Notes under the pieces: model-generated
Databases searched by the model: none
Seen by the model: the letters and a program-made list of their open reading frames with translations, nothing else
What the model was told of the DNA's origin: nothing
Assembly (NCBI RefSeq): GCF_006546655.1
Contig: NZ_VIAQ01000020.1
Location: 124,001 to 188,000 of the forward strand
Length of the DNA stretch: 64,000 nucleotides
Direction of reading: 5' to 3'
From: Methanolobus vulcani
GTDB taxonomy: Archaea > Halobacteriota > Methanosarcinia > Methanosarcinales > Methanosarcinaceae
Position numbers and translations under genes: made by a program
Shown: positions 1 through 64,000 of the stretch, piece by piece
Position numbering within the stretch: the first letter of the stretch is position 1
Layout: the number at the start of each line of letters is the position of its first letter

Positions 1-28
1 CTTTGTAGAAATCTGACATTAATTATTT

Positions 29-182
29 GAATTATCCCGAAGGGTCCGGCGAAGCCGACGTTTTCCAACAAGAAAAAACAAATTAGTCTGCATAATACGC
101 TGGAATACTTTCGTCATGTGATTTCTGTATGACTGTGTAGGAATATGCCGCCTTTGGTGGATAATCACTTTGTTTTTAGATT
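29..182 (+). repeat. Intergenic structured repeat, copy 1
   Basis: About 150 bp closely resembling 17971-18115 on the same strand. Shared blocks are CCC-(3 nt)-GGG, CGGC-GAA-GCCG followed by a CGTTTTCCAA tract, and at the far end GGAAT.TGCCG and ACTTTGTTTTTAGAT. Small hairpins are seen at 36-44, 47-57 and 148-160 (CCGCC TTT GGTGG). The last hairpin is kept in the other copy with different base pairs, which suggests RNA-level structure. It lies upstream of the molybdate/tungstate transporter but is probably an interspersed element, because the second copy lies between convergent genes. Function unknown. Confidence 0.6.
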
Positions 183-268
183 GCCGGTTGTTTTTGTGAA
201 AATGAAAGAGAGCAATGTCTGTATTACTCATATCAATAGGATTTCTACAGAGTCCCTTAATAGGAAGT

Positions 269-280
269 TATTTATAGTAA
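269..280 (+). promoter_or_regulatory. Archaeal TATA box for the Mo/W transporter operon
   Basis: The AT-rich element TTATTTATAGTAA lies about 25-30 bases upstream of the expected transcription start near 300, the usual TBP spacing in archaea. The transcript would have a leader of about 100 nt containing the operator-like repeat and a GAAA-loop hairpin. Confidence 0.5.
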
Positions 281-297
281 ACATGCCAAGGAAGTAT

Positions 298-321
298 CGT
301 TATGTTGCGTCAGACATAACA
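298..321 (+). promoter_or_regulatory. ModE-like operator upstream of modABC
   Basis: The arms GTTATGT and ACATAAC form a perfect 7-bp inverted repeat around an 8-nt spacer, preceded by C. Both sequence and spacing are very like the ModE operator of the E. coli modABC promoter (CGTTATATTG...ACATAACG). It overlaps the predicted transcription start, as expected for a repressor acting when molybdate or tungstate is sufficient. The regulator gene is not in the window. The palindrome is seen directly; the ModE assignment is by resemblance and by the transporter gene downstream. Confidence 0.6.
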
Positions 322-345
322 CTCCGAACATTGCTACTTAGAATG

Positions 346-371
346 ATGTTGTGCTCGAAAGAGCATAACAT
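346..371 (+). promoter_or_regulatory. GAAA-tetraloop hairpin in the modA leader
   Basis: The arms ATGTTGTGCTC and GAGCATAACAT pair over 11 positions (one G-U) around a GAAA tetraloop, ending about 20 bases before the ribosome-binding site AGGAGAG. It could be an RNA regulatory hairpin or, since its arms carry ATGTTRTGC/GCATAACAT, a second ModE-type half-site pair. Function is inference. Confidence 0.45.
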
Positions 372-403
372 GCATTCAGGTAAAATTTCAAGGAGAGGAT
401 CGG

Positions 404-1258
404 ATGGTTAATAAAAAACATGTTATAGTATTCTCATTATTGATTTCTTGTATTCTGGTTCTGGGTTGTATTGATTCTACTGGTGATTCAACAGCTGATC
501 AGGATACAGCAATTACAGATTCAGGTAGTTTAGATGAACAAACCAGTGAAGAAGCACTTCTGGTATACTGCGGTGCCGGAATGCGCAGGCCAATGGACGA
601 GATAGGAGTTATGTTTGAAGAGGAATATGGTGTTCCTGTACAGTATAATTATGCAGGTTCCAACACACTCCTGACACAGATAGAACTTACAGGTGAAGGA
701 GATGTCTACATGCCAGGTGCAACTTACTACTTTGAAGTAGCTGCAGAAAAAGGATTTGTAGATAATTTCAGCAAGGTTGTGTATCATATTCCAGTGATTA
801 TCACTCCACCGGATAATCCGGCAAATATCGATAGTCTTGATGACCTTGCAAATGATGATGTAAGCGTTGTACTTGGAGACTCGAAAGCAGCAGCAATCGG
901 TGTTCTTTGTGAAAAGATGCTGACCAAGAAAGGTATATATAATGAAACCGAAGAGAACGTTGTCGCAAAAGGTGCAACAGTCAATGAACTTGTCACATAC
1001 GTTTCACTTGGTCAGGCAGATGCCTCCATAGTATGGGAAGACCTTGTAAGGAATAATGATGAAGTGAATATGATTGAGATTTCAGAGGACGATAATCTCA
1101 TAAAGATAGTGCCGATAGCAACTCTGACAACATCTGAAAACCCTGAAATAGCTGCTGAATTTGTAGACTTTGTAGTTTCAGATGAAGGTCGCAGTATCTT
1201 TGAGGAATATGGATTTACACTTTATCCGGACGAGGAGTATGCCTATTTAGAGGCATAA
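404..1258 (+). CDS. modA: Molybdate/tungstate ABC transporter, substrate-binding lipoprotein
   Basis: This 284-aa periplasmic-binding-type protein captures molybdate or tungstate outside the cell for the permease encoded next. The N-terminus is a lipoprotein signal (lipobox LVLGC, Cys22). The mature part begins with LLVYCGAGMRRPMDEI, the usual first strand and anion-binding loop of ModA/WtpA proteins, followed by a YAGSNTLLTQI segment contacting the ligand. Ribosome-binding site AGGAGAG precedes ATG 404 by about 7 bases. It is the first gene of modABC. The binding-protein family does not by itself separate molybdate from tungstate, and motif reading cannot settle ModA versus WtpA. Expression is likely controlled through the operator at 298-321. 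Confidence 0.85.
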   Translation: MVNKKHVIVFSLLISCILVLGCIDSTGDSTADQDTAITDSGSLDEQTSEEALLVYCGAGMRRPMDEIGVMFEEEYGVPVQYNYAGSNTLLTQIELTGEGDVYMPGATYYFEVAAEKGFVDNFSKVVYHIPVIITPPDNPANIDSLDDLANDDVSVVLGDSKAAAIGVLCEKMLTKKGIYNETEENVVAKGATVNELVTYVSLGQADASIVWEDLVRNNDEVNMIEISEDDNLIKIVPIATLTTSENPEIAAEFVDFVVSDEGRSIFEEYGFTLYPDEEYAYLEA

Positions 1259-1309
1259 CTAAGTCTACGGAACTTGTCAAAAACATAAAAAACGAAGCAG
1301 GGGTATTCA

Positions 1310-2098
1310 ATGCAAAGAAATGGATTTAAATATGCAAATCTTTTTCTGATGCTCCTGCTTACTCTTTTCATTTTCACCCTGATATATGAGATAATTACTC
1401 ACACAGATCCGGCCAGTCTTATCACAAATATAATCTCTTCCGAGATACAATTTGCAATACGCCTAAGCCTGCTGACATCTTTAATCTCTACTTTTATGTG
1501 CATACTGATAGCAATTCCTGTTTCATATTCACTTGCAAGATATGATTTTCATGGAAAAGCGTTGATAAATACACTTCTTGACCTGCCAATGGCATTACCG
1601 CCGATAGTTGCAGGACTTGGCTTGCTACTTATATTCGGTACAACCAGTGTTGGAAATTTTCTGGCTGATGCAGGTCTTAAATTCGTATTCACAGTACCTG
1701 GAATAATCATGGCGCAGTTTGCAGTGAACATCTCCCTGATGCTCAGGATCATGCGTTCAACTTTTGAAGGCATAAATCCAAGATACGAACATGTGGCACA
1801 AACGCTTGGTTGCACACCTTTTCAGGCTTTTATCAGAACAACACTTCCTCTTTCTAAGAATGGAATGATTGCAGGTTCTGTTATTACCTGGTCAAGAGGA
1901 ATGGGGGAGTTCGGTGCGGTTTTAATGCTTGCAGGGGCTACAAGGATGAAGACCGAAACGTTGCCGATAGCGCTTTACCTGAACATGTCTTCCGGTGAAC
2001 TTGACCTTGCAATTGCGGCTGCTACAATACTTATATTAATTTCCGGTATTACACTCTATTTATTCGAACGCAAGGGAGGAGTGGCAAAACTCTACTAG
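1310..2098 (+). CDS. modB: Molybdate/tungstate ABC transporter, permease
   Basis: 262-aa integral membrane subunit with about five or six hydrophobic segments, forming the channel of the Mo/W importer. The cytoplasmic EAA-type coupling loop is visible near residues 160-185 (QTLGCTPFQAFIRTTLP), and the family signature GEFGAVLMLAG lies near residue 203. It follows the binding protein by 51 bases and precedes the ATPase by 17 bases, so the three genes form one transcription unit. ATG 1310 is preceded by a GCAGGGG-type ribosome-binding site. WtpB is the equivalent name if tungstate is the main substrate. Confidence 0.88.
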   Translation: MQRNGFKYANLFLMLLLTLFIFTLIYEIITHTDPASLITNIISSEIQFAIRLSLLTSLISTFMCILIAIPVSYSLARYDFHGKALINTLLDLPMALPPIVAGLGLLLIFGTTSVGNFLADAGLKFVFTVPGIIMAQFAVNISLMLRIMRSTFEGINPRYEHVAQTLGCTPFQAFIRTTLPLSKNGMIAGSVITWSRGMGEFGAVLMLAGATRMKTETLPIALYLNMSSGELDLAIAAATILILISGITLYLFERKGGVAKLY

Positions 2099-2115
2099 GC
2101 GGTGGAGTTTGTCGA

Positions 2116-3168
2116 ATGGTGAATATGATAGAAGTAAGTGATCTTTCAATAGAACTAGGCGAGTTTGATCTTGAAAGCATAAACCTATGTGTAAAAGAAG
2201 GGGAATATTTCTGCATACTTGGTCCCACAGGTTCCGGTAAGACTATTCTTTTGGAGTCTATTGCAGGTATATACAAGCCGGATCTGGGTTCTATATTGAT
2301 CAATAATCATGATGTAACCGATCTCCTTCCAAAAGACAGGAACATCAGTGTTGTCTATCAGGATTTCATGCTATTTCCCAATATGAATATTAGGGAAAAC
2401 ATAGGATTCGGGCTCAAGTATAAGGGTTTTGATAAATCTGAAATTGCGGAGAAGGTTGAAAGAACGGCAGAACAGCTTGGAATAGCTCATCTGCTTGACA
2501 GGCATCCTTCAACATTGAGTGGTGGGGAAAAGCAAAGAACGGCAATAGCACGGGCAATAATAACAGAACCCGATCTTCTTTTGCTGGATGAACCGCTATC
2601 TGCTCTTGATTCCGGAACAAAGAGCCGGCTTAGGCAGGAACTCTTAAGGATACATCACTTAAAGAAAACGACTACAATTCATGTAACTCACAGTTTTGAA
2701 GAAGCTTTTGCTCTTGCTGACAGAATAGCCATCATGTATGGTGGAAAGATTCACCAGATAGGTACTCCTGATGAAGTATTCAGGAAACCGAACTCTGCTT
2801 TTGTTGCTAACTTTGTTGGTGTTGAGAATCTTTTCCATGGAAACTCGGTCATCAGAGGTAATCTGTCAGAGATATGGGCTAATGGGCTGACTATAATTTC
2901 AAGCACGCTGAAATCAGGGGATGTGAGTGTTTCTATCAGGCCGGAGGACATTCTGATATCAAAGGACCCAATTGATTCAAGTGCGCAGAATTCATTCAGT
3001 GGTGTTCTTACTGAAATCTCCAGAATGAAGTCAACTGTCAATCTGGTGATAGATACGGGAATTCCTTTCAGGGCAGTGCTTACAAAAAGAGCATATGATG
3101 ATATGGGTCTTTATGTTGGTTCATGGGTCTATCTGACTTTCAAGGCGTCAGCGACTCATATTATCTAA
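2116..3168 (+). CDS. modC: Molybdate/tungstate ABC transporter, ATP-binding subunit
   Basis: 350-aa ATPase that powers the importer. Walker A GPTGSGKT is at residues 36-43, the Q-loop at VVYQDFMLF, the ABC signature LSGGEKQR near 137, Walker B LLLLDEPLSALD near 155 and the switch histidine in IHVTHSFEEA. The C-terminal part after about residue 240 is a TOBE-like regulatory domain, as in ModC/WtpC. ATG 2116 follows GGTGGAG; a second ATG at codon 4 is possible. Last gene of the operon; downstream inverted repeats may end the transcript. Confidence 0.88.
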   Translation: MVNMIEVSDLSIELGEFDLESINLCVKEGEYFCILGPTGSGKTILLESIAGIYKPDLGSILINNHDVTDLLPKDRNISVVYQDFMLFPNMNIRENIGFGLKYKGFDKSEIAEKVERTAEQLGIAHLLDRHPSTLSGGEKQRTAIARAIITEPDLLLLDEPLSALDSGTKSRLRQELLRIHHLKKTTTIHVTHSFEEAFALADRIAIMYGGKIHQIGTPDEVFRKPNSAFVANFVGVENLFHGNSVIRGNLSEIWANGLTIISSTLKSGDVSVSIRPEDILISKDPIDSSAQNSFSGVLTEISRMKSTVNLVIDTGIPFRAVLTKRAYDDMGLYVGSWVYLTFKASATHII

Positions 3169-3235
3169 ATCTTATTTATTGTTCCCGGCATCCATGTGTT
3201 TCTGGTAGCTTCTCAAAAATAATTGACAAACAAAG

Positions 3236-3276
3236 AACAATGCAACCACCCGCCGCAGGCAGCGCGCTCCATTGTT
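3236..3276. repeat. Inverted repeat enclosing a GC-rich pocket
   Basis: AACAATG (3236-3242) and CATTGTT (3270-3276) are perfect complements around 27 bases that are strikingly GC-rich for this locus (CCACCCGCCGCAGG...). It lies between the convergent ends of modC and the flavin-type gene. It may be a terminator stem or a small RNA; no coding sense is seen. Confidence 0.35.
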
Positions 3277-3311
3277 ACTATCCTGAATACTATTGAAACA
3301 GTTCAGCTATT

Positions 3312-3349
3312 AAAAATTGCTGAGTTCAAAGTCGCATTTAGCAATTTTT
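3312..3349. terminator. Stem-loop between convergent genes
   Basis: AAAAATTGCT and AGCAATTTTT are perfect 10-bp complementary arms around an 18-nt loop, located before the end of the minus-strand gene at 3398 and after modC. The left arm is A-rich and the right arm T-rich, so either strand could use it as a terminator-like stem. Confidence 0.45.
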
Positions 3350-3397
3350 CTACAGTGCCGTAGAAATAGAGTTAAAAAAGAAGTAAGTTGAAGTTAC

Positions 3398-3805
3398 TTA
3401 AAGTAACTTCTTTCCGGCATCTTCGCCGCTCTTACACTCAAAGACATCTGTAATTGTCATTTTCATGAGCAACTTTGCAGGGAAGCGGTCACTCTTTGCT
3501 TTCACCATTGTGCGCATTGCCTCATATTCCTCTCCGCTGTCAACGACTTCAATGTCACCTTTGACCTGGAAGCATCCGTTGATCTCCGGTCCCCACACAT
3601 AGATAGCAGCTTTTGGATTTGCCATGATGTTCTCTTTTGTTTTGAGGAAGTAGTTGTCCACGATCCAGATCGTCTCTAAATCTTCCTGAAGGAAGCACAT
3701 TCCAATAGGAATTACATTTGGAACACCGTCTTTTGATGCGGTTGCCAGTGGGAAGATCTTCATCTTTTCAAACTCTGTTTTCATCTCATCTGATAATTTT
3801 ACCAT
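3398..3805 (-). CDS. Pyridoxamine 5'-phosphate oxidase-like flavin-binding protein
   Basis: 135-aa single-domain protein with the split-barrel FMN-binding fold typical of PNPOx-like proteins. The pattern is IFPLATASKDGVPNVIPIG, a central WIVDNYFLKTKENIMANPKAAIYVW and a later QVKGDIEVVDSGEEYE, all standard for this family. Members bind FMN or sometimes haem or F420; the substrate is unknown. It stands alone, convergent with modC. ATG 3805 is followed directly by the conserved N-terminal helix. Family assignment is good; a true pyridoxine oxidase is unlikely because it is short. Confidence 0.75.
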   Translation of the reverse strand: MVKLSDEMKTEFEKMKIFPLATASKDGVPNVIPIGMCFLQEDLETIWIVDNYFLKTKENIMANPKAAIYVWGPEINGCFQVKGDIEVVDSGEEYEAMRTMVKAKSDRFPAKLLMKMTITDVFECKSGEDAGKKLL

Positions 3806-3885
3806 TGCTATTACCTCTGCATTTCAAAATAAAAAGTACAGTAATTGTACTCTTTAATCAAGCTTAAGCTTTTTCATTAGTGGTA

Positions 3886-4056
3886 GTGAAAGATGGAGGT
3901 GGTGTCTTGAGTATTTCCTATTCTGAATGGAAGGAAATGGGATTTTCTAAAGGGACATTGCATTACATGAAGAAAAATGCGAAAGGGAATAAACCGTTTA
4001 CTCTTAATGCTCATGTGAGGGAACGGTTAGAGGTGTGGGATGGCGTAAAACGTTGA
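3886..4056 (+). pseudogene. Orphan C-terminal gene fragment
   Basis: An open frame reading SISYSEWKEMGFSKGTLHYM and then a stretch ending in HVRERLEVWDGVKR* has a clearly protein-like composition but no credible start: only GTG codons at 3880 and 3886 precede it, and TAA closes the frame at 3865-3867. It looks like the last 50-55 residues of a larger protein whose 5' part has been lost. I cannot name the parent family. It sits immediately upstream of an AT-rich nuclease gene, so the two may mark an insertion or deletion scar. Confidence 0.45.
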
Positions 4057-4098
4057 ACAATATGCTTTTATAAGATAATTATAATTATTTTACGATGT

Positions 4099-5532
4099 AT
4101 GGGTTTAATTAATTTAGATATATTTTATGAATTAACGGCTATTCATGAATATAACTCTGAAAGAAAAGGATTAACACAGCCTTTGATTAAACAATTTTTG
4201 TGCGAAAGCAATGACAACTTTAATATTTTTGAGAATATTGGGTCTAATTCGGTCTCTGATACACCCAATAACTCTGAAACTGAAATATTAAAAATGTTAT
4301 TTCAACAACAAGATAACCTTATAACTTCCAATCTTAGCATAGAAAATGTTCTCAAGTACATATTTTTAAGATATGGTAGTTATGAAGATATTTTTCTTGA
4401 AAAATACAACATTTCTCTCCATGTGTTTGTGGCTATTTCTACGATTATATTTACTACTTACACGAATAGACTGTCTCAAAGTTCATGTCTTAAACCATAT
4501 CAATTTACTACAAAAGAAGAGTACTTAAATAAAAATTTTATTGCTTTACCTGACGATGAATATATAGATGAATGGAAAAATACCTCTACATTTAATTATG
4601 ATGAATTATTTGAAATAATTGTACAAACTGAAAAATTAGCTGAATTGACTTCCTCTTTAACTCGGGATGAATTCGATACATACTTAGAGCTATATGCATT
4701 TAATCTCGATAGAATTAAAACTGAACCAGATTTAAGGTTTCGGGAATATCCTCTTTTCTGTTATAAGGATAAAATTATCCTCATAAATCCACTAGCTTTA
4801 ATCCAATATTTACCTCATAAAATGGATTATTTACTTCAAAAAACTAAAAAATATAGAGCATCGAAAGGTAAGGAATTTGAAAACATAATTTTTAACTTAC
4901 TTGAAGAAATCCCTGCTAAAAAAATGATTTATGAGAATATTGAGTATGAAGAATTTGAACTTGATTGTCTGCTTAATTTAAGGCGATCAAGTTGGTTTAT
5001 AGAATGTAAAAGTAGAAATATTTCTTCAGAGTCTCTAAAAGGAAAACGAAACAAAATACAAAAGGACATAAAAAGAGCAATAAAAGAAGGAATAGAACAA
5101 GGAGAGCGAGATATTGCATACAAAAACTCGAAAGATATGAAGAAATATGGGGTTAAAAATATTTGTGGGATTATTGTAGTAATTGAAGGTATTTTTCCAA
5201 ATATTAGAGTAAAACCTTTGTTGCCTAATAATGCTTTAGACAACTGCAAGCATCCAGTATGTGTTTTCAATTATTTTGATCTCAGAACAATTTTGAATCA
5301 ACCAGATGCACATTTATTTGAAGATTTTCTAATATGGAGGAGCCAAAAGAACATGCCAATTTGGGCACTCGATGAATGTGATTACTGGGCTTTCTATACA
5401 AGAATGAGAAATGATAAGCATCTTAAGGAGATGTTTAAGGAAGCGCAAGAGAAAAACGTTTTTGTACCTTATATTAGTGAACGTTTTAACGATAAAACTC
5501 ATGTTTCTAAATTAATAATGGAAGACACTTAA
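4099..5532 (+). CDS. PD-(D/E)XK-type nuclease-like protein, possible defence gene
   Basis: 477-aa protein of unknown role. The N-terminal 250 residues match nothing I recognise. A nuclease-like core follows: helix KGKEFENIIFNLL near residues 256-268, then ELDCLL with Asp289 and WFIECKSR with Glu302-Cys-Lys304, i.e. the D...ExK active-site pattern of PD-(D/E)XK restriction-type nucleases. The rest may be a recognition or effector region. Codon use is markedly more AT-rich than the flanking pdx and mod genes, suggesting transfer. It has no partner gene, so it could be a solitary restriction-like or abortive-infection nuclease. The motif is seen; the defence role is inference. Confidence 0.6.
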   Translation: MGLINLDIFYELTAIHEYNSERKGLTQPLIKQFLCESNDNFNIFENIGSNSVSDTPNNSETEILKMLFQQQDNLITSNLSIENVLKYIFLRYGSYEDIFLEKYNISLHVFVAISTIIFTTYTNRLSQSSCLKPYQFTTKEEYLNKNFIALPDDEYIDEWKNTSTFNYDELFEIIVQTEKLAELTSSLTRDEFDTYLELYAFNLDRIKTEPDLRFREYPLFCYKDKIILINPLALIQYLPHKMDYLLQKTKKYRASKGKEFENIIFNLLEEIPAKKMIYENIEYEEFELDCLLNLRRSSWFIECKSRNISSESLKGKRNKIQKDIKRAIKEGIEQGERDIAYKNSKDMKKYGVKNICGIIVVIEGIFPNIRVKPLLPNNALDNCKHPVCVFNYFDLRTILNQPDAHLFEDFLIWRSQKNMPIWALDECDYWAFYTRMRNDKHLKEMFKEAQEKNVFVPYISERFNDKTHVSKLIMEDT

Positions 5533-5645
5533 GAAGTTAATCTGAAATCTATTCAGTCATTATTCTAATATCGTTGCGTTTTTTGGCTATTACTATTACC
5601 CATAAATCCTATGCTGGCATTCAGATTTGAACCAAATAAGCCATT

Positions 5646-6239
5646 TCAAAACAGCTTATCCAAAAAATACTGGTGAACCCTCAGATCATCGGTAAGTTCA
5701 GGATGGAATGCCAGTGCCAGAACATTTCCCTGTTCTGCAGCCACTATCATATCATCGATTTTAGCAAGGACTTTTACGTCTTTGCCTGCTTCAACGATTC
5801 CCGGTGCTCTGATGAAGACTGCATTGTATTGTGTGTCGAGGAATGGGAGTTCAAGTCCGATCTCAAAGGAATCACGCTGTCTTCCGAAGGCATTTCGGTT
5901 GACTTTTGTGTCCATGAGTCCTAAAAGGTGCTGGTGGGTTTTTGCTACCTGCTCGTCTCCGGCAGTTGCCAGAAGTATAAGACCGGCACAGGTTCCCATG
6001 ATTGGTTTGCCTGCTGCGTTCATTTCTCTGATCTCATCGGCGATGCCTTCGCGCATGAGCAGTTTTCCAAGGGTTGTGCTTTCTCCGCCTGGAAGTACAA
6101 GTGCATCACATTCAGGAACAATTCCTTTGTGTTTGATAGTAACAACTTTTCCATTCTCTCCACGCTGCTTGAGGGCATTTTCAAGAGCTTCAACGTGTTC
6201 GGAAACATCTCCCTGAATAGCAATAACACCTAATTTCAT
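5646..6239 (-). CDS. pdxT: Pyridoxal 5'-phosphate synthase, glutaminase subunit PdxT
   Basis: 197-aa glutaminase that releases ammonia from glutamine and passes it to PdxS for vitamin B6 (PLP) synthesis. The class-I-like triad is visible: oxyanion motif LPGGESTT, nucleophile Cys in GTCAGLILLA, and catalytic His/Glu in AFHPELT near the C-terminus. Length is normal. It lies downstream of pdxS on the same strand, separated by about 80 bases, consistent with the dodecameric PdxS-PdxT complex. ATG 6239 with MKLGVIAIQGD is the standard family start. Confidence 0.95.
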   Translation of the reverse strand: MKLGVIAIQGDVSEHVEALENALKQRGENGKVVTIKHKGIVPECDALVLPGGESTTLGKLLMREGIADEIREMNAAGKPIMGTCAGLILLATAGDEQVAKTHQHLLGLMDTKVNRNAFGRQRDSFEIGLELPFLDTQYNAVFIRAPGIVEAGKDVKVLAKIDDMIVAAEQGNVLALAFHPELTDDLRVHQYFLDKLF

Positions 6240-6321
6240 ATGATCACGTTTTAGTTAGTATATGTAAAGTTAGTATGAGTAAATAAAATAAATTAAAAAT
6301 AAAAAAGAATTGTGGATGGGA

Positions 6322-7218
6322 TTACCATCCGCGGGTCTGCAGGATATCAGATTCAGGAATTGAATCAACGCTGATTCCTTTCATTCCTGCACCAATGCCC
6401 TTGGATACTTCAGCAAGTACCTGTGGGTTATCATAGTTGTTTACAGCTTCAACGATTGCCTTTGCCATCTTCTCAGGGTTCTCTGACTTAAAGATTCCTG
6501 AACCGACAAAAACACCGTCAGCGCCCATGCGCATCATAAGAGCTGCATCTGCAGGTGTTGCAACACCGCCTGCTGCAAAGTTAACAACAGGGATACGCTG
6601 CATCTCTGCAGTTTCAAGCACAAGCTCGATAGGTGCTTCGATATGACGAGCAACTGCAATGAGTTCTTCCTTAGTCTTGCCTTTGAGTGAACGGACTTCA
6701 CCCATAATCTGCTTCATGTGCTTGACAGCCTCGCTGACATCTCCGGTTCCTGCTTCACCCTTTGTACGGATCATTGCAGCACCTTCGTTGATTCTGCGGA
6801 GTGCTTCACCAAGGTTTCTTGCACCACATACGAAAGGAACTGTGAACTCAGTCTTGTCAATGTGGTACTTGTGGTCTGCAGGTGTGAGTACTTCTGACTC
6901 ATCAACCATGTCAACACCAAGAGCTTCAAGGATCTCAGCTTCCACAAAGTGACCGATACGTGCTTTTCCCATAACAGGGATTGTAACAGCATCAATAATA
7001 TCTGCGACAATCTTAGGGTCTGCCATCCTGGCAACTCCGCCCTCTTTCCTGATGTCTGCAGGGACAGCCTGAAGTGCCATAACCGCAACAGCACCAGCCT
7101 CTTCTGCGATCTTTGCCTGCTCAGGGTTCACGACGTCCATGATCACACCGCCTTTCTGCATCTTTGCAAAGCCGCGCTTGATAAGCTCGGTACCGTGTCT
7201 TAATTTCTCAAGTTCCAT
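6322..7218 (-). CDS. pdxS: Pyridoxal 5'-phosphate synthase, synthase subunit PdxS
   Basis: 298-aa TIM-barrel enzyme that makes PLP from ribose 5-phosphate, glyceraldehyde 3-phosphate and ammonia supplied by PdxT. Family motifs include GVIMDVV, ADPKIV, the lysine of [20 protein letters not shown] and the phosphate-binding [16 protein letters not shown] and GVFVGSGIF. Length is full. First gene of the pdxST pair. Highly conserved, so the call is firm. Confidence 0.97.
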
Positions 7219-7322
7219 AATATCATCCTGAATTAATTTGTGAATATAGTTACTTTAGTTATTGATTTAATGCCTACCTACTCAGCCTACTAGATATAGT
7301 TAATGCTTAAAAACATTTACAT

Positions 7323-9833
7323 TTACTCATCGTCAGGTCTGATCCGTGCTACTCCTACTACTTTATCGCTTGCACGCACATCCATGATTTTAACACCCTG
7401 GGTGTTCCTGCCCTGGACACGTACATCCTTCACAGGTATTCTGATGATAATACCTTCTGAGCTTGTGAGTATAACATCATCCTCTTCATGGACAGCCTTT
7501 ACATTGATGACAGGTCCGTTACGCAGACTTGTAACTATGGTAATAACACCACGTCCACCTCTATGCATGGCTCTGTATTCATCAAACTTTGTCCTCTTAC
7601 CAAAACCATTCTCGGTTATTGTAAGAAGTGCGCTGTTATCATCCACAATATCAAGGCTTACTACCATGTCACCTTCTTCAAGGTTCATTCCACGAACACC
7701 TTTGGCGCTGCGACCCATAACACGGACTTCTTCTTCAGGGAATCTGATAGCTTTTCCATGCTGGGATACCATTACCATTTCTCTGGAACCATCAGTAAGT
7801 GCAACGTTGACAAGTTCATCTCCCTCGACAAGGCTTATGGCAATTATTCCCTTCTTACGTGGGTTGCTGAAATCAGAAAGCTGACTCTTCTTTACAGTAC
7901 CAGTACGGGTTGCCATGAACAGGAACTCATCTTCCTTGAACTCGCTTACAGGTATCATGGCTGTAACCAGTTCGCCTTCTCCAAGTTCAAGCAGATTCAC
8001 AATGGCTTTACCACGGGACTGCCTGCTGCCTTCCGGAATCTCATATACCTTACGCCAGTGCACACGACCCTTGTTTGTGAAGAACATAAGATAATCATGT
8101 GTTGAAGCTACAAAGATATCAACCACGAAATCCTCATCCTTTGTATCCATTCCGATGACACCTTTTCCGCCTCTGTGCTGCTTGGAATATGTATCAACAG
8201 GAAGTCTCTTGATGTAGCCACTGTTAGTGATGGTCACAACCATCTCAGCTTCAGGAATGAGGTCTTCAGTTTCAAGTTCCTCAACTGAGGATTTAATAGC
8301 TGTTCTGCGCTCGTCACCGAAACGCTCTTTCAGGTCAGTGATTTCTTCCCTGATAATTCCATATTTCCTCTCATCACTTTCGATGATAGCTTTATACTCA
8401 GCAATCTGCTTGAGGAGTTCGTCAAATTCATCGTCGATCTTCTGTCTTTCAAGACCGGTGAGCTTCTGCAGGCGCATATCAAGGATAGCCTTTGCCTGTA
8501 TCTCATCAAGACCGAATTTTGAAATGAGTCCTTCCTTTGCTTCATCAACATTTGCAGAAGAACGAATTAGTGAAATTACTTCATCAAGGTGGTCAAGGGC
8601 GATCTTGAGACCTTTGAGTATGTGGGCTCTGTCCTCTGCTTTTTTCAGCATGAACTGTGTACGTTTGAGGATAACGTCAATACGGTGATCCAGATAGATA
8701 CGAAGTATCTGTTTCAGGTTCAACTCTTTTGGAACATCGTCCACAAGTGCGAGGTTAATAATACCAAAAGTTGTCTGCATCTGGGTGTGCTTGTACAACT
8801 GGTTAAGCACAACATTTGCATTTGTTCCGCGTGTCAGTTCCACAACAACCCTGATACCCTCACGGTCGGATTCATCACGAAGGTCGGAAACTCCTGTTAC
8901 TTTCTTGTCCCTGACAAGACTTGCGATATCCTCAATGAGTTTTGCCTTGTTGACCTGATATGGAAGTTCGGAGACAACTATGCGGTACTTGTCCTTCTTC
9001 ATCTCCTCTATCTCAGCAACAGCTCTGACCCGGACTCTTCCACGACCGGTCTCATAAGCTTCCCTGATTCCCTGTTTACCAAGTATGACACCACCGGTTG
9101 GGAAGTCCGGTCCCTTAACTACTGTCATAAGTTCAGGGATTGTCACATCAGGGTTATCGATCATCATCATGGTTGCATTGATAACCTCGGTAAGATTGTG
9201 AGGCGCCATGTTGGTTGCCATTCCCACAGCGATACCAGTTGACCCGTTAATAAGCAGGTTTGGCAGTTTTGCAGGAAGCACAACCGGTTCTTCAAGTGAA
9301 CCATCATAATTAGGACGTGTTGCAATGGTCTCCTTATCGATATCCAGAAGCATCTCATCGCATATCTTATCCATGCGTACCTCAGTGTAACGCATGGCAG
9401 CAGCGGAGTCACCGTCAATTGAACCAAAGTTACCCTGTCCGTCTATGAACGGATATCTCAGGGAGAATTCCTGTACCATCCTGACAAGAGAATCATAAAC
9501 AGCAGAATCACCATGTGGGTGGTACTTACCAAGAACGTCTCCCACTACACGGGCGGACTTTTTGTAAGCTTTGTCATGTGTGATTCCTGCCTCTTTCATG
9601 GCATAGAGAATTCTTCGGTGAACAGGTTTCAGACCGTCCTTTGCATCCGGCAGAGCACGGCTTACAATAACACTCATGGCATAATCCATGAATGAGTTCT
9701 TCATCTCGTCTTCAATAAGTATCGGAACTATTCTTTCTCCCGTATCAGTTGGCTGGATATCAAAGGTAAGTTCCTGCTGAGGATTTTTATCCTCATCGTC
9801 CTGAATATTATTATCATCAATATTATCTGCCAT
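7323..9833 (-). CDS. gyrA: DNA gyrase subunit A
   Basis: 836-aa type IIA topoisomerase subunit that cleaves and rejoins DNA and wraps it to introduce negative supercoils. The breakage-reunion domain contains the catalytic tyrosine in [12 protein letters not shown] (Tyr149) and the quinolone-region motif [11 protein letters not shown]. The C-terminal beta-pinwheel carries a GyrA-box variant ([10 protein letters not shown], with H in place of the usual second R). The acidic first 20 residues are lineage-specific. It starts 11 bases after gyrB ends, so gyrBA are one operon. Methanosarcinales carry bacterial-type gyrase, generally explained by ancient transfer. Confidence 0.96.
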
Positions 9834-9844
9834 TTTTCCTCACC

Positions 9845-11749
<1,905 letters not shown>

Positions 11750-11976
11750 TTAAATAACAGCTCCGTGAAAAATTCATAATCCTGATTAACAATGCTTGAT
11801 TGATTCGTGTCTAAAACGTACACTAATTCGTCCCTCAAAATACAATCTAAGAAATATTTGTTTTAAATCTCTCGTTTCTTATTTTAACTTAAAACATCCG
11901 GCTCTTAGTATGCATTCATGCTTATTAAATGTTTATATAAAATTGCTTAAAAAAAGTAAAAATAGAAACTTAAAAA

Positions 11977-13083
11977 TCAGTTTCTTGCTGTCATGTAGAT
12001 ATTTCCAAGAGGAATCAGGGTTGCAGCCAGGTAAATAAGTCCACCGATAACCGGAATAGCACTGGCAAGTAGCAGTACCAGAAGTCCGAAGGCCATTTCA
12101 TTCATCGTCTTTGTACTTTTACCCATTTTACTTAGCAAATGACGTCCAATCCATATGGATGCGATTATCCTTGCAACATAAAGCATTACAAAGAGGGTTG
12201 TGAGCAGGATAAGTCCAAGTGGAATTCCTATGATTGTAACAAAGAGCAGAATTGTCAGTATACCAGCTACTATCAGAACTAGCAGTCCGGTAAGAAAAGC
12301 CATTCCTGGTGATTCAGAGGTTTTAGCAGCAATGTTCTCCATATATTCGGGCCATATTGCCAGTCCGATAAGACCTATAAGAACAAGACCGAGATATGAA
12401 ATAAGTCCGCTTATCAGGGATGATACTATTCCTCCATCCTTGTGAGATTCCATTTCAGAGTAGTGAACATTATTTCCAACAACGCCTTCCTCTATCTTTG
12501 TTTCGGATTTGCTCCTATATTCAAGATTTCCAGATATGGAAGCATCAGGTGATATGTTTATTTCTTCTGCGTTCAGTTCTGCATCTCCGCCAATATTACC
12601 ATGAATAGTGATTTCCTCGGCAGATGCTTTTACATTTCCACCAACGTGTCCCGAAATTGTGATTTCTCCCGAACCGGCTGAAAAGTCTCCGCCAATGTAT
12701 CCGGTGTCAGCAAGTACAGTTTCACCGGCAAAGGAGATGACATCATCCTGCACTTCACCGTAAATAGCGAGTGTGCCTGATGCAACTCTAAGATCATCTC
12801 CGACCCTGCCGTTAATTTGCACATCGCCTGCTGCTACGATCAGGTCTTCTTCTATGTTCCCATTAATCTCAACCATGCCACCGGCAACGATTACATCACC
12901 ATTTATCGTTCCATCAATTATGACGGTTCCGCCGGCAACTATCACATCATCATCAATTACTTCATCAATGACAACCGTGTCTCCACTTTCAATTGTGGTA
13001 TATGCTGTAGCTGTATGGCTGAATAGCATAAAAGTAGCAACCAGCAGCATAATCTTGCATAAAACTTGTAAGCTAGTTTTCAT
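11977..13083 (-). CDS. Bactofilin-like beta-helix membrane protein
   Basis: 368-aa exported or membrane-bound protein. A signal peptide (about residues 1-28) is followed by about 160 residues of short beta-solenoid repeats of the pattern GDVIVAGG.V.I.G.I, as in polymer-forming cytoskeletal (bactofilin) proteins. After a hinge near residue 215 come about four hydrophobic segments (SYLGLVLIGLIGLAIW, AFLTGLLVLIVAGIL and others). The likely role is a surface or membrane scaffold; this is inference. A degenerate SMP-30-like gene lies upstream. Monocistronic. Confidence 0.72.
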   Translation of the reverse strand: MKTSLQVLCKIMLLVATFMLFSHTATAYTTIESGDTVVIDEVIDDDVIVAGGTVIIDGTINGDVIVAGGMVEINGNIEEDLIVAAGDVQINGRVGDDLRVASGTLAIYGEVQDDVISFAGETVLADTGYIGGDFSAGSGEITISGHVGGNVKASAEEITIHGNIGGDAELNAEEINISPDASISGNLEYRSKSETKIEEGVVGNNVHYSEMESHKDGGIVSSLISGLISYLGLVLIGLIGLAIWPEYMENIAAKTSESPGMAFLTGLLVLIVAGILTILLFVTIIGIPLGLILLTTLFVMLYVARIIASIWIGRHLLSKMGKSTKTMNEMAFGLLVLLLASAIPVIGGLIYLAATLIPLGNIYMTARN

Positions 13084-13153
13084 TTTGCAGACTCCCCCAT
13101 CTACAACTTAATTTAAGTGAGTATTTTAAAATTGTTTTTCATTGATTAAATGC

Positions 13154-13476
13154 TTATTCGGCTTCTTTGTAAAGTGTGATCGTATTGTTTCCCTCTGATC
13201 ATTTGTAGATTTTTCCGTCTGTAATGTCACTGAAATAAATATTTCCTTCTGAATCAGCAGTAGGCCCTTCTGTGAATTGAAAACCACTTTGCACTAAGGT
13301 TAGTTCTGTTCCTGAAACTACAAAGTCTGCATTTTCTTCTGATATTTCCTGAGTTGCATTATCTGAAGATGTAGTTTATCAGTATCAGTCTGGTCTGTTA
13401 AGAAACTACTTACAGTAAAGACTATGAATACTATGGCGAGAATTGCAATTATGAGGAGATTGATGAAATCAATCAT
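13154..13476 (-). pseudogene. Broken SMP-30/gluconolactonase-like gene, N-terminal remnant
   Basis: From ATG 13476 the frame gives a membrane anchor (MIDFINLLIIAILAIVFIVF) that runs into a stop after a frameshift near 13370. The adjoining frame then reads GTELTLVQSGFQFTEGPTAD and SEGNIYFSDITDGKIYK, the first blade of an SMP-30/gluconolactonase beta-propeller. A TGA follows exactly where the family has Trp (IYK-W-S), and then a TAA after KEAE. So the copy has a frameshift, a nonsense change and loss of the remaining propeller. This explains most of the gap between its neighbours. Confidence 0.7.
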
Positions 13477-13506
13477 AAAACATTAGCATAAAAAGGTTAA
13501 ATAATG

Positions 13507-14154
13507 CTAATGTAAATATTTCTTAAGTAGATCGTGATAATCTCTTCTGAACTCTTTGTTAAGCCATAGATTTTCCATTATTTCCATGTTTTTTAGATTA
13601 ATGTTATCCCAAACAACATTGTTTATTTCCATCTCTTCAGTAAAAGGTGTTAATGATTCATTCAATTTCTTTGGGAAATCTGTATTGTATATATTCTTTG
13701 AATCAAATTGCATTAAACTGTTTTTTCGGGATAGATAATCCCAATCAATCGTTTTTTGTTCAACGTCGACTGAAGCAAGAAGATTATTCATTAGCATTTT
13801 ATTTGAGTATTTGTTGCCTATAATTTTATACACATCACTTTCATGAACCTTTAACGTTTTTACAAGTTGCACTAAGCTATTTTCCATCTTTGCTATAGAT
13901 GTAAGATATGTTTCAGTTATTTTGTCTATTGCTACTTCTGTTTCGTTAGGTGGAATTATTGTTCCAACCAAAAATGCACCCGTTGTTAGGTATAAACTCA
14001 TTAGCAATTCCAAGTAAGCATCTTCAAAAGCTATTATATCTGGCTCAATTTCATCGGCAAAAGCAGGTTTTAACTTATGAGTATCGTCTAAGTCCATTAC
14101 ATATTTTAGAATGTATTTTAGATAACCAATATACTGAAACATTCCTGAAAACAT
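13507..14154 (-). CDS. Hypothetical protein
   Basis: 215-aa, AT-rich, largely helical protein with no family I recognise. One hydrophobic stretch (LELLMSLYLTTGAFLVGTII, about residues 48-67) could be a buried helix or a membrane segment. It lies on the same strand as the HEPN-type gene upstream, about 100 bases away, within an accessory island. ATG 14154 is the first of two candidate starts (MFSGMF). No function is proposed. Confidence 0.55.
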   Translation of the reverse strand: MFSGMFQYIGYLKYILKYVMDLDDTHKLKPAFADEIEPDIIAFEDAYLELLMSLYLTTGAFLVGTIIPPNETEVAIDKITETYLTSIAKMENSLVQLVKTLKVHESDVYKIIGNKYSNKMLMNNLLASVDVEQKTIDWDYLSRKNSLMQFDSKNIYNTDFPKKLNESLTPFTEEMEINNVVWDNINLKNMEIMENLWLNKEFRRDYHDLLKKYLH

Positions 14155-14256
14155 GTTAATTCTATTTGTTTTCTAATTAAAAAAGATTTGGCTTATTTGA
14201 AGAAAAAAGCAAAGGAAGAGGTTTTGAATTTTAGCGCAGGAATGTGATGAAGATAA

Positions 14257-14967
14257 TTAGGTGTTTGTTCCACATTTATTAGCTTCTCTAATCTGCCTAG
14301 ATTTCATTTCTTTTGAAACTAATTGATGAACAAATTTTTCATATATCATATTTTTTGATTGATTCTGTTTTTCTACAACACGCAAAAACAGTCTTTCAAA
14401 ATCTCTCTCAAAAGTAGGAGTTGATACAGCAAGGTCATGTATCATTTGTGATAAATCCTTGAATATTAAGTATCTAAAGTTTATTTTCAGATAATTCTCA
14501 TCATTTACTTTAGATGTCAAAATATTATCATATTCAATTGAATCCCTATCAAAAGAATGTATCCATTGACCATGGGCTAATTTATTTCTTATATCTGCGG
14601 AATATTTTAAGTGGTCAGTAATAATATCCATCAATGCATTTAAACGAGCCTCATTTTCTGGGTCGGTACCAGTATTTGGAAAGCTTTTATCATATGCTTT
14701 TTTCAATGTTTGTTTCCATTTATTTTCAAGTGAATTTTTTGTTATATTTTTGATTTCAACATCACTAAATGCATTTGATTCATTGAGAAGTTTAATGATT
14801 CGCACTTCAGTCCAAGAATTAATCAAAAAAGCTAAAATACGTGTATAAATATCGACATTTTGTTGATCTTGCTTTCGAATAGATTGCTTTAATGAGACTT
14901 CTATTGAAGAGATTGCTGTTTCTATCATTTTAAGATTATCACAATGTTTGTCGTAATATGAACCCAA
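14257..14967 (-). CDS. HEPN-type candidate ribonuclease or toxin
   Basis: 236-aa helical protein. Residues near 128-136 read ADIRNKLAHGQW, fitting the R-x4-H motif of HEPN RNases in the usual context of a C-terminal helix. The rest is coiled and charged, ending in a basic tail. The probable start is TTG 14967 (GSYYDKHC) with ribosome-binding site GAGGTGG at 14974-14980. Its leader contains an 86-nt tRNA-like RNA only about 20 bases upstream and no separate TATA box is seen between them, so the two may be cotranscribed. HEPN proteins often cleave RNA, including tRNA anticodons, in defence and toxin systems; that role here is inference. Confidence 0.55.
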   Translation of the reverse strand: MGSYYDKHCDNLKMIETAISSIEVSLKQSIRKQDQQNVDIYTRILAFLINSWTEVRIIKLLNESNAFSDVEIKNITKNSLENKWKQTLKKAYDKSFPNTGTDPENEARLNALMDIITDHLKYSADIRNKLAHGQWIHSFDRDSIEYDNILTSKVNDENYLKINFRYLIFKDLSQMIHDLAVSTPTFERDFERLFLRVVEKQNQSKNMIYEKFVHQLVSKEMKSRQIREANKCGTNT

Positions 14968-14980
14968 AAAACCACCTCAA

Positions 14981-14989
14981 TAAAAAAGT
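14981..14989 (-). terminator. T-run after the tRNA-like RNA
   Basis: On the minus strand the tRNA-like sequence is followed directly by CACTTTTTTATT, a typical archaeal oligo-T termination signal. Partial readthrough would reach the HEPN-type gene. Confidence 0.45.
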
Positions 14990-15075
14990 GAATAGAAGAG
15001 GGAATCGAACCCTCAAAATCTCTCACTCGTGAGAGTGAGTGTGTTTTCCTTTACACCAGTCTAGGACTTTCTAAT
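14990..15075 (-). ncRNA. tRNA-like RNA with abnormal anticodon arm
   Basis: 86 nt. Acceptor arms ATTAGAA and TTCTATT pair at 6 of 7 positions. The D arm is TCCT...AGGA with ACTGG in the loop, and the T arm is perfect (GAGGG TTCGATT CCCTC). The 32 nt between D and T arms, the length expected of a class II tRNA, do not give a 5-bp/7-nt anticodon arm. Instead they form alternative long stems such as CTCTCAC/GTGAGAG, or CACTC/GAGTG around an 8-nt loop containing CTC. A TATA element and a T-run flank it, so it is probably transcribed. It may be a decayed or exotic tRNA (Glu-CUC-like) or a tRNA mimic. No CCA is encoded. Confidence 0.5.
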
Positions 15076-15090
15076 ATAATCTTATGTTAT

Positions 15091-15105
15091 TTAAATATTT
15101 TTAAA
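15091..15105 (-). promoter_or_regulatory. TATA box for the tRNA-like RNA
   Basis: On the minus strand the AT-rich element TAAAAATATTTAAATAA lies about 20-27 bases upstream of the 5' end of the tRNA-like RNA, the normal archaeal distance. Confidence 0.45.
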
Positions 15106-15275
15106 ATCCAAAAAAGAAATAACAATCCTAGGAAAATCATCTTGAATAGTATTTACTTTCAACTTGAAATAAATTTGCGTATGAAATATAGATAATCTTT
15201 TATTAGATGCTTATATCATGGTTGTGTGAATTAGGCACACAAACCTATGCCTAAAATCAGAGATAACTATATCCC

Positions 15276-16052
15276 CTAATCTTTTTCCAAACCCGGGTGA
15301 TTCGGACTAATATCCATCACTTGCCCATTTAATTCCTGCGTCACCCTGTCCAGCATGTTATCAATCTCTTCCGTTTCCTCTTCATTGATCATAGAAGAAT
15401 AGATATTTTTGATACTCACAAGGCTGGCAGCCGACAGAGCCAGTAAAATGGATAGCACATCAACAGTAACTTCTTCGCGGTAATCAAAATCACCGATTGC
15501 TCTTTTTATACCAGGGTGAGCCGCATTGGAGATGAGTATATAAAAACCATCAACCTGTTTTTTCTTCTCTCCTGTGTATAATAATTGGCGTATTCTTGCA
15601 GGTCTGAGCCAGTGATGTTTGTTCTTTAGCTCTTTTTCTTCCGTCTCTGTGAGTGTGCCTAACTGCTGCTTGTAGAAAATATATGCTTCTCTGTCAGTCA
15701 GTTGAAGCAAATACATCTGGGTAATTCCTTCAAAAACGGTTCTTAAATTCAGGTAAGTAGAATTATTCAGACCAATACATGCTAGTTTGTAGGCTGCGAT
15801 CAAATTATGGTTGTTACGCTCAAATAGTACAGGTATAATGGATTTAGGATCATCGGGACGTTTACTGGTTCTTTTAACCTCATCACGAAATCCGGCATTC
15901 AGAACTGTTGTAAGATAGAATAACAATTCTATGGAATCTTGAAATATAGCCAGTTTGGCGGCGTGTTCGCTGAAGATGATATCTTTCCTGTAGGAAAAGA
16001 TAGATTCAATATCGTTATAGTCACGCCTATTTTTACCGGTGTGCATTGTCAT
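15276..16052 (-). CDS. Hypothetical HEPN/DUF5677-like helical protein
   Basis: 258-aa helical protein. The central segment NSTYLNLRTVFEGITQMYLL resembles the 'multiple R(S/T)xxE' helix of DUF5677-type proteins found in many accessory islands. A later ISNAAHPGIKRAIGDF gives a conserved-looking His. The C-terminal tail is acidic. It lies between the tRNA-like RNA and tnpB on the same strand. Role unknown; island location suggests defence or toxin function, but I see no diagnostic active site. Confidence 0.5.
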   Translation of the reverse strand: MTMHTGKNRRDYNDIESIFSYRKDIIFSEHAAKLAIFQDSIELLFYLTTVLNAGFRDEVKRTSKRPDDPKSIIPVLFERNNHNLIAAYKLACIGLNNSTYLNLRTVFEGITQMYLLQLTDREAYIFYKQQLGTLTETEEKELKNKHHWLRPARIRQLLYTGEKKKQVDGFYILISNAAHPGIKRAIGDFDYREEVTVDVLSILLALSAASLVSIKNIYSSMINEEETEEIDNMLDRVTQELNGQVMDISPNHPGLEKD

Positions 16053-16094
16053 TCTCTTTTATTTGATTGGTTTTACAATATATATGGAATGTAT

Positions 16095-16175
16095 TAGCTA
16101 AGAGTTATTTTAGAACCTGTTAGTGACTGCTCTCATGTCTAAAGAACGTGGGCTTCTACGGATTCGATACCGACA
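16095..16175 (-). mobile_element. Right end of the TnpB element and likely omega-RNA 3' part
   Basis: The end of tnpB and the bases after it read GAAGCCCACGTTC TTTA GACATGAGAGCAGTCAC on the minus strand. In related IS200/IS605-type elements this region is a strong subterminal hairpin and the 3' scaffold of the guide (omega) RNA. Here the arms CCCACGTTC and GACATGAGA pair imperfectly, suggesting end decay. The exact tip is uncertain. Flanking DNA beyond it would be the guide. Confidence 0.45.
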
Positions 16176-17263
16176 GATTGCAATCCCAATCTGAGAATGT
16201 TGATAGCGGCATTGTGGTCACGGTCTAAAACCAGACCACAGCTATTACATTCGTGTGTTCTATCTGCTAATGTTTTTTCAACTAACAGACCACACCTTGA
16301 ACACATCTTAGAAGTATTCGCAGGATTAACCAATGCAACTAAAGAACCAGCACTTTCAGCCTTGTATTTTGTTGCAGAGATTAACATATTCCATGCGGCA
16401 TCAGATATGCTTTTTGCGAGACAATGATTTTTAAGCATGTTCTTGATGTTTAAATCTTCAAAAGCTATGAAGGAATAATCATCTACTAACCGTTTGCTTA
16501 ATCGATGTATGAAATCATATCGCTTGTTTGCTATTCTTTCATGTACTCTTTGTACTACACGGATAGCTTTTTTGCGTTCAGGGGAACCCTTTGTGGCTTT
16601 GGATAATTTACGTTGAGCCTTTGCGAGTTCCTTTTCTTCCTTACGGAAAAATCGAGGGTTGTAAATAGCTGTTCCATCTGATAGGGTTGCGAAACTGGAT
16701 AAACCCATATCGATACCTACAACATGTTCCATATTTCTCTCAGGGATTTCTATATCTTCACATTCTGTTGTTAAGGAAACGTACCATTTTTTACATGCAG
16801 AACGTCTTACGATGATTCTTTTAATGTCACCTTCAACTTCTCGATGTACTTTTACACGGACATTCCCGATTTTAGAGAGATATAGAAAATTATCTTCGAG
16901 TTTAAAGCCCATCTGAGGATATGTGAAACTATCGTACCACCCCTTACCTTTGAAACGAGGGTATCCGGGTTTTTCTCCGTTCCTCACACGTCTGAAAAAG
17001 TGCTTGAATGCAAGGTCTACTCTTTCCTGTACTTCTTGAAGGGTTTGGGAAAACACTTCTTTATATTCAGGTTTCTCTTTTTTCCATTCAGGTAGTAGTT
17101 TATTGAGAGTATACTTTGAAAGTGTCTCGCCTCTTTCCTCATAAGCAGTTTTTCGTTCTGCTAATGTGCGATTATACACTTGTCTGCATAATTCCAAGCT
17201 ACGCTCCATCTGTTTTTGTTGTGGTTTAGTAGGATAGATACGAAACTTGTATGTTTTACGCAT
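16139..17263 (-). CDS. tnpB: TnpB-type RNA-guided nuclease of an IS200/IS605-like element
   Basis: 374-aa full-length TnpB. RuvC-I Asp is in VGIDMGLSSF (about residue 185), RuvC-II Glu in IAFEDLNIKNM (about 268), the zinc finger CSRCG...CNSCG (about 318-338) and RuvC-III Asp in LDRDHNAAINIL. All catalytic residues are present, so the protein is probably active. No tnpA lies beside it, so it is a solitary (IS1341-type) element that cannot move without a transposase in trans. TnpB cuts DNA at sites matching its omega RNA, which favours retention of the element. Confidence 0.9.
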   Translation of the reverse strand: MRKTYKFRIYPTKPQQKQMERSLELCRQVYNRTLAERKTAYEERGETLSKYTLNKLLPEWKKEKPEYKEVFSQTLQEVQERVDLAFKHFFRRVRNGEKPGYPRFKGKGWYDSFTYPQMGFKLEDNFLYLSKIGNVRVKVHREVEGDIKRIIVRRSACKKWYVSLTTECEDIEIPERNMEHVVGIDMGLSSFATLSDGTAIYNPRFFRKEEKELAKAQRKLSKATKGSPERKKAIRVVQRVHERIANKRYDFIHRLSKRLVDDYSFIAFEDLNIKNMLKNHCLAKSISDAAWNMLISATKYKAESAGSLVALVNPANTSKMCSRCGLLVEKTLADRTHECNSCGLVLDRDHNAAINILRLGLQSVGIESVEAHVL

Positions 17264-17317
17264 TATATCATATTATATTATATTTGCTTAAAAAGGTTAT
17301 GTTAGTATTGATTATCT

Positions 17318-17370
17318 AAGAAGTGGGGTACGATTCATCCCACAGCTAAAGCAATGGGCTTTCTCTACCC
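17318..17370 (-). mobile_element. Left-end hairpins of the TnpB element
   Basis: Before tnpB (plus-strand reading) lie GTGGGG...CATCCCAC and AAAGC-AATG-GGCTTT, two imperfect hairpins containing the ATCCCACAGCTAAAGC motif common in IS200/IS605-type termini. These are likely substrates for a Y1 transposase acting in trans. The boundary is approximate. Confidence 0.45.
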
Positions 17371-17428
17371 CTACACCCCGTTAGTCGTAAAAAAGGTTAA
17401 CACATGGGTAGTACTGTTTACTATAAGA

Positions 17429-17926
17429 ATGAATACCTCAGAACTCCTTTCTAAGCTGCAAAAAGATAGCAGAAGCATCAGTAATGCAGACATTAGTCTT
17501 GCAAGAGCTTTTGCCATGGAAGCTGTGGAACATGTTCCTGAACCATACAAAACAATCTATTCCTCGGACTATTTTGTCTATCTCTATGAGAGTTTTCTGG
17601 AAATTAAACAACTCAGGCCTCATGAAATTATAATTCAGGAAATTGATCCGGCAGACTATGAAGCAGCTCTTTACAGCATCAAAGAGAAAACAGATTCAGT
17701 TGACCGGAAAAAAGATGCTATGAACCGGTTTATCAGTATCGTTCACATTTACCTGACTTTCATCGTCAAAAAACCACTGCATCCAGTGGGGATGGTATTT
17801 CCCGGAGGACTGAAGATCACTGAGGATGGCACTTTTTATTATTGTCCGGTTAAGGACAAACAGTCAGAAACCGGTATTTCTTTTTGTGAGTTCTGTATCT
17901 GTAAGGACAGCGAAGAACAGAAATGA
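17429..17926 (+). CDS. DUF2115 (UPF0305) family protein
   Basis: 165-aa protein of a family largely confined to methanogens, function unknown. Family traits are a helical N-terminus, a middle MNRFISIVHIYLTFIVKKPL, then HPVGMVFPGG, YYCPVKDKQ and a terminal Cys pair (FCEFCICK) suggestive of metal binding. I chose ATG 17429 (MNTSELLSK) over the upstream 17354 start because the latter runs through the TnpB element's left end. The stop codon lies inside three tandem copies of GAACAGAAAT. Confidence 0.75.
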   Translation: MNTSELLSKLQKDSRSISNADISLARAFAMEAVEHVPEPYKTIYSSDYFVYLYESFLEIKQLRPHEIIIQEIDPADYEAALYSIKEKTDSVDRKKDAMNRFISIVHIYLTFIVKKPLHPVGMVFPGGLKITEDGTFYYCPVKDKQSETGISFCEFCICKDSEEQK

Positions 17927-17969
17927 ACAGAAATGAACAGAAATAATAAATTGAATAGCTTGAATAGCT
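17915..17969 (+). repeat. Short tandem repeats at the end of the DUF2115 gene
   Basis: Three exact copies of the 10-mer GAACAGAAAT (17915-17944) span the stop codon, followed by two exact copies of TTGAATAGC (17951-17968). They lead straight into copy 2 of the structured repeat, so they may mark slippage at an insertion junction. Confidence 0.7.
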
Positions 17970-17970
17970 T

Positions 17971-18115
17971 GAATGATCCCGGAGGGCACGGCGAAGCCGG
18001 CGTTTTCCAAAATTACTAAACAAAATATCTGCAAATTCCCGACTTTTTCGTATACCATCCGTATGGAATCATAGGAATGTGCCGCTTTCGGCAGATGGTT
18101 ACTTTGTTTTTAGAT
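17971..18115 (+). repeat. Intergenic structured repeat, copy 2
   Basis: About 145 bp aligned with 29-182. It keeps CCC GGA GGG (17978-17986), CGGC GAA GCCG (17989-17999) with CGTTTTCCAA, a TCTGCA block, ATAGGAATGTGCCG and the closing ACTTTGTTTTTAGAT. The last hairpin, GCCG CTTT CGGC (18081-18092), uses different bases from copy 1 yet still pairs. It lies between two convergent genes, so it is not tied to one operon. Confidence 0.6.
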
Positions 18116-18181
18116 CAAGATTGTTTTTGCTTCACTAAAAACAAAAAATAGGAGGTAGACCTGAATTATCAGGAAAGATAT

Positions 18182-18796
18182 TCAGGCTTTAAATGACAGT
18201 GCTTTTGTCGGACATGCTGTAATGCATCTTCCGCACTTGATACAGTCAGGTTTTGGACCATTTGTATGTACATCGAGCTGCATCGGACAGATCTTCTCGC
18301 ACTTGTTACAGCTAATACATTTTGATTCATCAGTCTGGAGCTGATACTTCTTTCCGCCTATCAGGTTCTGTACGGTTCCCATTGGGCAGAAAGTACACCA
18401 TGTGCGTGGGCTGATGGCGGTTCCTGTAACCAGTGCAATTGTAGTTGTTACAAGACACATTATGACAAAGACCATGCCTATCTGGTTAACAAGTCCGTGG
18501 GTGCTCAGGAGTCTGTAGCCCATAAATCCCATCATAAGCATGAATATAGGGACTCTGACCCAGTAGCTTCTAAGTATTTTAGGTATTTTATGGCCACGCG
18601 TTATTTTCCCCACCCAGAAGTCATTAAAACTTCCTCTGGGGCAAAGGTTTCCGCAGAACCATCTTCCACGGGAAATACTCGTTATAAGCAGTGTTGCAAA
18701 CACAAGCAGCAGGAAATATCCCAGAAGTGGGAACCATAGTCCTGCAATGGATACGATAACGACAAGGATTCCAAGATATGGAGTAATTTTCAGCAC
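18182..18796 (-). CDS. NapH/MauN-like membrane 4Fe-4S protein
   Basis: 204-aa membrane redox protein. About four hydrophobic segments alternate with two CxxxCP elements (CGNLCPRG and CTFCPMG), the hallmark of the NapH/RnfX-type polyferredoxin family. The C-terminus has two classical 4Fe-4S motifs (CISCNKCEKICP and CIKCGRCITACP). Proteins of this kind pass electrons between the membrane pool and a partner enzyme; the partner here is not evident. The winged-helix regulator encoded just upstream on the same strand may control it. Confidence 0.85.
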   Translation of the reverse strand: MLKITPYLGILVVIVSIAGLWFPLLGYFLLLVFATLLITSISRGRWFCGNLCPRGSFNDFWVGKITRGHKIPKILRSYWVRVPIFMLMMGFMGYRLLSTHGLVNQIGMVFVIMCLVTTTIALVTGTAISPRTWCTFCPMGTVQNLIGGKKYQLQTDESKCISCNKCEKICPMQLDVHTNGPKPDCIKCGRCITACPTKALSFKA

Positions 18797-18870
18797 AATT
18801 TCACCTTTTTTCTTATAATTACAATGTTTTTCAAGTATCTTGTAGCAGTTTTTAGGAGGGTTTAGGAGTA

Positions 18871-19233
18871 TTACTGGTTCTCGTCAGCCCATGACTGCAA
18901 TTCGCTGTCCACTCTCTTGACCCAGTTATTGACAACCTCCATGATCAGTTCATGAATGTCCTTCTTGCTGCGAATCTTATACACAAAGAAGTATCCGCCG
19001 CCGTCCATATTATTCTGGGAACGAATGAGTATCTTTCTTTCGTAGAGTTTCTTAACACTTCTCTGGACAGTCGAAAGGTTAAGTTCGAGTTCTTCTGCTA
19101 TCTTTTCTGTAGTAAGCCAGTCCTGTCCGTATTGCAGGAAATACTTCAAAATCTGTAGTTCGGCTTTAGTCAGGTTCAATCCGCATTTTATTACAGCTTC
19201 GATCTCAAACTCTTTACAGGCAAAGTCAACCAT
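18871..19233 (-). CDS. Winged-helix transcriptional regulator (MarR/TrmB-like)
   Basis: 120-aa DNA-binding protein. The central fold GLNLTKAELQILKYFLQYGQ, then LTTEKIAEELELNLSTVQRSVKKLYE and a wing ending in GGYFFVYKI, is a standard winged helix-turn-helix. The N-terminal CKEFEIEAVIKC places two cysteines that might bind metal or sense redox state. It lies 74 bases upstream of the 4Fe-4S membrane protein on the same strand, so it may be cotranscribed with and regulate it. Confidence 0.8.
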   Translation of the reverse strand: MVDFACKEFEIEAVIKCGLNLTKAELQILKYFLQYGQDWLTTEKIAEELELNLSTVQRSVKKLYERKILIRSQNNMDGGGYFFVYKIRSKKDIHELIMEVVNNWVKRVDSELQSWADENQ

Positions 19234-19352
19234 TTGATACCTCCATTTATTAACAGTACTGCATTAAAGTAACAGCCATATATAAGGAGTTTCAAGTACT
19301 GAAAAAAAAGGCAAAAAAATAGAAGTACTACAAAAATAGTTGAAATGGGTTT

Positions 19353-20825
19353 TTACTGACACCCACCTATCATCCGGTTGATCTCACCACTGCCAATGAT
19401 GCCGATTATCCGGTTATCGTCATTAACCACCGGAAGAGCGGAGATGAAATTCTGCTCCATCTTCTTTGCAGCACTTTCAATATCCTCATCTCCTTTTGCC
19501 GTGATAACATCCCTGACCATAATCTTGTCCAGGGATGTACATTTCAAGGCAACAGCTTTTGAAATATCCCATGAAGTTATTATTCCGATAAGCTCGTTTT
19601 CATCATCAACAACCGGTAGGTGCGTGATACCATTTTCAAACATGACCTGTGCGGTTTCTTCAATGCTAAGCTCATTTCTGATTGTCTTGATCTCTCTTTT
19701 CATTATGTCAGAAACAAGTGTATGGGAAAGGAAGTTACCGATAATATAACCTAATTGTCCCGATTCCAGCAGGAAAGCATCATGCCCGTAATTGGATTCT
19801 ATTTCCCTATAGGTTACATCAATATCATTGGCAGTCAACGCGGAAACAACTTCTTTTGACTGGTAAGGCGGGTAAAGCCAGTCAGAGCTTACTGCTACGA
19901 CCAGGAACTTTGCCTTTGCATTTTTCATTCCTTCAATCAAGGAACCATTCACTGCAAGGTCAAAGTAGTCCAGTGCTTTTGTAATATAAAGATAGGAATT
20001 AGCATCAAATCTCTTCGTAAATGACTGTCCCTGATAATGCAGATAACTCTCAACCTGGAAATCAAAATCAAGATTGTAATCCAGTTTTTGCTTATCCTGA
20101 AGTCTCCTTCCGAATTTCTGGTGCATGGAGTCATCACTAAGATAGGTTATATGTCCTATCATCCGTGCCAGTGCAAGCCCGTGAATAGGCCCGCTACCGG
20201 AGTAATAATCCCCATTGTTCCAGTCAGGATCAGAGAGTATTGCCATTCTTCCAACCTCACTGAATGCTATTTGTTGAGGTGATGAACGTGCCGTACTTGC
20301 AATAACAATTGCCTTGCTCAAGCTGCCAGGATATGTCACAGACCACTGGAGGACCTGAGTTCCTCCCATAGAACCTCCGATAACAGCAAAGAGTTTTTTT
20401 ATGCCAAGGTGGTCAACAAGTTCTTTCTGAGCCTTCACCATGTCCTTTATTGTTATGAATGGGAATGTAGTTCCGTATTCTTTCCCGGTTTCAGGATTTA
20501 TAGAGGATGGTCCTGTCGAGCCTTTACATCCTCCCAGTACATTGGAACAAATAACAAAATACCTATCAGTATCAATGGTCCTTCCGGGACCTATCAATGT
20601 ATCCCACCATCCGGCTTTGCTTTCACCGCTATGCAGCCCTGCTGCATGCGCATCACCTGTTAGTGCATGACAGATAAGAATTGCATTGCTCTTTTCAGGG
20701 TTCAGCTTTCCGTAGGTCTCATAAGCTATATTGACATTCTTCAGCTTTTTCCCACTATCAAGCACCAGTTCTCCCGGGAGATTGAAGACCTCAGTCTCCA
20801 CTATTCCTATAGATTCTTTCTTCAT
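19353..20825 (-). CDS. metX: Homoserine O-acetyltransferase with C-terminal CBS pair
   Basis: 490-aa enzyme that acetylates homoserine to O-acetylhomoserine for methionine synthesis. The alpha/beta hydrolase part has [13 protein letters not shown], the nucleophile Ser in [15 protein letters not shown], and the Asp/His pair in [10 protein letters not shown] and YGHDAFLLE. After about residue 370 two CBS domains follow ([19 protein letters not shown] and [20 protein letters not shown]), a known methanogen fusion likely giving adenosyl-ligand control. The start overlaps the metY stop in ATGA, so the two are translationally coupled. Confidence 0.93.
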
Positions 20826-22126
20826 AGTTCCTGAGATCTTTTTAGTGCCTGGTCGATATCAGCTATCAGGTCTTCCACATCTTCAAGTCCCACGGACATG
20901 CGGATGAAATCATCTGTAACTCCGGTTGCCAGCTTTTCATCGGTTGTCAATTGCTGATGTGTTGTAGATGCAGGATGAATGACAAGTGTCTTCGCATCAC
21001 CGATGTTTGCAAGATGTGACAGTAGTTCCACACCGTCAATGAACTTCTTTCCTGCTTCAAGACCGCCTTTGATTCCAAACCCAAGGATTGCACCATACTT
21101 TCCTTTCAGGTATTTTGTTGCAAGTTCATGGCTAGGATGGTCTTTAAGTCCTGGATAGTTCACCCATTCAACAGCAGGATGCTTGTTCAGAAACTCAGCA
21201 ACTTTGAGTGCATTGCTACTGTGTCTTTCAACCCTGAGCGGAAGTGTCTCAAGTCCCTGCAAGAGCAGGAATGAATTGAAAGGACTAAGTGCAGGTCCAA
21301 GGTCACGCAGCAGGTGAACTCTCATCTTGGTTATGAATGCAATGTTACCAAGTTCAGGAACATCCCCGAATGCTTCCCAGTATTTAAGTCCGTGATAACC
21401 CGGGTCAGGTTCTGTTAGTCCCTGGAACTTCCCGTTGTCCCAGTTGAATTTGCCGGAATCTACAATAATTCCGCCTATTGTTGTTCCATGTCCTCCGAGG
21501 AACTTGGTTGCAGAGAGAACGACAATATCAGCACCAAGGTCAATTGGTTTAACAATTCCAATTCCCACTGTGTTGTCAACTATAAGTGGAATTCCTGCTT
21601 CATGTGCTATCTTTGAGATTTCCTCCAGATTTGGAACATCAAGTTTGGGATTTCCTATTATCTCTGTGTAGATTGCCTTTGTCTTCTCCGTAATGGCTTT
21701 CCTGAATTCTTCAGGTTTTGTAGAGTCAGCAAAGACTACTTTCCTTGCCAGATTCCTAAATGTATTGTTGAATAACTGGTATGTTCCACCGTAGAGATTG
21801 TCGGCTGCAACTATTTCATCGCCCGGACCGGTCACACCAAGTGTTGCAAGAGTGATGGCGGACATTCCAGAGGAAACTGCAAGTGCACCTGTGCCGCCTT
21901 CAATGGCAGCAACTCTCTTTTCAAGCACATCGGTGGTAGGGTTCATTAGCCTGGTATAGATGTTACCGGATTCCTTCAGTCCGAAGAGATTGGCTGCATG
22001 TTCTGCGTCCTTGAATGTGTACGATGCTGTCTGGTAGATTGGTACTGCACGCGACCCGGTTACAGGATCAGGTTCCTGGCCTGCATGTAAAGCCAGTGTA
22101 TTTGGTCCATAGTTTCTTTTGTCCAT
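20822..22126 (-). CDS. metY: O-acetylhomoserine sulfhydrylase
   Basis: 434-aa PLP enzyme that combines O-acetylhomoserine with sulfide to give homocysteine. The PLP lysine lies in [36 protein letters not shown] and [16 protein letters not shown] are family signatures. The start [17 protein letters not shown] (22126) is chosen over an upstream ATG at 22186 because AGAGG lies 8 bases before it. First gene of metY-metX, so substrate maker and user are cotranscribed. Confidence 0.93.
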
Positions 22127-22323
22127 CTTATTTCCTCTGGATTTTGTAGTGTGCTTTAGTTTTGCACTATTTTGTGATATATGCAATGTTATATATAGCT
22201 ATGCATAATCCACTCGTTAATTATTACTAATGGTTATTTTGTTTGATGGCGTATAAGATTCAAAAATGAAACATTTTGAGAATAAAATAGAATCCGGAAA
22301 AATCAGCCAAAAAAAGAAATATT

Positions 22324-22908
22324 TCATCCCAGCAATTCAGCCGGGAAATTTTCATCATCATTTTCAGGATAAACAATTATCTTGGCATCAGGATTAAGCT
22401 TTCTGATAAGTTTCAAAACGGCATCGGAATGTTTATTAGTATCTAACCACACTTTACCCATACAAACAATCTCTGCGCCTGCTGTCTGTTTCCTGACATA
22501 TTCGGTAAGCTGGTCTTCTTCTATCTCAAATTCGGGTGAATCAACAAGTACAACAGAAGGCAAAAGTTCCACATCATCAAGTTCCATTCTTTCAAGGTCA
22601 GCTTTCAGTTTATGGGGTAGCACTGTTTCCTCGGCTTCAATGAAAACAGTATCAGGGTTGAACTCTTCCTGTATTGTAAGGAGATTACTCCTGATATCTG
22701 TATCAAGAGAACATGGGATGCACACACTATTAACTTCCCTCGTCTTTATTCCAAGGTCTGTAAGTGTTTTCTCATCATAATCCACTTCACCGTTTTCCTG
22801 AACAATGACGCCAATTTTCTCTCCCCGGGAATTGAGATATTTTGCAAGCTTTAGAATTAGCGTTGTCTTTCCACTGCCTGTAGCTCCGCCTATAATACTG
22901 ACTTTCAT
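22324..22908 (-). CDS. CobW/HypB-like G3E GTPase
   Basis: 194-aa P-loop protein. The P-loop is GGATGSGKTT at the extreme N-terminus, then VQENGEVDYDEKTL and a CIPCSL motif that matches the metal-binding CxCC/CxxC loop of CobW-type GTPases, followed by a FIEAEE switch-like segment. Such proteins deliver metals or help mature metalloenzymes (cobalamin, nickel, zinc); the client here is unknown. Start ATG 22908 has GGAG 8 bases before it; the upstream GTG at 22917 has none. Confidence 0.75.
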   Translation of the reverse strand: MKVSIIGGATGSGKTTLILKLAKYLNSRGEKIGVIVQENGEVDYDEKTLTDLGIKTREVNSVCIPCSLDTDIRSNLLTIQEEFNPDTVFIEAEETVLPHKLKADLERMELDDVELLPSVVLVDSPEFEIEEDQLTEYVRKQTAGAEIVCMGKVWLDTNKHSDAVLKLIRKLNPDAKIIVYPENDDENFPAELLG

Positions 22909-22952
22909 AAGATACACTCCACAAAGATATTGATAAGAAACGTCCTTGAAAC

Positions 22953-25307
22953 TTACGGTTTAGGTGGTTGGTAGCGGTGCTGTGAGTCTGGACTGCAAAT
23001 ACTACTTCTCACCGGACTTTCAAAATCACTCATCTCTTTTTTGATCGGATATACAGGCATCCTGAAGATGAATTTGCTACCTTTGCCCGTTTTACTCTCC
23101 ACACGTATGCATCCGTTATGCATTTTCAGGTATTCCCTGACAAGCACAAGTCCAAGTCCCGCTCCTCCGTATTGTCTGGTATTGGAACCATCTACCTGTA
23201 CAAAAGCATCAAATATCCTTTCCCTGTCCTTTTCAGCAATACCAATGCCGGTGTCCTGAACGGATACTTCTATTTCATCATTTCTCCTGTTCATGACAAC
23301 AATAATATTCCCGTTTTCAGGTGTGAATTTAAGAGCATTTTCTATAATGTTGTAAAGTATTTCCCTGAACTTGTCTGCATCAGCAGTTATGGTACCAATA
23401 TTTTTCCCAATACTGATGCATGTCTTGATATTCTTTTTCCTGGCAAGTGTCTCTGTGGCTTCCATAACATTTTCAGCAACCAGAACCGGATCGAAGTTTG
23501 AAAAGTGAAGTGTTATTCCATCTGACTCTATCTGGGATAGGTCAAGTACATGGTTGATAAGACTCAAGAGCCGGTGACCGTCATTGTTCATGAGACGAAG
23601 ATATTTTTCCTGTTCCTCATTGATCATTCCCAGGCTTCCATCCAGAAGCACATCCGAAAATCCGATAATAGAATTAAGTGGTGTCCGCAGTTCGTGATTC
23701 ATGTTGGCCAGCAGTTCATTTTTACAGCGGTTAGCTTCCTCAGCAGCTATCTTTGCCAGCAACATTTGTTCCTCAGCTTTTTTGCTTTCTGTGATATCAA
23801 CAAGAGTTCCGATCGCCCAGTGTTTTCCACTTTTCAGATTGAAGGTATTTCCCTTTGCCAGCACCCAGATCCAATCTCCTGAATTTGCTGCCATACGCAT
23901 CTCAAAATTAAAAGGTCTTCTTTCGTTAACCGAATCAATGATTTCAGGCATCACATTTTTCCTGTCATCAGGATGCATCAATTTACTCCATGTATCAATT
24001 GACATGGGAACTTCATTATTTTCGTATCCAAGCATCATGTATGACTGCGGATTGAAATAAAAATCATCCTCATCAAGGTCCCAAACCCAGAAACCATGTT
24101 CGGATACTCTCAGAGCAAGTTCAAGTCTTTCTTCACTCTCTTTGAGGGCATTCTCGGTTTCCACTCTTTTGGTAATGTCTCTTGAGTTTCCCTGTATAGA
24201 AACAGGTGCTCCGTTTTTATCAAAAATAATCTTGCCTATTATTTCTACAGGTACTGCATGGCCTTCTTTGTTAAGCACCTCTACCTGAAAACAAATACCT
24301 TCTGAATTAGGTGCTTTTTGCAGTCCGAGACGTATGGACTCCAGCATTTTCATGTAATTCTCTTCATCACAATGATCTTTCAAATTAGATCCGATCCATT
24401 CTTCCGGAAGAAATCCAAGTATGTCATAAACGGAATGATTAGAATAAGTGAATACAAGATCCATGTCCATAGACCATATACAGTCTTGAGTGTTTTCCGC
24501 AAGCAGGCGATACATCTTTTCGCTGGTTTCAAGTGCTTCTTCCGCTTCTACTTCTTTGGTTATGTCATATGTGTATCCGACCATTTCAACGGTTTTTCCT
24601 GCTCTGTCTTTAACCACCCATAAGGACAGTGATCCGATGAAGACTTCCCCGCCTTTGCGTACCAATCTTGTTTGTATCTGGTTATATTCTTTTGAAAGCA
24701 AAGGTTCTATGATGTCGTTGTTCAGTATATCAAGGTCATCTTCATGATAAAGCAGCGAGATGTTTTTTCCCAGAGCTTCTTCTGAAGTGTATCCAAATAT
24801 CCTTTCAGCTCCTTTGTTCCAGCTTGTTATTATTCCTTCTAAGCTGGTGGAGATCACAGAGAATGGAGATTGTTGTATTATGTCTGACATGGATTTCAGG
24901 GCATCCATGGCTATTTTCTTTTCAACCATCGCCTTTTTGCTATCAATAGCCTCCCTGATAGCGAATGGAAGCCTGCTAATATGTTCTTTCAGAATATAGT
25001 CAGTGGCACCAGCCTTCATGGCTTCTACTGCAATTTCCTCGTTCATAGAGCCTGTAAGAATGATAAAAGGCATGTTACTGTTATAAGTAAGTGCCAGTTC
25101 CAGTGCACGCATGCCATCAAATTCGGGTAGCATGTAGTCTGATATGATAATATCGGGTTTGAATTCATATAGGCCTTTTAAATAATCATCTTCATTTTCT
25201 GCCAGAAATGATTCAAAAATGATGCCGCAACTTTTAATTTTTCTTTTGGCAAGTTCTAAATCTTCTGGTAGGTCTTCTACAAACAGAATCTTTAAAGCCT
25301 GTATCAC
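22953..25307 (-). CDS. Receiver-PAS-PAS-PAS histidine kinase
   Basis: 784-aa cytoplasmic sensor kinase with no membrane segments. An N-terminal receiver (FVEDLPEDLEL, phospho-Asp in IIISDYMLPEFDG) is followed by three PAS/PAC units (ISTSLEGIITSWNKGAERIF; WSMDMDLVFTYSNH; GFWVWDLDEDDFYF). Then come HisKA with His about 539 in NMNHELRTPLNS and HATPase with NIIENALKF and DTGIGI. Having the receiver first suggests control by an upstream kinase. The start is GTG 25307 after GGGG. No partner regulator is adjacent, as is common in methanogens. Confidence 0.9.
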   Translation of the reverse strand: MIQALKILFVEDLPEDLELAKRKIKSCGIIFESFLAENEDDYLKGLYEFKPDIIISDYMLPEFDGMRALELALTYNSNMPFIILTGSMNEEIAVEAMKAGATDYILKEHISRLPFAIREAIDSKKAMVEKKIAMDALKSMSDIIQQSPFSVISTSLEGIITSWNKGAERIFGYTSEEALGKNISLLYHEDDLDILNNDIIEPLLSKEYNQIQTRLVRKGGEVFIGSLSLWVVKDRAGKTVEMVGYTYDITKEVEAEEALETSEKMYRLLAENTQDCIWSMDMDLVFTYSNHSVYDILGFLPEEWIGSNLKDHCDEENYMKMLESIRLGLQKAPNSEGICFQVEVLNKEGHAVPVEIIGKIIFDKNGAPVSIQGNSRDITKRVETENALKESEERLELALRVSEHGFWVWDLDEDDFYFNPQSYMMLGYENNEVPMSIDTWSKLMHPDDRKNVMPEIIDSVNERRPFNFEMRMAANSGDWIWVLAKGNTFNLKSGKHWAIGTLVDITESKKAEEQMLLAKIAAEEANRCKNELLANMNHELRTPLNSIIGFSDVLLDGSLGMINEEQEKYLRLMNNDGHRLLSLINHVLDLSQIESDGITLHFSNFDPVLVAENVMEATETLARKKNIKTCISIGKNIGTITADADKFREILYNIIENALKFTPENGNIIVVMNRRNDEIEVSVQDTGIGIAEKDRERIFDAFVQVDGSNTRQYGGAGLGLVLVREYLKMHNGCIRVESKTGKGSKFIFRMPVYPIKKEMSDFESPVRSSICSPDSQHRYQPPKP

Positions 25308-25491
25308 TCATCTGATCCCCTTAGAAATAAGTATAATTATACTATGGAAATTTCATCTATTTTCATCCATGTACCCCTCACATGGCAATTTTTACCCATG
25401 TTATTATGTTAATTACTTATTAATAAAGTTGCAGGTTATTTAATAAAAAATAGTTATAAGTCAAAAAAGAAAAAAGAAATGTAGCAGAAAT

Positions 25492-27954
25492 TCACTTCTC
25501 ATGCTCGATTTCTTTTTCCAGTTTTTTCATTTCCTTTATCTCTTTAATCCTTCTTAAAGCCACTTCGCCGAGGAATATGATAAGGGCTGCAATCAGGAAG
25601 TATATCTTCTGGCTGACACTTTCATTTACTTCTTTTACTGCATTACTTTGTGCCTCTTCAAATAAGTTATTCCTGGCTTTGTTTACCGTAAAAGTTTCTC
25701 CTCCATACTTTATTATCAGTGAAGGGAGATCCTCGTTAAGTCCTACATCACGGTATTCAATAGCATAATTTACAGCAAGAGGATACCCTGAAAGATCATG
25801 TATTCCGATATAAGTCGGATAAATAGTGGCTTCATAGATATCGTTACCAACAAGTGAGAGTTCAACTTCCTCGTCGTTGAGTTTGAGGGTTGGAACTCCT
25901 TCTTCATACATTGTAAGTTCAATATCCACAGATGATCCATACCACGAATCTTCTGCCACTACAACTGCTCCTGTTTCTTCCCTGGGATTACTAATTGCCC
26001 AATTTACAGTTGCAGCTATCAGTTTTGAATTGTTTCCGGAATATAACTGGGTAGCCCACATTTTGTTATTGCCATAGCCGTTATCGGTAGTAAGTGCTGC
26101 CACTCTTCCAAGTCCGTATCTCCATGTGGTCAGTACCGGCTTACCGGTGCTTGTAATTACAAGCCTGTCAGCTCCGGCTTTTGGTGTAACGTCATTATAC
26201 CCTGTGATACTTCCATCAACATCAATATTTTTAGTGATGAAATGTCTGGTATTAACTTCAACAAGCGAGAAGTCATCAGTTTGGATTCCTTCAGATGATG
26301 TATCTGAAGAACTTTCCCCCAGGCTGATGTCTGCTACTTCCCCTCTCTCAAGTGGGACGTAGCTTCCTTCAACTTCTTCCATCAAAGTTTCGGCATAATA
26401 ATTTCCATCGTCATCAATCTTAAATCTCTGACTTGGATCATTGTTTTCTATTTGCAGGAAATAAAAACTGATACCTTTTTCATGAAGGGATGTTGCAATA
26501 TCCAGTGTATCATCATATGTATTACCGATTGCCCCATCTGAAATAATTATTATTTCAAGTTCTCCATCCTGTTCATCAAGCCACTCATCAGCAACGTCAA
26601 GTCCTTCATTAAGATCACTGTCACTTGCACCAAAAGAGAGATCATTGGTAAGTTGATCTTCTATGTAATCGATGTTAGCTTGTGTTCCTAAATACAAAAG
26701 CCCGTTAGTAATATCAAATCCTGTACTTCCAAAAGCAATGACTCCTGCATAGGAATCCTTGACATCTTCATCGTTTATAATTGCGACTGCATTTGAAATA
26801 ACATCGTTCTGGATTTCGTAATTAAGTATACTTATTGATGTATCAATAAGAAGAACAACATTTCTTCCACCAGTCCAGTCAGTTGGTTCTGATCTGACAG
26901 GTAGTATCTCTTCAATTGATGAATCCAGATAATCACCGAAGTTGTAGGAACCATCTCCTCCAACAACTACAATTCCTCTTCCATCGTTGAGGTAATCTTT
27001 TAGTTTTTCAACTTCTTCATCACTAAAATCGCTTTCATCTGTGTTATCAATAACAATCGCTTTTTTGTCATCTATATTTTTTAGCTCACCGGAATTTGAA
27101 ACATCATACAGGTTATATAATACATAAGCAAGGGGTGAATCTCTATCCAGTCCGATTGTACGAATTTCCGGTTTTGGAATTACATAGATGGCTTTATAGA
27201 ACTCATTATTAATGGAATCAACATCAGAGCCTGAAGGATATATGATTGCTTTTAGTGTGTGTGTTCCAAGTTTTGAAAACTCCACCTGTGAGACTATTAT
27301 TGTTGAATCTCTGTCTGTAAATGTTTTCTTACCACTTCTTATAAGCTTGTCATCATTATAGAGTTCGTAGCTAAATGACGTTTCCTGCTCTGTTGCCTGA
27401 GATACAACTACCTCAAACTGATTTTCAGTATTAATAACTACATCTTTGTCTCCTTCGATTTTTACACTCAGGTCGTTAGATGTAAGTTCCGGTTCTACAT
27501 AATATACAGTTGTACCCATTTCCTGGGCATATTCCAGAGCAGACTCGATATCTTCACCAGTATTGCTGTTACCATCAGTAACAAGAACAATTTGATTGTC
27601 TCCGGTAGCATATTGCTCAATTGCATCTCCCAGGGCAGTACTTTCCCCGGTCAGCTTGACAATTTGAGTAGATGTTTTTTCCTGAAGAGCTTCATATAGT
27701 TCTGTTGCAGTTTCATTTTCAAATAGTTCCATACTATTTGTTTCGTCTGAAATAATGATAAGATCAGGTGTATCATCAACAGTTTCGCTTGTAACCACTG
27801 CGTAGGGTGAAGCAAGAGCGGTAATGAGAAGTGAAAGCACAATTATACGTGAAATGATAAGGCTTTTCTTTGCACCCTTTTTCAGCAGATAAAAACCTGC
27901 TATAATTATTGGAATAACTAATAGTATTACCAGAGGCTCTTCAAATTCTATCAT
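25492..27954 (-). CDS. Membrane protein with von Willebrand factor A domains (MoxR operon)
   Basis: 820-aa protein, last gene of the MoxR cluster. Two N-terminal membrane helices precede a degenerate MIDAS-like DETNS. A complete vWA domain follows with LLIDTSISI and later IIISDGAIG, inside a glutamine-amidotransferase-like fold (GRGIVVVGGDGSYNFG). One more membrane helix is near the C-terminus, then a charged coil. Such proteins work with MoxR ATPases in protein maturation at the membrane. Its start shares one base with the stop of the preceding gene. Confidence 0.75.
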   Translation of the reverse strand: MIEFEEPLVILLVIPIIIAGFYLLKKGAKKSLIISRIIVLSLLITALASPYAVVTSETVDDTPDLIIISDETNSMELFENETATELYEALQEKTSTQIVKLTGESTALGDAIEQYATGDNQIVLVTDGNSNTGEDIESALEYAQEMGTTVYYVEPELTSNDLSVKIEGDKDVVINTENQFEVVVSQATEQETSFSYELYNDDKLIRSGKKTFTDRDSTIIVSQVEFSKLGTHTLKAIIYPSGSDVDSINNEFYKAIYVIPKPEIRTIGLDRDSPLAYVLYNLYDVSNSGELKNIDDKKAIVIDNTDESDFSDEEVEKLKDYLNDGRGIVVVGGDGSYNFGDYLDSSIEEILPVRSEPTDWTGGRNVVLLIDTSISILNYEIQNDVISNAVAIINDEDVKDSYAGVIAFGSTGFDITNGLLYLGTQANIDYIEDQLTNDLSFGASDSDLNEGLDVADEWLDEQDGELEIIIISDGAIGNTYDDTLDIATSLHEKGISFYFLQIENNDPSQRFKIDDDGNYYAETLMEEVEGSYVPLERGEVADISLGESSSDTSSEGIQTDDFSLVEVNTRHFITKNIDVDGSITGYNDVTPKAGADRLVITSTGKPVLTTWRYGLGRVAALTTDNGYGNNKMWATQLYSGNNSKLIAATVNWAISNPREETGAVVVAEDSWYGSSVDIELTMYEEGVPTLKLNDEEVELSLVGNDIYEATIYPTYIGIHDLSGYPLAVNYAIEYRDVGLNEDLPSLIIKYGGETFTVNKARNNLFEEAQSNAVKEVNESVSQKIYFLIAALIIFLGEVALRRIKEIKEMKKLEKEIEHEK

Positions 27955-29834
27955 CAGAGTTCACCTCTCTTTTTAATAATCAGAAGTTCAAGCAGTACCA
28001 ATAGTAAGACAAGAATAACCATATACGTATCAAGATATTGTTTTCCTGTATATGAACTGGCACGCACAATACCGGCTCCATTATCGGACTCTGCACGTTC
28101 TATTACATCGTCCCCACTAAGCGTTGTATCCGATTCCTTATCATTATACAGGTTTACTGCAATCTTTTTTCCTGCTACCTGATAAACACCCGTCTCATCA
28201 TAATATACTCGTGTGGTGGTTTCAGTGCTGCCTGGAGTCTCTATTTCCTGTTCTTTGGCAAGTATTGAAATAGTGCCTGTTTTAAGATTATAATCCTGTA
28301 CGTCTCCTGTTCCTCCAAGCCATCCTGCCAGCTTTGACCAGAAGACAGGATATTCAGGCAGGTTATGGAAATTATTCCAGGCACTTTCACCTGTAATATC
28401 ATTAATTCCAAAATACACAGACGTTCCTTCACCAAAAGACCAGTAACTAAGAATTGGGATACCGTCCTCAGTTGCAACAAGAGTGGTCGTGTCTAATCTC
28501 TCTGTAGCATTGAGGTAGTGATACATAGCTACTTCATCAAATTTGATATCCTCACTAAGCCTGGTATCCTGAAGGACTTCAATTGTCACTCCGTCATCTG
28601 CGTCAATTACAGATTCCGGCATAACCGGCATCAGTTCTTTGAGTTCAGTAGCTGCATTACCAGATGATATTGCTTCGCTTGCAATGAAAACAACTTTTCC
28701 GCCACTATTCAGGTAGCTGTTGAGAGCTGATATTTCATTACTTCCGAGTGTTCTCTCTTTGTTAGCAATAACAATCATGCTGTAATCAGTCAGAGCATTT
28801 GGAACACCTTCACTTTGATCTAATTCTATACTTGGTATAAGTGACAGTGCAATCATAGATGGCAGATTATCAACATCCGAAACAAAAAGCAGTTGTCTGT
28901 CAGATATGCCTGGTATGGAAATATAAGCAGTGTTGTCAGCCATCAGACTATCGTCATTTGTAATGGTTACTTCGGTTATACCGGAACCGAGATTTGTTAA
29001 CTGGAACTGTTTTGTTGAATGAGCAGGTATTGCAAGTGAAGTGGATTTTGTATTTCCACTTTTCAGGTTTTCAATTTCTATATCAACTGTTTGCCTGCTA
29101 TTGTAATAGTTCTTGATAACTCCTGTGTATGTGTAACTATCGTCATCTGTTTCAATGCCACCCTGAATGAAACCAACATTATCAGCGTCATTTCCAACGA
29201 TGACAAATTCAACATTAAGACTATAGGACTCTGCCAGTTTCAGGGCATTTACAGGATCGTCCCCGTTCCAGTTTGTGAAATCGGAAATAACAACTATATC
29301 TCCGCCTTCTTCTGAGAGTAGTCTTGTAGCAGCTGAGATTGCACTCGAAAGGTCTGCAACCGTAGATTTAGCCTCAAGTGTATCAAGCATATCATAGGTT
29401 GCATCTGCGCCTTCTCCTTCTATAATTGTCACCGGCGAGCTTTCTGCAAGAATTATAGTATTCTTTTTACTCACGTAGTCCTCTGCCTTTGATATCGCAT
29501 CGTCAAACCTATTATCTGTCTGCATACTTGCGGAAGCATCAATAACAATTACCGTATGGTCACCACTTAGTGCTTCCTCTGTTTCATAATAAGGTGAGGC
29601 AGCAGCAAGTGCAAGCAGTATCAGTACAAGAAGCTGTATAAGGAAGAGCGGGTCTTTGACAATTTTAGAAATAGATGTATAGAATCTTTTCTTCTCTTCT
29701 TTAATATCAAGAAGGAACATAAGTGAAGGAACCTGCACCTGAAGTGGCTTAGGTCTTAACAGATATAGCAGAATAAGTGGAATTACACTTACAAGTGCTC
29801 CCAATGCCAGTACATTATCAAAAGGCATTATCAT
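27954..29834 (-). CDS. BatA-type vWA membrane protein
   Basis: 626-aa protein with the N-terminal BatA pattern (ALGALVSVIPLILLYLLRPK and a second helix IQLLVLILLALAAASP). A vWA domain follows with an intact MIDAS VIDASASMQ. The middle is beta-rich, and a C-terminal membrane helix (YLDTYMVILVLLLVLLELL) ends in a basic tail. It overlaps the DUF58 gene by four bases (ATGA). Its place in the operon predicts metal-dependent binding to partners handled by MoxR. Confidence 0.78.
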   Translation of the reverse strand: MIMPFDNVLALGALVSVIPLILLYLLRPKPLQVQVPSLMFLLDIKEEKKRFYTSISKIVKDPLFLIQLLVLILLALAAASPYYETEEALSGDHTVIVIDASASMQTDNRFDDAISKAEDYVSKKNTIILAESSPVTIIEGEGADATYDMLDTLEAKSTVADLSSAISAATRLLSEEGGDIVVISDFTNWNGDDPVNALKLAESYSLNVEFVIVGNDADNVGFIQGGIETDDDSYTYTGVIKNYYNSRQTVDIEIENLKSGNTKSTSLAIPAHSTKQFQLTNLGSGITEVTITNDDSLMADNTAYISIPGISDRQLLFVSDVDNLPSMIALSLIPSIELDQSEGVPNALTDYSMIVIANKERTLGSNEISALNSYLNSGGKVVFIASEAISSGNAATELKELMPVMPESVIDADDGVTIEVLQDTRLSEDIKFDEVAMYHYLNATERLDTTTLVATEDGIPILSYWSFGEGTSVYFGINDITGESAWNNFHNLPEYPVFWSKLAGWLGGTGDVQDYNLKTGTISILAKEQEIETPGSTETTTRVYYDETGVYQVAGKKIAVNLYNDKESDTTLSGDDVIERAESDNGAGIVRASSYTGKQYLDTYMVILVLLLVLLELLIIKKRGEL

Positions 29835-30712
29835 TTCCCCCTACTGATAGTATTGAAGAATGCGTCAAATATCGGTGTATCTGTTGTGAATGAGTAGAAT
29901 TCGGCACCTACCTTATTGCAAACATCACTTATGTGACCTACATGCTCAGTGAGTTTTTTCTGGTACTCATTTTTCATATCTTCACTGACATAGGTATCAA
30001 GCTTTGATCCGGATTCCAGATCAATGAGTCTGCTATGCCCATGAATTTCAAGAGAGCTTTCTGTTCTGTCAAGTACCTGTACAAGTATCAGGTCGTGGTC
30101 AGAAAGTCGATAAATAGCCGATTCAATTTCCTTTGGATCTTGCAGGAAATCTGATATTATAATTACAAGTGAGCGTGAGTGAATTACTTTACTGTAAACA
30201 AGAGTAGATTCATCGATAGCAGTTTTTCCACCAACAGGAGCAGTTTCAAGTCTTTCTATTGTTTTAAGGAGATATTTTCTTCCTCTTCTGGGCTTTGTAA
30301 TATTCACATCTTCTGCAAAGGTGGATATGGCAAACTTATCATTATCTTTGGTTACAAGGTACGCAAAACCAGAAGCAAGCATAGTTGCATATTCGAATTT
30401 ACTGGGAGCATCACCGCTTGTGTAATCCATACTTTTACTGGAATCCAGAAGAATATGGGTTGTCAGGGATTTATCTTCCTCGAACTGCCTGATATAGAGT
30501 TTCTCAGATCTTGCATAAACTTTCCAGTCTATAGTTTTGATCTCGTCTCCGCTATCATATTCACGGTATCCTTTGGTGTCAAGACCTCTTCCACTATGGA
30601 TGGAACGCCTGCTACCTGCATACGCAGTTGATATTCTTTTCTTTACCATGAAGGTAAAGCGGTCAAGCTGCCTGAAAAACTCAACATCTATATTGTGTCT
30701 CTTGTCGCTCAT
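29831..30712 (-). CDS. DUF58 domain protein (MoxR operon)
   Basis: 293-aa protein with the DUF58 signature GYREYDSGDEIKTIDWKVYA and LYIRQFEEDKS, then a vWA-like core (HILLDSSKSMDY with a MIDAS-like DSSKS). DUF58 proteins nearly always accompany MoxR ATPases. Located between moxR and the BatA-type gene on the same strand. Confidence 0.88.
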   Translation of the reverse strand: MSDKRHNIDVEFFRQLDRFTFMVKKRISTAYAGSRRSIHSGRGLDTKGYREYDSGDEIKTIDWKVYARSEKLYIRQFEEDKSLTTHILLDSSKSMDYTSGDAPSKFEYATMLASGFAYLVTKDNDKFAISTFAEDVNITKPRRGRKYLLKTIERLETAPVGGKTAIDESTLVYSKVIHSRSLVIIISDFLQDPKEIESAIYRLSDHDLILVQVLDRTESSLEIHGHSRLIDLESGSKLDTYVSEDMKNEYQKKLTEHVGHISDVCNKVGAEFYSFTTDTPIFDAFFNTISRGK

Positions 30713-30743
30713 TGCAAGTGCCCTTGTAAGTTAGCAAACTGAT

Positions 30744-31715
30744 TTACTTTGTCTTCTCAAGTATGCTCTTGATAACCTGATCAGTAGTTATGCCTCGCCT
30801 TTCAGCTTCAAATGTGAGCATAATTCTGTGCCTGAGTACCGGATATGCCATGGCATCAATATCCTCCGCACTGACATAATTCCTGCCTCTGATAAGTGCC
30901 CTTGCCTTTGCAGCAAGTATAATACCAATAGATGCTCTTGGAGATGCCCCGTATTCGATAAACTCACTTCCGATACGGGTAGCCATGACTATTTGTATTG
31001 CCCTGTTCCTGATATCATCTGCAACAGGCACGTCCCTTGTGAGTCTCTGGAGGTCAAGAAGTGTATTCTTGTTCACAACCTTATTGACGCTTGGAGTAAT
31101 AGATTTTGTATAGCGGTTTACGATTTCGATCTCATCTTCATAGCTTGGATAATCCACAAGGATCTTGAGAAGGAACCTGTCAAGCTGAGCTTCAGGAAGC
31201 GGGAATGTTCCTTCCATTTCTATCGGGTTCTGGGTTGCCAGTATGAAAAAAGGCTGTTCAAGTATGTAAGTATCATTTCCAACTGTAATTTGCTTTTCCT
31301 GCATTGCTTCCAGCAGGGATGATTGTGTCTTTGGTGATGCACGGTTGATCTCATCTGCAAGTACGATATTGGCAAATATTGGTCCGGGTTCGAACTTAAA
31401 TTCCTTGTGTCCACCGCTTTCTTCTATAATTTGTGTTCCTGTAATATCTGCTGGCATGAGGTCAGGTGTACACTGAATTCTGCTGAAATTAAGGTCCATT
31501 GCTTTTGATATAGTGGAAATTGTAAGTGTTTTTCCAAGACCGGGATTACTTTCAATAAGTGCATGGCCATTACAGAGTATGGCAATTGCTATTTGTTCAA
31601 CTGTATCTGCCTGGCCTACAACTACCTTTCCTATTTCATTAAAAAGAGTCACGAACATATCGCCAGCCATTTTGTATGTTTGCGACAGGTCCCTTGAGTT
31701 CATCTCACTAGCCAT
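30744..31715 (-). CDS. MoxR family AAA+ ATPase
   Basis: 323-aa AAA+ ATPase acting as a chaperone or activator. Walker A is SNPGLGKTLTI, Walker B IVLADEINRASPKTQSS, sensor 1 FILATQNPIEMEGTFPLPEA, and a lid domain has ASPRASIGIILAAKARAL. Length is typical. Second gene of a five-gene operon. Genomic pairing with DUF58 and vWA proteins is a strong family pattern. Confidence 0.93.
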   Translation of the reverse strand: MASEMNSRDLSQTYKMAGDMFVTLFNEIGKVVVGQADTVEQIAIAILCNGHALIESNPGLGKTLTISTISKAMDLNFSRIQCTPDLMPADITGTQIIEESGGHKEFKFEPGPIFANIVLADEINRASPKTQSSLLEAMQEKQITVGNDTYILEQPFFILATQNPIEMEGTFPLPEAQLDRFLLKILVDYPSYEDEIEIVNRYTKSITPSVNKVVNKNTLLDLQRLTRDVPVADDIRNRAIQIVMATRIGSEFIEYGASPRASIGIILAAKARALIRGRNYVSAEDIDAMAYPVLRHRIMLTFEAERRGITTDQVIKSILEKTK

Positions 31716-31780
31716 CTATTATCTCCTTTGTCTTTGTCCTGTGAATTTTATGATTTGAATAAAGCTTTTTTTTATTAGGG

Positions 31781-32686
31781 TCAGGCATTTGCCAGTTCTT
31801 CAAAATATGATTTAATTATACTTTCGTATCCTTCAGGAAAATCTTCATAATATGCCTGGGCTGAAATTACACTGGTTTCATAAGCAGATGATTTTTCAAA
31901 ATCAACATCTTCATCTGTTGCATTTTCTTCGTTTACAAAACCTTCAGCTGAGCTTCCGGAAAGAGTCAGGTCCACATCCACACCGTCGTAAACTATTATG
32001 TCAGTTTCTTGTGTCATGTTAGAATCTGATTCACTTACTTCCTCGTCCTCTTCACTTCCAAATTCGGAAAGACCATCATTGGTATCGTCATTTCCGCCGA
32101 CAAAAGGAAGATCTTCAATAAGTTCTGCTATATCTTCCGGAGTTACAGCGTCTGTACGAACATCATTATCAACGACATAAACAACTGTTGTACTTGATAC
32201 CAGTATTATTATTAATCCAAAGATAAGCTTCCCTTTAATTAGTAAAGTTGAAGAACTAATTTTGCTTATACCTGAAGATACGGTACTTACAAGATCTGAA
32301 ACTATAAGGTTTTCAACACCTGCGTTATCATAAGCAGTACGCAGTCTTTCACTAAGTTCCGGATATTGTTGCTCGATCAGCATGATCGCTTTTTCTTTAT
32401 GATCGCGCAGATGTCTGAGGAATGTTATTAACAACGATAGGAATATTGCAATGATTGCCAGTGCAACAGTTCCAAATGCAATATCCATTCCAAGAATGTC
32501 ATAAGAAGTCCCTGCACGGACTTCAAAACTAGGGAGATGTTGGAATACCTCATCAACATGAATATAGAATAAAAGTAAATACAGAATAATAGCAGTTCCA
32601 AGAAAATCCAGGATTGTGTATAACCTGCGATATCTCTTGAGTGCAGCTTCCTGTTTTTTAATAAAACTCCTGACGTCCATGCCCAT
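31781..32686 (-). CDS. Membrane protein at the head of the MoxR operon
   Basis: 301-aa protein with two closely spaced N-terminal membrane helices (FLGTAIILYLLLFYIHV and VALAIIAIFLSLLITFL). A cytoplasmic segment KEKAIMLIEQQYPELSERLR follows, then a third helix (IFGLIIILVSSTTVVYVV) and an acidic exterior region of about 115 residues rich in Asp, Glu and Ser. DUF7502-like organisation is suspected. Probably a membrane partner of the MoxR-DUF58-vWA system; first gene of the operon. Confidence 0.6.
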   Translation of the reverse strand: MGMDVRSFIKKQEAALKRYRRLYTILDFLGTAIILYLLLFYIHVDEVFQHLPSFEVRAGTSYDILGMDIAFGTVALAIIAIFLSLLITFLRHLRDHKEKAIMLIEQQYPELSERLRTAYDNAGVENLIVSDLVSTVSSGISKISSSTLLIKGKLIFGLIIILVSSTTVVYVVDNDVRTDAVTPEDIAELIEDLPFVGGNDDTNDGLSEFGSEEDEEVSESDSNMTQETDIIVYDGVDVDLTLSGSSAEGFVNEENATDEDVDFEKSSAYETSVISAQAYYEDFPEGYESIIKSYFEELANA

Positions 32687-32744
32687 AATTCACCGCTTTT
32701 TTCTGCAAGGTAGTAATTTACAATGACCTGTATATTAATTGGAT

Positions 32745-33620
32745 TCAATTTGATTCGCAAGTGGAATCGAATTCCTGATACGAACCAAGCATTTTCAACA
32801 TCCCTACGCTCGACTCTATGTTATATATTGCATCTTTTATAATATCATCGCTTATGTTTCCTTCAAAGTCTATGTAGAACACATAGTCTCCCAGAACTTT
32901 TTTTGATGGCCTTGATTCTATCCTTGTAAGGTTGATATTATGCTTTGCAAATTCCCCAAGTATGGAATAAAGTGCACCTGGCCGGTCGCGGTCAAGATAG
33001 ACTATTATTGATGTTTTGTAAGGACTGGATGAATCCGCCTGTTTCAGGGATTTGACCATATTTTCTGTGGTTTCCGACCTTGTAATAACAACAAAACGTG
33101 TGTGATTATGTTTCCTGTCCTGAATATCAGGCATCAGAATATCCAGTTTGTAAACATCCGCAGTCTCCGGGGACGCTATAGCAGCCATTTCCTCAAACTC
33201 AGTTGCAAGTTTTGCAGCATGCGATGTGCTTCCAGTGGTTCTCAGTTCTGCAAGAGGAAACGTCATTTTCAGGAAGTTGCGGCATTGTCCAAGAGCCTGG
33301 GGATGCGATAGTATCACCTTTATGTCTTCTTCCTTTCCTTTTGAAAGAAGGCAGTGCTTTATTGTAACAATTGTTTCACCAATGATGTTTACATCTTTTT
33401 CCAGAAGCAGGTCTAAGGTAACACCTACAGACCCTTCGATAGAATTTTCCAGAGGCACTACACCGATATCGCACTCTTTGTTTTCCAGCATGGAGAAAAC
33501 ATCCTGGATGTCAGAACAATGCTCCAGAACATTGTCGTTTTCAGCTACATTTTTTGCAATCCACTGCTTTGCAGCCTTTTCTGAATATGAGCCTTTAAGC
33601 CCGAGTACTCCAATTCTCAT
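32745..33620 (-). CDS. pheA: Prephenate dehydratase
   Basis: 291-aa enzyme converting prephenate to phenylpyruvate in phenylalanine synthesis. The catalytic part shows GVVPLENSIEGSVG, TTGSTSHAA and the conserved RFVVITRS near the domain end. The C-terminal ACT domain has GALYSILGEFAKHNINL and the ESRPSK motif for phenylalanine feedback. ATG 33620 is preferred to the upstream TTG at 33632 because GAGG lies 7 bases before it. Not fused to chorismate mutase. Confidence 0.93.
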   Translation of the reverse strand: MRIGVLGLKGSYSEKAAKQWIAKNVAENDNVLEHCSDIQDVFSMLENKECDIGVVPLENSIEGSVGVTLDLLLEKDVNIIGETIVTIKHCLLSKGKEEDIKVILSHPQALGQCRNFLKMTFPLAELRTTGSTSHAAKLATEFEEMAAIASPETADVYKLDILMPDIQDRKHNHTRFVVITRSETTENMVKSLKQADSSSPYKTSIIVYLDRDRPGALYSILGEFAKHNINLTRIESRPSKKVLGDYVFYIDFEGNISDDIIKDAIYNIESSVGMLKMLGSYQEFDSTCESN

Positions 33621-33659
33621 TTTTTTCCTCAATGACAGTAATCTAAGAAAATCTTTGCA

Positions 33660-34838
33660 TCATTCTTGTTCAAGTGTTTTAAATATTTTCTTCTCCAGGT
33701 CTTCATGCCTGTTATCAAGAAGAGTTACATCTTTTTCAGCAGTAACAAGTTTTTCTATATATTCATTATCCTTATCGTGAGGCATGGCAGTTATATCCGG
33801 CAGGTCTTTAAGTGCCTGAACTTCAGGATTTATGTTATCTTCCATTTTAGCAAGTGCATTGATCTGCTCTTTTAACTCATCCCTTTTATCGGTATCAGAG
33901 AGGTCTTTAATCTTATCTTCCATGTCCTTTCTGCGATCCGGGAATTTTTCAGTTATTGTATAGATCCTGTCAAGCATCTGGGCCATTATAGCCTTGTCAA
34001 AGATTATATCTTCAGTCTGGACCTCAGGTTCTTTTTCTTTTGGAGCTAGCCTGGTATCTTCTTTTGGTGGCATGCACACATAGTCCTCGCTGAAAACTCT
34101 CTGGTTCATATAAGTGGGTGAGACTATTTCAATGTCTGAATTGTGCAGGTTATCAATGACGTTCTTCTTGAAATCAGATCTTGCAGTGATTATCCTGTCA
34201 ACATCTTTCAGGAGCCCTCCGACTTTGTAGCTTATCGAGAAGTCTCCCAGTTTTTCAACATGCACAAATGGATTTTCAAGCCCTGTAATTTCAGCAGCCT
34301 GAAGAAGACTTTTCTCGATATCCTTTCTGGGTATATTATACCCCAGTGAAACACTTGTAGTAATAATAGTACCTGACGATCTTATGGTCTTCAGGGGTTT
34401 TGAGACAAGAGCCAGATTTGGAATTGTGATGAGATCACGGTCAATAGACTGTACCTGAGTATTCAGGAAGTAGATTTCTGTAACCCTGCCAAAGGTTCCA
34501 TCGGTTTTGATAAAATCCCCTACCCTGAACGGATTTATCAGACGCAGCATGATGCCTGCCATTGCATTTGCTACAAATGTGGTTGAAGAGAATGTGATGA
34601 TGGCACCAATAATGATACTCACAAAGGTCAGGACAAGGTTCTTGTCTTCAACATCAATTGGCAATGTAAAAATTGCAAATAAGAGCCCGATTGCTAATAT
34701 TAATATGTAGATTATTTGCTGAATAATCCTTTCCCTGGAAAAGAGGCTCTTTTTGTGAAACAGAAAATTGAAAATTAGTATTAGCGAGAGGGTTACCAGT
34801 AATGAAATTATTGCCGGGATTAATTGATCTATTTCCAC
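33660..34838 (-). CDS. MscS family mechanosensitive channel
   Basis: 392-aa channel that opens on membrane tension. Three to four N-terminal helices lead into the pore helix and beta domain, with VANAMAGIMLRLINPFRVGDFI and the MscS-type GTFGRVTEIYFLNTQVQSID, IPNLALVSKPLK. The C-terminal 100 residues are a charged coiled extension not present in the minimal channel, which may be regulatory. It precedes pheA on the same strand by about 40 bases. Confidence 0.9.
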   Translation of the reverse strand: MEIDQLIPAIISLLVTLSLILIFNFLFHKKSLFSRERIIQQIIYILILAIGLLFAIFTLPIDVEDKNLVLTFVSIIIGAIITFSSTTFVANAMAGIMLRLINPFRVGDFIKTDGTFGRVTEIYFLNTQVQSIDRDLITIPNLALVSKPLKTIRSSGTIITTSVSLGYNIPRKDIEKSLLQAAEITGLENPFVHVEKLGDFSISYKVGGLLKDVDRIITARSDFKKNVIDNLHNSDIEIVSPTYMNQRVFSEDYVCMPPKEDTRLAPKEKEPEVQTEDIIFDKAIMAQMLDRIYTITEKFPDRRKDMEDKIKDLSDTDKRDELKEQINALAKMEDNINPEVQALKDLPDITAMPHDKDNEYIEKLVTAEKDVTLLDNRHEDLEKKIFKTLEQE

Positions 34839-34979
34839 GCTTACCCTCTGTGATAATGTTTGATGTTATTTCAGCAAACTCTCTTTATTTCGCTCTATTT
34901 TGATAATTCCTTAATTATCAACAATTCATCCTATATATAATGTAGATTGGATAATGGCCCTTCTCACCAATATCATCAA

Positions 34980-35444
34980 CTAATACATTCTTTTATCACT
35001 CTTTTCATCCCATTCTTTGAGAAGCTCAAGACATTCTTTTCTGTCAATGTTGACTATTTCAAGTGTCTCCTCTTCCTCTTCTCCCCTGATCAATTTGTAG
35101 AATAGGCTGTCATCAAAACCTATTGCAGCAACATCTTCTTTGTTAGTTCCAAAATAGATTTTCTTTATTCGTGCCCAGTATATTGCTGCAAGGCACATGG
35201 GGCATGGCTGGGAGCTGGTATAGATTTCACAATCAGAAAGGTCAAATTTCTCTAGTACCTCGGATGCCTGGCGAATTGCCAGAACTTCAGCATGCGCTGT
35301 TGGATCATTGGTAAGCAAGACTTTATTGTGGGCTCTGGATACTATTTTTCCATCTTTGACTACAATTGCCCCGAAAGGTCCTCCGTGGTTGTGTTCCATT
35401 CCCTCTCGTGCTTCATCAATTGCAGCCTGCATGAAATTGTCCAT
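34980..35444 (-). CDS. Guanine-deaminase-like zinc nucleoside deaminase
   Basis: 154-aa cytidine-deaminase-fold enzyme. Zinc ligands are His in NDPTAHAEVLAIRQA and the two Cys of SSQPCPMCLAAIYWAR. Overall sequence, including GGPFGAIVVKDGKIVSRAHN and GFDDSLFYK, follows bacterial guanine deaminase (GuaD) closely, so guanine to xanthine is the likely reaction. ATG 35444; divergent from the 35.6 kb non-coding region. Confidence 0.82.
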   Translation of the reverse strand: MDNFMQAAIDEAREGMEHNHGGPFGAIVVKDGKIVSRAHNKVLLTNDPTAHAEVLAIRQASEVLEKFDLSDCEIYTSSQPCPMCLAAIYWARIKKIYFGTNKEDVAAIGFDDSLFYKLIRGEEEEETLEIVNIDRKECLELLKEWDEKSDKRMY

Positions 35445-35510
35445 GAGACATTATAATTTATCTATTAGTTTTAAATGAACTGGTAGATTTGATTTTTTAA
35501 GAATATTAAT

Positions 35511-35619
35511 CAAAATAAAGCTTTATAGTTAATTAATTCAATGAAATAATGATCAATATAACTTCATACCAATTTCAAAACTTTATCTTCTTTTAATTCA
35601 AAATTAAAGCTTTATTTTG
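35511..35619. promoter_or_regulatory. 15-bp perfect inverted repeat pair upstream of the deaminase gene
   Basis: CAAAATAAAGCTTTA (35511-35525) and TAAAGCTTTATTTTG (35605-35619) are perfect reverse complements 79 bases apart. Each arm contains the palindrome AAAGCTTT, so each may be a dimer-binding site, together flanking the deaminase promoter. Regulator unknown. Confidence 0.5.
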
Positions 35620-35637
35620 TGTTTTTGACTGTAAGTA

Positions 35638-35650
35638 TCTTTATATTCGC
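35638..35650 (+). promoter_or_regulatory. TATA box for the G-depleted RNA candidate
   Basis: TCTTTATATTCGC lies about 26 bases before 35672, where a 13-bp inverted repeat begins, the distance expected if that repeat forms the 5' end of a transcript. Confidence 0.45.
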
Positions 35651-35671
35651 ATTTGAGAATCATCGAATTGT

Positions 35672-35767
35672 AAGATCACATGTTCACATACCACCAACAA
35701 CCAACCACCATCATCACCTACCAACAATGTACCACCATACATATCGTACACCAAAACATGTGATCTT
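35672..35767 (+). ncRNA. Candidate RNA: 13-bp stem with a G-depleted AC-rich loop
   Basis: AAGATCACATGTT (35672-35684) and AACATGTGATCTT (35755-35767) pair perfectly around a 70-nt loop that contains only two G residues and many ACC/CCA units. No reading frame of interest is present. The sequence after the stem is T-rich (TCTTTCT). A single-stranded AC-rich loop on a strong stem suggests an antisense-type sRNA able to pair with GU-rich or Shine-Dalgarno sequences, or the leader of the 35901 gene. This fills most of the 450-bp gap. Confidence 0.4.
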
Positions 35768-35900
35768 TCTAACAATTACAAATTCATATCGTACACCACC
35801 AAAAAACCACCTGAAAAACAATAGCAAGAGATGAAAAATGCACGAAAGAAATTGAGACATTCTGAGGCATTATACTTATAATTATAGGAGGATTGGAGAA

Positions 35901-36194
35901 ATGAAAAAAAATACATTAAACTATATAGTTGATATCCCACTATTAGTGCAGTCAGCCATCGTGAGTGTAACAGGAGTTGTCCTGATGTATGGCAGCCACG
36001 GTACCAGTTTCCTGGGATTTGACAGCAGGGAACTGCTCCATATGCATGAACAGATCGGAATCCTGATGGTTGCGTTCTCAGTAATCCATCTGGTATTGCA
36101 CTGGAAGTGGATGGCTTGCACAACAAGAAACTTCTTCAGCAGCAAAAGTAAATCATCTGTAATGTGCGAAGTAGCACATCCAGTTGAAGACTAA
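35901..36194 (+). CDS. DUF4405-like small membrane protein
   Basis: 97-aa protein with two membrane helices (DIPLLVQSAIVSVTGVVLM and GILMVAFSVIHLVLHWKWM). A His between them (LLHMHEQIG) and one in the second (IHLVLHW) could be haem ligands, as in DUF4405/cytochrome b-like proteins. Start ATG 35901 is preceded by AGGAGG. Role probably in membrane redox. Confidence 0.65.
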   Translation: MKKNTLNYIVDIPLLVQSAIVSVTGVVLMYGSHGTSFLGFDSRELLHMHEQIGILMVAFSVIHLVLHWKWMACTTRNFFSSKSKSSVMCEVAHPVED

Positions 36195-36309
36195 ATTAAT
36201 TATCATCCAGGTATCTGGTATTTTCCAGATATTCTTACCCTTTTTTTCAGCTAATCATAAAGCTATTTATTCCTTCGCGTATTTCCCTGTACTATTATAA
36301 GGTGAAATA

Positions 36310-37833
36310 ATGCAGTTAAAAGTTCAGCCTATTGATATTAAGGTCGGCAAATACAAGGTAGTAATGAATACTATTGACGCCAAAGAACTGGGAGTTAATG
36401 AAGGTGACAGAGTAAGGATCAAAGACCACAGGGTTCTTACGGCCATCGTAGACTTTACAGAAGATATGATCGCTCCCGGGATGATAGGGCTGTATCATGA
36501 AGTGCAGGAACAACTCAAGAAAGAATGGACAGAAACAGTTGAAGTCGAACCTGCAGATAAACCAAAATCCACACGCATAATCAGAAAGGTTATGGACGGT
36601 AAAAGGCTTGATAGGGACGAAATCTACGAGCTTGTAAAGGATATTGTTGAAGAGAACCTGAATGATATTGAACTGGCTGCTTTCCTTACTGCTACTTATA
36701 TTAAGGATCTGAGCGAGGATGAGACCGAATGGCTCACCAAGGCTATGATCGATACCGGTGAACGTATAGAGTTTGCCACCACGCCTATTATGGACAAACA
36801 CTCCATTGGAGGAGTTCCTGGAAACAAGATTTCCCTTCTGATAGTTCCTATTGTTGCAGCCAATGGCTTACTTATACCTAAAACAAGTTCCCGTGCAATA
36901 ACAGGTGCAGGTGGTACTGCAGATCTCATGGAGATTCTGGCTCCTGTAGAATTCACCGCCCAGCAGATCAAGGAAATGACCGAGAAGGTCGGTGGTGTAA
37001 TCGTTTGGGGCGGTGCAACTAATATCGCACCTGCTGATGATAAGCTTATCAGGATTGAGTATCCGCTTTCAATTGATCCACATTGCCAGCTTCTGGCTTC
37101 CATAATGGCTAAAAAGGGTGCAGTAGGTGCCCAGAAAGTTGTCATGGATATTCCAACCGGTGCAGGTACAAAGATACCTGATGTAAAGACCGGGAGAAAA
37201 CTTGCAAGGGATCTGATCAACCTTGGAGACCGCCTTGGAATGGATGTTGATTGTGCACTTACATATGGTGCTTCTCCTGTAGGAAGAACAGTCGGTCCTG
37301 CACTTGAAGTGATAGAAGCACTTCAGGTTCTTGAAACGATGGAAGGTCCGAACAGTCTAATTGAAAAGAGCGCAGCGCTTGCTGGTATGCTTCTGGAGAT
37401 GGGCGGTGTTGCTGCAAAAGGTCAGGGCCACGATCTAGCCATAGAAACCCTGAAAAATGGTAAAGCATTTGCAAAATTGAAAGAGATCATTGAGATACAG
37501 GGCGGTGACCCGAATGTGACTTACAGGGACATAAAAGTAGGTCAGTATACAGCAGAACTGAAGGCTCCTACAAATGGATATGTTCTTGAGTTCCACAACA
37601 AGCGCATTGTGCAGATCGCAAGACTTGCAGGTGCTCCAAATGATAAAGGTGCAGGTGTAAGGATACATAAGAAGCGTGGCGAGGAAGTAAAGGCTGGTCA
37701 ACCAGTATTGACTATTTACGCTGAAAAAGAAGACAAGCTGGCAGATGCGATCAAGAACGCAAGAGAAGATCTTCCAATCGTAGTAGAAGGCATGCTTCTT
37801 GAGAAGGTTGCTGACATAACAGAACTGAAATGA
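36310..37833 (+). CDS. deoA: AMP phosphorylase
   Basis: 507-aa enzyme of the archaeal AMP pathway, converting AMP and phosphate to ribose 1,5-bisphosphate and adenine, feeding RuBisCO III. An N-terminal domain of about 80 residues is followed by the thymidine-phosphorylase-like core (MDKHSIGGVPGNKISLL, SSRAITGAGGTADLME, KKGAVGAQKVVMDIPTGAGT) and a C-terminal beta domain (GAGVRIHKKRGEEVKAGQPV). The stop overlaps the start of trm56. Confidence 0.94.
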   Translation: MQLKVQPIDIKVGKYKVVMNTIDAKELGVNEGDRVRIKDHRVLTAIVDFTEDMIAPGMIGLYHEVQEQLKKEWTETVEVEPADKPKSTRIIRKVMDGKRLDRDEIYELVKDIVEENLNDIELAAFLTATYIKDLSEDETEWLTKAMIDTGERIEFATTPIMDKHSIGGVPGNKISLLIVPIVAANGLLIPKTSSRAITGAGGTADLMEILAPVEFTAQQIKEMTEKVGGVIVWGGATNIAPADDKLIRIEYPLSIDPHCQLLASIMAKKGAVGAQKVVMDIPTGAGTKIPDVKTGRKLARDLINLGDRLGMDVDCALTYGASPVGRTVGPALEVIEALQVLETMEGPNSLIEKSAALAGMLLEMGGVAAKGQGHDLAIETLKNGKAFAKLKEIIEIQGGDPNVTYRDIKVGQYTAELKAPTNGYVLEFHNKRIVQIARLAGAPNDKGAGVRIHKKRGEEVKAGQPVLTIYAEKEDKLADAIKNAREDLPIVVEGMLLEKVADITELK

Positions 37834-38372
37834 TAAATATGCCTGAAAAAATTGTAATATTAAGACTTGGCCATCGTCCTCAGCGTGATAAGAGAATAAC
37901 AACTCATGTTGGCCTGACAGCACGTGCCTTCGGTGCCGAGGGAATGCTCCTGGCATCAGATGATCAGAAACTTGCAGACAACATTGCTGACGTTTCCAAC
38001 CGTTTTGGCGGTAATTTCTATGTTAGGAATAATGTAAGCTGGAAAGCTGAGATCAAAAAGTGGAAAGAAGACGGTGGAAAAGTATGCCACCTGTCAATGT
38101 ATGGTGTCAACCTTCCTGATGCTGTTCCTGAGGTAAGTGAATGTGATAAGCTCATGATCGTGGTAGGTGCTGAAAAAGTCCCGTTCGAGATATATGAGAT
38201 GGCTGACTGGAACGTTGCAGTTGGAAACCAGCCTCATTCTGAAGTTGCAGCCGTGGCGGTAACTCTTGATCGCATAGCAGGAACCGATCCATTAAGGTCG
38301 GAATTCGAAGGAGGGGAACTTACAATAATTCCTGAAAAATGCGGGAAAAATGTTATAGACAGAAGAGAGTAA
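37830..38372 (+). CDS. trm56: tRNA (cytidine56-2'-O)-methyltransferase
   Basis: 180-aa archaeal SPOUT methyltransferase that methylates C56 in the tRNA T-loop. Characteristic N-terminus MPEKIVILRLGHRPQRDKR and LTARAFGAEGMLLAS, then LMIVVGAEKVPFEIYEMADW and GNQPHSEVAAVAVTLDRI forming the SAM knot. ATG 37830 overlaps deoA in ATGA; an in-frame ATG at 37839 is the alternative. Confidence 0.92.
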   Translation: MINMPEKIVILRLGHRPQRDKRITTHVGLTARAFGAEGMLLASDDQKLADNIADVSNRFGGNFYVRNNVSWKAEIKKWKEDGGKVCHLSMYGVNLPDAVPEVSECDKLMIVVGAEKVPFEIYEMADWNVAVGNQPHSEVAAVAVTLDRIAGTDPLRSEFEGGELTIIPEKCGKNVIDRRE

Positions 38373-38383
38373 AGAATTTTTTA

Positions 38384-38545
38384 CTAATCTCTTTTTACAG
38401 AAGGACCTCTGTATATTCTTCTCCTTTCATAATCCCCGTATCCTCTGTGTTTTGGATCATCTCTTTTCTTCACATGTTGCTCGAAGAGTTCGTCAAGTTC
38501 ATCTTCATCGATTTCGTTAGCATTTCTACTTTCTTCTTCCGGCAT
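38384..38545 (-). CDS. Small charged hypothetical protein
   Basis: 53-aa frame, acidic N-terminal half (EIDEDELDELFEQHVKKR) and basic C-terminal half (GYGDYERRRIYRGPSVKRD). Composition and low codon bias look protein-like. It lies just downstream of the Nif3 gene on the same strand (13 bases), suggesting cotranscription. No family recognised; could be a nucleic-acid-binding adaptor. Confidence 0.5.
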   Translation of the reverse strand: MPEEESRNANEIDEDELDELFEQHVKKRDDPKHRGYGDYERRRIYRGPSVKRD

Positions 38546-38558
38546 ATTATCACGGATT

Positions 38559-39299
38559 TCAGAGTGTTTTTATCAGTGGATCGTGGTCTATAAATTCCAC
38601 ATCAATTCCCAGTCTATCAGCAAGCACAGGGCAGAGATCCTGCATTCCCGGATTTTCGGTAGCATAGTGTGTTGCATCCACAAGCAGCATGTCACTATAA
38701 GAGCGTATTATGTCATGCTTTATTTCAGATGATACATAGGCATCAGCACCATAACTTCTGGCCGTATCAATGTATTCTGACCTGAAACCACTTCCTCCGA
38801 AAACCATTACTTTTTTAATTTCATCTTTACTACCAGTAAACTGAATATGGGTGCCAAGACTTTTGGAAACATGGTTAACGAAAGTCTCCACAGAACATGG
38901 GGCAATGCTGCCTATACGGCCAATAGGAGTTTCCTGCACATCTGAAAGTCCAAGTCTGTTTGCCAGCGCATCATTGATGCCTCCTTTTGCTTTATCAAAG
39001 TTCGTGTGCATGGAGTACAACGATATTCCGTTATCCAGTGCAATTTTCAGACTGTCTGCAAGTTCTTTATTGATAGAGTGCACAGCATGGAATATCAGGG
39101 TATGATGTGTGATAAGCAGATCTGCTTCTATCATAGCAGCCCTGTTAAGTACGTATTCTGTGGGGTCAAGTGCTACAGCTATCTTTTTAATGTCATTTTG
39201 CAGGTCAAGGTTCAGGCCTATCCTGCCGATATCAAAATCTTCTGCTAGTTCAGGGGGGGCAATATTCTCCAATACACTGATAACATCTTTTAATTGCAT
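38559..39299 (-). CDS. Nif3-like dinuclear metal protein
   Basis: 246-aa member of the NIF3/YbgI family (GTP cyclohydrolase I type 2-like). Metal ligands are in LITHHTLIFHAV and MHTNFDKAKGGIND, with a C-terminal VDATHYATENPGMQDL. Precise activity is unsettled in the family. Start MQLKDVISVLE at 39299 matches relatives; the longer 39362 start adds an implausible leader. Confidence 0.88.
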   Translation of the reverse strand: MQLKDVISVLENIAPPELAEDFDIGRIGLNLDLQNDIKKIAVALDPTEYVLNRAAMIEADLLITHHTLIFHAVHSINKELADSLKIALDNGISLYSMHTNFDKAKGGINDALANRLGLSDVQETPIGRIGSIAPCSVETFVNHVSKSLGTHIQFTGSKDEIKKVMVFGGSGFRSEYIDTARSYGADAYVSSEIKHDIIRSYSDMLLVDATHYATENPGMQDLCPVLADRLGIDVEFIDHDPLIKTL

Positions 39300-39486
39300 A
39301 AAAAAAGAATAAATCCAAACAGATTTTAAGCTGTCGGAAAATGCTTTGAAAATTTTGCGCAATATTTATAAGTTCACTATTATTTTATTCATGTGAATAC
39401 AATCGAAGCATTCAAATAGATGCACTGTATAATTATAAATGATTATTATATATATTCTTCAATTAACGGTTATTCGAGGATAGTTC

Positions 39487-40230
39487 ATGAGGATAAAGAC
39501 AGGCATAGAAGGTTTTGACGAACTGGTGCAGGGTGGCCTGCTATCGGATCGTGTATATCTAGTGAGTGGTCCACCAGGCAGTGGTAAAACAACTTTTTGC
39601 GTTCAGTATCTGGCGCATGGTGCAGCTCTCGGTGAAACCGGACTTTATGTGACTTTACTGGAAAGTCCGCAGAATATTATCGATGATATGTCCAATTACT
39701 CCATGAATGTGCTCACCCTGATCAAGATGAAAAAACTGCTCTTTGCAGATCTTGGTCCGAGGATGGAATACGGTTTCATGGATGAGATGAGCGAGTATAT
39801 TACTCCGGAATACGAGGTTTCAACATCAGCTGGAGAACACGAGGCTCCGTCACCTGCAATGGTATTCAGGGAAATAGCAGCTTATGTTTCAGAGTATGAT
39901 GTAAAAAGACTTGTTATTGATTCAGTTTCTGCCATAAGGTTCACTACAAGGGATCTCTCATTGCAGGAAAAAGAAATGAGCCGTTTTATCAGGAATCTTA
40001 AGAAACTTGGCTGTACAACCATACTCATATCTGAGATGACCGATCCAAGTGCTTACTCAACTGAGCAGTTTGCTGCACATGGAGTTGTATTTATGCACAA
40101 TTTCCTTTATGACAAAACGATGACCCGTGCAATGCAAATCATCAAGATGCGTGGAACCAAGCATGATTGCAACATGCGTGCGGTGGGTTTTAGTGATAAG
40201 GGACTTGTGGTAAGTGGCCTTCTCGAATGA
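39487..40230 (+). CDS. KaiC/RAD55-like ATPase
   Basis: 247-aa single-domain RecA-fold ATPase. Walker A GPPGSGKTT is at residues 28-36, Walker B-like LVIDSVSAI near 142, and the N-terminal RIKTGIEGFDELVQGGL is the KaiC entry motif. Such proteins act in signal transduction or regulation in archaea; the target is unknown. The next gene starts 12 bases downstream. A long AT-rich promoter precedes it. Confidence 0.88.
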   Translation: MRIKTGIEGFDELVQGGLLSDRVYLVSGPPGSGKTTFCVQYLAHGAALGETGLYVTLLESPQNIIDDMSNYSMNVLTLIKMKKLLFADLGPRMEYGFMDEMSEYITPEYEVSTSAGEHEAPSPAMVFREIAAYVSEYDVKRLVIDSVSAIRFTTRDLSLQEKEMSRFIRNLKKLGCTTILISEMTDPSAYSTEQFAAHGVVFMHNFLYDKTMTRAMQIIKMRGTKHDCNMRAVGFSDKGLVVSGLLE

Positions 40231-40242
40231 TGGTGTATACAA

Positions 40243-40740
40243 ATGGTAAGGTTTTTTTCTAAAAAGGAAGAAAAAACCCAGCTTACTGATGCTGAGGTTT
40301 CGGAACTTACAAAAAATGCCTATGATCTGGGCTATGAAGTAGGTTACCATAAGCATTCAGAATTGGGATGGGTTAGTGAACGTTATTCCATGCTTGAAGA
40401 CCTTGCCAAAACCGCCGGGTTTGATACGTTAGTAAAGGAACAATACACATGTGGTAAAGAAGACGGTCTTAAGGCCAAGGAAAGGGACATGAATGCAGGC
40501 CTCTCTAAAAAAGAGGCTGAAAAAGAGCGTCAGAATTCAAAGGGAATATGTACTACAAGTTCATCTACTAATAAACCTATAGATTCAGGATATGGAAGTT
40601 CTCTTGTAACTGACAAGTGTATTGCAGGAATGATCATGCAGCCTTCGCTTATGAACATGCCTGAATCTACTTCCAGAACCAGGGTCATTGACCAGCCTGC
40701 CCAGATTCGGGGATTTAAGCCATTATATCCAAAAATTTAG
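40243..40740 (+). CDS. Hypothetical protein paired with the KaiC-like ATPase
   Basis: 165-aa protein: a helical, charged N-terminal 100 residues (AYDLGYEVGYHKHSELGWV) and a low-complexity Ser/Thr/Pro tail ending KPLYPKI. Not recognised. The 12-base spacing after the ATPase suggests a cotranscribed partner or adaptor. Confidence 0.6.
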   Translation: MVRFFSKKEEKTQLTDAEVSELTKNAYDLGYEVGYHKHSELGWVSERYSMLEDLAKTAGFDTLVKEQYTCGKEDGLKAKERDMNAGLSKKEAEKERQNSKGICTTSSSTNKPIDSGYGSSLVTDKCIAGMIMQPSLMNMPESTSRTRVIDQPAQIRGFKPLYPKI

Positions 40741-40770
40741 TATTAAATAACGTATAATCCAGGGATTTCT

Positions 40771-42375
40771 ATGATACGTAAAGTGTTTTTTTGTTTAATG
40801 TTTATTGTTTTATTGAGCTTGCCTGCTATGGCATATACGCTTGATGATATTGAATGGAGCGATAGTACTGCTAAAACTGGAACTTTGAAATGGGGTGGTA
40901 CTCTTACCCTGGATGATTATACAATAAAAGCTGAAGACTTTAATGAGGATGGTTACGTAAGTCTGGGTATCTATCGTGATGGTGTGCTTGAAAAGAAATC
41001 CCCTGCACGTGCTGGTGAAGGTATTGAATTCAGGGATACTGAAAAAGGTGATGACCTCCGTATTCTTATTAAAACAGTAACTCTTAATATTGACGAATGG
41101 ACTGGCAACATGGATGATCCTAGTGCTGCCATTGAGATTTATGAACGTGGTATTCCTGAGATGGATATAGCGATTACAACTGAATCAGATGAATATGACC
41201 CACGTATGTCAACATACCGTTCAATTATTGCAACCATAGATATAGACAACGAAGGAGATGCAGAGGCCGAGGATCTGATCGTGGAAATTGATACGGATGG
41301 TATGGAGTTTCTGGATGGCGAGGATTCATATCATTTTACATCCGTAGAAGAGGATGAGGTGCTTGACCAGATAGAAATCGAACTTGAGATTCCTGAATAC
41401 TGGGATGAGACTGATGTTGATATCACAGTAACTACAAAATCAGAAGATATCAATGGTGAGATTCATGAAGATACTGAAACCGAGACAATTACAATAGAGC
41501 CAGTTGTAGAGCTCATCGTTACAAAAACAGTAACCGAAGAAATTTATATGGATGAAACCGCACATGTTTCAGTGAGTATCTGGAATAATGGTATATACAG
41601 CCTGAGTTCCGTGACTCTTACTAATCCGCAAACAAGCGATCTTGAAATTCAGGATAATGTTGAGAATGAAGTTACATTATCTATCGGTTCTAAGGAAACC
41701 GAGGCAAAAATATTTGAATATACATTAAAGCCAACAAAAACCGGATCTTTTACTATCCCTGCTGCAAGTGCTACTTTTATCGATCCTGATGGAAACACAC
41801 ATACTTTTAAGTCCGATACAACAAAAATGGAAATTGATGGTCCGGATGTAGTACTTACTAAAACAGTAAGTCCTGAATCAGTAAGTCCGGGTGATGAAGT
41901 TACGGTAAAGGTAACTGTTAAGAATCAGGGTACAAAGGATGCCAGTGTAACTACAACTGAAACAATGCCTGAGAATGCAACTTATGTAAGTGGTGATCTT
42001 AGTTTCCATGATGTTGCAGCACATGGAAAAAGCTATACTTATTCATATATATTAAAAGTTGAAGGAACAGGGGATATCAAAGTTCCTGAGACAACTGCAA
42101 CATTCATTGATCTTGAAGATTACAAGGGTGAAAAGGTATCCAATATGCCTGTTATTACAGTTGTTGATCCCTCGGAAGTGACAACTGAAAGTTCTTCCGC
42201 TTCTTCTTCTTCTTCCTCCTCAAGTTCATCAGATACGGAACAAAGTAGCTCAGATGACAATTATGCTTATACTTATGAGGAAGATACTGACAGGGTTGAA
42301 CCGGGATTTGAAGCAAGCTTTATGATGCTTGCACTGTTTGCAGTTTATTTTGTATCAAAGCGCAGAGACAGGTAA
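40771..42375 (+). CDS. Surface protein with CTERM anchor (paralogue 1)
   Basis: 534-aa exported protein with a signal peptide (about 1-21, ending PAMA) and several beta-sandwich repeats of the COG1361/DUF11 type (PDVVLTKTVSPESVSPGDEV). A Ser-rich linker precedes a PGFE motif, a hydrophobic helix (FMMLALFAVYFV) and basic KRRDR, a PGF-CTERM-like sorting signal for an archaeosortase. Paralogue of the next gene. Confidence 0.78.
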   Translation: MIRKVFFCLMFIVLLSLPAMAYTLDDIEWSDSTAKTGTLKWGGTLTLDDYTIKAEDFNEDGYVSLGIYRDGVLEKKSPARAGEGIEFRDTEKGDDLRILIKTVTLNIDEWTGNMDDPSAAIEIYERGIPEMDIAITTESDEYDPRMSTYRSIIATIDIDNEGDAEAEDLIVEIDTDGMEFLDGEDSYHFTSVEEDEVLDQIEIELEIPEYWDETDVDITVTTKSEDINGEIHEDTETETITIEPVVELIVTKTVTEEIYMDETAHVSVSIWNNGIYSLSSVTLTNPQTSDLEIQDNVENEVTLSIGSKETEAKIFEYTLKPTKTGSFTIPAASATFIDPDGNTHTFKSDTTKMEIDGPDVVLTKTVSPESVSPGDEVTVKVTVKNQGTKDASVTTTETMPENATYVSGDLSFHDVAAHGKSYTYSYILKVEGTGDIKVPETTATFIDLEDYKGEKVSNMPVITVVDPSEVTTESSSASSSSSSSSSSDTEQSSSDDNYAYTYEEDTDRVEPGFEASFMMLALFAVYFVSKRRDR

Positions 42376-42382
42376 TGACTTT

Positions 42383-43660
42383 ATGAAACAGCAAATCTTC
42401 CTTTTTATAGGACTGACTGTGCTGTTGTCACATCTTTGTATTGTTGCCAGTGCACAGTCGGATGATGTTGAATGGCTGGATGCAGAAGAGTACACCCTTT
42501 ATTGGGGAGATGAAGTAAATCATAGCGGCTATCTTATAAAAGCCGCGGATTTTTCTCCTGCAAAACCTATTGATGTCGAAACCGATTATGTGATGCTCAC
42601 TATCAACAGTATTTATGGTGATTCATGGAGTGCTATATTAAGTAATAATACCATTGGTCTTTCAAATAATAGTGTTCTTGATGACAGACTAAATATCACT
42701 GCAATTGAAATTATTACAGGTAATGATATACCTGCACCTTATACCGTTTTAAGTGTGGCTATTTCTAATTCAACAGAATCAATTCCTAAAACTGTGAAAA
42801 AAATAGATGCAACTTTTGAGTTTGATGAGCAATTCAGTAATGAAGTGTACATGGGCGAAAGGGCTTATTATAGCCTTTACATGAAACATATGCAGCCAGA
42901 ACCTGTCGATTCAGTTTCAATAAGAGCAGAATTGCCTGATGGCCTGGTCTTTGATCCGGATTCGGACGGAGTTTGGAATTATTCTTTCGATTCATATGGT
43001 ACGAAGTCACTTCAATATTCAGTTAAAGCATTAAGACCAGGCACATATGAGATAAACGGAACTTTAATAGATGCAGAATTGAATGGAACATCCTATTCTA
43101 AAGAAATGAATTCTTCCACTCTAGTGGTTCATGGTCCCGATATTGTTGTCAATAAGACTCTTAGTACGGATAGCATCAATTTGAATGAAAATGTAAATAT
43201 AAGTGTTGATGTGGTAAATGAAGGCGACAGAGCAGCTTATATTACTCTTTCAGACCAGCTTCCTTTAGGGGGAAAGATATTATCCGGTGTAATGGGTGGA
43301 AGTCTTGTTTTACATCCTGATAAGACATTTTCAGTTGAGTATACAGTGCGAATGGATAAAGAAGGAGAAATTGTTATTCCATCAGCAACTGTAAAATTTA
43401 TAGATTCATATGAATATTCAGGAACCTCTTATTCCAAAAAAACTCTTGTTCAAGTAAATGATCCTGATGTAGTTATAGCCTCAAGTTCAGGAACCGAAGA
43501 TATTGAGGACGAAACAATAATTGAAGAAACAGTTGTAAGTGATAATAGCTCTCAGGATTCTGTAGAATCTGAAGTAGACCATGGGAAATTACAATTCCTG
43601 TATGATATCCTGGACAAGATAACGGAAGTTCTGAAGAACACTAAAGACAAAATACTATGA
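42383..43660 (+). CDS. Secreted surface protein (paralogue 2)
   Basis: 425-aa exported protein; signal peptide ends near residue 24 (VASA). The first module (DVEWLDAEEYTLYWGDEV, YLIKAADF) parallels DIEWSDSTAKTG and YTIKAEDF in the preceding protein, and the later VHGPDIVVNKTLSTDSINL parallels its DUF11 repeat. Unlike it, there is no CTERM anchor. Start ATG 42383 lies 8 bases after the preceding gene. Confidence 0.72.
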   Translation: MKQQIFLFIGLTVLLSHLCIVASAQSDDVEWLDAEEYTLYWGDEVNHSGYLIKAADFSPAKPIDVETDYVMLTINSIYGDSWSAILSNNTIGLSNNSVLDDRLNITAIEIITGNDIPAPYTVLSVAISNSTESIPKTVKKIDATFEFDEQFSNEVYMGERAYYSLYMKHMQPEPVDSVSIRAELPDGLVFDPDSDGVWNYSFDSYGTKSLQYSVKALRPGTYEINGTLIDAELNGTSYSKEMNSSTLVVHGPDIVVNKTLSTDSINLNENVNISVDVVNEGDRAAYITLSDQLPLGGKILSGVMGGSLVLHPDKTFSVEYTVRMDKEGEIVIPSATVKFIDSYEYSGTSYSKKTLVQVNDPDVVIASSSGTEDIEDETIIEETVVSDNSSQDSVESEVDHGKLQFLYDILDKITEVLKNTKDKIL

Positions 43661-43725
43661 TGTCCTTCTCCTGTTTGAGAATATTTCTATGAGTTACTCT
43701 ATATTTGCTTAAGAGAGAGTTTTCC

Positions 43726-44775
43726 ATGACAAAATCCAGACAGCATAAGAACAAATCCACCCTTATCCTGACACATGGGGATTCGGACGGGGTATGTTCA
43801 GGTGCGATTGCAAAAAGTGCTTATCCAGAGGGTGATGTTTATTTTACATCTCCTGTGGGTGTCCTTGATGACTTGAACCTTGCAGATGGTTATAAAAATA
43901 TCATCATTTGCGATATTGCTATTGATGAAAGACATTGCACTGCCCTGTTCAAAAGACTTGCTGAGCTTGCATCAGTTTCTAATCTGACATATATCGATCA
44001 TCATCCTTTACCGGAAAAATGTATAACTGCAGATTGGCTGCATCATGATCTTACCGTTTGTGCCTCGGAACTCACATATAAGGTTCTTGAGAAACGCTTA
44101 AGCAGTGATATGCGCAGGGTGGCTATTTATGGTGCTATTGGCGATTATTATGATAACACTCCTTCCGTGAAAGAGTGGTTGCGGGACTGGGATAAGAGAA
44201 GTCTCTTTTTCCAGGCAGGAACGCTTATTCAGGCGCTCATCTATTCAGGGAGGAACTATGATTTTAAGAGAAAGCTCCTTTTACCTCTTTCTCATGACAA
44301 GATTCCTACGGATATACCAAATGTGCTCAGGCTTGCAAAAGAAGGCGCTGATCTTGAGGAGCAGCTTCGTATTCATGTGAAGCATGAAGTAAAAGCCCTC
44401 CATAATCTGGCTTATGTGGTTGACCCCAATGGTTATATGTCAAAATCCGCTATATATGCTGCTTCCTATGGACAGCGGGATGTGGGTGTATCTGCCGAAT
44501 TCCGCCACAAGAGGAACGTTTATGATATGAGCATGCGTTCAAGGAATTCAGAGTCTGTAGACCTGAATCGTTTGCTGCGCAGGATAGCACCTTCATTTGG
44601 CGGCAGTGGTGGAGGGCATGCTTCTGCTGCAGGTGCCAGGATTCCAAAAGAATCATTTGATGCTTTCCTTCGTGAGTTCGATAAGGCCATAGGGGTACAA
44701 AAACAACAGGCTGCAGAATTAATAAGAGAACAAAATAGCAGCATTAATGGCGGTATAAATGGCAAAGAAGACTGA
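43726..44775 (+). CDS. DHH family phosphoesterase
   Basis: 349-aa phosphoesterase. The DHH domain has THGDSDGVCSGAIA and TYIDHHPLPEK, and the C-terminal DHHA1 part has GGSGGGHASAAGARI. Archaeal members include nanoRNase-like and RecJ-like proteins; which one is unclear. It overlaps engB by 17 bases. ATG 43726 has GAGAG before it; TTG 43705 is the alternative. Confidence 0.88.
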   Translation: MTKSRQHKNKSTLILTHGDSDGVCSGAIAKSAYPEGDVYFTSPVGVLDDLNLADGYKNIIICDIAIDERHCTALFKRLAELASVSNLTYIDHHPLPEKCITADWLHHDLTVCASELTYKVLEKRLSSDMRRVAIYGAIGDYYDNTPSVKEWLRDWDKRSLFFQAGTLIQALIYSGRNYDFKRKLLLPLSHDKIPTDIPNVLRLAKEGADLEEQLRIHVKHEVKALHNLAYVVDPNGYMSKSAIYAASYGQRDVGVSAEFRHKRNVYDMSMRSRNSESVDLNRLLRRIAPSFGGSGGGHASAAGARIPKESFDAFLREFDKAIGVQKQQAAELIREQNSSINGGINGKED

Positions 44776-45385
44776 TGAACTTGAAGGTATTAATTTCGAG
44801 ATTATTTTTTCAGGAAGATCGAATGTAGGCAAGTCTTCTATTATGAAGGAACTTACGGGAAAGAACGTTAAAGTCGGAAAGCGTCCCGGTGTTACACTTA
44901 AGCCTACTCATATAAGATATTCTGACCTGCTTCTTACTGACCTGCCGGGATTTGGTTTTATGAGCGGTGTGAAAGACCGCAAGCAGGATATCGTGAAAGA
45001 CCAGATCGTGCGTTATATCGAGAAAAATGCTGAAAGGATCAATGTTGCTGTGCTTGTCATTGACGGAGCTTCTTTTCTTGAAATAGTACAACGCTGGGAA
45101 GAGCGTAACGAAATTCCCATTGATATTGAAATGTTCGAACTTTTCCAGGAGTTGGGTTTTGATATTATCCTAGCTGTAAATAAGGTCGATAAGATCAAAA
45201 CTGATAAACTTGATGCGACCCTGGATCAGATATGTGATAAGCTGAATATGCTGCCTCCGTGGAGACAGTGGCTTGATACTGTTGCTCCTATAAGTGCAAA
45301 AAAAGGTGACCTTAAAGCTTTGAAATCACTTGTCAGGCAGAGACTGCACAATGAAAAGAGGGACGACCTGTTCAAGTATTTCTGA
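44759..45385 (+). CDS. engB: EngB/YihA-like GTPase
   Basis: 208-aa GTPase of the ribosome-assembly class. G1 is GRSNVGKSS, G3 DLPGFG, G4 NKVDKIKTD, with SAKKGDLKAL as G5. Bacterial homologues act in large-subunit assembly. Overlaps the DHH gene. Confidence 0.9.
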   Translation: MAKKTDELEGINFEIIFSGRSNVGKSSIMKELTGKNVKVGKRPGVTLKPTHIRYSDLLLTDLPGFGFMSGVKDRKQDIVKDQIVRYIEKNAERINVAVLVIDGASFLEIVQRWEERNEIPIDIEMFELFQELGFDIILAVNKVDKIKTDKLDATLDQICDKLNMLPPWRQWLDTVAPISAKKGDLKALKSLVRQRLHNEKRDDLFKYF

Positions 45386-45435
45386 ACAGTTCTCTTATTT
45401 CCGATGTCTTCCTGTAAATTATTCATGCCGTATAG

Positions 45436-46059
45436 TTATCTGACCCTGAAAGTAGCACCAATATCGGTTGCTATCTTTTCACATTTATCGATGTCAATTG
45501 CATCCTGGCCGACAACGGTCATACGGGTCTTTATTCCTGCTCTTACTGCTTCTTTTGCAAAATCAAGAACTGCCTGATATGATCCTTCATATTTGGGTTT
45601 GCAGATCTTGTTGTATATCTCTTCGGATTCTGCATTAAGACTCACTGAAACAGCATCCATTCCAGCTGATTTTAATTCTTCTACGACATTCCTGCCGGGG
45701 TACATAAGTGCAGCATGACCATTAGTGTCAAGCCTGACATTAATTCCTTTTTTGCTTAGCCATTTAGTTATATGAAGAACAGTATCAAAACGGCAGGTTG
45801 GTTCACCAAAACCGGTGAAGACAACTTCTTTGTAAGTGCTAAGGTCGTGTTTTTCGAGGTCTGATATTATTTCCTGCTCAGTGGGTTCCCTGGAAAGGCG
45901 GAGATTGTAACCATAAACCCCGTCGCATCCATCACGGATGCAGAATGTACAGTTTGCGCTGCACTGGTTTGTTATGTTAAGATAGAGGTTTCCAAATGCT
46001 TCATAGCCGATGGTTCCTTTAAACATAGGGATTGTATTCTCTTTGTTGTTATCTTTCAA
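45436..46059 (-). CDS. Radical SAM protein, TatD-associated type
   Basis: 207-aa small radical SAM enzyme. The cluster motif is CSANCTFC in NLYLNITNQCSANC, then FTGFGEPTCRFDTV and a barrel ending in RMTVVGQDAID. The short form resembles the TatD-linked family, whose product is unknown. Start TTG 46059 is supported by GGAGGT six bases upstream, embedded in the end of the preceding gene; the next ATG, 46026, lacks one. Translationally coupled to the gamma-glutamylcyclotransferase-like gene. Confidence 0.85.
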   Translation of the reverse strand: MKDNNKENTIPMFKGTIGYEAFGNLYLNITNQCSANCTFCIRDGCDGVYGYNLRLSREPTEQEIISDLEKHDLSTYKEVVFTGFGEPTCRFDTVLHITKWLSKKGINVRLDTNGHAALMYPGRNVVEELKSAGMDAVSVSLNAESEEIYNKICKPKYEGSYQAVLDFAKEAVRAGIKTRMTVVGQDAIDIDKCEKIATDIGATFRVR

Positions 46060-46433
46060 CTATTGACCTCCACTATCTTATTTTCCCAGTTTCCATTTGT
46101 GATGACTTTGTAATTGATAGGCGGGATTTTCTTCAGAAAGTACATAAGCGCTGAAAATCCGCATTCAAGGTGGACTTCTTCTCTGTAGTACCATTCACCT
46201 TCGTAGTGATCCAGCTCTTTTAAGGTCTGATCACTTATCTGGTAAATTTCTCCCGTAATAGTTGATACTGGCATTTGAGATATATCTTCGGGTTTAAGAA
46301 TTCCCGGGAACGCTCCAAGGTCAAGCATCACGTAATTCTCAATAGTCTGTGTTGCGCACACAAAGCGTGAACCTTCAAGTCGTGCATGATTCGGGTCACC
46401 TTTTTTGAGAGTGCCGTAAACGAAGATGTACAT
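46056..46433 (-). CDS. Gamma-glutamylcyclotransferase-like protein
   Basis: 125-aa AIG2/GGCT-fold protein with YIFVYGTLKKGDPNHARL and the acidic residue in LDHYEGEWYYRE. Reactions in this fold release 5-oxoproline from gamma-glutamyl amines, but many members are uncharacterised. ATG 46433 overlaps the upstream stop (TAATG) and its 3' end overlaps the radical SAM start. Confidence 0.85.
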   Translation of the reverse strand: MYIFVYGTLKKGDPNHARLEGSRFVCATQTIENYVMLDLGAFPGILKPEDISQMPVSTITGEIYQISDQTLKELDHYEGEWYYREEVHLECGFSALMYFLKKIPPINYKVITNGNWENKIVEVNS

Positions 46434-47623
46434 TAACTGAGTCCCACGTTCAGTTTCATTAATGTTTTTTTGACAGGATCCGGTAGCTGGCCGCACTGTA
46501 TGGCTTTCATCTGTTCCGGTGTGATCATTTTTATGGCTGTGGTCATGAGCCTGTCAGAGAGCATTAGCTTATCCATGAGTTTGCGGACATAGACTGCGGT
46601 CTTGATTTCAAGTCCCATCTGCTGCCTCCATCTTGTATCATACTCCTGAAGTCTGCATTTACCTTTGAGGAATTCTGCGGCTGTTTCTCCTGCAAGTTTA
46701 CCTCCGACCATAGCGGTGGAAATTCCTCCTCCGTTGGTTGCGATGATATGGCCTGCTGCATCACCTGCAATCAGTGTGTTGTGTGATGCTGTTACTTTTG
46801 GCGCTCCACCTACAGGGACAAGTCCTGCCACAACTGAGGTTATGGATGCACCTTCAAGCTTTTTGCTTGCGATAGGGTGCTTGTACATGAAACGTTCGAG
46901 ATAATCTCTGGCACAAAGATGTTCTTCAAAAAGAGCTTCCCTGATACCCACGCCTATGTTTGCGGTGTCGTCTCCCTGTGAGATGATCCATGCATATCCG
47001 CCGGGGACAAAATCCTTGCCGAAATACATCTCAACGGCTTCTTTATCAATGTCAACTCCGCTGAGTTCGTATTCAAAAGCTGTTCCGGTTCCCATTGGGT
47101 CTGAATCACGGAGCATGTTTGATGCTTTCCCAACTATAGAATTTGGCCCATCTGCACCGATTATAACCTTTCCTTCAACTTCGAATTCACCGAAGGCACC
47201 ATCCATGAAGAGTTTTGTTTCGTTCACTTCGGTGACGTTTGTTCCAACAAGGAGTTCTGCTCCTGCTCGAGCTGCTTCCTTTGCAAGGTGTTTATCAAAA
47301 CGTCTCCTGTCAATTGAATCTGCATCAACATCAAAACCTTTTGACAGGCCGTTTGGTGCTATGAAACGCTGATATGAGGCAGTAGCATGTATGCAGCTTG
47401 ATGGGATCTCCTCAAGTGTTACCGGTAGTTCTGCATTAGGGACAAGTTCCTGCAGAACGGGATAGTGGGGGAGAAATCCTCCGCACTGGAGTGGTACTCC
47501 TATATCCCTTTTCTTTTCAATAAGAAGTACTGACATGTCATTCTCGGCAGCATACATTGCTGCGGTGGAACCAGCCGGACCAGCTCCGACCACAATAATA
47601 TCATAAGAATCTTCAGGTGTCAT
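46433..47623 (-). CDS. Geranylgeranyl reductase-family flavoprotein
   Basis: 396-aa FAD enzyme saturating isoprenoid chains of archaeal lipids or related quinone/prenyl chains. The dinucleotide motif is IIVVGAGPAGSTAAMYAAE; CGGFLPHYPV and VIIGADGPNSIVGKAS and GDAAGHIIATNGGGISTA follow the family. Start MTPEDSYD at 47623 is chosen over 47680, whose extension has no family support. First of three overlapping genes. Confidence 0.86.
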   Translation of the reverse strand: MTPEDSYDIIVVGAGPAGSTAAMYAAENDMSVLLIEKKRDIGVPLQCGGFLPHYPVLQELVPNAELPVTLEEIPSSCIHATASYQRFIAPNGLSKGFDVDADSIDRRRFDKHLAKEAARAGAELLVGTNVTEVNETKLFMDGAFGEFEVEGKVIIGADGPNSIVGKASNMLRDSDPMGTGTAFEYELSGVDIDKEAVEMYFGKDFVPGGYAWIISQGDDTANIGVGIREALFEEHLCARDYLERFMYKHPIASKKLEGASITSVVAGLVPVGGAPKVTASHNTLIAGDAAGHIIATNGGGISTAMVGGKLAGETAAEFLKGKCRLQEYDTRWRQQMGLEIKTAVYVRKLMDKLMLSDRLMTTAIKMITPEQMKAIQCGQLPDPVKKTLMKLNVGLS

Positions 47624-47806
47624 GGTTGTTTTAAAGATTTGTGAATTGGTTTTTGCAGTTTGCACAAGTTGGCGGACCAAAAAGTGTATTTCGCCCGTAA
47701 CTTCTTTATCCCTGACTCAATATGCTTATCAAAAACCACATTCTATTAGATATATCTAACTATTACTGATAATTGTCTTTTAGGGTGAGTTTATCAGGCT
47801 CTTTGA

Positions 47807-48559
47807 ATGGTGAAAAACATGGTACATGAGCACAGGAACAATGTATGGGTAATACGCACAGGTTATTGCGGCCTGCAGGAAAAGTCCTGCATAGAGAGGG
47901 ATTTCATTTCTTTTGACCTGAACCTGCATATCATGGACCTGTTCGGTAACGAGCTGATGGATATCAAGCATCAGTCGCCCAGTTATAAGAAATATATGCA
48001 TTTTGGGGATAAGTACCGGGAATTTGACCAGAGGTTCAGGAAGGAGTTTGAGGATGCCATCAAAAACGTTGATTCGTCAACGGAAAGACCTGAGATGGTC
48101 AAAAAGATGAAAAGTCTTAACAGTAAGCTCCAGAAATTCGATGATGAGCTCAAGCAGTTCGATGCTACCATGCATGAGTTTGATGAGTTTGAGCGTGTGG
48201 AGCAGATGAAGAAGGCTTTGATCGAAAGGTTAAGCACTCCTCCGGTTGATCTGCTTGAAGTATGGGCAAAGGATGTGCTGCATTTTGTTAATGATGTCAG
48301 GAGATATGACTTAATAGTTATCCCGCTGATGTGTGAGAAACAGGTGGCAATTGGCAGGGTGCGTGATAATTACAAGTATCGTGAGGGCAAGGGTGTACTG
48401 AGCCATAGCAGGAAGGTTGACTGGCACGATACCAGGGTTCCTTTTGAGAATATGTTCCATGGTTTTGAGGATATACTGGATTTGCCGTCTTCTATTACTC
48501 TTCTTGATGAACCTAACAGGGATTTTGTCCTTGGCATTGTTGTGGATGATACTTTTTGA
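47807..48559 (+). CDS. PUA/EVE-like protein with coiled-coil insertion
   Basis: 250-aa protein. Residues about 11-30 (NNVWVIRTGYCGLQEKSC) and 165-215 (VRRYDLIVIPLMCEKQVAIG, DWHDTRVPFENM) together resemble the two halves of the EVE/Mrr-N PUA-like fold that reads modified bases. Between them is a charged coiled coil of about 70 residues. The split-domain reading is inference. Start may be ATG 47819, which has GGTGA five bases upstream. Single gene with TATA GATATATCTAA near 47750. Confidence 0.55.
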   Translation: MVKNMVHEHRNNVWVIRTGYCGLQEKSCIERDFISFDLNLHIMDLFGNELMDIKHQSPSYKKYMHFGDKYREFDQRFRKEFEDAIKNVDSSTERPEMVKKMKSLNSKLQKFDDELKQFDATMHEFDEFERVEQMKKALIERLSTPPVDLLEVWAKDVLHFVNDVRRYDLIVIPLMCEKQVAIGRVRDNYKYREGKGVLSHSRKVDWHDTRVPFENMFHGFEDILDLPSSITLLDEPNRDFVLGIVVDDTF

Positions 48560-48704
48560 TCATCATTTCTTCTTTTTAGCCACATCCCTTGTTTTGCTGG
48601 CAAAAGATTCTTAAAGACATATGAGTATAGCGTGCAGGTAATTCAATTCATGGATTTTATCAAATTAGATTATTAATCAAATAACTTATATTGAGTTGAT
48701 AGAT

Positions 48705-49457
48705 TTGGCAATTGAGAAAGGCGATTTTATAAAGATTAACTACACCGGTAAGTTCAATGAAGGACAGATCTTTGACACTACCGATGAACAGCTTGCAAAA
48801 GATAATGGTATCTACAACCCACGCGGTGTTTACGGCGGAGATGTTGTGATCGTTGGCTCCGGCCACACTATCAAGGGTCTTGATGAGGATTTCGTTGGTA
48901 AGGACGTAGGATATACCGGTTCCGTTACCATTGCACCTGAGATGGCATTCGGTCCACACAACCCTGCTCTTGTTGAGACTGTTTCAGTTACAAAGCTTAA
49001 GGACCAGCTCGCTGACCAGAGACCATATCCGGGAATGCCTGTTGAGCTCAACGGCAAACGTGGTGTTATCTCACAGGTTATCGGCCGCAGAGTACGTGTT
49101 GACATGAACCATGCTCTTGCAGGTAAGGAAGTCGAGTACGAGTACACAATCGTCGAGAAGATCGAGGACCCAATTGCTAAAGCACAGGGCCTGCTTTCAC
49201 TCTATACCGGCATGCCAGAGATTGAGGTTGAGGTTACAGATGACCTTATCAGAATCTACACTCCAATCGAGCTTGGCTTTAACCAGAGATGGATCGTATC
49301 CAAGATGACCATCGCAAGCGAGCTTATCGACAAGCTGGGCATTGCAAGCCTCGAATACGTCGAGAAGCACCCATACGTTCCTCCAATGGCAGAAGAAGCA
49401 CTTGAGGCAACCGAAGCTCCTGCAGAGGAAGAAGAAGCTGAAGCTACAGAGGAATAA
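48705..49457 (+). CDS. FKBP-type peptidyl-prolyl isomerase
   Basis: 250-aa long-type archaeal FKBP/SlyD-like foldase. FKBP core DFIKINYTGKFNEGQIFDTT and VVIVGSGHTIKGLDEDFVG; the insert-in-flap carries ITQKLKDQ-type residues; VDMNHALAGKEVEYEYTI closes the domain. A 100-residue C-terminal domain and an acidic Ala/Glu tail follow. TTG 48705 (then AIEKGDFIK) or TTG 48696 is the start; neither has a strong Shine-Dalgarno. Confidence 0.9.
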   Translation: MAIEKGDFIKINYTGKFNEGQIFDTTDEQLAKDNGIYNPRGVYGGDVVIVGSGHTIKGLDEDFVGKDVGYTGSVTIAPEMAFGPHNPALVETVSVTKLKDQLADQRPYPGMPVELNGKRGVISQVIGRRVRVDMNHALAGKEVEYEYTIVEKIEDPIAKAQGLLSLYTGMPEIEVEVTDDLIRIYTPIELGFNQRWIVSKMTIASELIDKLGIASLEYVEKHPYVPPMAEEALEATEAPAEEEEAEATEE

Positions 49458-49589
49458 TCTTCCTCTTCTTTACTTCACTTTTATACTGAATAGGATTTTT
49501 CTTTACAGTATCACTGACAATTTCTGTTAGTATCGATTTTGTATCAAAACCCTTATATTCTAGCTCGCTATTAAGATACCATCCGACAT

Positions 49590-49675
49590 GCTGAGGTAGC
49601 CAAGTGGACTACGGCGCCGGTCTTGAAAACCGGTAGTGCTAACGCGCTGCGGGAGTTCGAATCTCCCCCTCAGCG
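49590..49675 (+). tRNA. tRNA-Ser (anticodon UGA)
   Basis: 86-nt class II tRNA. Acceptor GCTGAGG/CCTCAGC with discriminator G; D stem GCC/GGC; anticodon stem CCGGT/ACCGG with loop CTTGAAA (anticodon TGA); long variable arm; T arm GGGAG TTCGAAT CTCCC. CCA is not encoded. The next 14 bases lead into a virus-like pseudogene, so this tRNA is a plausible integration site. Confidence 0.97.
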
Positions 49676-49688
49676 TACTTCTAGAATT

Positions 49689-50087
49689 TTAATACTTACA
49701 CATTTTAATCATCCTTGGAAAACACACTTTTGTCAGGGAACGGACATCTATGTCTTTAGCCCAGCTACCGCTGAGTGAAGAAGCAGTAGCATAGGGACTC
49801 CATTTCTTTGGTCAAGTCCCGTCATCTATTTTTTGCGAGGCAATAGAATCAGTGATGTCGGCACAGACACGTACCTGGTTTTTTTCTTTCCAGACATCGA
49901 GCACTTTGCCGATCTCAGCATTAGGATCTTCAGAAAAGTCACAGCCGTGTGGAGAATCGCGAGGGCAGACACGGATAACTGCGTTTTTAAGAGAAGAAAT
50001 AGCGTTGACTGCCTCGGAAGATGTGACTCCTCATCCATTAGAATTGAGTTTGTCTAATGGAAAAGCTGTTCCTTCAATTATTACCAT
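49689..50087 (-). pseudogene. Virus-like (prohead protease-like) gene with two in-frame TGA codons
   Basis: From ATG 50087 an open frame of 133 codons, without any frameshift, reads MVIIEGTAFPLDKLNSNG-TGA-GVTSSEAVNAISSL, then VCPRDSPHGCDFSEDPNAEI, VLDVWKEKNQVRVCADITD and KIDDGT-TGA-PKKWSPY to TAA 49689. It resembles head-protease or capsid-type proteins of proviruses. Both TGA codons (19 and 92) lie where Trp is expected (NG-W-G and GT-W-P), while three other Trp positions use TGG. The C-terminus is foreshortened. It abuts tRNA-Ser, so this is probably a provirus relic. Confidence 0.55.
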
Positions 50088-50314
50088 TAGATACTGCAGG
50101 GTGTATGTCAACGATATAAAAATTTTATGGCAAAAATAGAGAAAAGGAGCGACATATTTGATTCATACAATAAAATCAGTATAATACTAGTTACTATATT
50201 ATTCAATATATATTACATTCACAAAAAATATATAATGTCGTAAACTATTTATCTCATAAAAATATAAATGTCTCCATTATTTGCCCTTCGTGGCGAAAAC
50301 GGAGATAATATAAA

Positions 50315-50383
50315 ACGAAACATGCACAATAACAATAATATTCAGTTTACCCAATAACCTGATGTTTTATTGTGTACTTTCGT
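50315..50383. ncRNA. Long inverted repeat, possible small RNA or operator
   Basis: ACGAAACATGCACAATAA (50315-50332) pairs with TTATTGTGTACTTTCGT (50367-50383) over 17 positions with one small interruption, around a 34-nt AT-rich loop. On the minus strand the TATA-like CTATTTATAATT at 50398-50409 would place a start at the edge of the right arm. The gap from 50088 to 50481 otherwise shows no gene. Confidence 0.35.
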
Positions 50384-50481
50384 TGTAGACTCAAAACTAT
50401 TTATAATTTGCGTATTTTTTCGATTTTTATAAATCGTAATTGATTGTAGTTGAACATCTCTGTAAAAACTGAGGTGAAATC

Positions 50482-50631
50482 ATGGGAAATGTATTCCATG
50501 CAGGGTTTATGACATACCTGTTAATAGCAGTCATTGCTTTTGTTTTGCTTGCAATGGTTGCACCAAACACAGCCGATTCAATATTGTCGTCGATTACTGA
50601 CTTGTCACAAGCCGCACAAGGTATTGAATAA
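50482..50631 (+). CDS. Small single-pass membrane protein
   Basis: 49-aa protein, MGNVFHAGFMTYLLIAVIAF and VLLAMVAPNTADSIL, i.e. one membrane helix and a short amphipathic tail. Ribosome-binding site GAGGTG is 7 bases before ATG 50482. A strong terminator follows immediately. A TATA box near 50397-50408 gives a leader of about 50 bases with the palindrome CGATTT TTAT AAATCG (50421-50436). The layout of an efficient transcription unit suggests it is real; function unknown. Confidence 0.65.
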   Translation: MGNVFHAGFMTYLLIAVIAFVLLAMVAPNTADSILSSITDLSQAAQGIE

Positions 50632-50667
50632 TGATAGGAGCTCAGCACTTATCATTCTTTTTTTTTT
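50630..50667 (+). terminator. Hairpin and T10 terminator after the small membrane protein
   Basis: AATGATA and TATCATT form a perfect 7-bp stem beginning at the stop codon, followed by ten T residues (50658-50667), the form of an intrinsic terminator. Confidence 0.75.
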
Positions 50668-50749
50668 AAATGGAAAAACGAATATCTGTTAAAGTATAGC
50701 AACAACACTGTAATATTTCAAAAAGATAAAACCGCATGGAGAAATTTAT

Positions 50750-51196
50750 TTGAAATCAATCTATGTTATTATTATAGTTAGCTTATTAATATTAACCACG
50801 GGATGTGTTTCTACAAATACACCAGAAGAAACAGTTACTTCATTTGCATATTCTGCAAGCACGGGCGACAGCAATACTTGTTATGAGCTAATGTCCAGCG
50901 AATACAAGAACAATACTACATTAGATGACTTTGCCACCAGCATACAAGATGATGGGGATAGCTGGTATGAATATAAGTTCATTAGTGTCATTGAAGGAAG
51001 TAAAAAACTTAATAAGAATTCTGCTTTTCTTGAAGTTGAATATGAAAAAGAGTCGATATCTGACGATAAATCATTTGGGTTAACAAAGTTACTTGGTAAA
51101 GCATTGGGTCAGGAATATGTTTTCACAAAAAGAATTGAATTGATAAACGAATCGGATGGATGGAAAATAAAAGATTTCCATGTGGAATTGAGATAA
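50750..51196 (+). CDS. Lipoprotein of unknown function
   Basis: 148-aa lipoprotein; lipobox LTTGC (Cys near 19). The mature part resembles small DUF4878/NTF2-like secreted domains (FAYSASTGDSNTCYELMSSE and KRIELINESDGWKIKDF). TTG 50750 is the start, with GGAG nine bases before it. Confidence 0.65.
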   Translation: MKSIYVIIIVSLLILTTGCVSTNTPEETVTSFAYSASTGDSNTCYELMSSEYKNNTTLDDFATSIQDDGDSWYEYKFISVIEGSKKLNKNSAFLEVEYEKESISDDKSFGLTKLLGKALGQEYVFTKRIELINESDGWKIKDFHVELR

Positions 51197-51203
51197 AACA
51201 GTA

Positions 51204-51428
51204 TCATTCAACCACCTCAAACAGAAGCCCATTATCGCCTGAATAAGGCTTCGTGTGATCATTATCGCCTTTCCAGATCTCCTCAGGAATGCCATCCGGG
51301 AAAGCATCGCAAGTGTGCTTCATGTCAGCTGTGAAATGAAGGTGCATGCATTTTGTACAGACCGGGCTAAAGAAGATATCGTCAAGAACAGAATCGTCCA
51401 GTACTATGGCATCACTTTCTGCAGCCAT
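51204..51428 (-). CDS. Small cysteine-containing conserved protein
   Basis: 74-aa protein with CTKCMHLHF and HTCDAFPDGIPEEIWKGDND, a pattern seen in small conserved bacterial/archaeal proteins of unknown function; the three Cys and His may bind zinc. It starts at ATG 51428, overlapping the stop of the broken upstream gene (TAATG), so the two were an operon. Confidence 0.65.
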   Translation of the reverse strand: MAAESDAIVLDDSVLDDIFFSPVCTKCMHLHFTADMKHTCDAFPDGIPEEIWKGDNDHTKPYSGDNGLLFEVVE

Positions 51429-51672
51429 TATTGATCAATCCACGTATATTTATACTCTGATATATTATTTGAGAGTTTTCTCCATATCTCCTTGGCTGCG
51501 AATTGTGATTCGTCTCCGAATGGCCAGAATGCGTGGCTTGGTTCTTTGTTGAATTCGCTTTCAGCTGGTTTGTTATAACCATTACGCTGTTGGTGCCATA
51601 GGCCCATTCCTCAAGGTCTCTAAAGATGGCTATCATTCTCTTCAGCGCATCACCTTGAGATAAAAATGATTG
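51428..51672 (-). pseudogene. Frameshifted and 5'-truncated gene upstream of the 51204 CDS
   Basis: One frame gives ALKRMIAIFRDLEEWAYGTN and VMVITNQLKA; the adjacent frame then continues EFNKEPSHAFWPFGDESQFA and AKEIWRKLSNNISEYKYTWI to a stop at 51428. The two join if one base is gained or lost near 51552. The reading frame begins abruptly after a stop at about 51675 with no start region. Probably a decayed gene. Confidence 0.6.
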
Positions 51673-51690
51673 TTAATTTGGTTTGTGTGA

Positions 51691-51975
51691 ATAGGTTTTA
51701 ATGAAGAACACGTTACTTACAATATAATTTATTCCAATGGGTCAGATATTGGATATGAAAGTCTTCCTTCAATAGATGCAATGGGTGATGACTATCTGAT
51801 TGAATTGAAGCCAAACGAGTCACTGTCCATCAATGTCAGTTCCATTTCATGGGAGCCTTTTGCAAAAGGCAATCATTCTTTATCTTCAAAGTATTTTACT
51901 GGCTATAATATTTTTACCAAACCACACTGGAATGGGTTTCTCAGATCAAATAACATAACATTAATAGTCGAGTAA
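51691..51975 (+). pseudogene. C-terminal fragment of a secreted beta-sandwich protein
   Basis: An open frame, NEEHVTYNIIYSNGS, SLPSIDAMGDDYLIELKPNE and NVSSISWEPFAKGNHSL to a stop at 51975, has no start codon before the interior ATG 51781 and runs up to an in-frame TGA. It resembles the C-terminal part of an exported immunoglobulin-like domain protein. Its broken 5' end lies about 20 bases from the broken end of the minus-strand pseudogene. Confidence 0.5.
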
Positions 51976-52107
51976 TTTTAGCAACGCTATTGCAAAAGTA
52001 CAACATAATTATTATTGCCCAATTAAACACTAAATTTCAAATGTCAACACATTTATTAAGTCTTACAACTTCATAAACAATCAGGATTGTAAAAGGTGTT
52101 ATTGAGC

Positions 52108-53037
52108 ATGAGCAAAACATTAGGATGTGCTATCTGTCTAATTATAATCATATTATGCACGGGATGCATCGAAGATAAACAAGCACAGGTAATCGATGGA
52201 GACGAATGCACGGATACGCGTAATCCTCTTACAGAAGAAGACATAGCTTTAATTGATAATTTTGCTGAAAGTCTAAATGACGCAGAGGAAATAGCATCCT
52301 ATGTCGAGAAGATGGAAGTAATAGATTTTTATAGCCGGCCTAATGCAGGCTATATATTTCCCGAAGAAGTATTTTACATGAGTGAAGATGAATTGGATGA
52401 TTTAGAAGATACAGAGTCGCTTATCCACTTTAACAGAACACCAATTCATTTTGTAGGTCTCAACAACATCGAAGAGTTTGGCGATGTGGAATATGGCAGG
52501 TCACATTTGAATGCACTCATATCTTCTGCATTTACTCCGATGTATGGCGTTGAAGACGAACAACTTAATTGCATAATATTTTCCAGAAATATCCTCTTTA
52601 ATCATTGTTTATCAGAGGAACATAAAGAAAGATTAAAAAGCGCCTTAAAGGTAGTTGATACATGGGGTCAATTCAGAGAAAGCATGCTACATGCGAATGT
52701 TCCGATAAACGGTTCTGACGCAAACAGAACATTTGCAATTGATAATGTTGAAAATGTAAATGTAATAATGAAAACTGAATGGAAACAAGATGATCTTAAA
52801 CAGTATTTCGAATTTTTGGATTCATCTGGATTTAATTCATCTGAAGACTTATTGTCTTTTTCACGTCAATTCACAGTTGCAAAAAAGGGCATTGATGACG
52901 ATATGTCTGAAAGTGCACAGGTTAAGATACTCGATGCAAGAGTGTATGTAGTTACCAATTTCCCTCAATATAGTGATGAAGGTATTCAAAAAGACGATAT
53001 GCGTGCGTATCTCATTTTGCATGACTATAAAGGATGA
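52108..53037 (+). CDS. Lipoprotein of unknown function
   Basis: 309-aa lipoprotein; lipobox LCTGC. The acidic mature protein has PLTEEDIALIDNFAESLNDA, a Pro-His segment FNRTPIHFVGL and an Asn-rich C-terminal part. I recognise no family. ATG 52108 has AAGGTG nine bases before it; an earlier TTG at 52096 is less likely. Confidence 0.6.
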   Translation: MSKTLGCAICLIIIILCTGCIEDKQAQVIDGDECTDTRNPLTEEDIALIDNFAESLNDAEEIASYVEKMEVIDFYSRPNAGYIFPEEVFYMSEDELDDLEDTESLIHFNRTPIHFVGLNNIEEFGDVEYGRSHLNALISSAFTPMYGVEDEQLNCIIFSRNILFNHCLSEEHKERLKSALKVVDTWGQFRESMLHANVPINGSDANRTFAIDNVENVNVIMKTEWKQDDLKQYFEFLDSSGFNSSEDLLSFSRQFTVAKKGIDDDMSESAQVKILDARVYVVTNFPQYSDEGIQKDDMRAYLILHDYKG

Positions 53038-53244
53038 AATCCTTTTTAGCATTTTTTAGCCTTTGTTCTTTATTAGTTCCAGTCTGAGTAAAAATGTGGA
53101 TTATTATCCCATCTCTCCCGAACACTATTATTTGTAGTACATAGCTTATCAGTTTCAGCATTCTTTGTTAAGTGTAAAGAATTTTTAATCTGAGCACTAA
53201 CCTTATCTTATTAAAGTACCTAACTATCTATAATATACTGAATC

Positions 53245-53258
53245 TCACCTTCAGGTGA
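53245..53258 (+). promoter_or_regulatory. Hairpin next to the ribosome-binding site of the 53268 gene
   Basis: TCACC and GGTGA pair around TTCA directly before AAGGAGGG, so folding could mask or expose the ribosome-binding site. Short and tentative. Confidence 0.3.
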
Positions 53259-53267
53259 AGGAGGGTG

Positions 53268-54458
53268 ATGATCACGAAAATCACTAAGTCTCCTGAATTC
53301 CAGGCAAGTATATGCATAGGTTTTTTATTTTCAATTACTGTGCTTTCGCTTGGATTGTACTATAATTCTTTAAGAACTCTGGCAGGATCTCCAAAAAATC
53401 CCAATCCTTATCCAGTGATAGCCCTCTTTTCACTCGCAATTGTAACGTTGATTGTCTATATTATTTCAGGTTGGTATAAAATAAAGCAGAAAAAGAAAGC
53501 GGAGTTAAACACTAAAAAATCCACAACTGTAGAGTATAACTCTGGAGATTGTTTTAAATATGTTCCTATTTTGAGTGTACTGGTAATTATTCTTCTAAAC
53601 TTCACGAATCAAATTACATCTTTTTTTATTGATTTCCTAAATAATTCCAATGCATCAGATACTCAAATTGTGACTATATTATTGCTGATAGTTGCAATAT
53701 GGACTGGCTTTAGATATTGGTTAATGAACTATCCTATTATACGGGAAAATAAGACACTTATTGCTATAATCCTGATTGTATCAATCGTATTGATTATTTT
53801 TTTCTTAACGCATAACTATGCATTCTCTATTGTTATCAATTATATTCATACACAATTTACAGATATTTTTATTCCTCTTATTAGTGCGTTTGCAGGTGCT
53901 GGTGCTGCTGCACTTATGTATCATGTATTAGAGAAAAAAAGAAAAAGAGAACAGAAAACCGCTGATTTTATTGACGAATTCTTTTCCAACGATTTCACAA
54001 TGCATAGGGCATCTCTCTATAAAACTCATAAAAATGCAACATATGGCAATAATATTACCTATGAAGATACGATTCTAATGGAAATAGCCAGGGGATTTCT
54101 ATATCATGTGGTGGGGGAATATTATGAGGGCAATACACAGATTGATAATTTGTCAGAACACCAGCATATGGTTATTTACTTTGGATATTTGAAACGGCTA
54201 TATTTCTCAATAAAAAAGGGGCAGGTCAATGAGGATGAAATCAGAAATGCACTTTCTTACGGCATGCGATGGCATGCAGAACTCGTACTAAGTATATGCA
54301 AAAAAATAGAATACCTTACAAAAAATGAATCCTCTTATAAAATAGGAAATGATACTTTTTGTTATAGGCCACCATCGTTTGTTGACGAAATTGAGAAATT
54401 GCACAAAGAATTAGAAATAGATAATGGTAGCATTCACAAAAAATGTCCACAAAAATAG
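53268..54458 (+). CDS. Multi-pass membrane protein with C-terminal cytoplasmic domain
   Basis: 396-aa protein. Five or six hydrophobic helices in residues 10-225 (e.g. VIALFSLAIVTLIVYIISGW, TLIAIILIVSIVLIIFFL and a glycine-rich LISAFAGAGAAALMYHVL) precede an acidic-basic domain (KTADFIDEFFSNDF, HQHMVIYFGYLKRLYF) similar in layout to DUF4760-like proteins. Function unknown. GGAGG precedes ATG 53268; the GTG at 53265 is too close to it. Confidence 0.6.
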   Translation: MITKITKSPEFQASICIGFLFSITVLSLGLYYNSLRTLAGSPKNPNPYPVIALFSLAIVTLIVYIISGWYKIKQKKKAELNTKKSTTVEYNSGDCFKYVPILSVLVIILLNFTNQITSFFIDFLNNSNASDTQIVTILLLIVAIWTGFRYWLMNYPIIRENKTLIAIILIVSIVLIIFFLTHNYAFSIVINYIHTQFTDIFIPLISAFAGAGAAALMYHVLEKKRKREQKTADFIDEFFSNDFTMHRASLYKTHKNATYGNNITYEDTILMEIARGFLYHVVGEYYEGNTQIDNLSEHQHMVIYFGYLKRLYFSIKKGQVNEDEIRNALSYGMRWHAELVLSICKKIEYLTKNESSYKIGNDTFCYRPPSFVDEIEKLHKELEIDNGSIHKKCPQK

Positions 54459-54550
54459 TAATACTACAAATTATTGCGCTTCTTAGTATTATCCAAAAGA
54501 ACTTAAATAGTCATAAAACCAACCACTAATTAAAAAAGAGTGGCTATAAT

Positions 54551-55813
54551 ATGAAATATAATAAAATGTTAGTTTTGCTGTGTGTGTTATGCACATTGCT
54601 AATCTCCGGGTGCGTAGAAGATTCTACTGTAAATACAGAGTCAACCATAAATGCAGAGTCGGCTGAAGATTATAATATTGCCGCTGCAAACAATGCCTTC
54701 GCTTTTGATATGTATTCAGAAATTGTAAATACAAGTGACGGAAACATGTTCTTTTCTCCTTACAGCATATTCACAGCAATGGCTATGTGCTATGAAGGAG
54801 CCGAAAGTACAACCAAAGAGGAGATGTCAAATGTATTCTATTTCCCACTCAACAAAAATGTGCTGGAAATAAGTCTTGGGGAAATGATTGAGCAAATTAA
54901 TTCCGATAATGAAAATTATGAACTTGAAACTGCAAATGCATTGTGGATTCAACAAAACTTCCCGGTAAAAGAGCAATACATTTCCAACGTTGAAACTTAC
55001 TATTTTGGAAACGTGACAAACCTGGATTTTATAGGCCAGCCTGAAGAATCAAAGGATATCATCAACGAGTGGGTTGCAGAAAAGACGAATGATAAAATAA
55101 AAGACCCAATCTCTGATGGAGTGATTAACGACTATACCAGATTAATCATCACAAATGCAGTTTACTTTAATGGCAAATGGTTAAACGAATTTAACGAAGA
55201 AGGCACCGGCAAGAGGGATTTTTACATTTCAGAGGATGATGACATCACAGTAGACACCATGTACACTAAACAATATTTCAATTATTCAGAAAGCTCAGAT
55301 GCGAAGATGCTAGAACTACCATACAAAGGTGATAACCTCTGCATGTATGTAGTTCTCCCGGATGAGAATGACATCGAATCCTTTGAAAACTCATTTTCTA
55401 TAAGCGACTATGAAGAACTCAAATCCGGTATGGATTCTGAATATGAAGTAAAAACATGGCTACCCAAGTTTAAATTTGAGTCAAGAACCGAGCTTTCAGA
55501 TCAGCTCATCCAGATGGGAGTAATAGCTGCATTCAGCGATCAAAACGCCAATTTGTCTGGAATTTCAGATGAATACTTGATGATATCAAAAGTACTTCAT
55601 CAGGCTTTTGTTGATGTTCAGGAGGAAGGTACAGAAGCAGCTGCAGCGACAGAAGTGGCGGTGGAAACATCTGAGGCTGTAGATGTTGAACCCATTCCTG
55701 AAAGGGAATTCAGGGCAGATCATCCTTTTATGTTCTTCATAGAAGACAAGAGAACAGGATGCATTTTGTTTATGGGTAAAGTTGAAAGTCCGGAATATGA
55801 GGAAACAGAATGA
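54551..55813 (+). CDS. Serpin lipoprotein
   Basis: 420-aa extracellular serine protease inhibitor. Lipobox LISGC tethers it to the membrane. The serpin core has NMFFSPYSIFTAMAMCYEGA and ITNAVYFNGKW. The inhibitory hinge EEGTEAAAATEVAVETSEAV fits a P17-P1' reactive loop with short side chains at P15-P9, so it is probably a working inhibitor with Ser at about P1. DHPFMFFIED closes the shutter. Likely protects the cell surface from proteases. Confidence 0.93.
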   Translation: MKYNKMLVLLCVLCTLLISGCVEDSTVNTESTINAESAEDYNIAAANNAFAFDMYSEIVNTSDGNMFFSPYSIFTAMAMCYEGAESTTKEEMSNVFYFPLNKNVLEISLGEMIEQINSDNENYELETANALWIQQNFPVKEQYISNVETYYFGNVTNLDFIGQPEESKDIINEWVAEKTNDKIKDPISDGVINDYTRLIITNAVYFNGKWLNEFNEEGTGKRDFYISEDDDITVDTMYTKQYFNYSESSDAKMLELPYKGDNLCMYVVLPDENDIESFENSFSISDYEELKSGMDSEYEVKTWLPKFKFESRTELSDQLIQMGVIAAFSDQNANLSGISDEYLMISKVLHQAFVDVQEEGTEAAAATEVAVETSEAVDVEPIPEREFRADHPFMFFIEDKRTGCILFMGKVESPEYEETE

Positions 55814-56153
55814 TGTTTCCTCTAGTCTTTTTCCATAGCAATTAATCCTTTATATCAGGAATATAAGGACTATTTGCGGGGGCGCATCTTTAGTTGAAAT
55901 TGATGTTATCTGGTTGGATTTGCGTGTGGCTAAAAGTATGGCATCGGGTGGTGGTATAAGTGCGACGCCATCTTACACGCTCTATTTTATGTTGACATGA
56001 TCCAGTACGATTAATCTTTACAAACAAAGGTTGCATGATGTTGCTCTATCTATAGCGCAAACATTGAAAATGCTCTGGGTGGCTGGAAGCCTCCTGATAT
56101 ATAAGAGTATAAAGAGTATAGAATGCGAAATAACAGAATCCAACTAAGGAAGG

Positions 56154-56188
56154 TATGGAACGTCAACGTCCCGAATTGACGCTCCATA
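56154..56188. repeat. Stem-loop in a gene-poor stretch
   Basis: TATGGAACGTCAA and TTGACGCTCCATA pair at 12 of 13 positions around CGTCCCGAA. The stretch from 55814 to 56810 shows no convincing gene in either direction; short frames there match nothing and lack ribosome-binding sites. This hairpin is the only organised signal I see. Confidence 0.4.
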
Positions 56189-56810
56189 TCGTACACTAAA
56201 TTCCTATCAGTTGTTTTTCCCCAAACTTCAGCTCTTCTTCGATAACATCTTACTTATTTGTAAGCTAATGGAAATATATAGCTCAAAAGTCACCTGTATA
56301 ATCTAAATTGATGTTTTCGTTCTATGATCTCTATATTGCTATTATTAGCTAAAACAAACTTGAAGTAGTTTACCTTATGTAAAACATGATGCGATTCACT
56401 GAAATAGCATATGACTAAAAAGTAGACATGTAGGACAGTCATTTGTGGGGTTATTATGTACTCTGGTCCTACAGGCCATGGAAAGAAACTGGGAAACGCA
56501 TCCCGTAGTGGTAATTGATAGCATTTTTCTACAAATAGTTTTACACCGGTTTTCATATAGTAATAAATAATCTATTGTTCTATTTCTTCTTTATATAGTA
56601 TTAAACATTATCCTGTCTCTTGCTATTGTTCCAAAGACTACGTATTATGGGCATACATGTAGAGTGAATTTCGGCTTCACCGGAAAATTGAATGCCGCTT
56701 TAGATGCTTTTAAGAAGAGAATCAATTTATAAAAACAAATAAAGAAGGAACAAGTCCTTCGTTTTTAATTATGTATGGTTTACTGTTCGAAAACAATTCC
56801 GAATTTATGT

Positions 56811-56954
56811 TCAGGCGAAAATAGCAATAGAATCAAATCTTGCAGTTCCTTTCTGTGTCCAGTAACCGCAGTTTTCACAATATTGGATATTTTCGTTTTC
56901 ACTCAGTTTGGAATTACATTCCGGACAGTTTTCTAATTTGTTCATTTTTCCCAT
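56811..56954 (-). CDS. Small zinc-ribbon protein
   Basis: 47-aa protein with two CxxC knuckles, CPECNSK and CENCGYW, forming a zinc ribbon followed by a short tail. Starts at ATG 56954 (MGKMNKLENC) or ATG 56945; GGGG lies about 11 bases upstream of the former. Such miniature zinc ribbons are common in archaea, with unclear roles. Confidence 0.65.
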   Translation of the reverse strand: MGKMNKLENCPECNSKLSENENIQYCENCGYWTQKGTARFDSIAIFA

Positions 56955-57344
56955 CAAATTTAAAACCCCTTTCTCTTTTTGATAAGCACTTACAGTTAGT
57001 CTTCATACTACTTATAGCTAGTATATATGGTACTATTTATTACTCCCTGGGATAAATGTATCTATATACATACCATATTTTCTTGTTTCGTATCGGATTA
57101 AATTAGTCAATTCTGTAGTGTCTATCGGTTGTTTTGTGACGGAAAATCCTAAAAATTACAGTATTAATTATCATTTTGCACAATGATTAAAAATTTTATA
57201 ATCCTGTAGGATATTTATGATGTTCATATTTGCAGACATAATTTAAAATCATGAACATGATTCTTTTATACATCGACATAATTATTCTGTATATGCAACA
57301 GTAGTATTTCTAATAGATTATCATGGCAAAAACGGGATTACAAT

Positions 57345-58190
57345 ATGAGCGAGGAACTTTTCTATCAGAACCAACTTCAGAACCTTGAAGATATCAAAGC
57401 TTCATACTTCAGCCAGCTCGATGAAGTTGAGAAAAAGCGTGCTGAAATAGCTTTGAAGAAGGAGCAAATTAAAGCTGATGAAGCTCATATAATGGAAGAA
57501 TACCACAGGATACGTGACGCAAAAAAGCTGATCACTAAAGAATTCGAAAACCTTTCTCGTAAAAGCGATCTTCTCAAAGAGGCAAAAAAGGAATACGAAA
57601 AAAAGCATGTTTCATTCTTAAAGCTGGAAGCAGAGCTCGCTACTCGTATGGACAGATACGATATTGATACAGCCTCTCTTCAGAAAAGGAATTGTGAACA
57701 ATATAGGGTTCAACGTGCTCAGTTTGAAGAAGAGCTAGCTCTTAGGAAAAGGCAAAAAAGACTTGAAAGGACCAGAAACAGGCTGGAATCGAAGGCCAAA
57801 GAAATTGCTGAACTAAAAAAAGAGATTGTTTCCGGTGAGATGGATATTGATATTGAAAATGAGAAGATAGAACGCAGGCGTGAATATGTCAGGCATATGC
57901 ATGATCTTCTGTCTTCACAGGAAGAAGAATTCTCATCCCGTGAAAAAGAACTCGTTCAGTTAAAACAAAAGACAGAGGATGAGATCGGTAAGCATGTAAC
58001 TATTCATAGACAACATCTTGATATGATTAAAAAAGATGCAAGGATCGAACAGCAGATGGCATACATCAAGATCCTTGAAGATGATCTCTATGAACTCAAA
58101 AATAATCTTAAACAGGCTAATGAAAAATTAATAAACATGAAGCTCTTTTCAAGCATATTCGAGCAAAATCAGGAGCTCCTTGCAAACTGA
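57345..58190 (+). CDS. Coiled-coil protein
   Basis: 281-aa protein predicted to be almost wholly coiled coil, rich in Lys, Glu, Arg and Leu with heptad-like spacing (e.g. EVEKKRAEIALKKEQIKADE and IKILEDDLYELKNNLKQANE). Structural or scaffolding role is likely; no enzyme motif is seen. The upstream region 56955-57344 is very AT-rich and shows no other gene. Confidence 0.6.
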   Translation: MSEELFYQNQLQNLEDIKASYFSQLDEVEKKRAEIALKKEQIKADEAHIMEEYHRIRDAKKLITKEFENLSRKSDLLKEAKKEYEKKHVSFLKLEAELATRMDRYDIDTASLQKRNCEQYRVQRAQFEEELALRKRQKRLERTRNRLESKAKEIAELKKEIVSGEMDIDIENEKIERRREYVRHMHDLLSSQEEEFSSREKELVQLKQKTEDEIGKHVTIHRQHLDMIKKDARIEQQMAYIKILEDDLYELKNNLKQANEKLINMKLFSSIFEQNQELLAN

Positions 58191-58283
58191 ATATGCAATT
58201 AATTTCTTTTTACTTTTCATCCTGAACTTAATCCAAAATGTATCTTTGTAACTCATTTACAAAAATCAGGATAATTTATAAAA

Positions 58284-58297
58284 ACTTAAATATTACT
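58284..58297 (+). promoter_or_regulatory. TATA box for the 58.3 kb RNA candidate
   Basis: ACTTAAATATTAC lies about 26 bases before the first paired base of the structured RNA (58316), the normal archaeal distance. Confidence 0.45.
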
Positions 58298-58313
58298 TAA
58301 AATAATCTTCTTA

Positions 58314-58445
58314 ATAAGGCACGGTGGCATGTGTGCAACATGCCTTTGGCGGGAACTCGCATACCAACCAATATTTTACTGAGGGGTGCACGTGCCTTTG
58401 CTGTATCACGTATACAACAGCTTAATTTTAGTTATTATTCTTTTT
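58314..58445 (+). ncRNA. Candidate structured RNA
   Basis: A closed multi-stem fold: P1 AAGGCACG (58316-58323) with CGTGCCTT (58391-58398); P2 GGCATGT (58326-58332) with ACATGCC (58338-58344); an inner TTGG...CCAA element with GCG/CGC; and a 3' hairpin GCTGT...ACAGC (58400-58421). It is clearly more GC-rich than its flanks and ends in TTATTATTCTTTTT. It lies between convergent genes, so it is not a leader. Not a recognised family; sRNA is the best guess. Confidence 0.5.
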
Positions 58446-60315
58446 AATTCACGTCTTTAATAGTAAATGTGAAAGTACTTCCTTTTTCTTTTTCGCTCTC
58501 AACCCAAATTTTTCCTCCATGCATCTCTACAAACTGCTTAACAAGAGCAAGCCCAAGCCCTGTTCCGCCATATTTCCTTTTGTTTGAAGAATCCACCTGC
58601 ATGAATGGGTTGAAAATATTTTCATGCATATACTTCGGAATTCCTATTCCTGTATCAGTAACAGATATCATAATTTCATCATCTTTCTTTGTAGCAGTGA
58701 CTGAAACTTTACCATTGTCTGGAGTGAATTTAATAGCATTACTAAGTAAGTTTAACATTATCTGTTTGAACTTCATTCTGTCAGCTGATATTTCCTTAGT
58801 TTCAATATTATTGATTATCTCAAGGTCTATGTTCTTCATTGATGCCATTGGAAATACGGATGACCTGATATCTTCCATTATATCATAAATACTGAACACT
58901 TCCAGGTTCAGTTCCATTTTACCTGCTTCTACTTTTGATAAATCAAGAATATCATTGATAAGGTCAAGAAGATGTCTTCCTCCATTGTTAATGTGTTGTA
59001 CATGTCTTTTTTGTTTGTCATTCAGCTCTCCAAAAATCTCATCTGTCAGTACATCTGAAAAACCAATAATTGCTGAAAGTGGAGTTCTTAGTTCATGGCT
59101 CATATTAGCAAGGAATTCGGATTTCATCCGATTGTTCTCTTCAGCAAGCATTTTAGCTTCTATAAGTGCATCTTCAGCCTTTTTCTTTTCTGTAATGTCA
59201 TTTGCAAACATAATAAAACGACCATCTGAAAGTTTAGATGAGTCAATTCTCACCCAGATGCCAGTTTCATTCTTTCGTCTGATCAGTAACTCTTGACTGG
59301 AGAATCCTTTTGTTTCCAATTCATGAATACCCTGGATGCTTCTTTCCTTGCATTCAGGATCTACACGTGAATAAACATTCATGGTTAACAATTCATCTTC
59401 GGAAAAGCCAGTTAAGGCAGATGCAGTTTCATTCACTTCCTCAAAGTTACCATTCTCGTTCACAATGAATATTCCATAAGGTGCATTCTCTATGTATGTG
59501 CGGAATTTCTTTTCACTTTCGATAAGCTTATTTCCAGACTCTTTACGTAAAAGAGCTTCACCAATACCATCGGCTACAACTCTCAGGAGATTGATATCAT
59601 CTTCGTGCCATCTGCGTTCTTCAGCACAATCATCAAAGCCGATAAATCCCCAGAGTTCTTCTCCGGCAAAAATAGGTATTATCAGTACAGAAAGAATGCC
59701 CTGCTCTTTGAGAATTGATTTTTCAGGTTCTTCGAGTTCTTCAACGATATGTGCATAGTTTTCTCCAGAAAGCAGAACATGTAGAAGTGTAGGAGCTCCT
59801 TCTGAATACGGAAGGTGTTGCAATTCAGGATTATCTATCTGGGGTTCAATACCATCTGAAACTTCTTCATATAATTGAGACATGCACAGGCCCAATTCAG
59901 TATCATCTTCATTTCTGAATATATAGGTTCTGCTATTGTTTACAGTATTATGGACTTTTGCAAGTATGCGTGCAATTATTTCTTCAATATCTTCCGGTTC
60001 CTGTAGCAATCGCATACATTCAATGGTAGTCAGTTCATAATCAAGTCGTTTTTTAAGTAATGAATCTGCATCAAGCAAATTCTTTCTTGAGTCATTGAGC
60101 TCTGTAACTTTCGGTTTCAGGTAAACGAAAAGCAGAAAACCAGTTGTAATGACAAAAAACATTCCTTTATAGGTCTGAAATTGCATATAGATCTCGGGGT
60201 CTGTTATTATCCAGCTGAGTACAGTATCTGAACCTAATATCCATAAGCCGGCTAAGAATACATAAAATAGAGAAACTTTTAGTGCCAGGTACTTGTTCAT
60301 TTTAAGATTTTTCAT
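58444..60315 (-). CDS. Membrane sensor histidine kinase with GAF and PAS domains
   Basis: 623-aa kinase. Two N-terminal membrane helices (FYVFLAGLWILGSD; GMFFVITTGFLLFVYL) precede a GAF domain ending EEGIGEALLRKE-like residues, a PAS (APYGIFIVNENGNFEEVNE), HisKA with His about 406 in NMSHELRTPLSA, and HATPase with LLSNAIKFTPDNG and DTGIGIP. No cognate regulator is nearby. Resembles the other kinase (22953) in its kinase core. Confidence 0.9.
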   Translation of the reverse strand: MKNLKMNKYLALKVSLFYVFLAGLWILGSDTVLSWIITDPEIYMQFQTYKGMFFVITTGFLLFVYLKPKVTELNDSRKNLLDADSLLKKRLDYELTTIECMRLLQEPEDIEEIIARILAKVHNTVNNSRTYIFRNEDDTELGLCMSQLYEEVSDGIEPQIDNPELQHLPYSEGAPTLLHVLLSGENYAHIVEELEEPEKSILKEQGILSVLIIPIFAGEELWGFIGFDDCAEERRWHEDDINLLRVVADGIGEALLRKESGNKLIESEKKFRTYIENAPYGIFIVNENGNFEEVNETASALTGFSEDELLTMNVYSRVDPECKERSIQGIHELETKGFSSQELLIRRKNETGIWVRIDSSKLSDGRFIMFANDITEKKKAEDALIEAKMLAEENNRMKSEFLANMSHELRTPLSAIIGFSDVLTDEIFGELNDKQKRHVQHINNGGRHLLDLINDILDLSKVEAGKMELNLEVFSIYDIMEDIRSSVFPMASMKNIDLEIINNIETKEISADRMKFKQIMLNLLSNAIKFTPDNGKVSVTATKKDDEIMISVTDTGIGIPKYMHENIFNPFMQVDSSNKRKYGGTGLGLALVKQFVEMHGGKIWVESEKEKGSTFTFTIKDVN

Positions 60316-60514
60316 CGCTTTCCCCCATTCCTGATATTCACGATTTTATTGCTTGATTCAGAATGCTTTTTCAAATCGTATTATGATTATTATATATTAG
60401 TATCAAATATATATTATTCACTGATGACAGACTGTGTATTTTGTACAAGTAGGACCACTCTTTAATATTGAATCAACAACTTTTAGACATTTAAATTCAA
60501 TAGGCGTTTCTGAT

Positions 60515-61135
60515 ATGGTTATGCTCAATGAATTTCTTATATCCGGGATACTTATGGGATTTGCTTCTGGCATCTCTCCGGGACCACTATTGGCAATGAC
60601 AATTTCAGAATCACTTGAGCACGGTTCACGTGCAGGGATCAAGGTTGCAGTATCTCCATTTATAACAGACATTCTTATTGTTTCAATAATCTTACTATTT
60701 CTTTTGGAATTTGAGAATTACGATTCTGTCATTGCCATGATAAGTATTGGAGGGGCTTTTTATCTTATTTATCTTGGAATCTCCTCCCTAAAAACAAAAA
60801 ACATTAATCTTGAGCTTGAAACAAAGAAAACAGATTCTTTAAAGAAAGGAATTATCGCAAACTTCCTGAGCCCACATCCATATCTTTTCTGGATTGCAAT
60901 AGGCGGACCAATTATTTTCAAAGCTCAGGATACAAGTATCTTTTCAGCAATGCTTTTTGTTGCAGGTTTTTATGGTTTACTGGTTGGTTCAAAAATCATT
61001 ATTGCAATGCTGGTGGGAAGATCAAGAACTTTTTTGAAAAACAATTATTATCTATACACAATTAGGTCATTGGGGCTTGTTTATATGGTTTTTGCATTCT
61101 ATTTCCTGAAGCAGGGATTGGAATTGTTGAATTAA
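60515..61135 (+). CDS. LysE family exporter
   Basis: 206-aa translocator of amino acids or related small molecules. The family entry motif GFASGISPGPLLAMTISESL is followed by six hydrophobic segments, with NFLSPHPYLFWIAIGGP in the middle. ATG 60515 is chosen, since the upstream ATG 60434 adds a non-conserved leader. Confidence 0.87.
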   Translation: MVMLNEFLISGILMGFASGISPGPLLAMTISESLEHGSRAGIKVAVSPFITDILIVSIILLFLLEFENYDSVIAMISIGGAFYLIYLGISSLKTKNINLELETKKTDSLKKGIIANFLSPHPYLFWIAIGGPIIFKAQDTSIFSAMLFVAGFYGLLVGSKIIIAMLVGRSRTFLKNNYYLYTIRSLGLVYMVFAFYFLKQGLELLN

Positions 61136-61285
61136 AGAAACAGTTGAATCAACAGTAGTTGAAATAAAAAGAAAAAAACAAGAAAACAAACATTCGTATT
61201 TAATGCTGGTATAAATCATAAAAGTGCCCTAACAGCTCAGTGACCTGAAATAAAGCTTATTTTAAAGTCGATTATGTAGCATAGT

Positions 61286-61303
61286 GACTTATGATTAAGT
61301 CAA
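61286..61303. promoter_or_regulatory. Palindrome upstream of the small cysteine protein gene
   Basis: TGACTTA and TAAGTCA are perfect complements around TGAT. It lies about 160 bases before ATG 61468 in a gap that otherwise shows only AT-rich promoter-like sequence (several TATA-like elements near 61400-61445). A dimeric repressor site is possible. Confidence 0.35.
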
Positions 61304-61467
61304 TGTATTTAAAAAACTCTTTTAGGTATATCCAAATATTTGTATTTTTTTCAATAATTAATTTATATTACTGATATTTAGGCACAAGTTAACACTGTTA
61401 CACAAAAGTTATATATATCTTAATATATAATTTACACTATTATATAAAATGTTATGAGGTTAATATT

Positions 61468-61668
61468 ATGGTAGAATGTGAATTACTTCCTAAATGTGGT
61501 TTTTTTAGTAAATACCAGGATTCCAAACAGGCGGCATGCAGCGGTTTTATTGCCATGTATTGCAAAGGACCAAAAATGGATGAATGCAAAAGAAAAGCTT
61601 ATAGAAAAGAAAATGGTGTTGCACCATCAGACGATATGATGCCAACCGGTTCAATGATTGTAAATTGA
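61468..61668 (+). CDS. Small cysteine-rich conserved protein
   Basis: 66-aa protein with ECELLPKCGFF, a later Cys in QAACSGF, and CKGPKMDECKRK, a pattern of about five Cys typical of a small conserved family in bacteria and archaea. Probably metal-binding, function unknown. AGGTTAAT precedes ATG 61468. Confidence 0.65.
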   Translation: MVECELLPKCGFFSKYQDSKQAACSGFIAMYCKGPKMDECKRKAYRKENGVAPSDDMMPTGSMIVN

Positions 61669-61702
61669 TCACTTTATTTTTTTACTTTTCTTTTTTACAG
61701 TT

Positions 61703-61879
61703 TTACAAAAAATCATCTATTGAGTCGGGAATATCAATTGTCTCGTATCCATATGAATAAACGTTCTTTTTCCTGTCCTGTACAAAACCAACGATTGTAA
61801 GTCCACCAGACCTGGCAATATCAATGGTAAGGATAGTAGTTGCCTCCTTTTTATATAACAACAGGGATAACCTTTGACC
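61703..61879 (-). pseudogene. fdhD C-terminal remnant
   Basis: A 59-codon frame without a start codon reads TTILTIDIARSGGLTIVGFV and DRKKNVYSYGYETIDI to TAA 61703. It corresponds to the C-terminal strand and tail of FdhD, the sulfurtransferase that activates Mo/W formate dehydrogenases (AVELA..AG.TLVGF.R...N.Y in relatives). The rest of the gene is missing. Its position next to the E1-like and moaE genes suggests loss from a Mo-cofactor cluster. Confidence 0.65.
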
Positions 61880-61950
61880 TCATATTATTTACTTGATAGT
61901 TACATACTAAATTACATATTAAACATTCACATTTTAAAAGGACATTTCTT

Positions 61951-62691
61951 ATGTTAGACAAGGATGAACTCGAACGTTACAGCAGGCAGATCATGCTCTT
62001 TGGTGAGGACGGTCAGGAGCGTCTAAAAGATGCCTGTGTGTTCATTGCAGGCGCAGGAGGACTCGGATGTCCTGTGGCACTCTATCTTGCAGTGGCAGGT
62101 GTAGGTCACTTGCGTATTGCAGACAAGGACACAGTTGAGAAAACAAATCTCAACCGGCAGGTGCTTCATTGGGAAAATGACATTGGCAGGGAAAAAGTTC
62201 TCTCTGTTGGTGATAAACTTCGTGAGATTAATCCTCATATTGAGGCAGAGACATTCCACATTACGATCGATGAATCAAATGTAAGGGAGCTTGTAGGTGA
62301 TGCAGACCTTATTATTGATGCAATGGACAATTATCCTGTCCGATATCTTCTCAATCAGATTGCTTATGAAAAAGGAATTCCATTGATCCATGGTGCAATT
62401 CGTGGTTTTGACGGTCAGGCAATGACAATAATCCCGGGAAAAAGTGCTTGTTTTAATTGTGTTTTCCCATCTCCCACACCAACCGAGGTATTTCCTGTGC
62501 TGGGTGTGACTCCGGGGATCATAGCGATGATACAGGTCAACGAAGCCATCAAATACCTGCTTAAAAAAGGCGATCTTCTGACTGATAGGCTGCTGATATG
62601 GAACGGACTTTCTTCAGAGATGGAATACATGAAAGTTTCCAGAAGGCCTGATTGTAAGATATGCGGCACAGGTTCCAAATTACAGGAGTGA
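61951..62691 (+). CDS. E1-like adenylyltransferase (ThiF/MoeB/HesA family)
   Basis: 246-aa enzyme that adenylates the C-terminus of a ubiquitin-like sulfur carrier (MoaD/ThiS/SAMP). ATP-binding motif GAGGLGCPVALYLAVAGVG, NLNRQVLHW with the adenylation Arg, DAMDNYPVRYLLNQIAYEKG, and a zinc site from CFNC and CKIC. Which carrier it serves is unclear, but moaE lies 5 bases downstream, favouring molybdopterin synthesis. Confidence 0.92.
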   Translation: MLDKDELERYSRQIMLFGEDGQERLKDACVFIAGAGGLGCPVALYLAVAGVGHLRIADKDTVEKTNLNRQVLHWENDIGREKVLSVGDKLREINPHIEAETFHITIDESNVRELVGDADLIIDAMDNYPVRYLLNQIAYEKGIPLIHGAIRGFDGQAMTIIPGKSACFNCVFPSPTPTEVFPVLGVTPGIIAMIQVNEAIKYLLKKGDLLTDRLLIWNGLSSEMEYMKVSRRPDCKICGTGSKLQE

Positions 62692-62696
62692 GATTC

Positions 62697-63104
62697 ATGA
62701 TTAAGATAACACATGATGATTTTGATGTAAATGCTATGATTTCAAATGCCAGAACTCCTAAAATGGGTGCATTGGTCACATTTCTTGGAACGGTCAGGGA
62801 CGATGGCATGGACATGCTTCAATTCGAGGTCTACGAAGAAGTGGCCGTCAATGAACTTGAAGCTATAGAAGATGAAGCATTCGGGAAATTTGAAATTGAG
62901 AGTGTTGAGGTCATTCACCGTATTGGTGACCTTCCTGTGGGAGAGAACATACTCCTGATAATAGTAGGTGCTGGACACCGCAAGGCTGCTTTTGATGCAT
63001 GTGAATACATCCTTGAGCGTATAAAGGAAAGTGTCCCCATATGGAAAAAAGAAATTGGAGAATCAGGAGAACGCTGGATTCCCGGGGAAGCCCACAATTC
63101 CTGA
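62697..63104 (+). CDS. moaE: Molybdopterin synthase catalytic subunit MoaE
   Basis: 135-aa MoaE, converting precursor Z with MoaD-thiocarboxylate to molybdopterin. GALVTFLGTVRD at the N-terminus, VIHRIGDLPVGENILLIIVG in the middle and the KESVPIWKKE catalytic-lysine segment near the end follow the family. GGAG lies before ATG 62697; an upstream in-frame start would overlap the E1-like gene. Paired with the E1-like gene. Confidence 0.93.
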   Translation: MIKITHDDFDVNAMISNARTPKMGALVTFLGTVRDDGMDMLQFEVYEEVAVNELEAIEDEAFGKFEIESVEVIHRIGDLPVGENILLIIVGAGHRKAAFDACEYILERIKESVPIWKKEIGESGERWIPGEAHNS

Positions 63105-63222
63105 TTCAATTTTGAAATTTTTGTGCTTATTTTGTTCATCGTTCTTCATTTTCGATCCTTACTGAAAATTTAAAGTACAGAACAATATGCACTTTTTGTT
63201 CATTTTATTCCTTTTACTTTAT

Positions 63223-63987
63223 TCAGGAAATTACAATACCGTATTTTGCAAATACTTTTGCAAACGCAAGCCTGAGATTTTCAGCATCTTCCTGCACCTG
63301 AATTGCATCCTCAGTTGCTGCTGATTCTTCCAGAACCTCTATTGCAGTATCTACAGTTGCAAGTGATTGGTTATAGTTACTATCTGCAGTATATGGAATA
63401 TCGGCATCTTATACATCCTGCCATTCTCTTTTAAGTGTTGGAATGTATGTTGTAACTGTTTCGGTATCATTGATACTTGCCGCATCAATTGCTGCCTCCA
63501 TGGTCATATGGAAAATAGTAAGATAATCTCCCATGTGCAGGACATTGTTCCTTTCATGCAGACTGAAGAAAAGATCCCTCATAGGTTCAAGTCCTGTATG
63601 TGCGGCTTCAATGTCTCCTTCTACTTCAAGCATTTCCTGTGAATGCTCTGCAATCAGCACTGCTCTTTTAATTTCTGTCTTCCAATCCTTATCATTGACA
63701 TACATTTCAGGAGGATTTTCTCCGTATGTATCTGACACGTAGGTCAGCTTGCTTACCAGTTCATCAATAGAAGATGTGGAAGCATTAACATTCTTCTGGC
63801 TGGTTGATATCAATGCCTTTACATAGGCAGTATTTGCTTCTTCCATAACCTGTGAGAATTCTGTTTCATTTACAACTATGACAGTTGTTTCAGTTTTATC
63901 ATTCTCACTTGAATCTTCCACACATCCGGATATCACAGCAAGCAATACTACAATAAAAATACATGTGCATAGCAGTTTTGCTTTCAT
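63223..63987 (-). pseudogene. Lipoprotein gene with an in-frame TAA
   Basis: A 192-aa lipoprotein (lipobox AVISGC) reads from ATG 63987 to TAA 63409-63411 after REWQDV. The same frame then continues for 61 more codons (DADIPYTADSNYNQSLATVD, AIQVQEDAENLRLAFAKVFA) to TGA 63223, with coding-like character and no further stop. So the gene is probably 255 codons long with a recent nonsense change, typically AAA or AAG to TAA. The N-terminal part alone could still be secreted. Function unknown. Confidence 0.65.
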
Positions 63988-64000
63988 ATCATCACCTAAA

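Follow-up and report, generated by a model that had tools for sequence, protein, structure and literature searches.

The stretch of Methanolobus vulcani DNA analysed here (the window, 64,000 nucleotides) carries on its minus strand a gene for a HEPN protein of 236 amino acids with a TTG start (14257-14967) and, ahead of it, a tRNA-like RNA (14993-15063) that is present as a single copy in the M. vulcani genome. The gene was identified by its motif, a family match and a structure model, and the RNA by the Rfam tRNA model (24.6 bits) and comparison with relatives. The open reading frame begins 25 nt downstream of the RNA, close to the spacing of about 20 bases in the preliminary description, and is preceded by a Shine-Dalgarno-like GAGGTG (14973-14978, minus strand). 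A TATA box (15090-15097, minus strand) lies about 27 nt upstream of the first base of the RNA and is the only archaeal promoter-like signal that we saw ahead of the RNA and gene. A run of six T residues (14982-14987, minus strand) follows directly 3' of the RNA; standing between the RNA and the HEPN gene, it is a possible archaeal terminator or attenuator.

The RNA has a core of 71 nt rather than the 86 nt of a class II tRNA that had been proposed. All of its arms lie on the minus strand. A 5-bp acceptor stem, UAGAC/UUCUA (15063-15059 and 14997-14993), is joined by a UG linker to the D arm, GUGU-AAAGGAAA-ACAC (15056-15041), which has GG in its loop. That both of these arms are present had been recognised; their details were not right, and the pairings given here come from comparison with relatives. 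The T arm, GAGGG-UUCGAUU-CCCUC (15014-14998), is perfect, and the anticodon arm is replaced by a hairpin, CUCACUC-UCAC-GAGUGAG (15022-15039), with a 7-bp stem, a 4-nt loop and no 7-nt anticodon loop. In these two respects, as in the RNA's own TATA box and T-run and its place upstream of a HEPN gene, the preliminary description was accurate.

The Rfam tRNA model matches positions 14998-15058 with an E-value of about 0.01 for the genome, and its 24.6 bits fall below the curated cut-off of 29 bits. ARAGORN called no tRNA at the window RNA, and folding of the single sequence was only mildly unusual (z -1.8). From the window copy alone, a chance origin could not be excluded. It is excluded through sequence comparison, because two Methanosarcina MAGs, UBA8098 and UBA11020 (loci L033 and L034), whose HEPN proteins are 57-58% identical to that of the window, carry this RNA too, equally far from the gene. 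These are the only two other genomes with close homologues, making three of 186 in the order when the window is counted. Their RNAs score 29.9 and 31.9 bits, above the cut-off, and their central hairpins are CUCAC-AUAA-GUGAG and CUCAC-GUAA-GUGAG. The window stem has 2 bp more; the additional bases on its two sides are complementary, and pairing was thus kept despite the difference in length. Identity to the window copy is 80% for the RNA and 70% for the gene, and outside the interval from promoter to gene it is at background level. The TATA box (TTTAAATA/TATAAATA) is in the same place and the GAGGTG is invariant in all three archaeal loci, and both relatives also have the T-run. Weak profile matches of the HEPN protein in other archaea disappeared with a deeper profile.

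Several features of the surroundings were recorded. A tyrosine-recombinase-like open reading frame adjoins the HEPN gene of L033, as seen by inspection. In the window, a stand-alone IS605-type OrfB/TnpB gene (16139-17263, minus strand; Pfam OrfB_IS605, Cas12f1-like TNB) lies about 1.1 kb upstream of the RNA. The flanking open reading frames at 13507-14154 and 15276-16052 (both minus strand; 215 and 258 aa) have no significant match in Pfam, NCBIfam or PADLOC and do not recur next to the cassette elsewhere. A pyrrolysine tRNA with a CUA anticodon is encoded elsewhere in the genome (G000:C1:240463-240531, L077), and in-frame TAG codons of M. vulcani may for this reason be read through.

The HEPN family and its genomic range

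The window protein itself matched no family in Pfam, NCBIfam or PADLOC. Its active-site motif is R127-N128-xx-A131-H132-GQW (RNKLAHG in the window), and RNxxAHGQW, which meets the Rx4-6H criterion of the HEPN superfamily, is invariant in 17 of 17 family members. The 17 members tested all matched PHROG 12663 (phrog_12663; E down to 1e-68), a cluster of unknown function that contains every one of them and has neither an RNA nor a HEPN annotation. An AlphaFold model from 17 family members reached a pLDDT of 91 and replaced an earlier one made from three sequences (pLDDT 60). The top six structural matches reported by VIA-align were all HEPN proteins (7ae6, 8xeh, 8xdj, 6m6u, 5yep and 4nqf; Z 8.4-7.3 over 123-136 residues). 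For a protein made of helices such Z values are modest, and with Foldseek alone the model had no significant match; the same HEPN toxin family had ranked first with the earlier, poorer model. As modelled, the protein has a HEPN fold; RNase activity is inferred. Some single members matched unrelated models in Pfam, NCBIfam (one of them Cas13e, E 0.0025) and PADLOC; these matches were rejected as noise.

By tblastn, the protein has full-length homologues encoded on plasmids from three genera, Kovacikia (30% identity), Rhodococcus (26%) and Raoultella (26%). A profile of the homologues added 15 IMG/VR contigs, and the number of distinct viral or prophage homologues was still 15 after three profile-based scans. 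E. coli NH-21 has an intact HEPN copy (protein WP_338850341.1) with its RNA, 95% identical to contig L103, among Qin-prophage-type genes (DicB, YdfA, DicF). Every intact HEPN locus for which upstream sequence was available, 20 of 20 with the window included, carries a tRNA-like RNA just upstream. These loci range over Methanosarcina MAGs, cyanobacterial, Rhodococcus and Raoultella plasmids, viral and prophage contigs and the E. coli prophage; the homologues are 18-58% identical, and the set includes the near duplicates L100/L107, L103/L119 and L112/L115. The earlier proposal of a toxin-RNA pair, in which a tRNA mimic serves the HEPN protein as antitoxin, guide or substrate, is thereby supported, the role of the RNA (as antitoxin, guide or cis-regulator) and the RNase activity remaining inference. 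It would have been refuted had homologous loci shown an ordinary tRNA and a HEPN gene elsewhere; we looked for this outcome and found the anticodon arm reshaped in 20 of 20 loci, in archaea and several bacterial phyla.

The strength of the individual matches varies. Among the IMG/VR contigs with upstream sequence, 14 of 14 (13 distinct) have the RNA directly before the gene, and seven of these loci score 28-40 bits with the Rfam tRNA model; over all loci, about ten score 24.6-40 bits. In the three plasmid loci, the RNA upstream of the gene in L100 (2823-2912) scores 34.7 bits with that model, the one in L098 (2837-2906) was found with our RNA model R1 (31.7 bits, E 1e-6), and the one in L099 has a clear T arm and a 5-bp acceptor. 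A descriptor scan placed the RNA upstream of the HEPN gene in most loci, against four matches elsewhere (384 kb, both strands). Exact DNA patterns of the archaeal RNA had no match in the viral contigs, and the RNA sequence searched against phage and plasmid DNA gave short matches at the T-arm end or none. Apart from isolated pairs, the 21 loci have no neighbouring protein in common, so that the RNA alone remains as a candidate partner for the HEPN protein.

Two further observations concern the context of the homologues. The HEPN gene is matched in 298 of 5,426 E. coli genomes, nearly all of which have a 3' fragment only, and the intact cassette occurs in two; such a 3' fragment (L102:2930-3360) also occurs next to sitABCD in lambda-like phages, where the tRNA-like RNA is missing and the frame is disrupted. 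Mrr-type restriction endonuclease genes lie near two cassettes (L098:1716-2627 and L099:4805-6142) and an AbiGi-family gene near one, hinting at defence islands.

Promoters, separators and the gap before the gene

In 11 of 17 bacterial loci, the best promoter-like site has its -10 box 7-8 nt ahead of the RNA, although several of the individual sites are no better than shuffled sequences. The promoter of the Kovacikia locus reads TTGGCA-18-TATAAT. Taken with the archaeal TATA box, these positions imply that transcription would start at the 5' end of the RNA. A terminator-like hairpin separates the RNA from the HEPN gene in most bacterial loci, and the T-run does so in the archaea; in both, termination is inferred from sequence.

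The gap has a second property. In 14 of 17 bacterial loci a scan found the 3' strand of the RNA to be complementary over 10-20 nt to a segment before the gene (0 of 300 shuffles for most of them), and in L108 complementarity between the RNA 3' end and the gap was seen by eye, bringing the count to 15 of 17. The complementary segments often surround the terminator-like hairpin. Two exclusive folds are thereby permitted, a closed cloverleaf in the free RNA and, in a read-through mRNA, an acceptor strand captured by the hairpin. In most of the bacterial RNAs (L099-L119), the 3' strand of the acceptor is complementary to what is nearly a duplicate of its 5' strand, placed in the gap just before the HEPN start; this is possibly a built-in strand-exchange switch.

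Such an arrangement might mean that the RNA is a cis-acting leader only, a switch or attenuator of HEPN expression that does not bind the mature protein. It could work, for example, through competition between the acceptor stem and the downstream hairpin, or in response to enzymes that process or modify tRNAs, and the mutually exclusive folds with terminator-like inner hairpins (14 bacterial loci and L108) are what it would use. The complementarity, however, is absent from the archaeal loci, Kovacikia and L111, though all of these keep the tRNA-like fold. A toxin moreover requires some neutraliser, yet the loci have no conserved neighbouring protein, and the leader RNA of AbiF, a HEPN toxin system, acts both in cis and in trans (PMC12373285). 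We regard a leader that acts in cis alone as unlikely, but not so much so that it can be set aside.

Shape and covariation of the RNA

To judge the fold, we counted base pairs with the two strands of each stem matched as found and with partners swapped between loci. In 13 distinct acceptors, 62 of 65 positions pair, compared with 31.6 expected on swapping, and none of 20,000 swaps was as good. The T stems have 53 of 55 pairs (36.1 on swapping) and the D stems 32 of 32 (25.9 on swapping; 9 of 20,000). The stems were assigned by eye, which somewhat favours pairing; how large the effect is, and the descriptor scan, which was automatic, both speak against this as the explanation of the result. An alignment of all RNAs by MAFFT misplaces the variable arm, and the pair counts do not draw on that alignment. 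On this comparative evidence, the fold of the RNA is under selection.

The loci have the residues of the tRNA elbow, GG in the D loop and a UUCRANY T loop. The acceptor has 4-6 bp (about 5) instead of the 7 bp of a tRNA, no CCA is encoded, and the tail is usually A-rich; four RNAs (L099, L105, L106 and L111) fit the cloverleaf more poorly. Hairpins at the anticodon position include CCC-GAAA-GGG, CUGGC-UUCG-GUCAG, CUGAUC-UUU-GAUCAG, CUCC-UAU-GGAG and UCGCC-CCCAAA-GGCGA; others combine a stem of 7-11 bp with a larger loop. The central loops measure 3, 4, 6 or 10+ nt, and none of the members that could be assigned has the 7 nt of an anticodon loop. In both sequence and length this hairpin is the most variable part of the RNA.

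Variation of that kind would be expected of a specificity or sensor element, and Cas13 and similar HEPN effectors employ RNA cofactors. The RNA could accordingly be imagined as a sensor or guide by which the HEPN nuclease is activated or directed to its target, or as the native substrate, with its cleavage by enzymes of the host or a phage acting as the trigger. Its central part, however, is for the most part a closed hairpin that offers no single-stranded guide, and no spacer-like sequence was seen; we think a cofactor of either sort improbable. The location of the loci on mobile elements, the recombinase-like reading frame in L033 and the habit of many elements of integrating in tRNA genes would suit a degenerate tRNA gene or att site that hitch-hikes with a mobile HEPN gene. 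We give this very little credence, since the RNA is a single-copy sequence that always stands between the promoter and the HEPN start, and its stems covary across proteins only 18-58% identical with the anticodon arm always reshaped, whereas a pseudo-tRNA would lose its pairing. A functional tRNA of unusual type (for example a suppressor or mitochondrial-like one), which Rfam tRNA scores of 30-40 bits in several homologues might suggest, is the least credible reading, given the missing 7-nt loop, the short acceptor, the lack of an encoded CCA and a genome whose other tRNAs form an ordinary set, with two tRNA-Cys and tRNA-Pyl among them.

Considering the known requirements of aminoacyl-tRNA synthetases, EF-Tu and the CCA-adding enzyme, we infer that these RNAs, although they retain the elbow of a tRNA, are incapable of decoding and probably not charged. 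Model R1 also matches ordinary tRNA-Cys and other tRNAs at 24-41 bits; since the RNA resembles tRNA-Cys only a little more closely than it does other tRNAs, an origin from tRNA-Cys is not claimed.

The RNA as a putative antitoxin

An antitoxin role is proposed because the arrangement matches that of AbiF and RCd22. In C. difficile AbiF, transcription from a shared promoter yields the leader RNA RCd22 and mostly terminates ahead of the gene; RCd22 binds the HEPN toxin and so neutralises it (PMC12373285; review PMC12737573). Like the present loci, AbiF (Abi_2/AbiD-F; RCd22, AbiFr, RF03085) has a single HEPN toxin gene, a structured leader ncRNA, one promoter before the RNA, a terminator between the two and a prophage or plasmid setting. 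Unlike AbiF, the present protein matches neither Abi_2 (PF07751, no match in 17 family members) nor any other Pfam family, and its RNA is a tRNA-like cloverleaf rather than the 36-37 nt abiF motif (RF03085), which cmscan at a relaxed E-value did not report in the window region or the homologous loci.

Two other classes of toxin-antitoxin system are comparable in part. Type III systems (ToxIN, CptIN, TenpIN) share a predicted RNase toxin, an RNA directly upstream, a terminator between and the absence of a protein antitoxin, but the present toxin has a HEPN rather than a ToxN/CptN/TenpN fold (no family member has a Pfam match to a type III toxin family), and its RNA is a single tRNA-like unit rather than tandem repeats. 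The type VII HEPN/MNT systems (HepT/MntA) share the toxin fold, and HepT/MntA-type toxins are the best structural matches; the 21 loci, in contrast, have an RNA and no adjacent MNT nucleotidyltransferase or other conserved protein. By analogy, and with direct neutralisation of the toxin by the RNA as an inference, the system would work like a type III toxin-antitoxin, yet it does not meet the defining features of the named families. No description of a HEPN protein with a tRNA-like RNA was found in the literature searched, whose coverage omits many subscription papers and preprints, so that an unseen description is possible.

In the light of these analogies the RNA is most likely an antitoxin. 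It would be transcribed from its own promoter ahead of the gene, mostly ending before the gene, and its D and T arms would form an elbow, with an acceptor stem that is short and, where a tRNA has its anticodon loop, a hairpin that is either tight or elongated. Its tRNA shape leads to the hypothesis that the toxin recognises tRNAs and that the RNA is a decoy, keeping the elbow without the cleavable loop. As such a decoy it would bind and silence the HEPN dimer and, having no anticodon loop, would itself be uncleavable, while toxin mRNA would be made by read-through only. Loss or displacement of the RNA, through phage attack or loss of the element, would free the HEPN protein to cleave RNA, perhaps tRNAs, and growth would stop. 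Toxicity, RNase activity, expression of the RNA, its binding to the protein, inhibition, tRNA as the target and the role in defence are all inferred.

The antitoxin reading builds on a conserved pair of RNA and gene, a covarying fold, a HEPN fold with an invariant active site, the lack of a conserved protein partner, and the positions of promoter and separator, all of which are observed. The plasmid and prophage setting and the two cassettes near Mrr-type restriction or AbiGi genes also favour it. Against it, a leader RNA could equally be a cis-regulator, and the pairing of RNA and gap in 15 of 17 bacterial loci is as expected of a switch; furthermore, some members fit the cloverleaf less well, the stems were assigned by eye, and the archaeal family is rare (3 of 186). 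On balance we judge it probable, by no means certain, that the locus is a type III-like toxin-antitoxin or abortive-infection cassette of two parts, in which a HEPN RNase toxin is silenced by a tRNA-decoy RNA. The broader claim, to which we give even chances, is that the loci represent a class of toxin-antitoxin or phage-defence system that is widespread, in archaea as in several bacterial phyla, and so far undescribed, with a tRNA mimic without an anticodon loop as antitoxin and uncleavable decoy of the tRNAs cut by the HEPN protein.

RNA-neutralised HEPN toxins (AbiF) are reportedly ancestors of Cas13. The copy in the E. coli prophage is directly testable in the laboratory, and the tRNA shape of the partner RNA suggests what the target of the toxin may be. 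A second HEPN family, apparently independent and paired with an RNA of tRNA shape, would demonstrate that a tRNA can itself be converted into an antitoxin or regulator.
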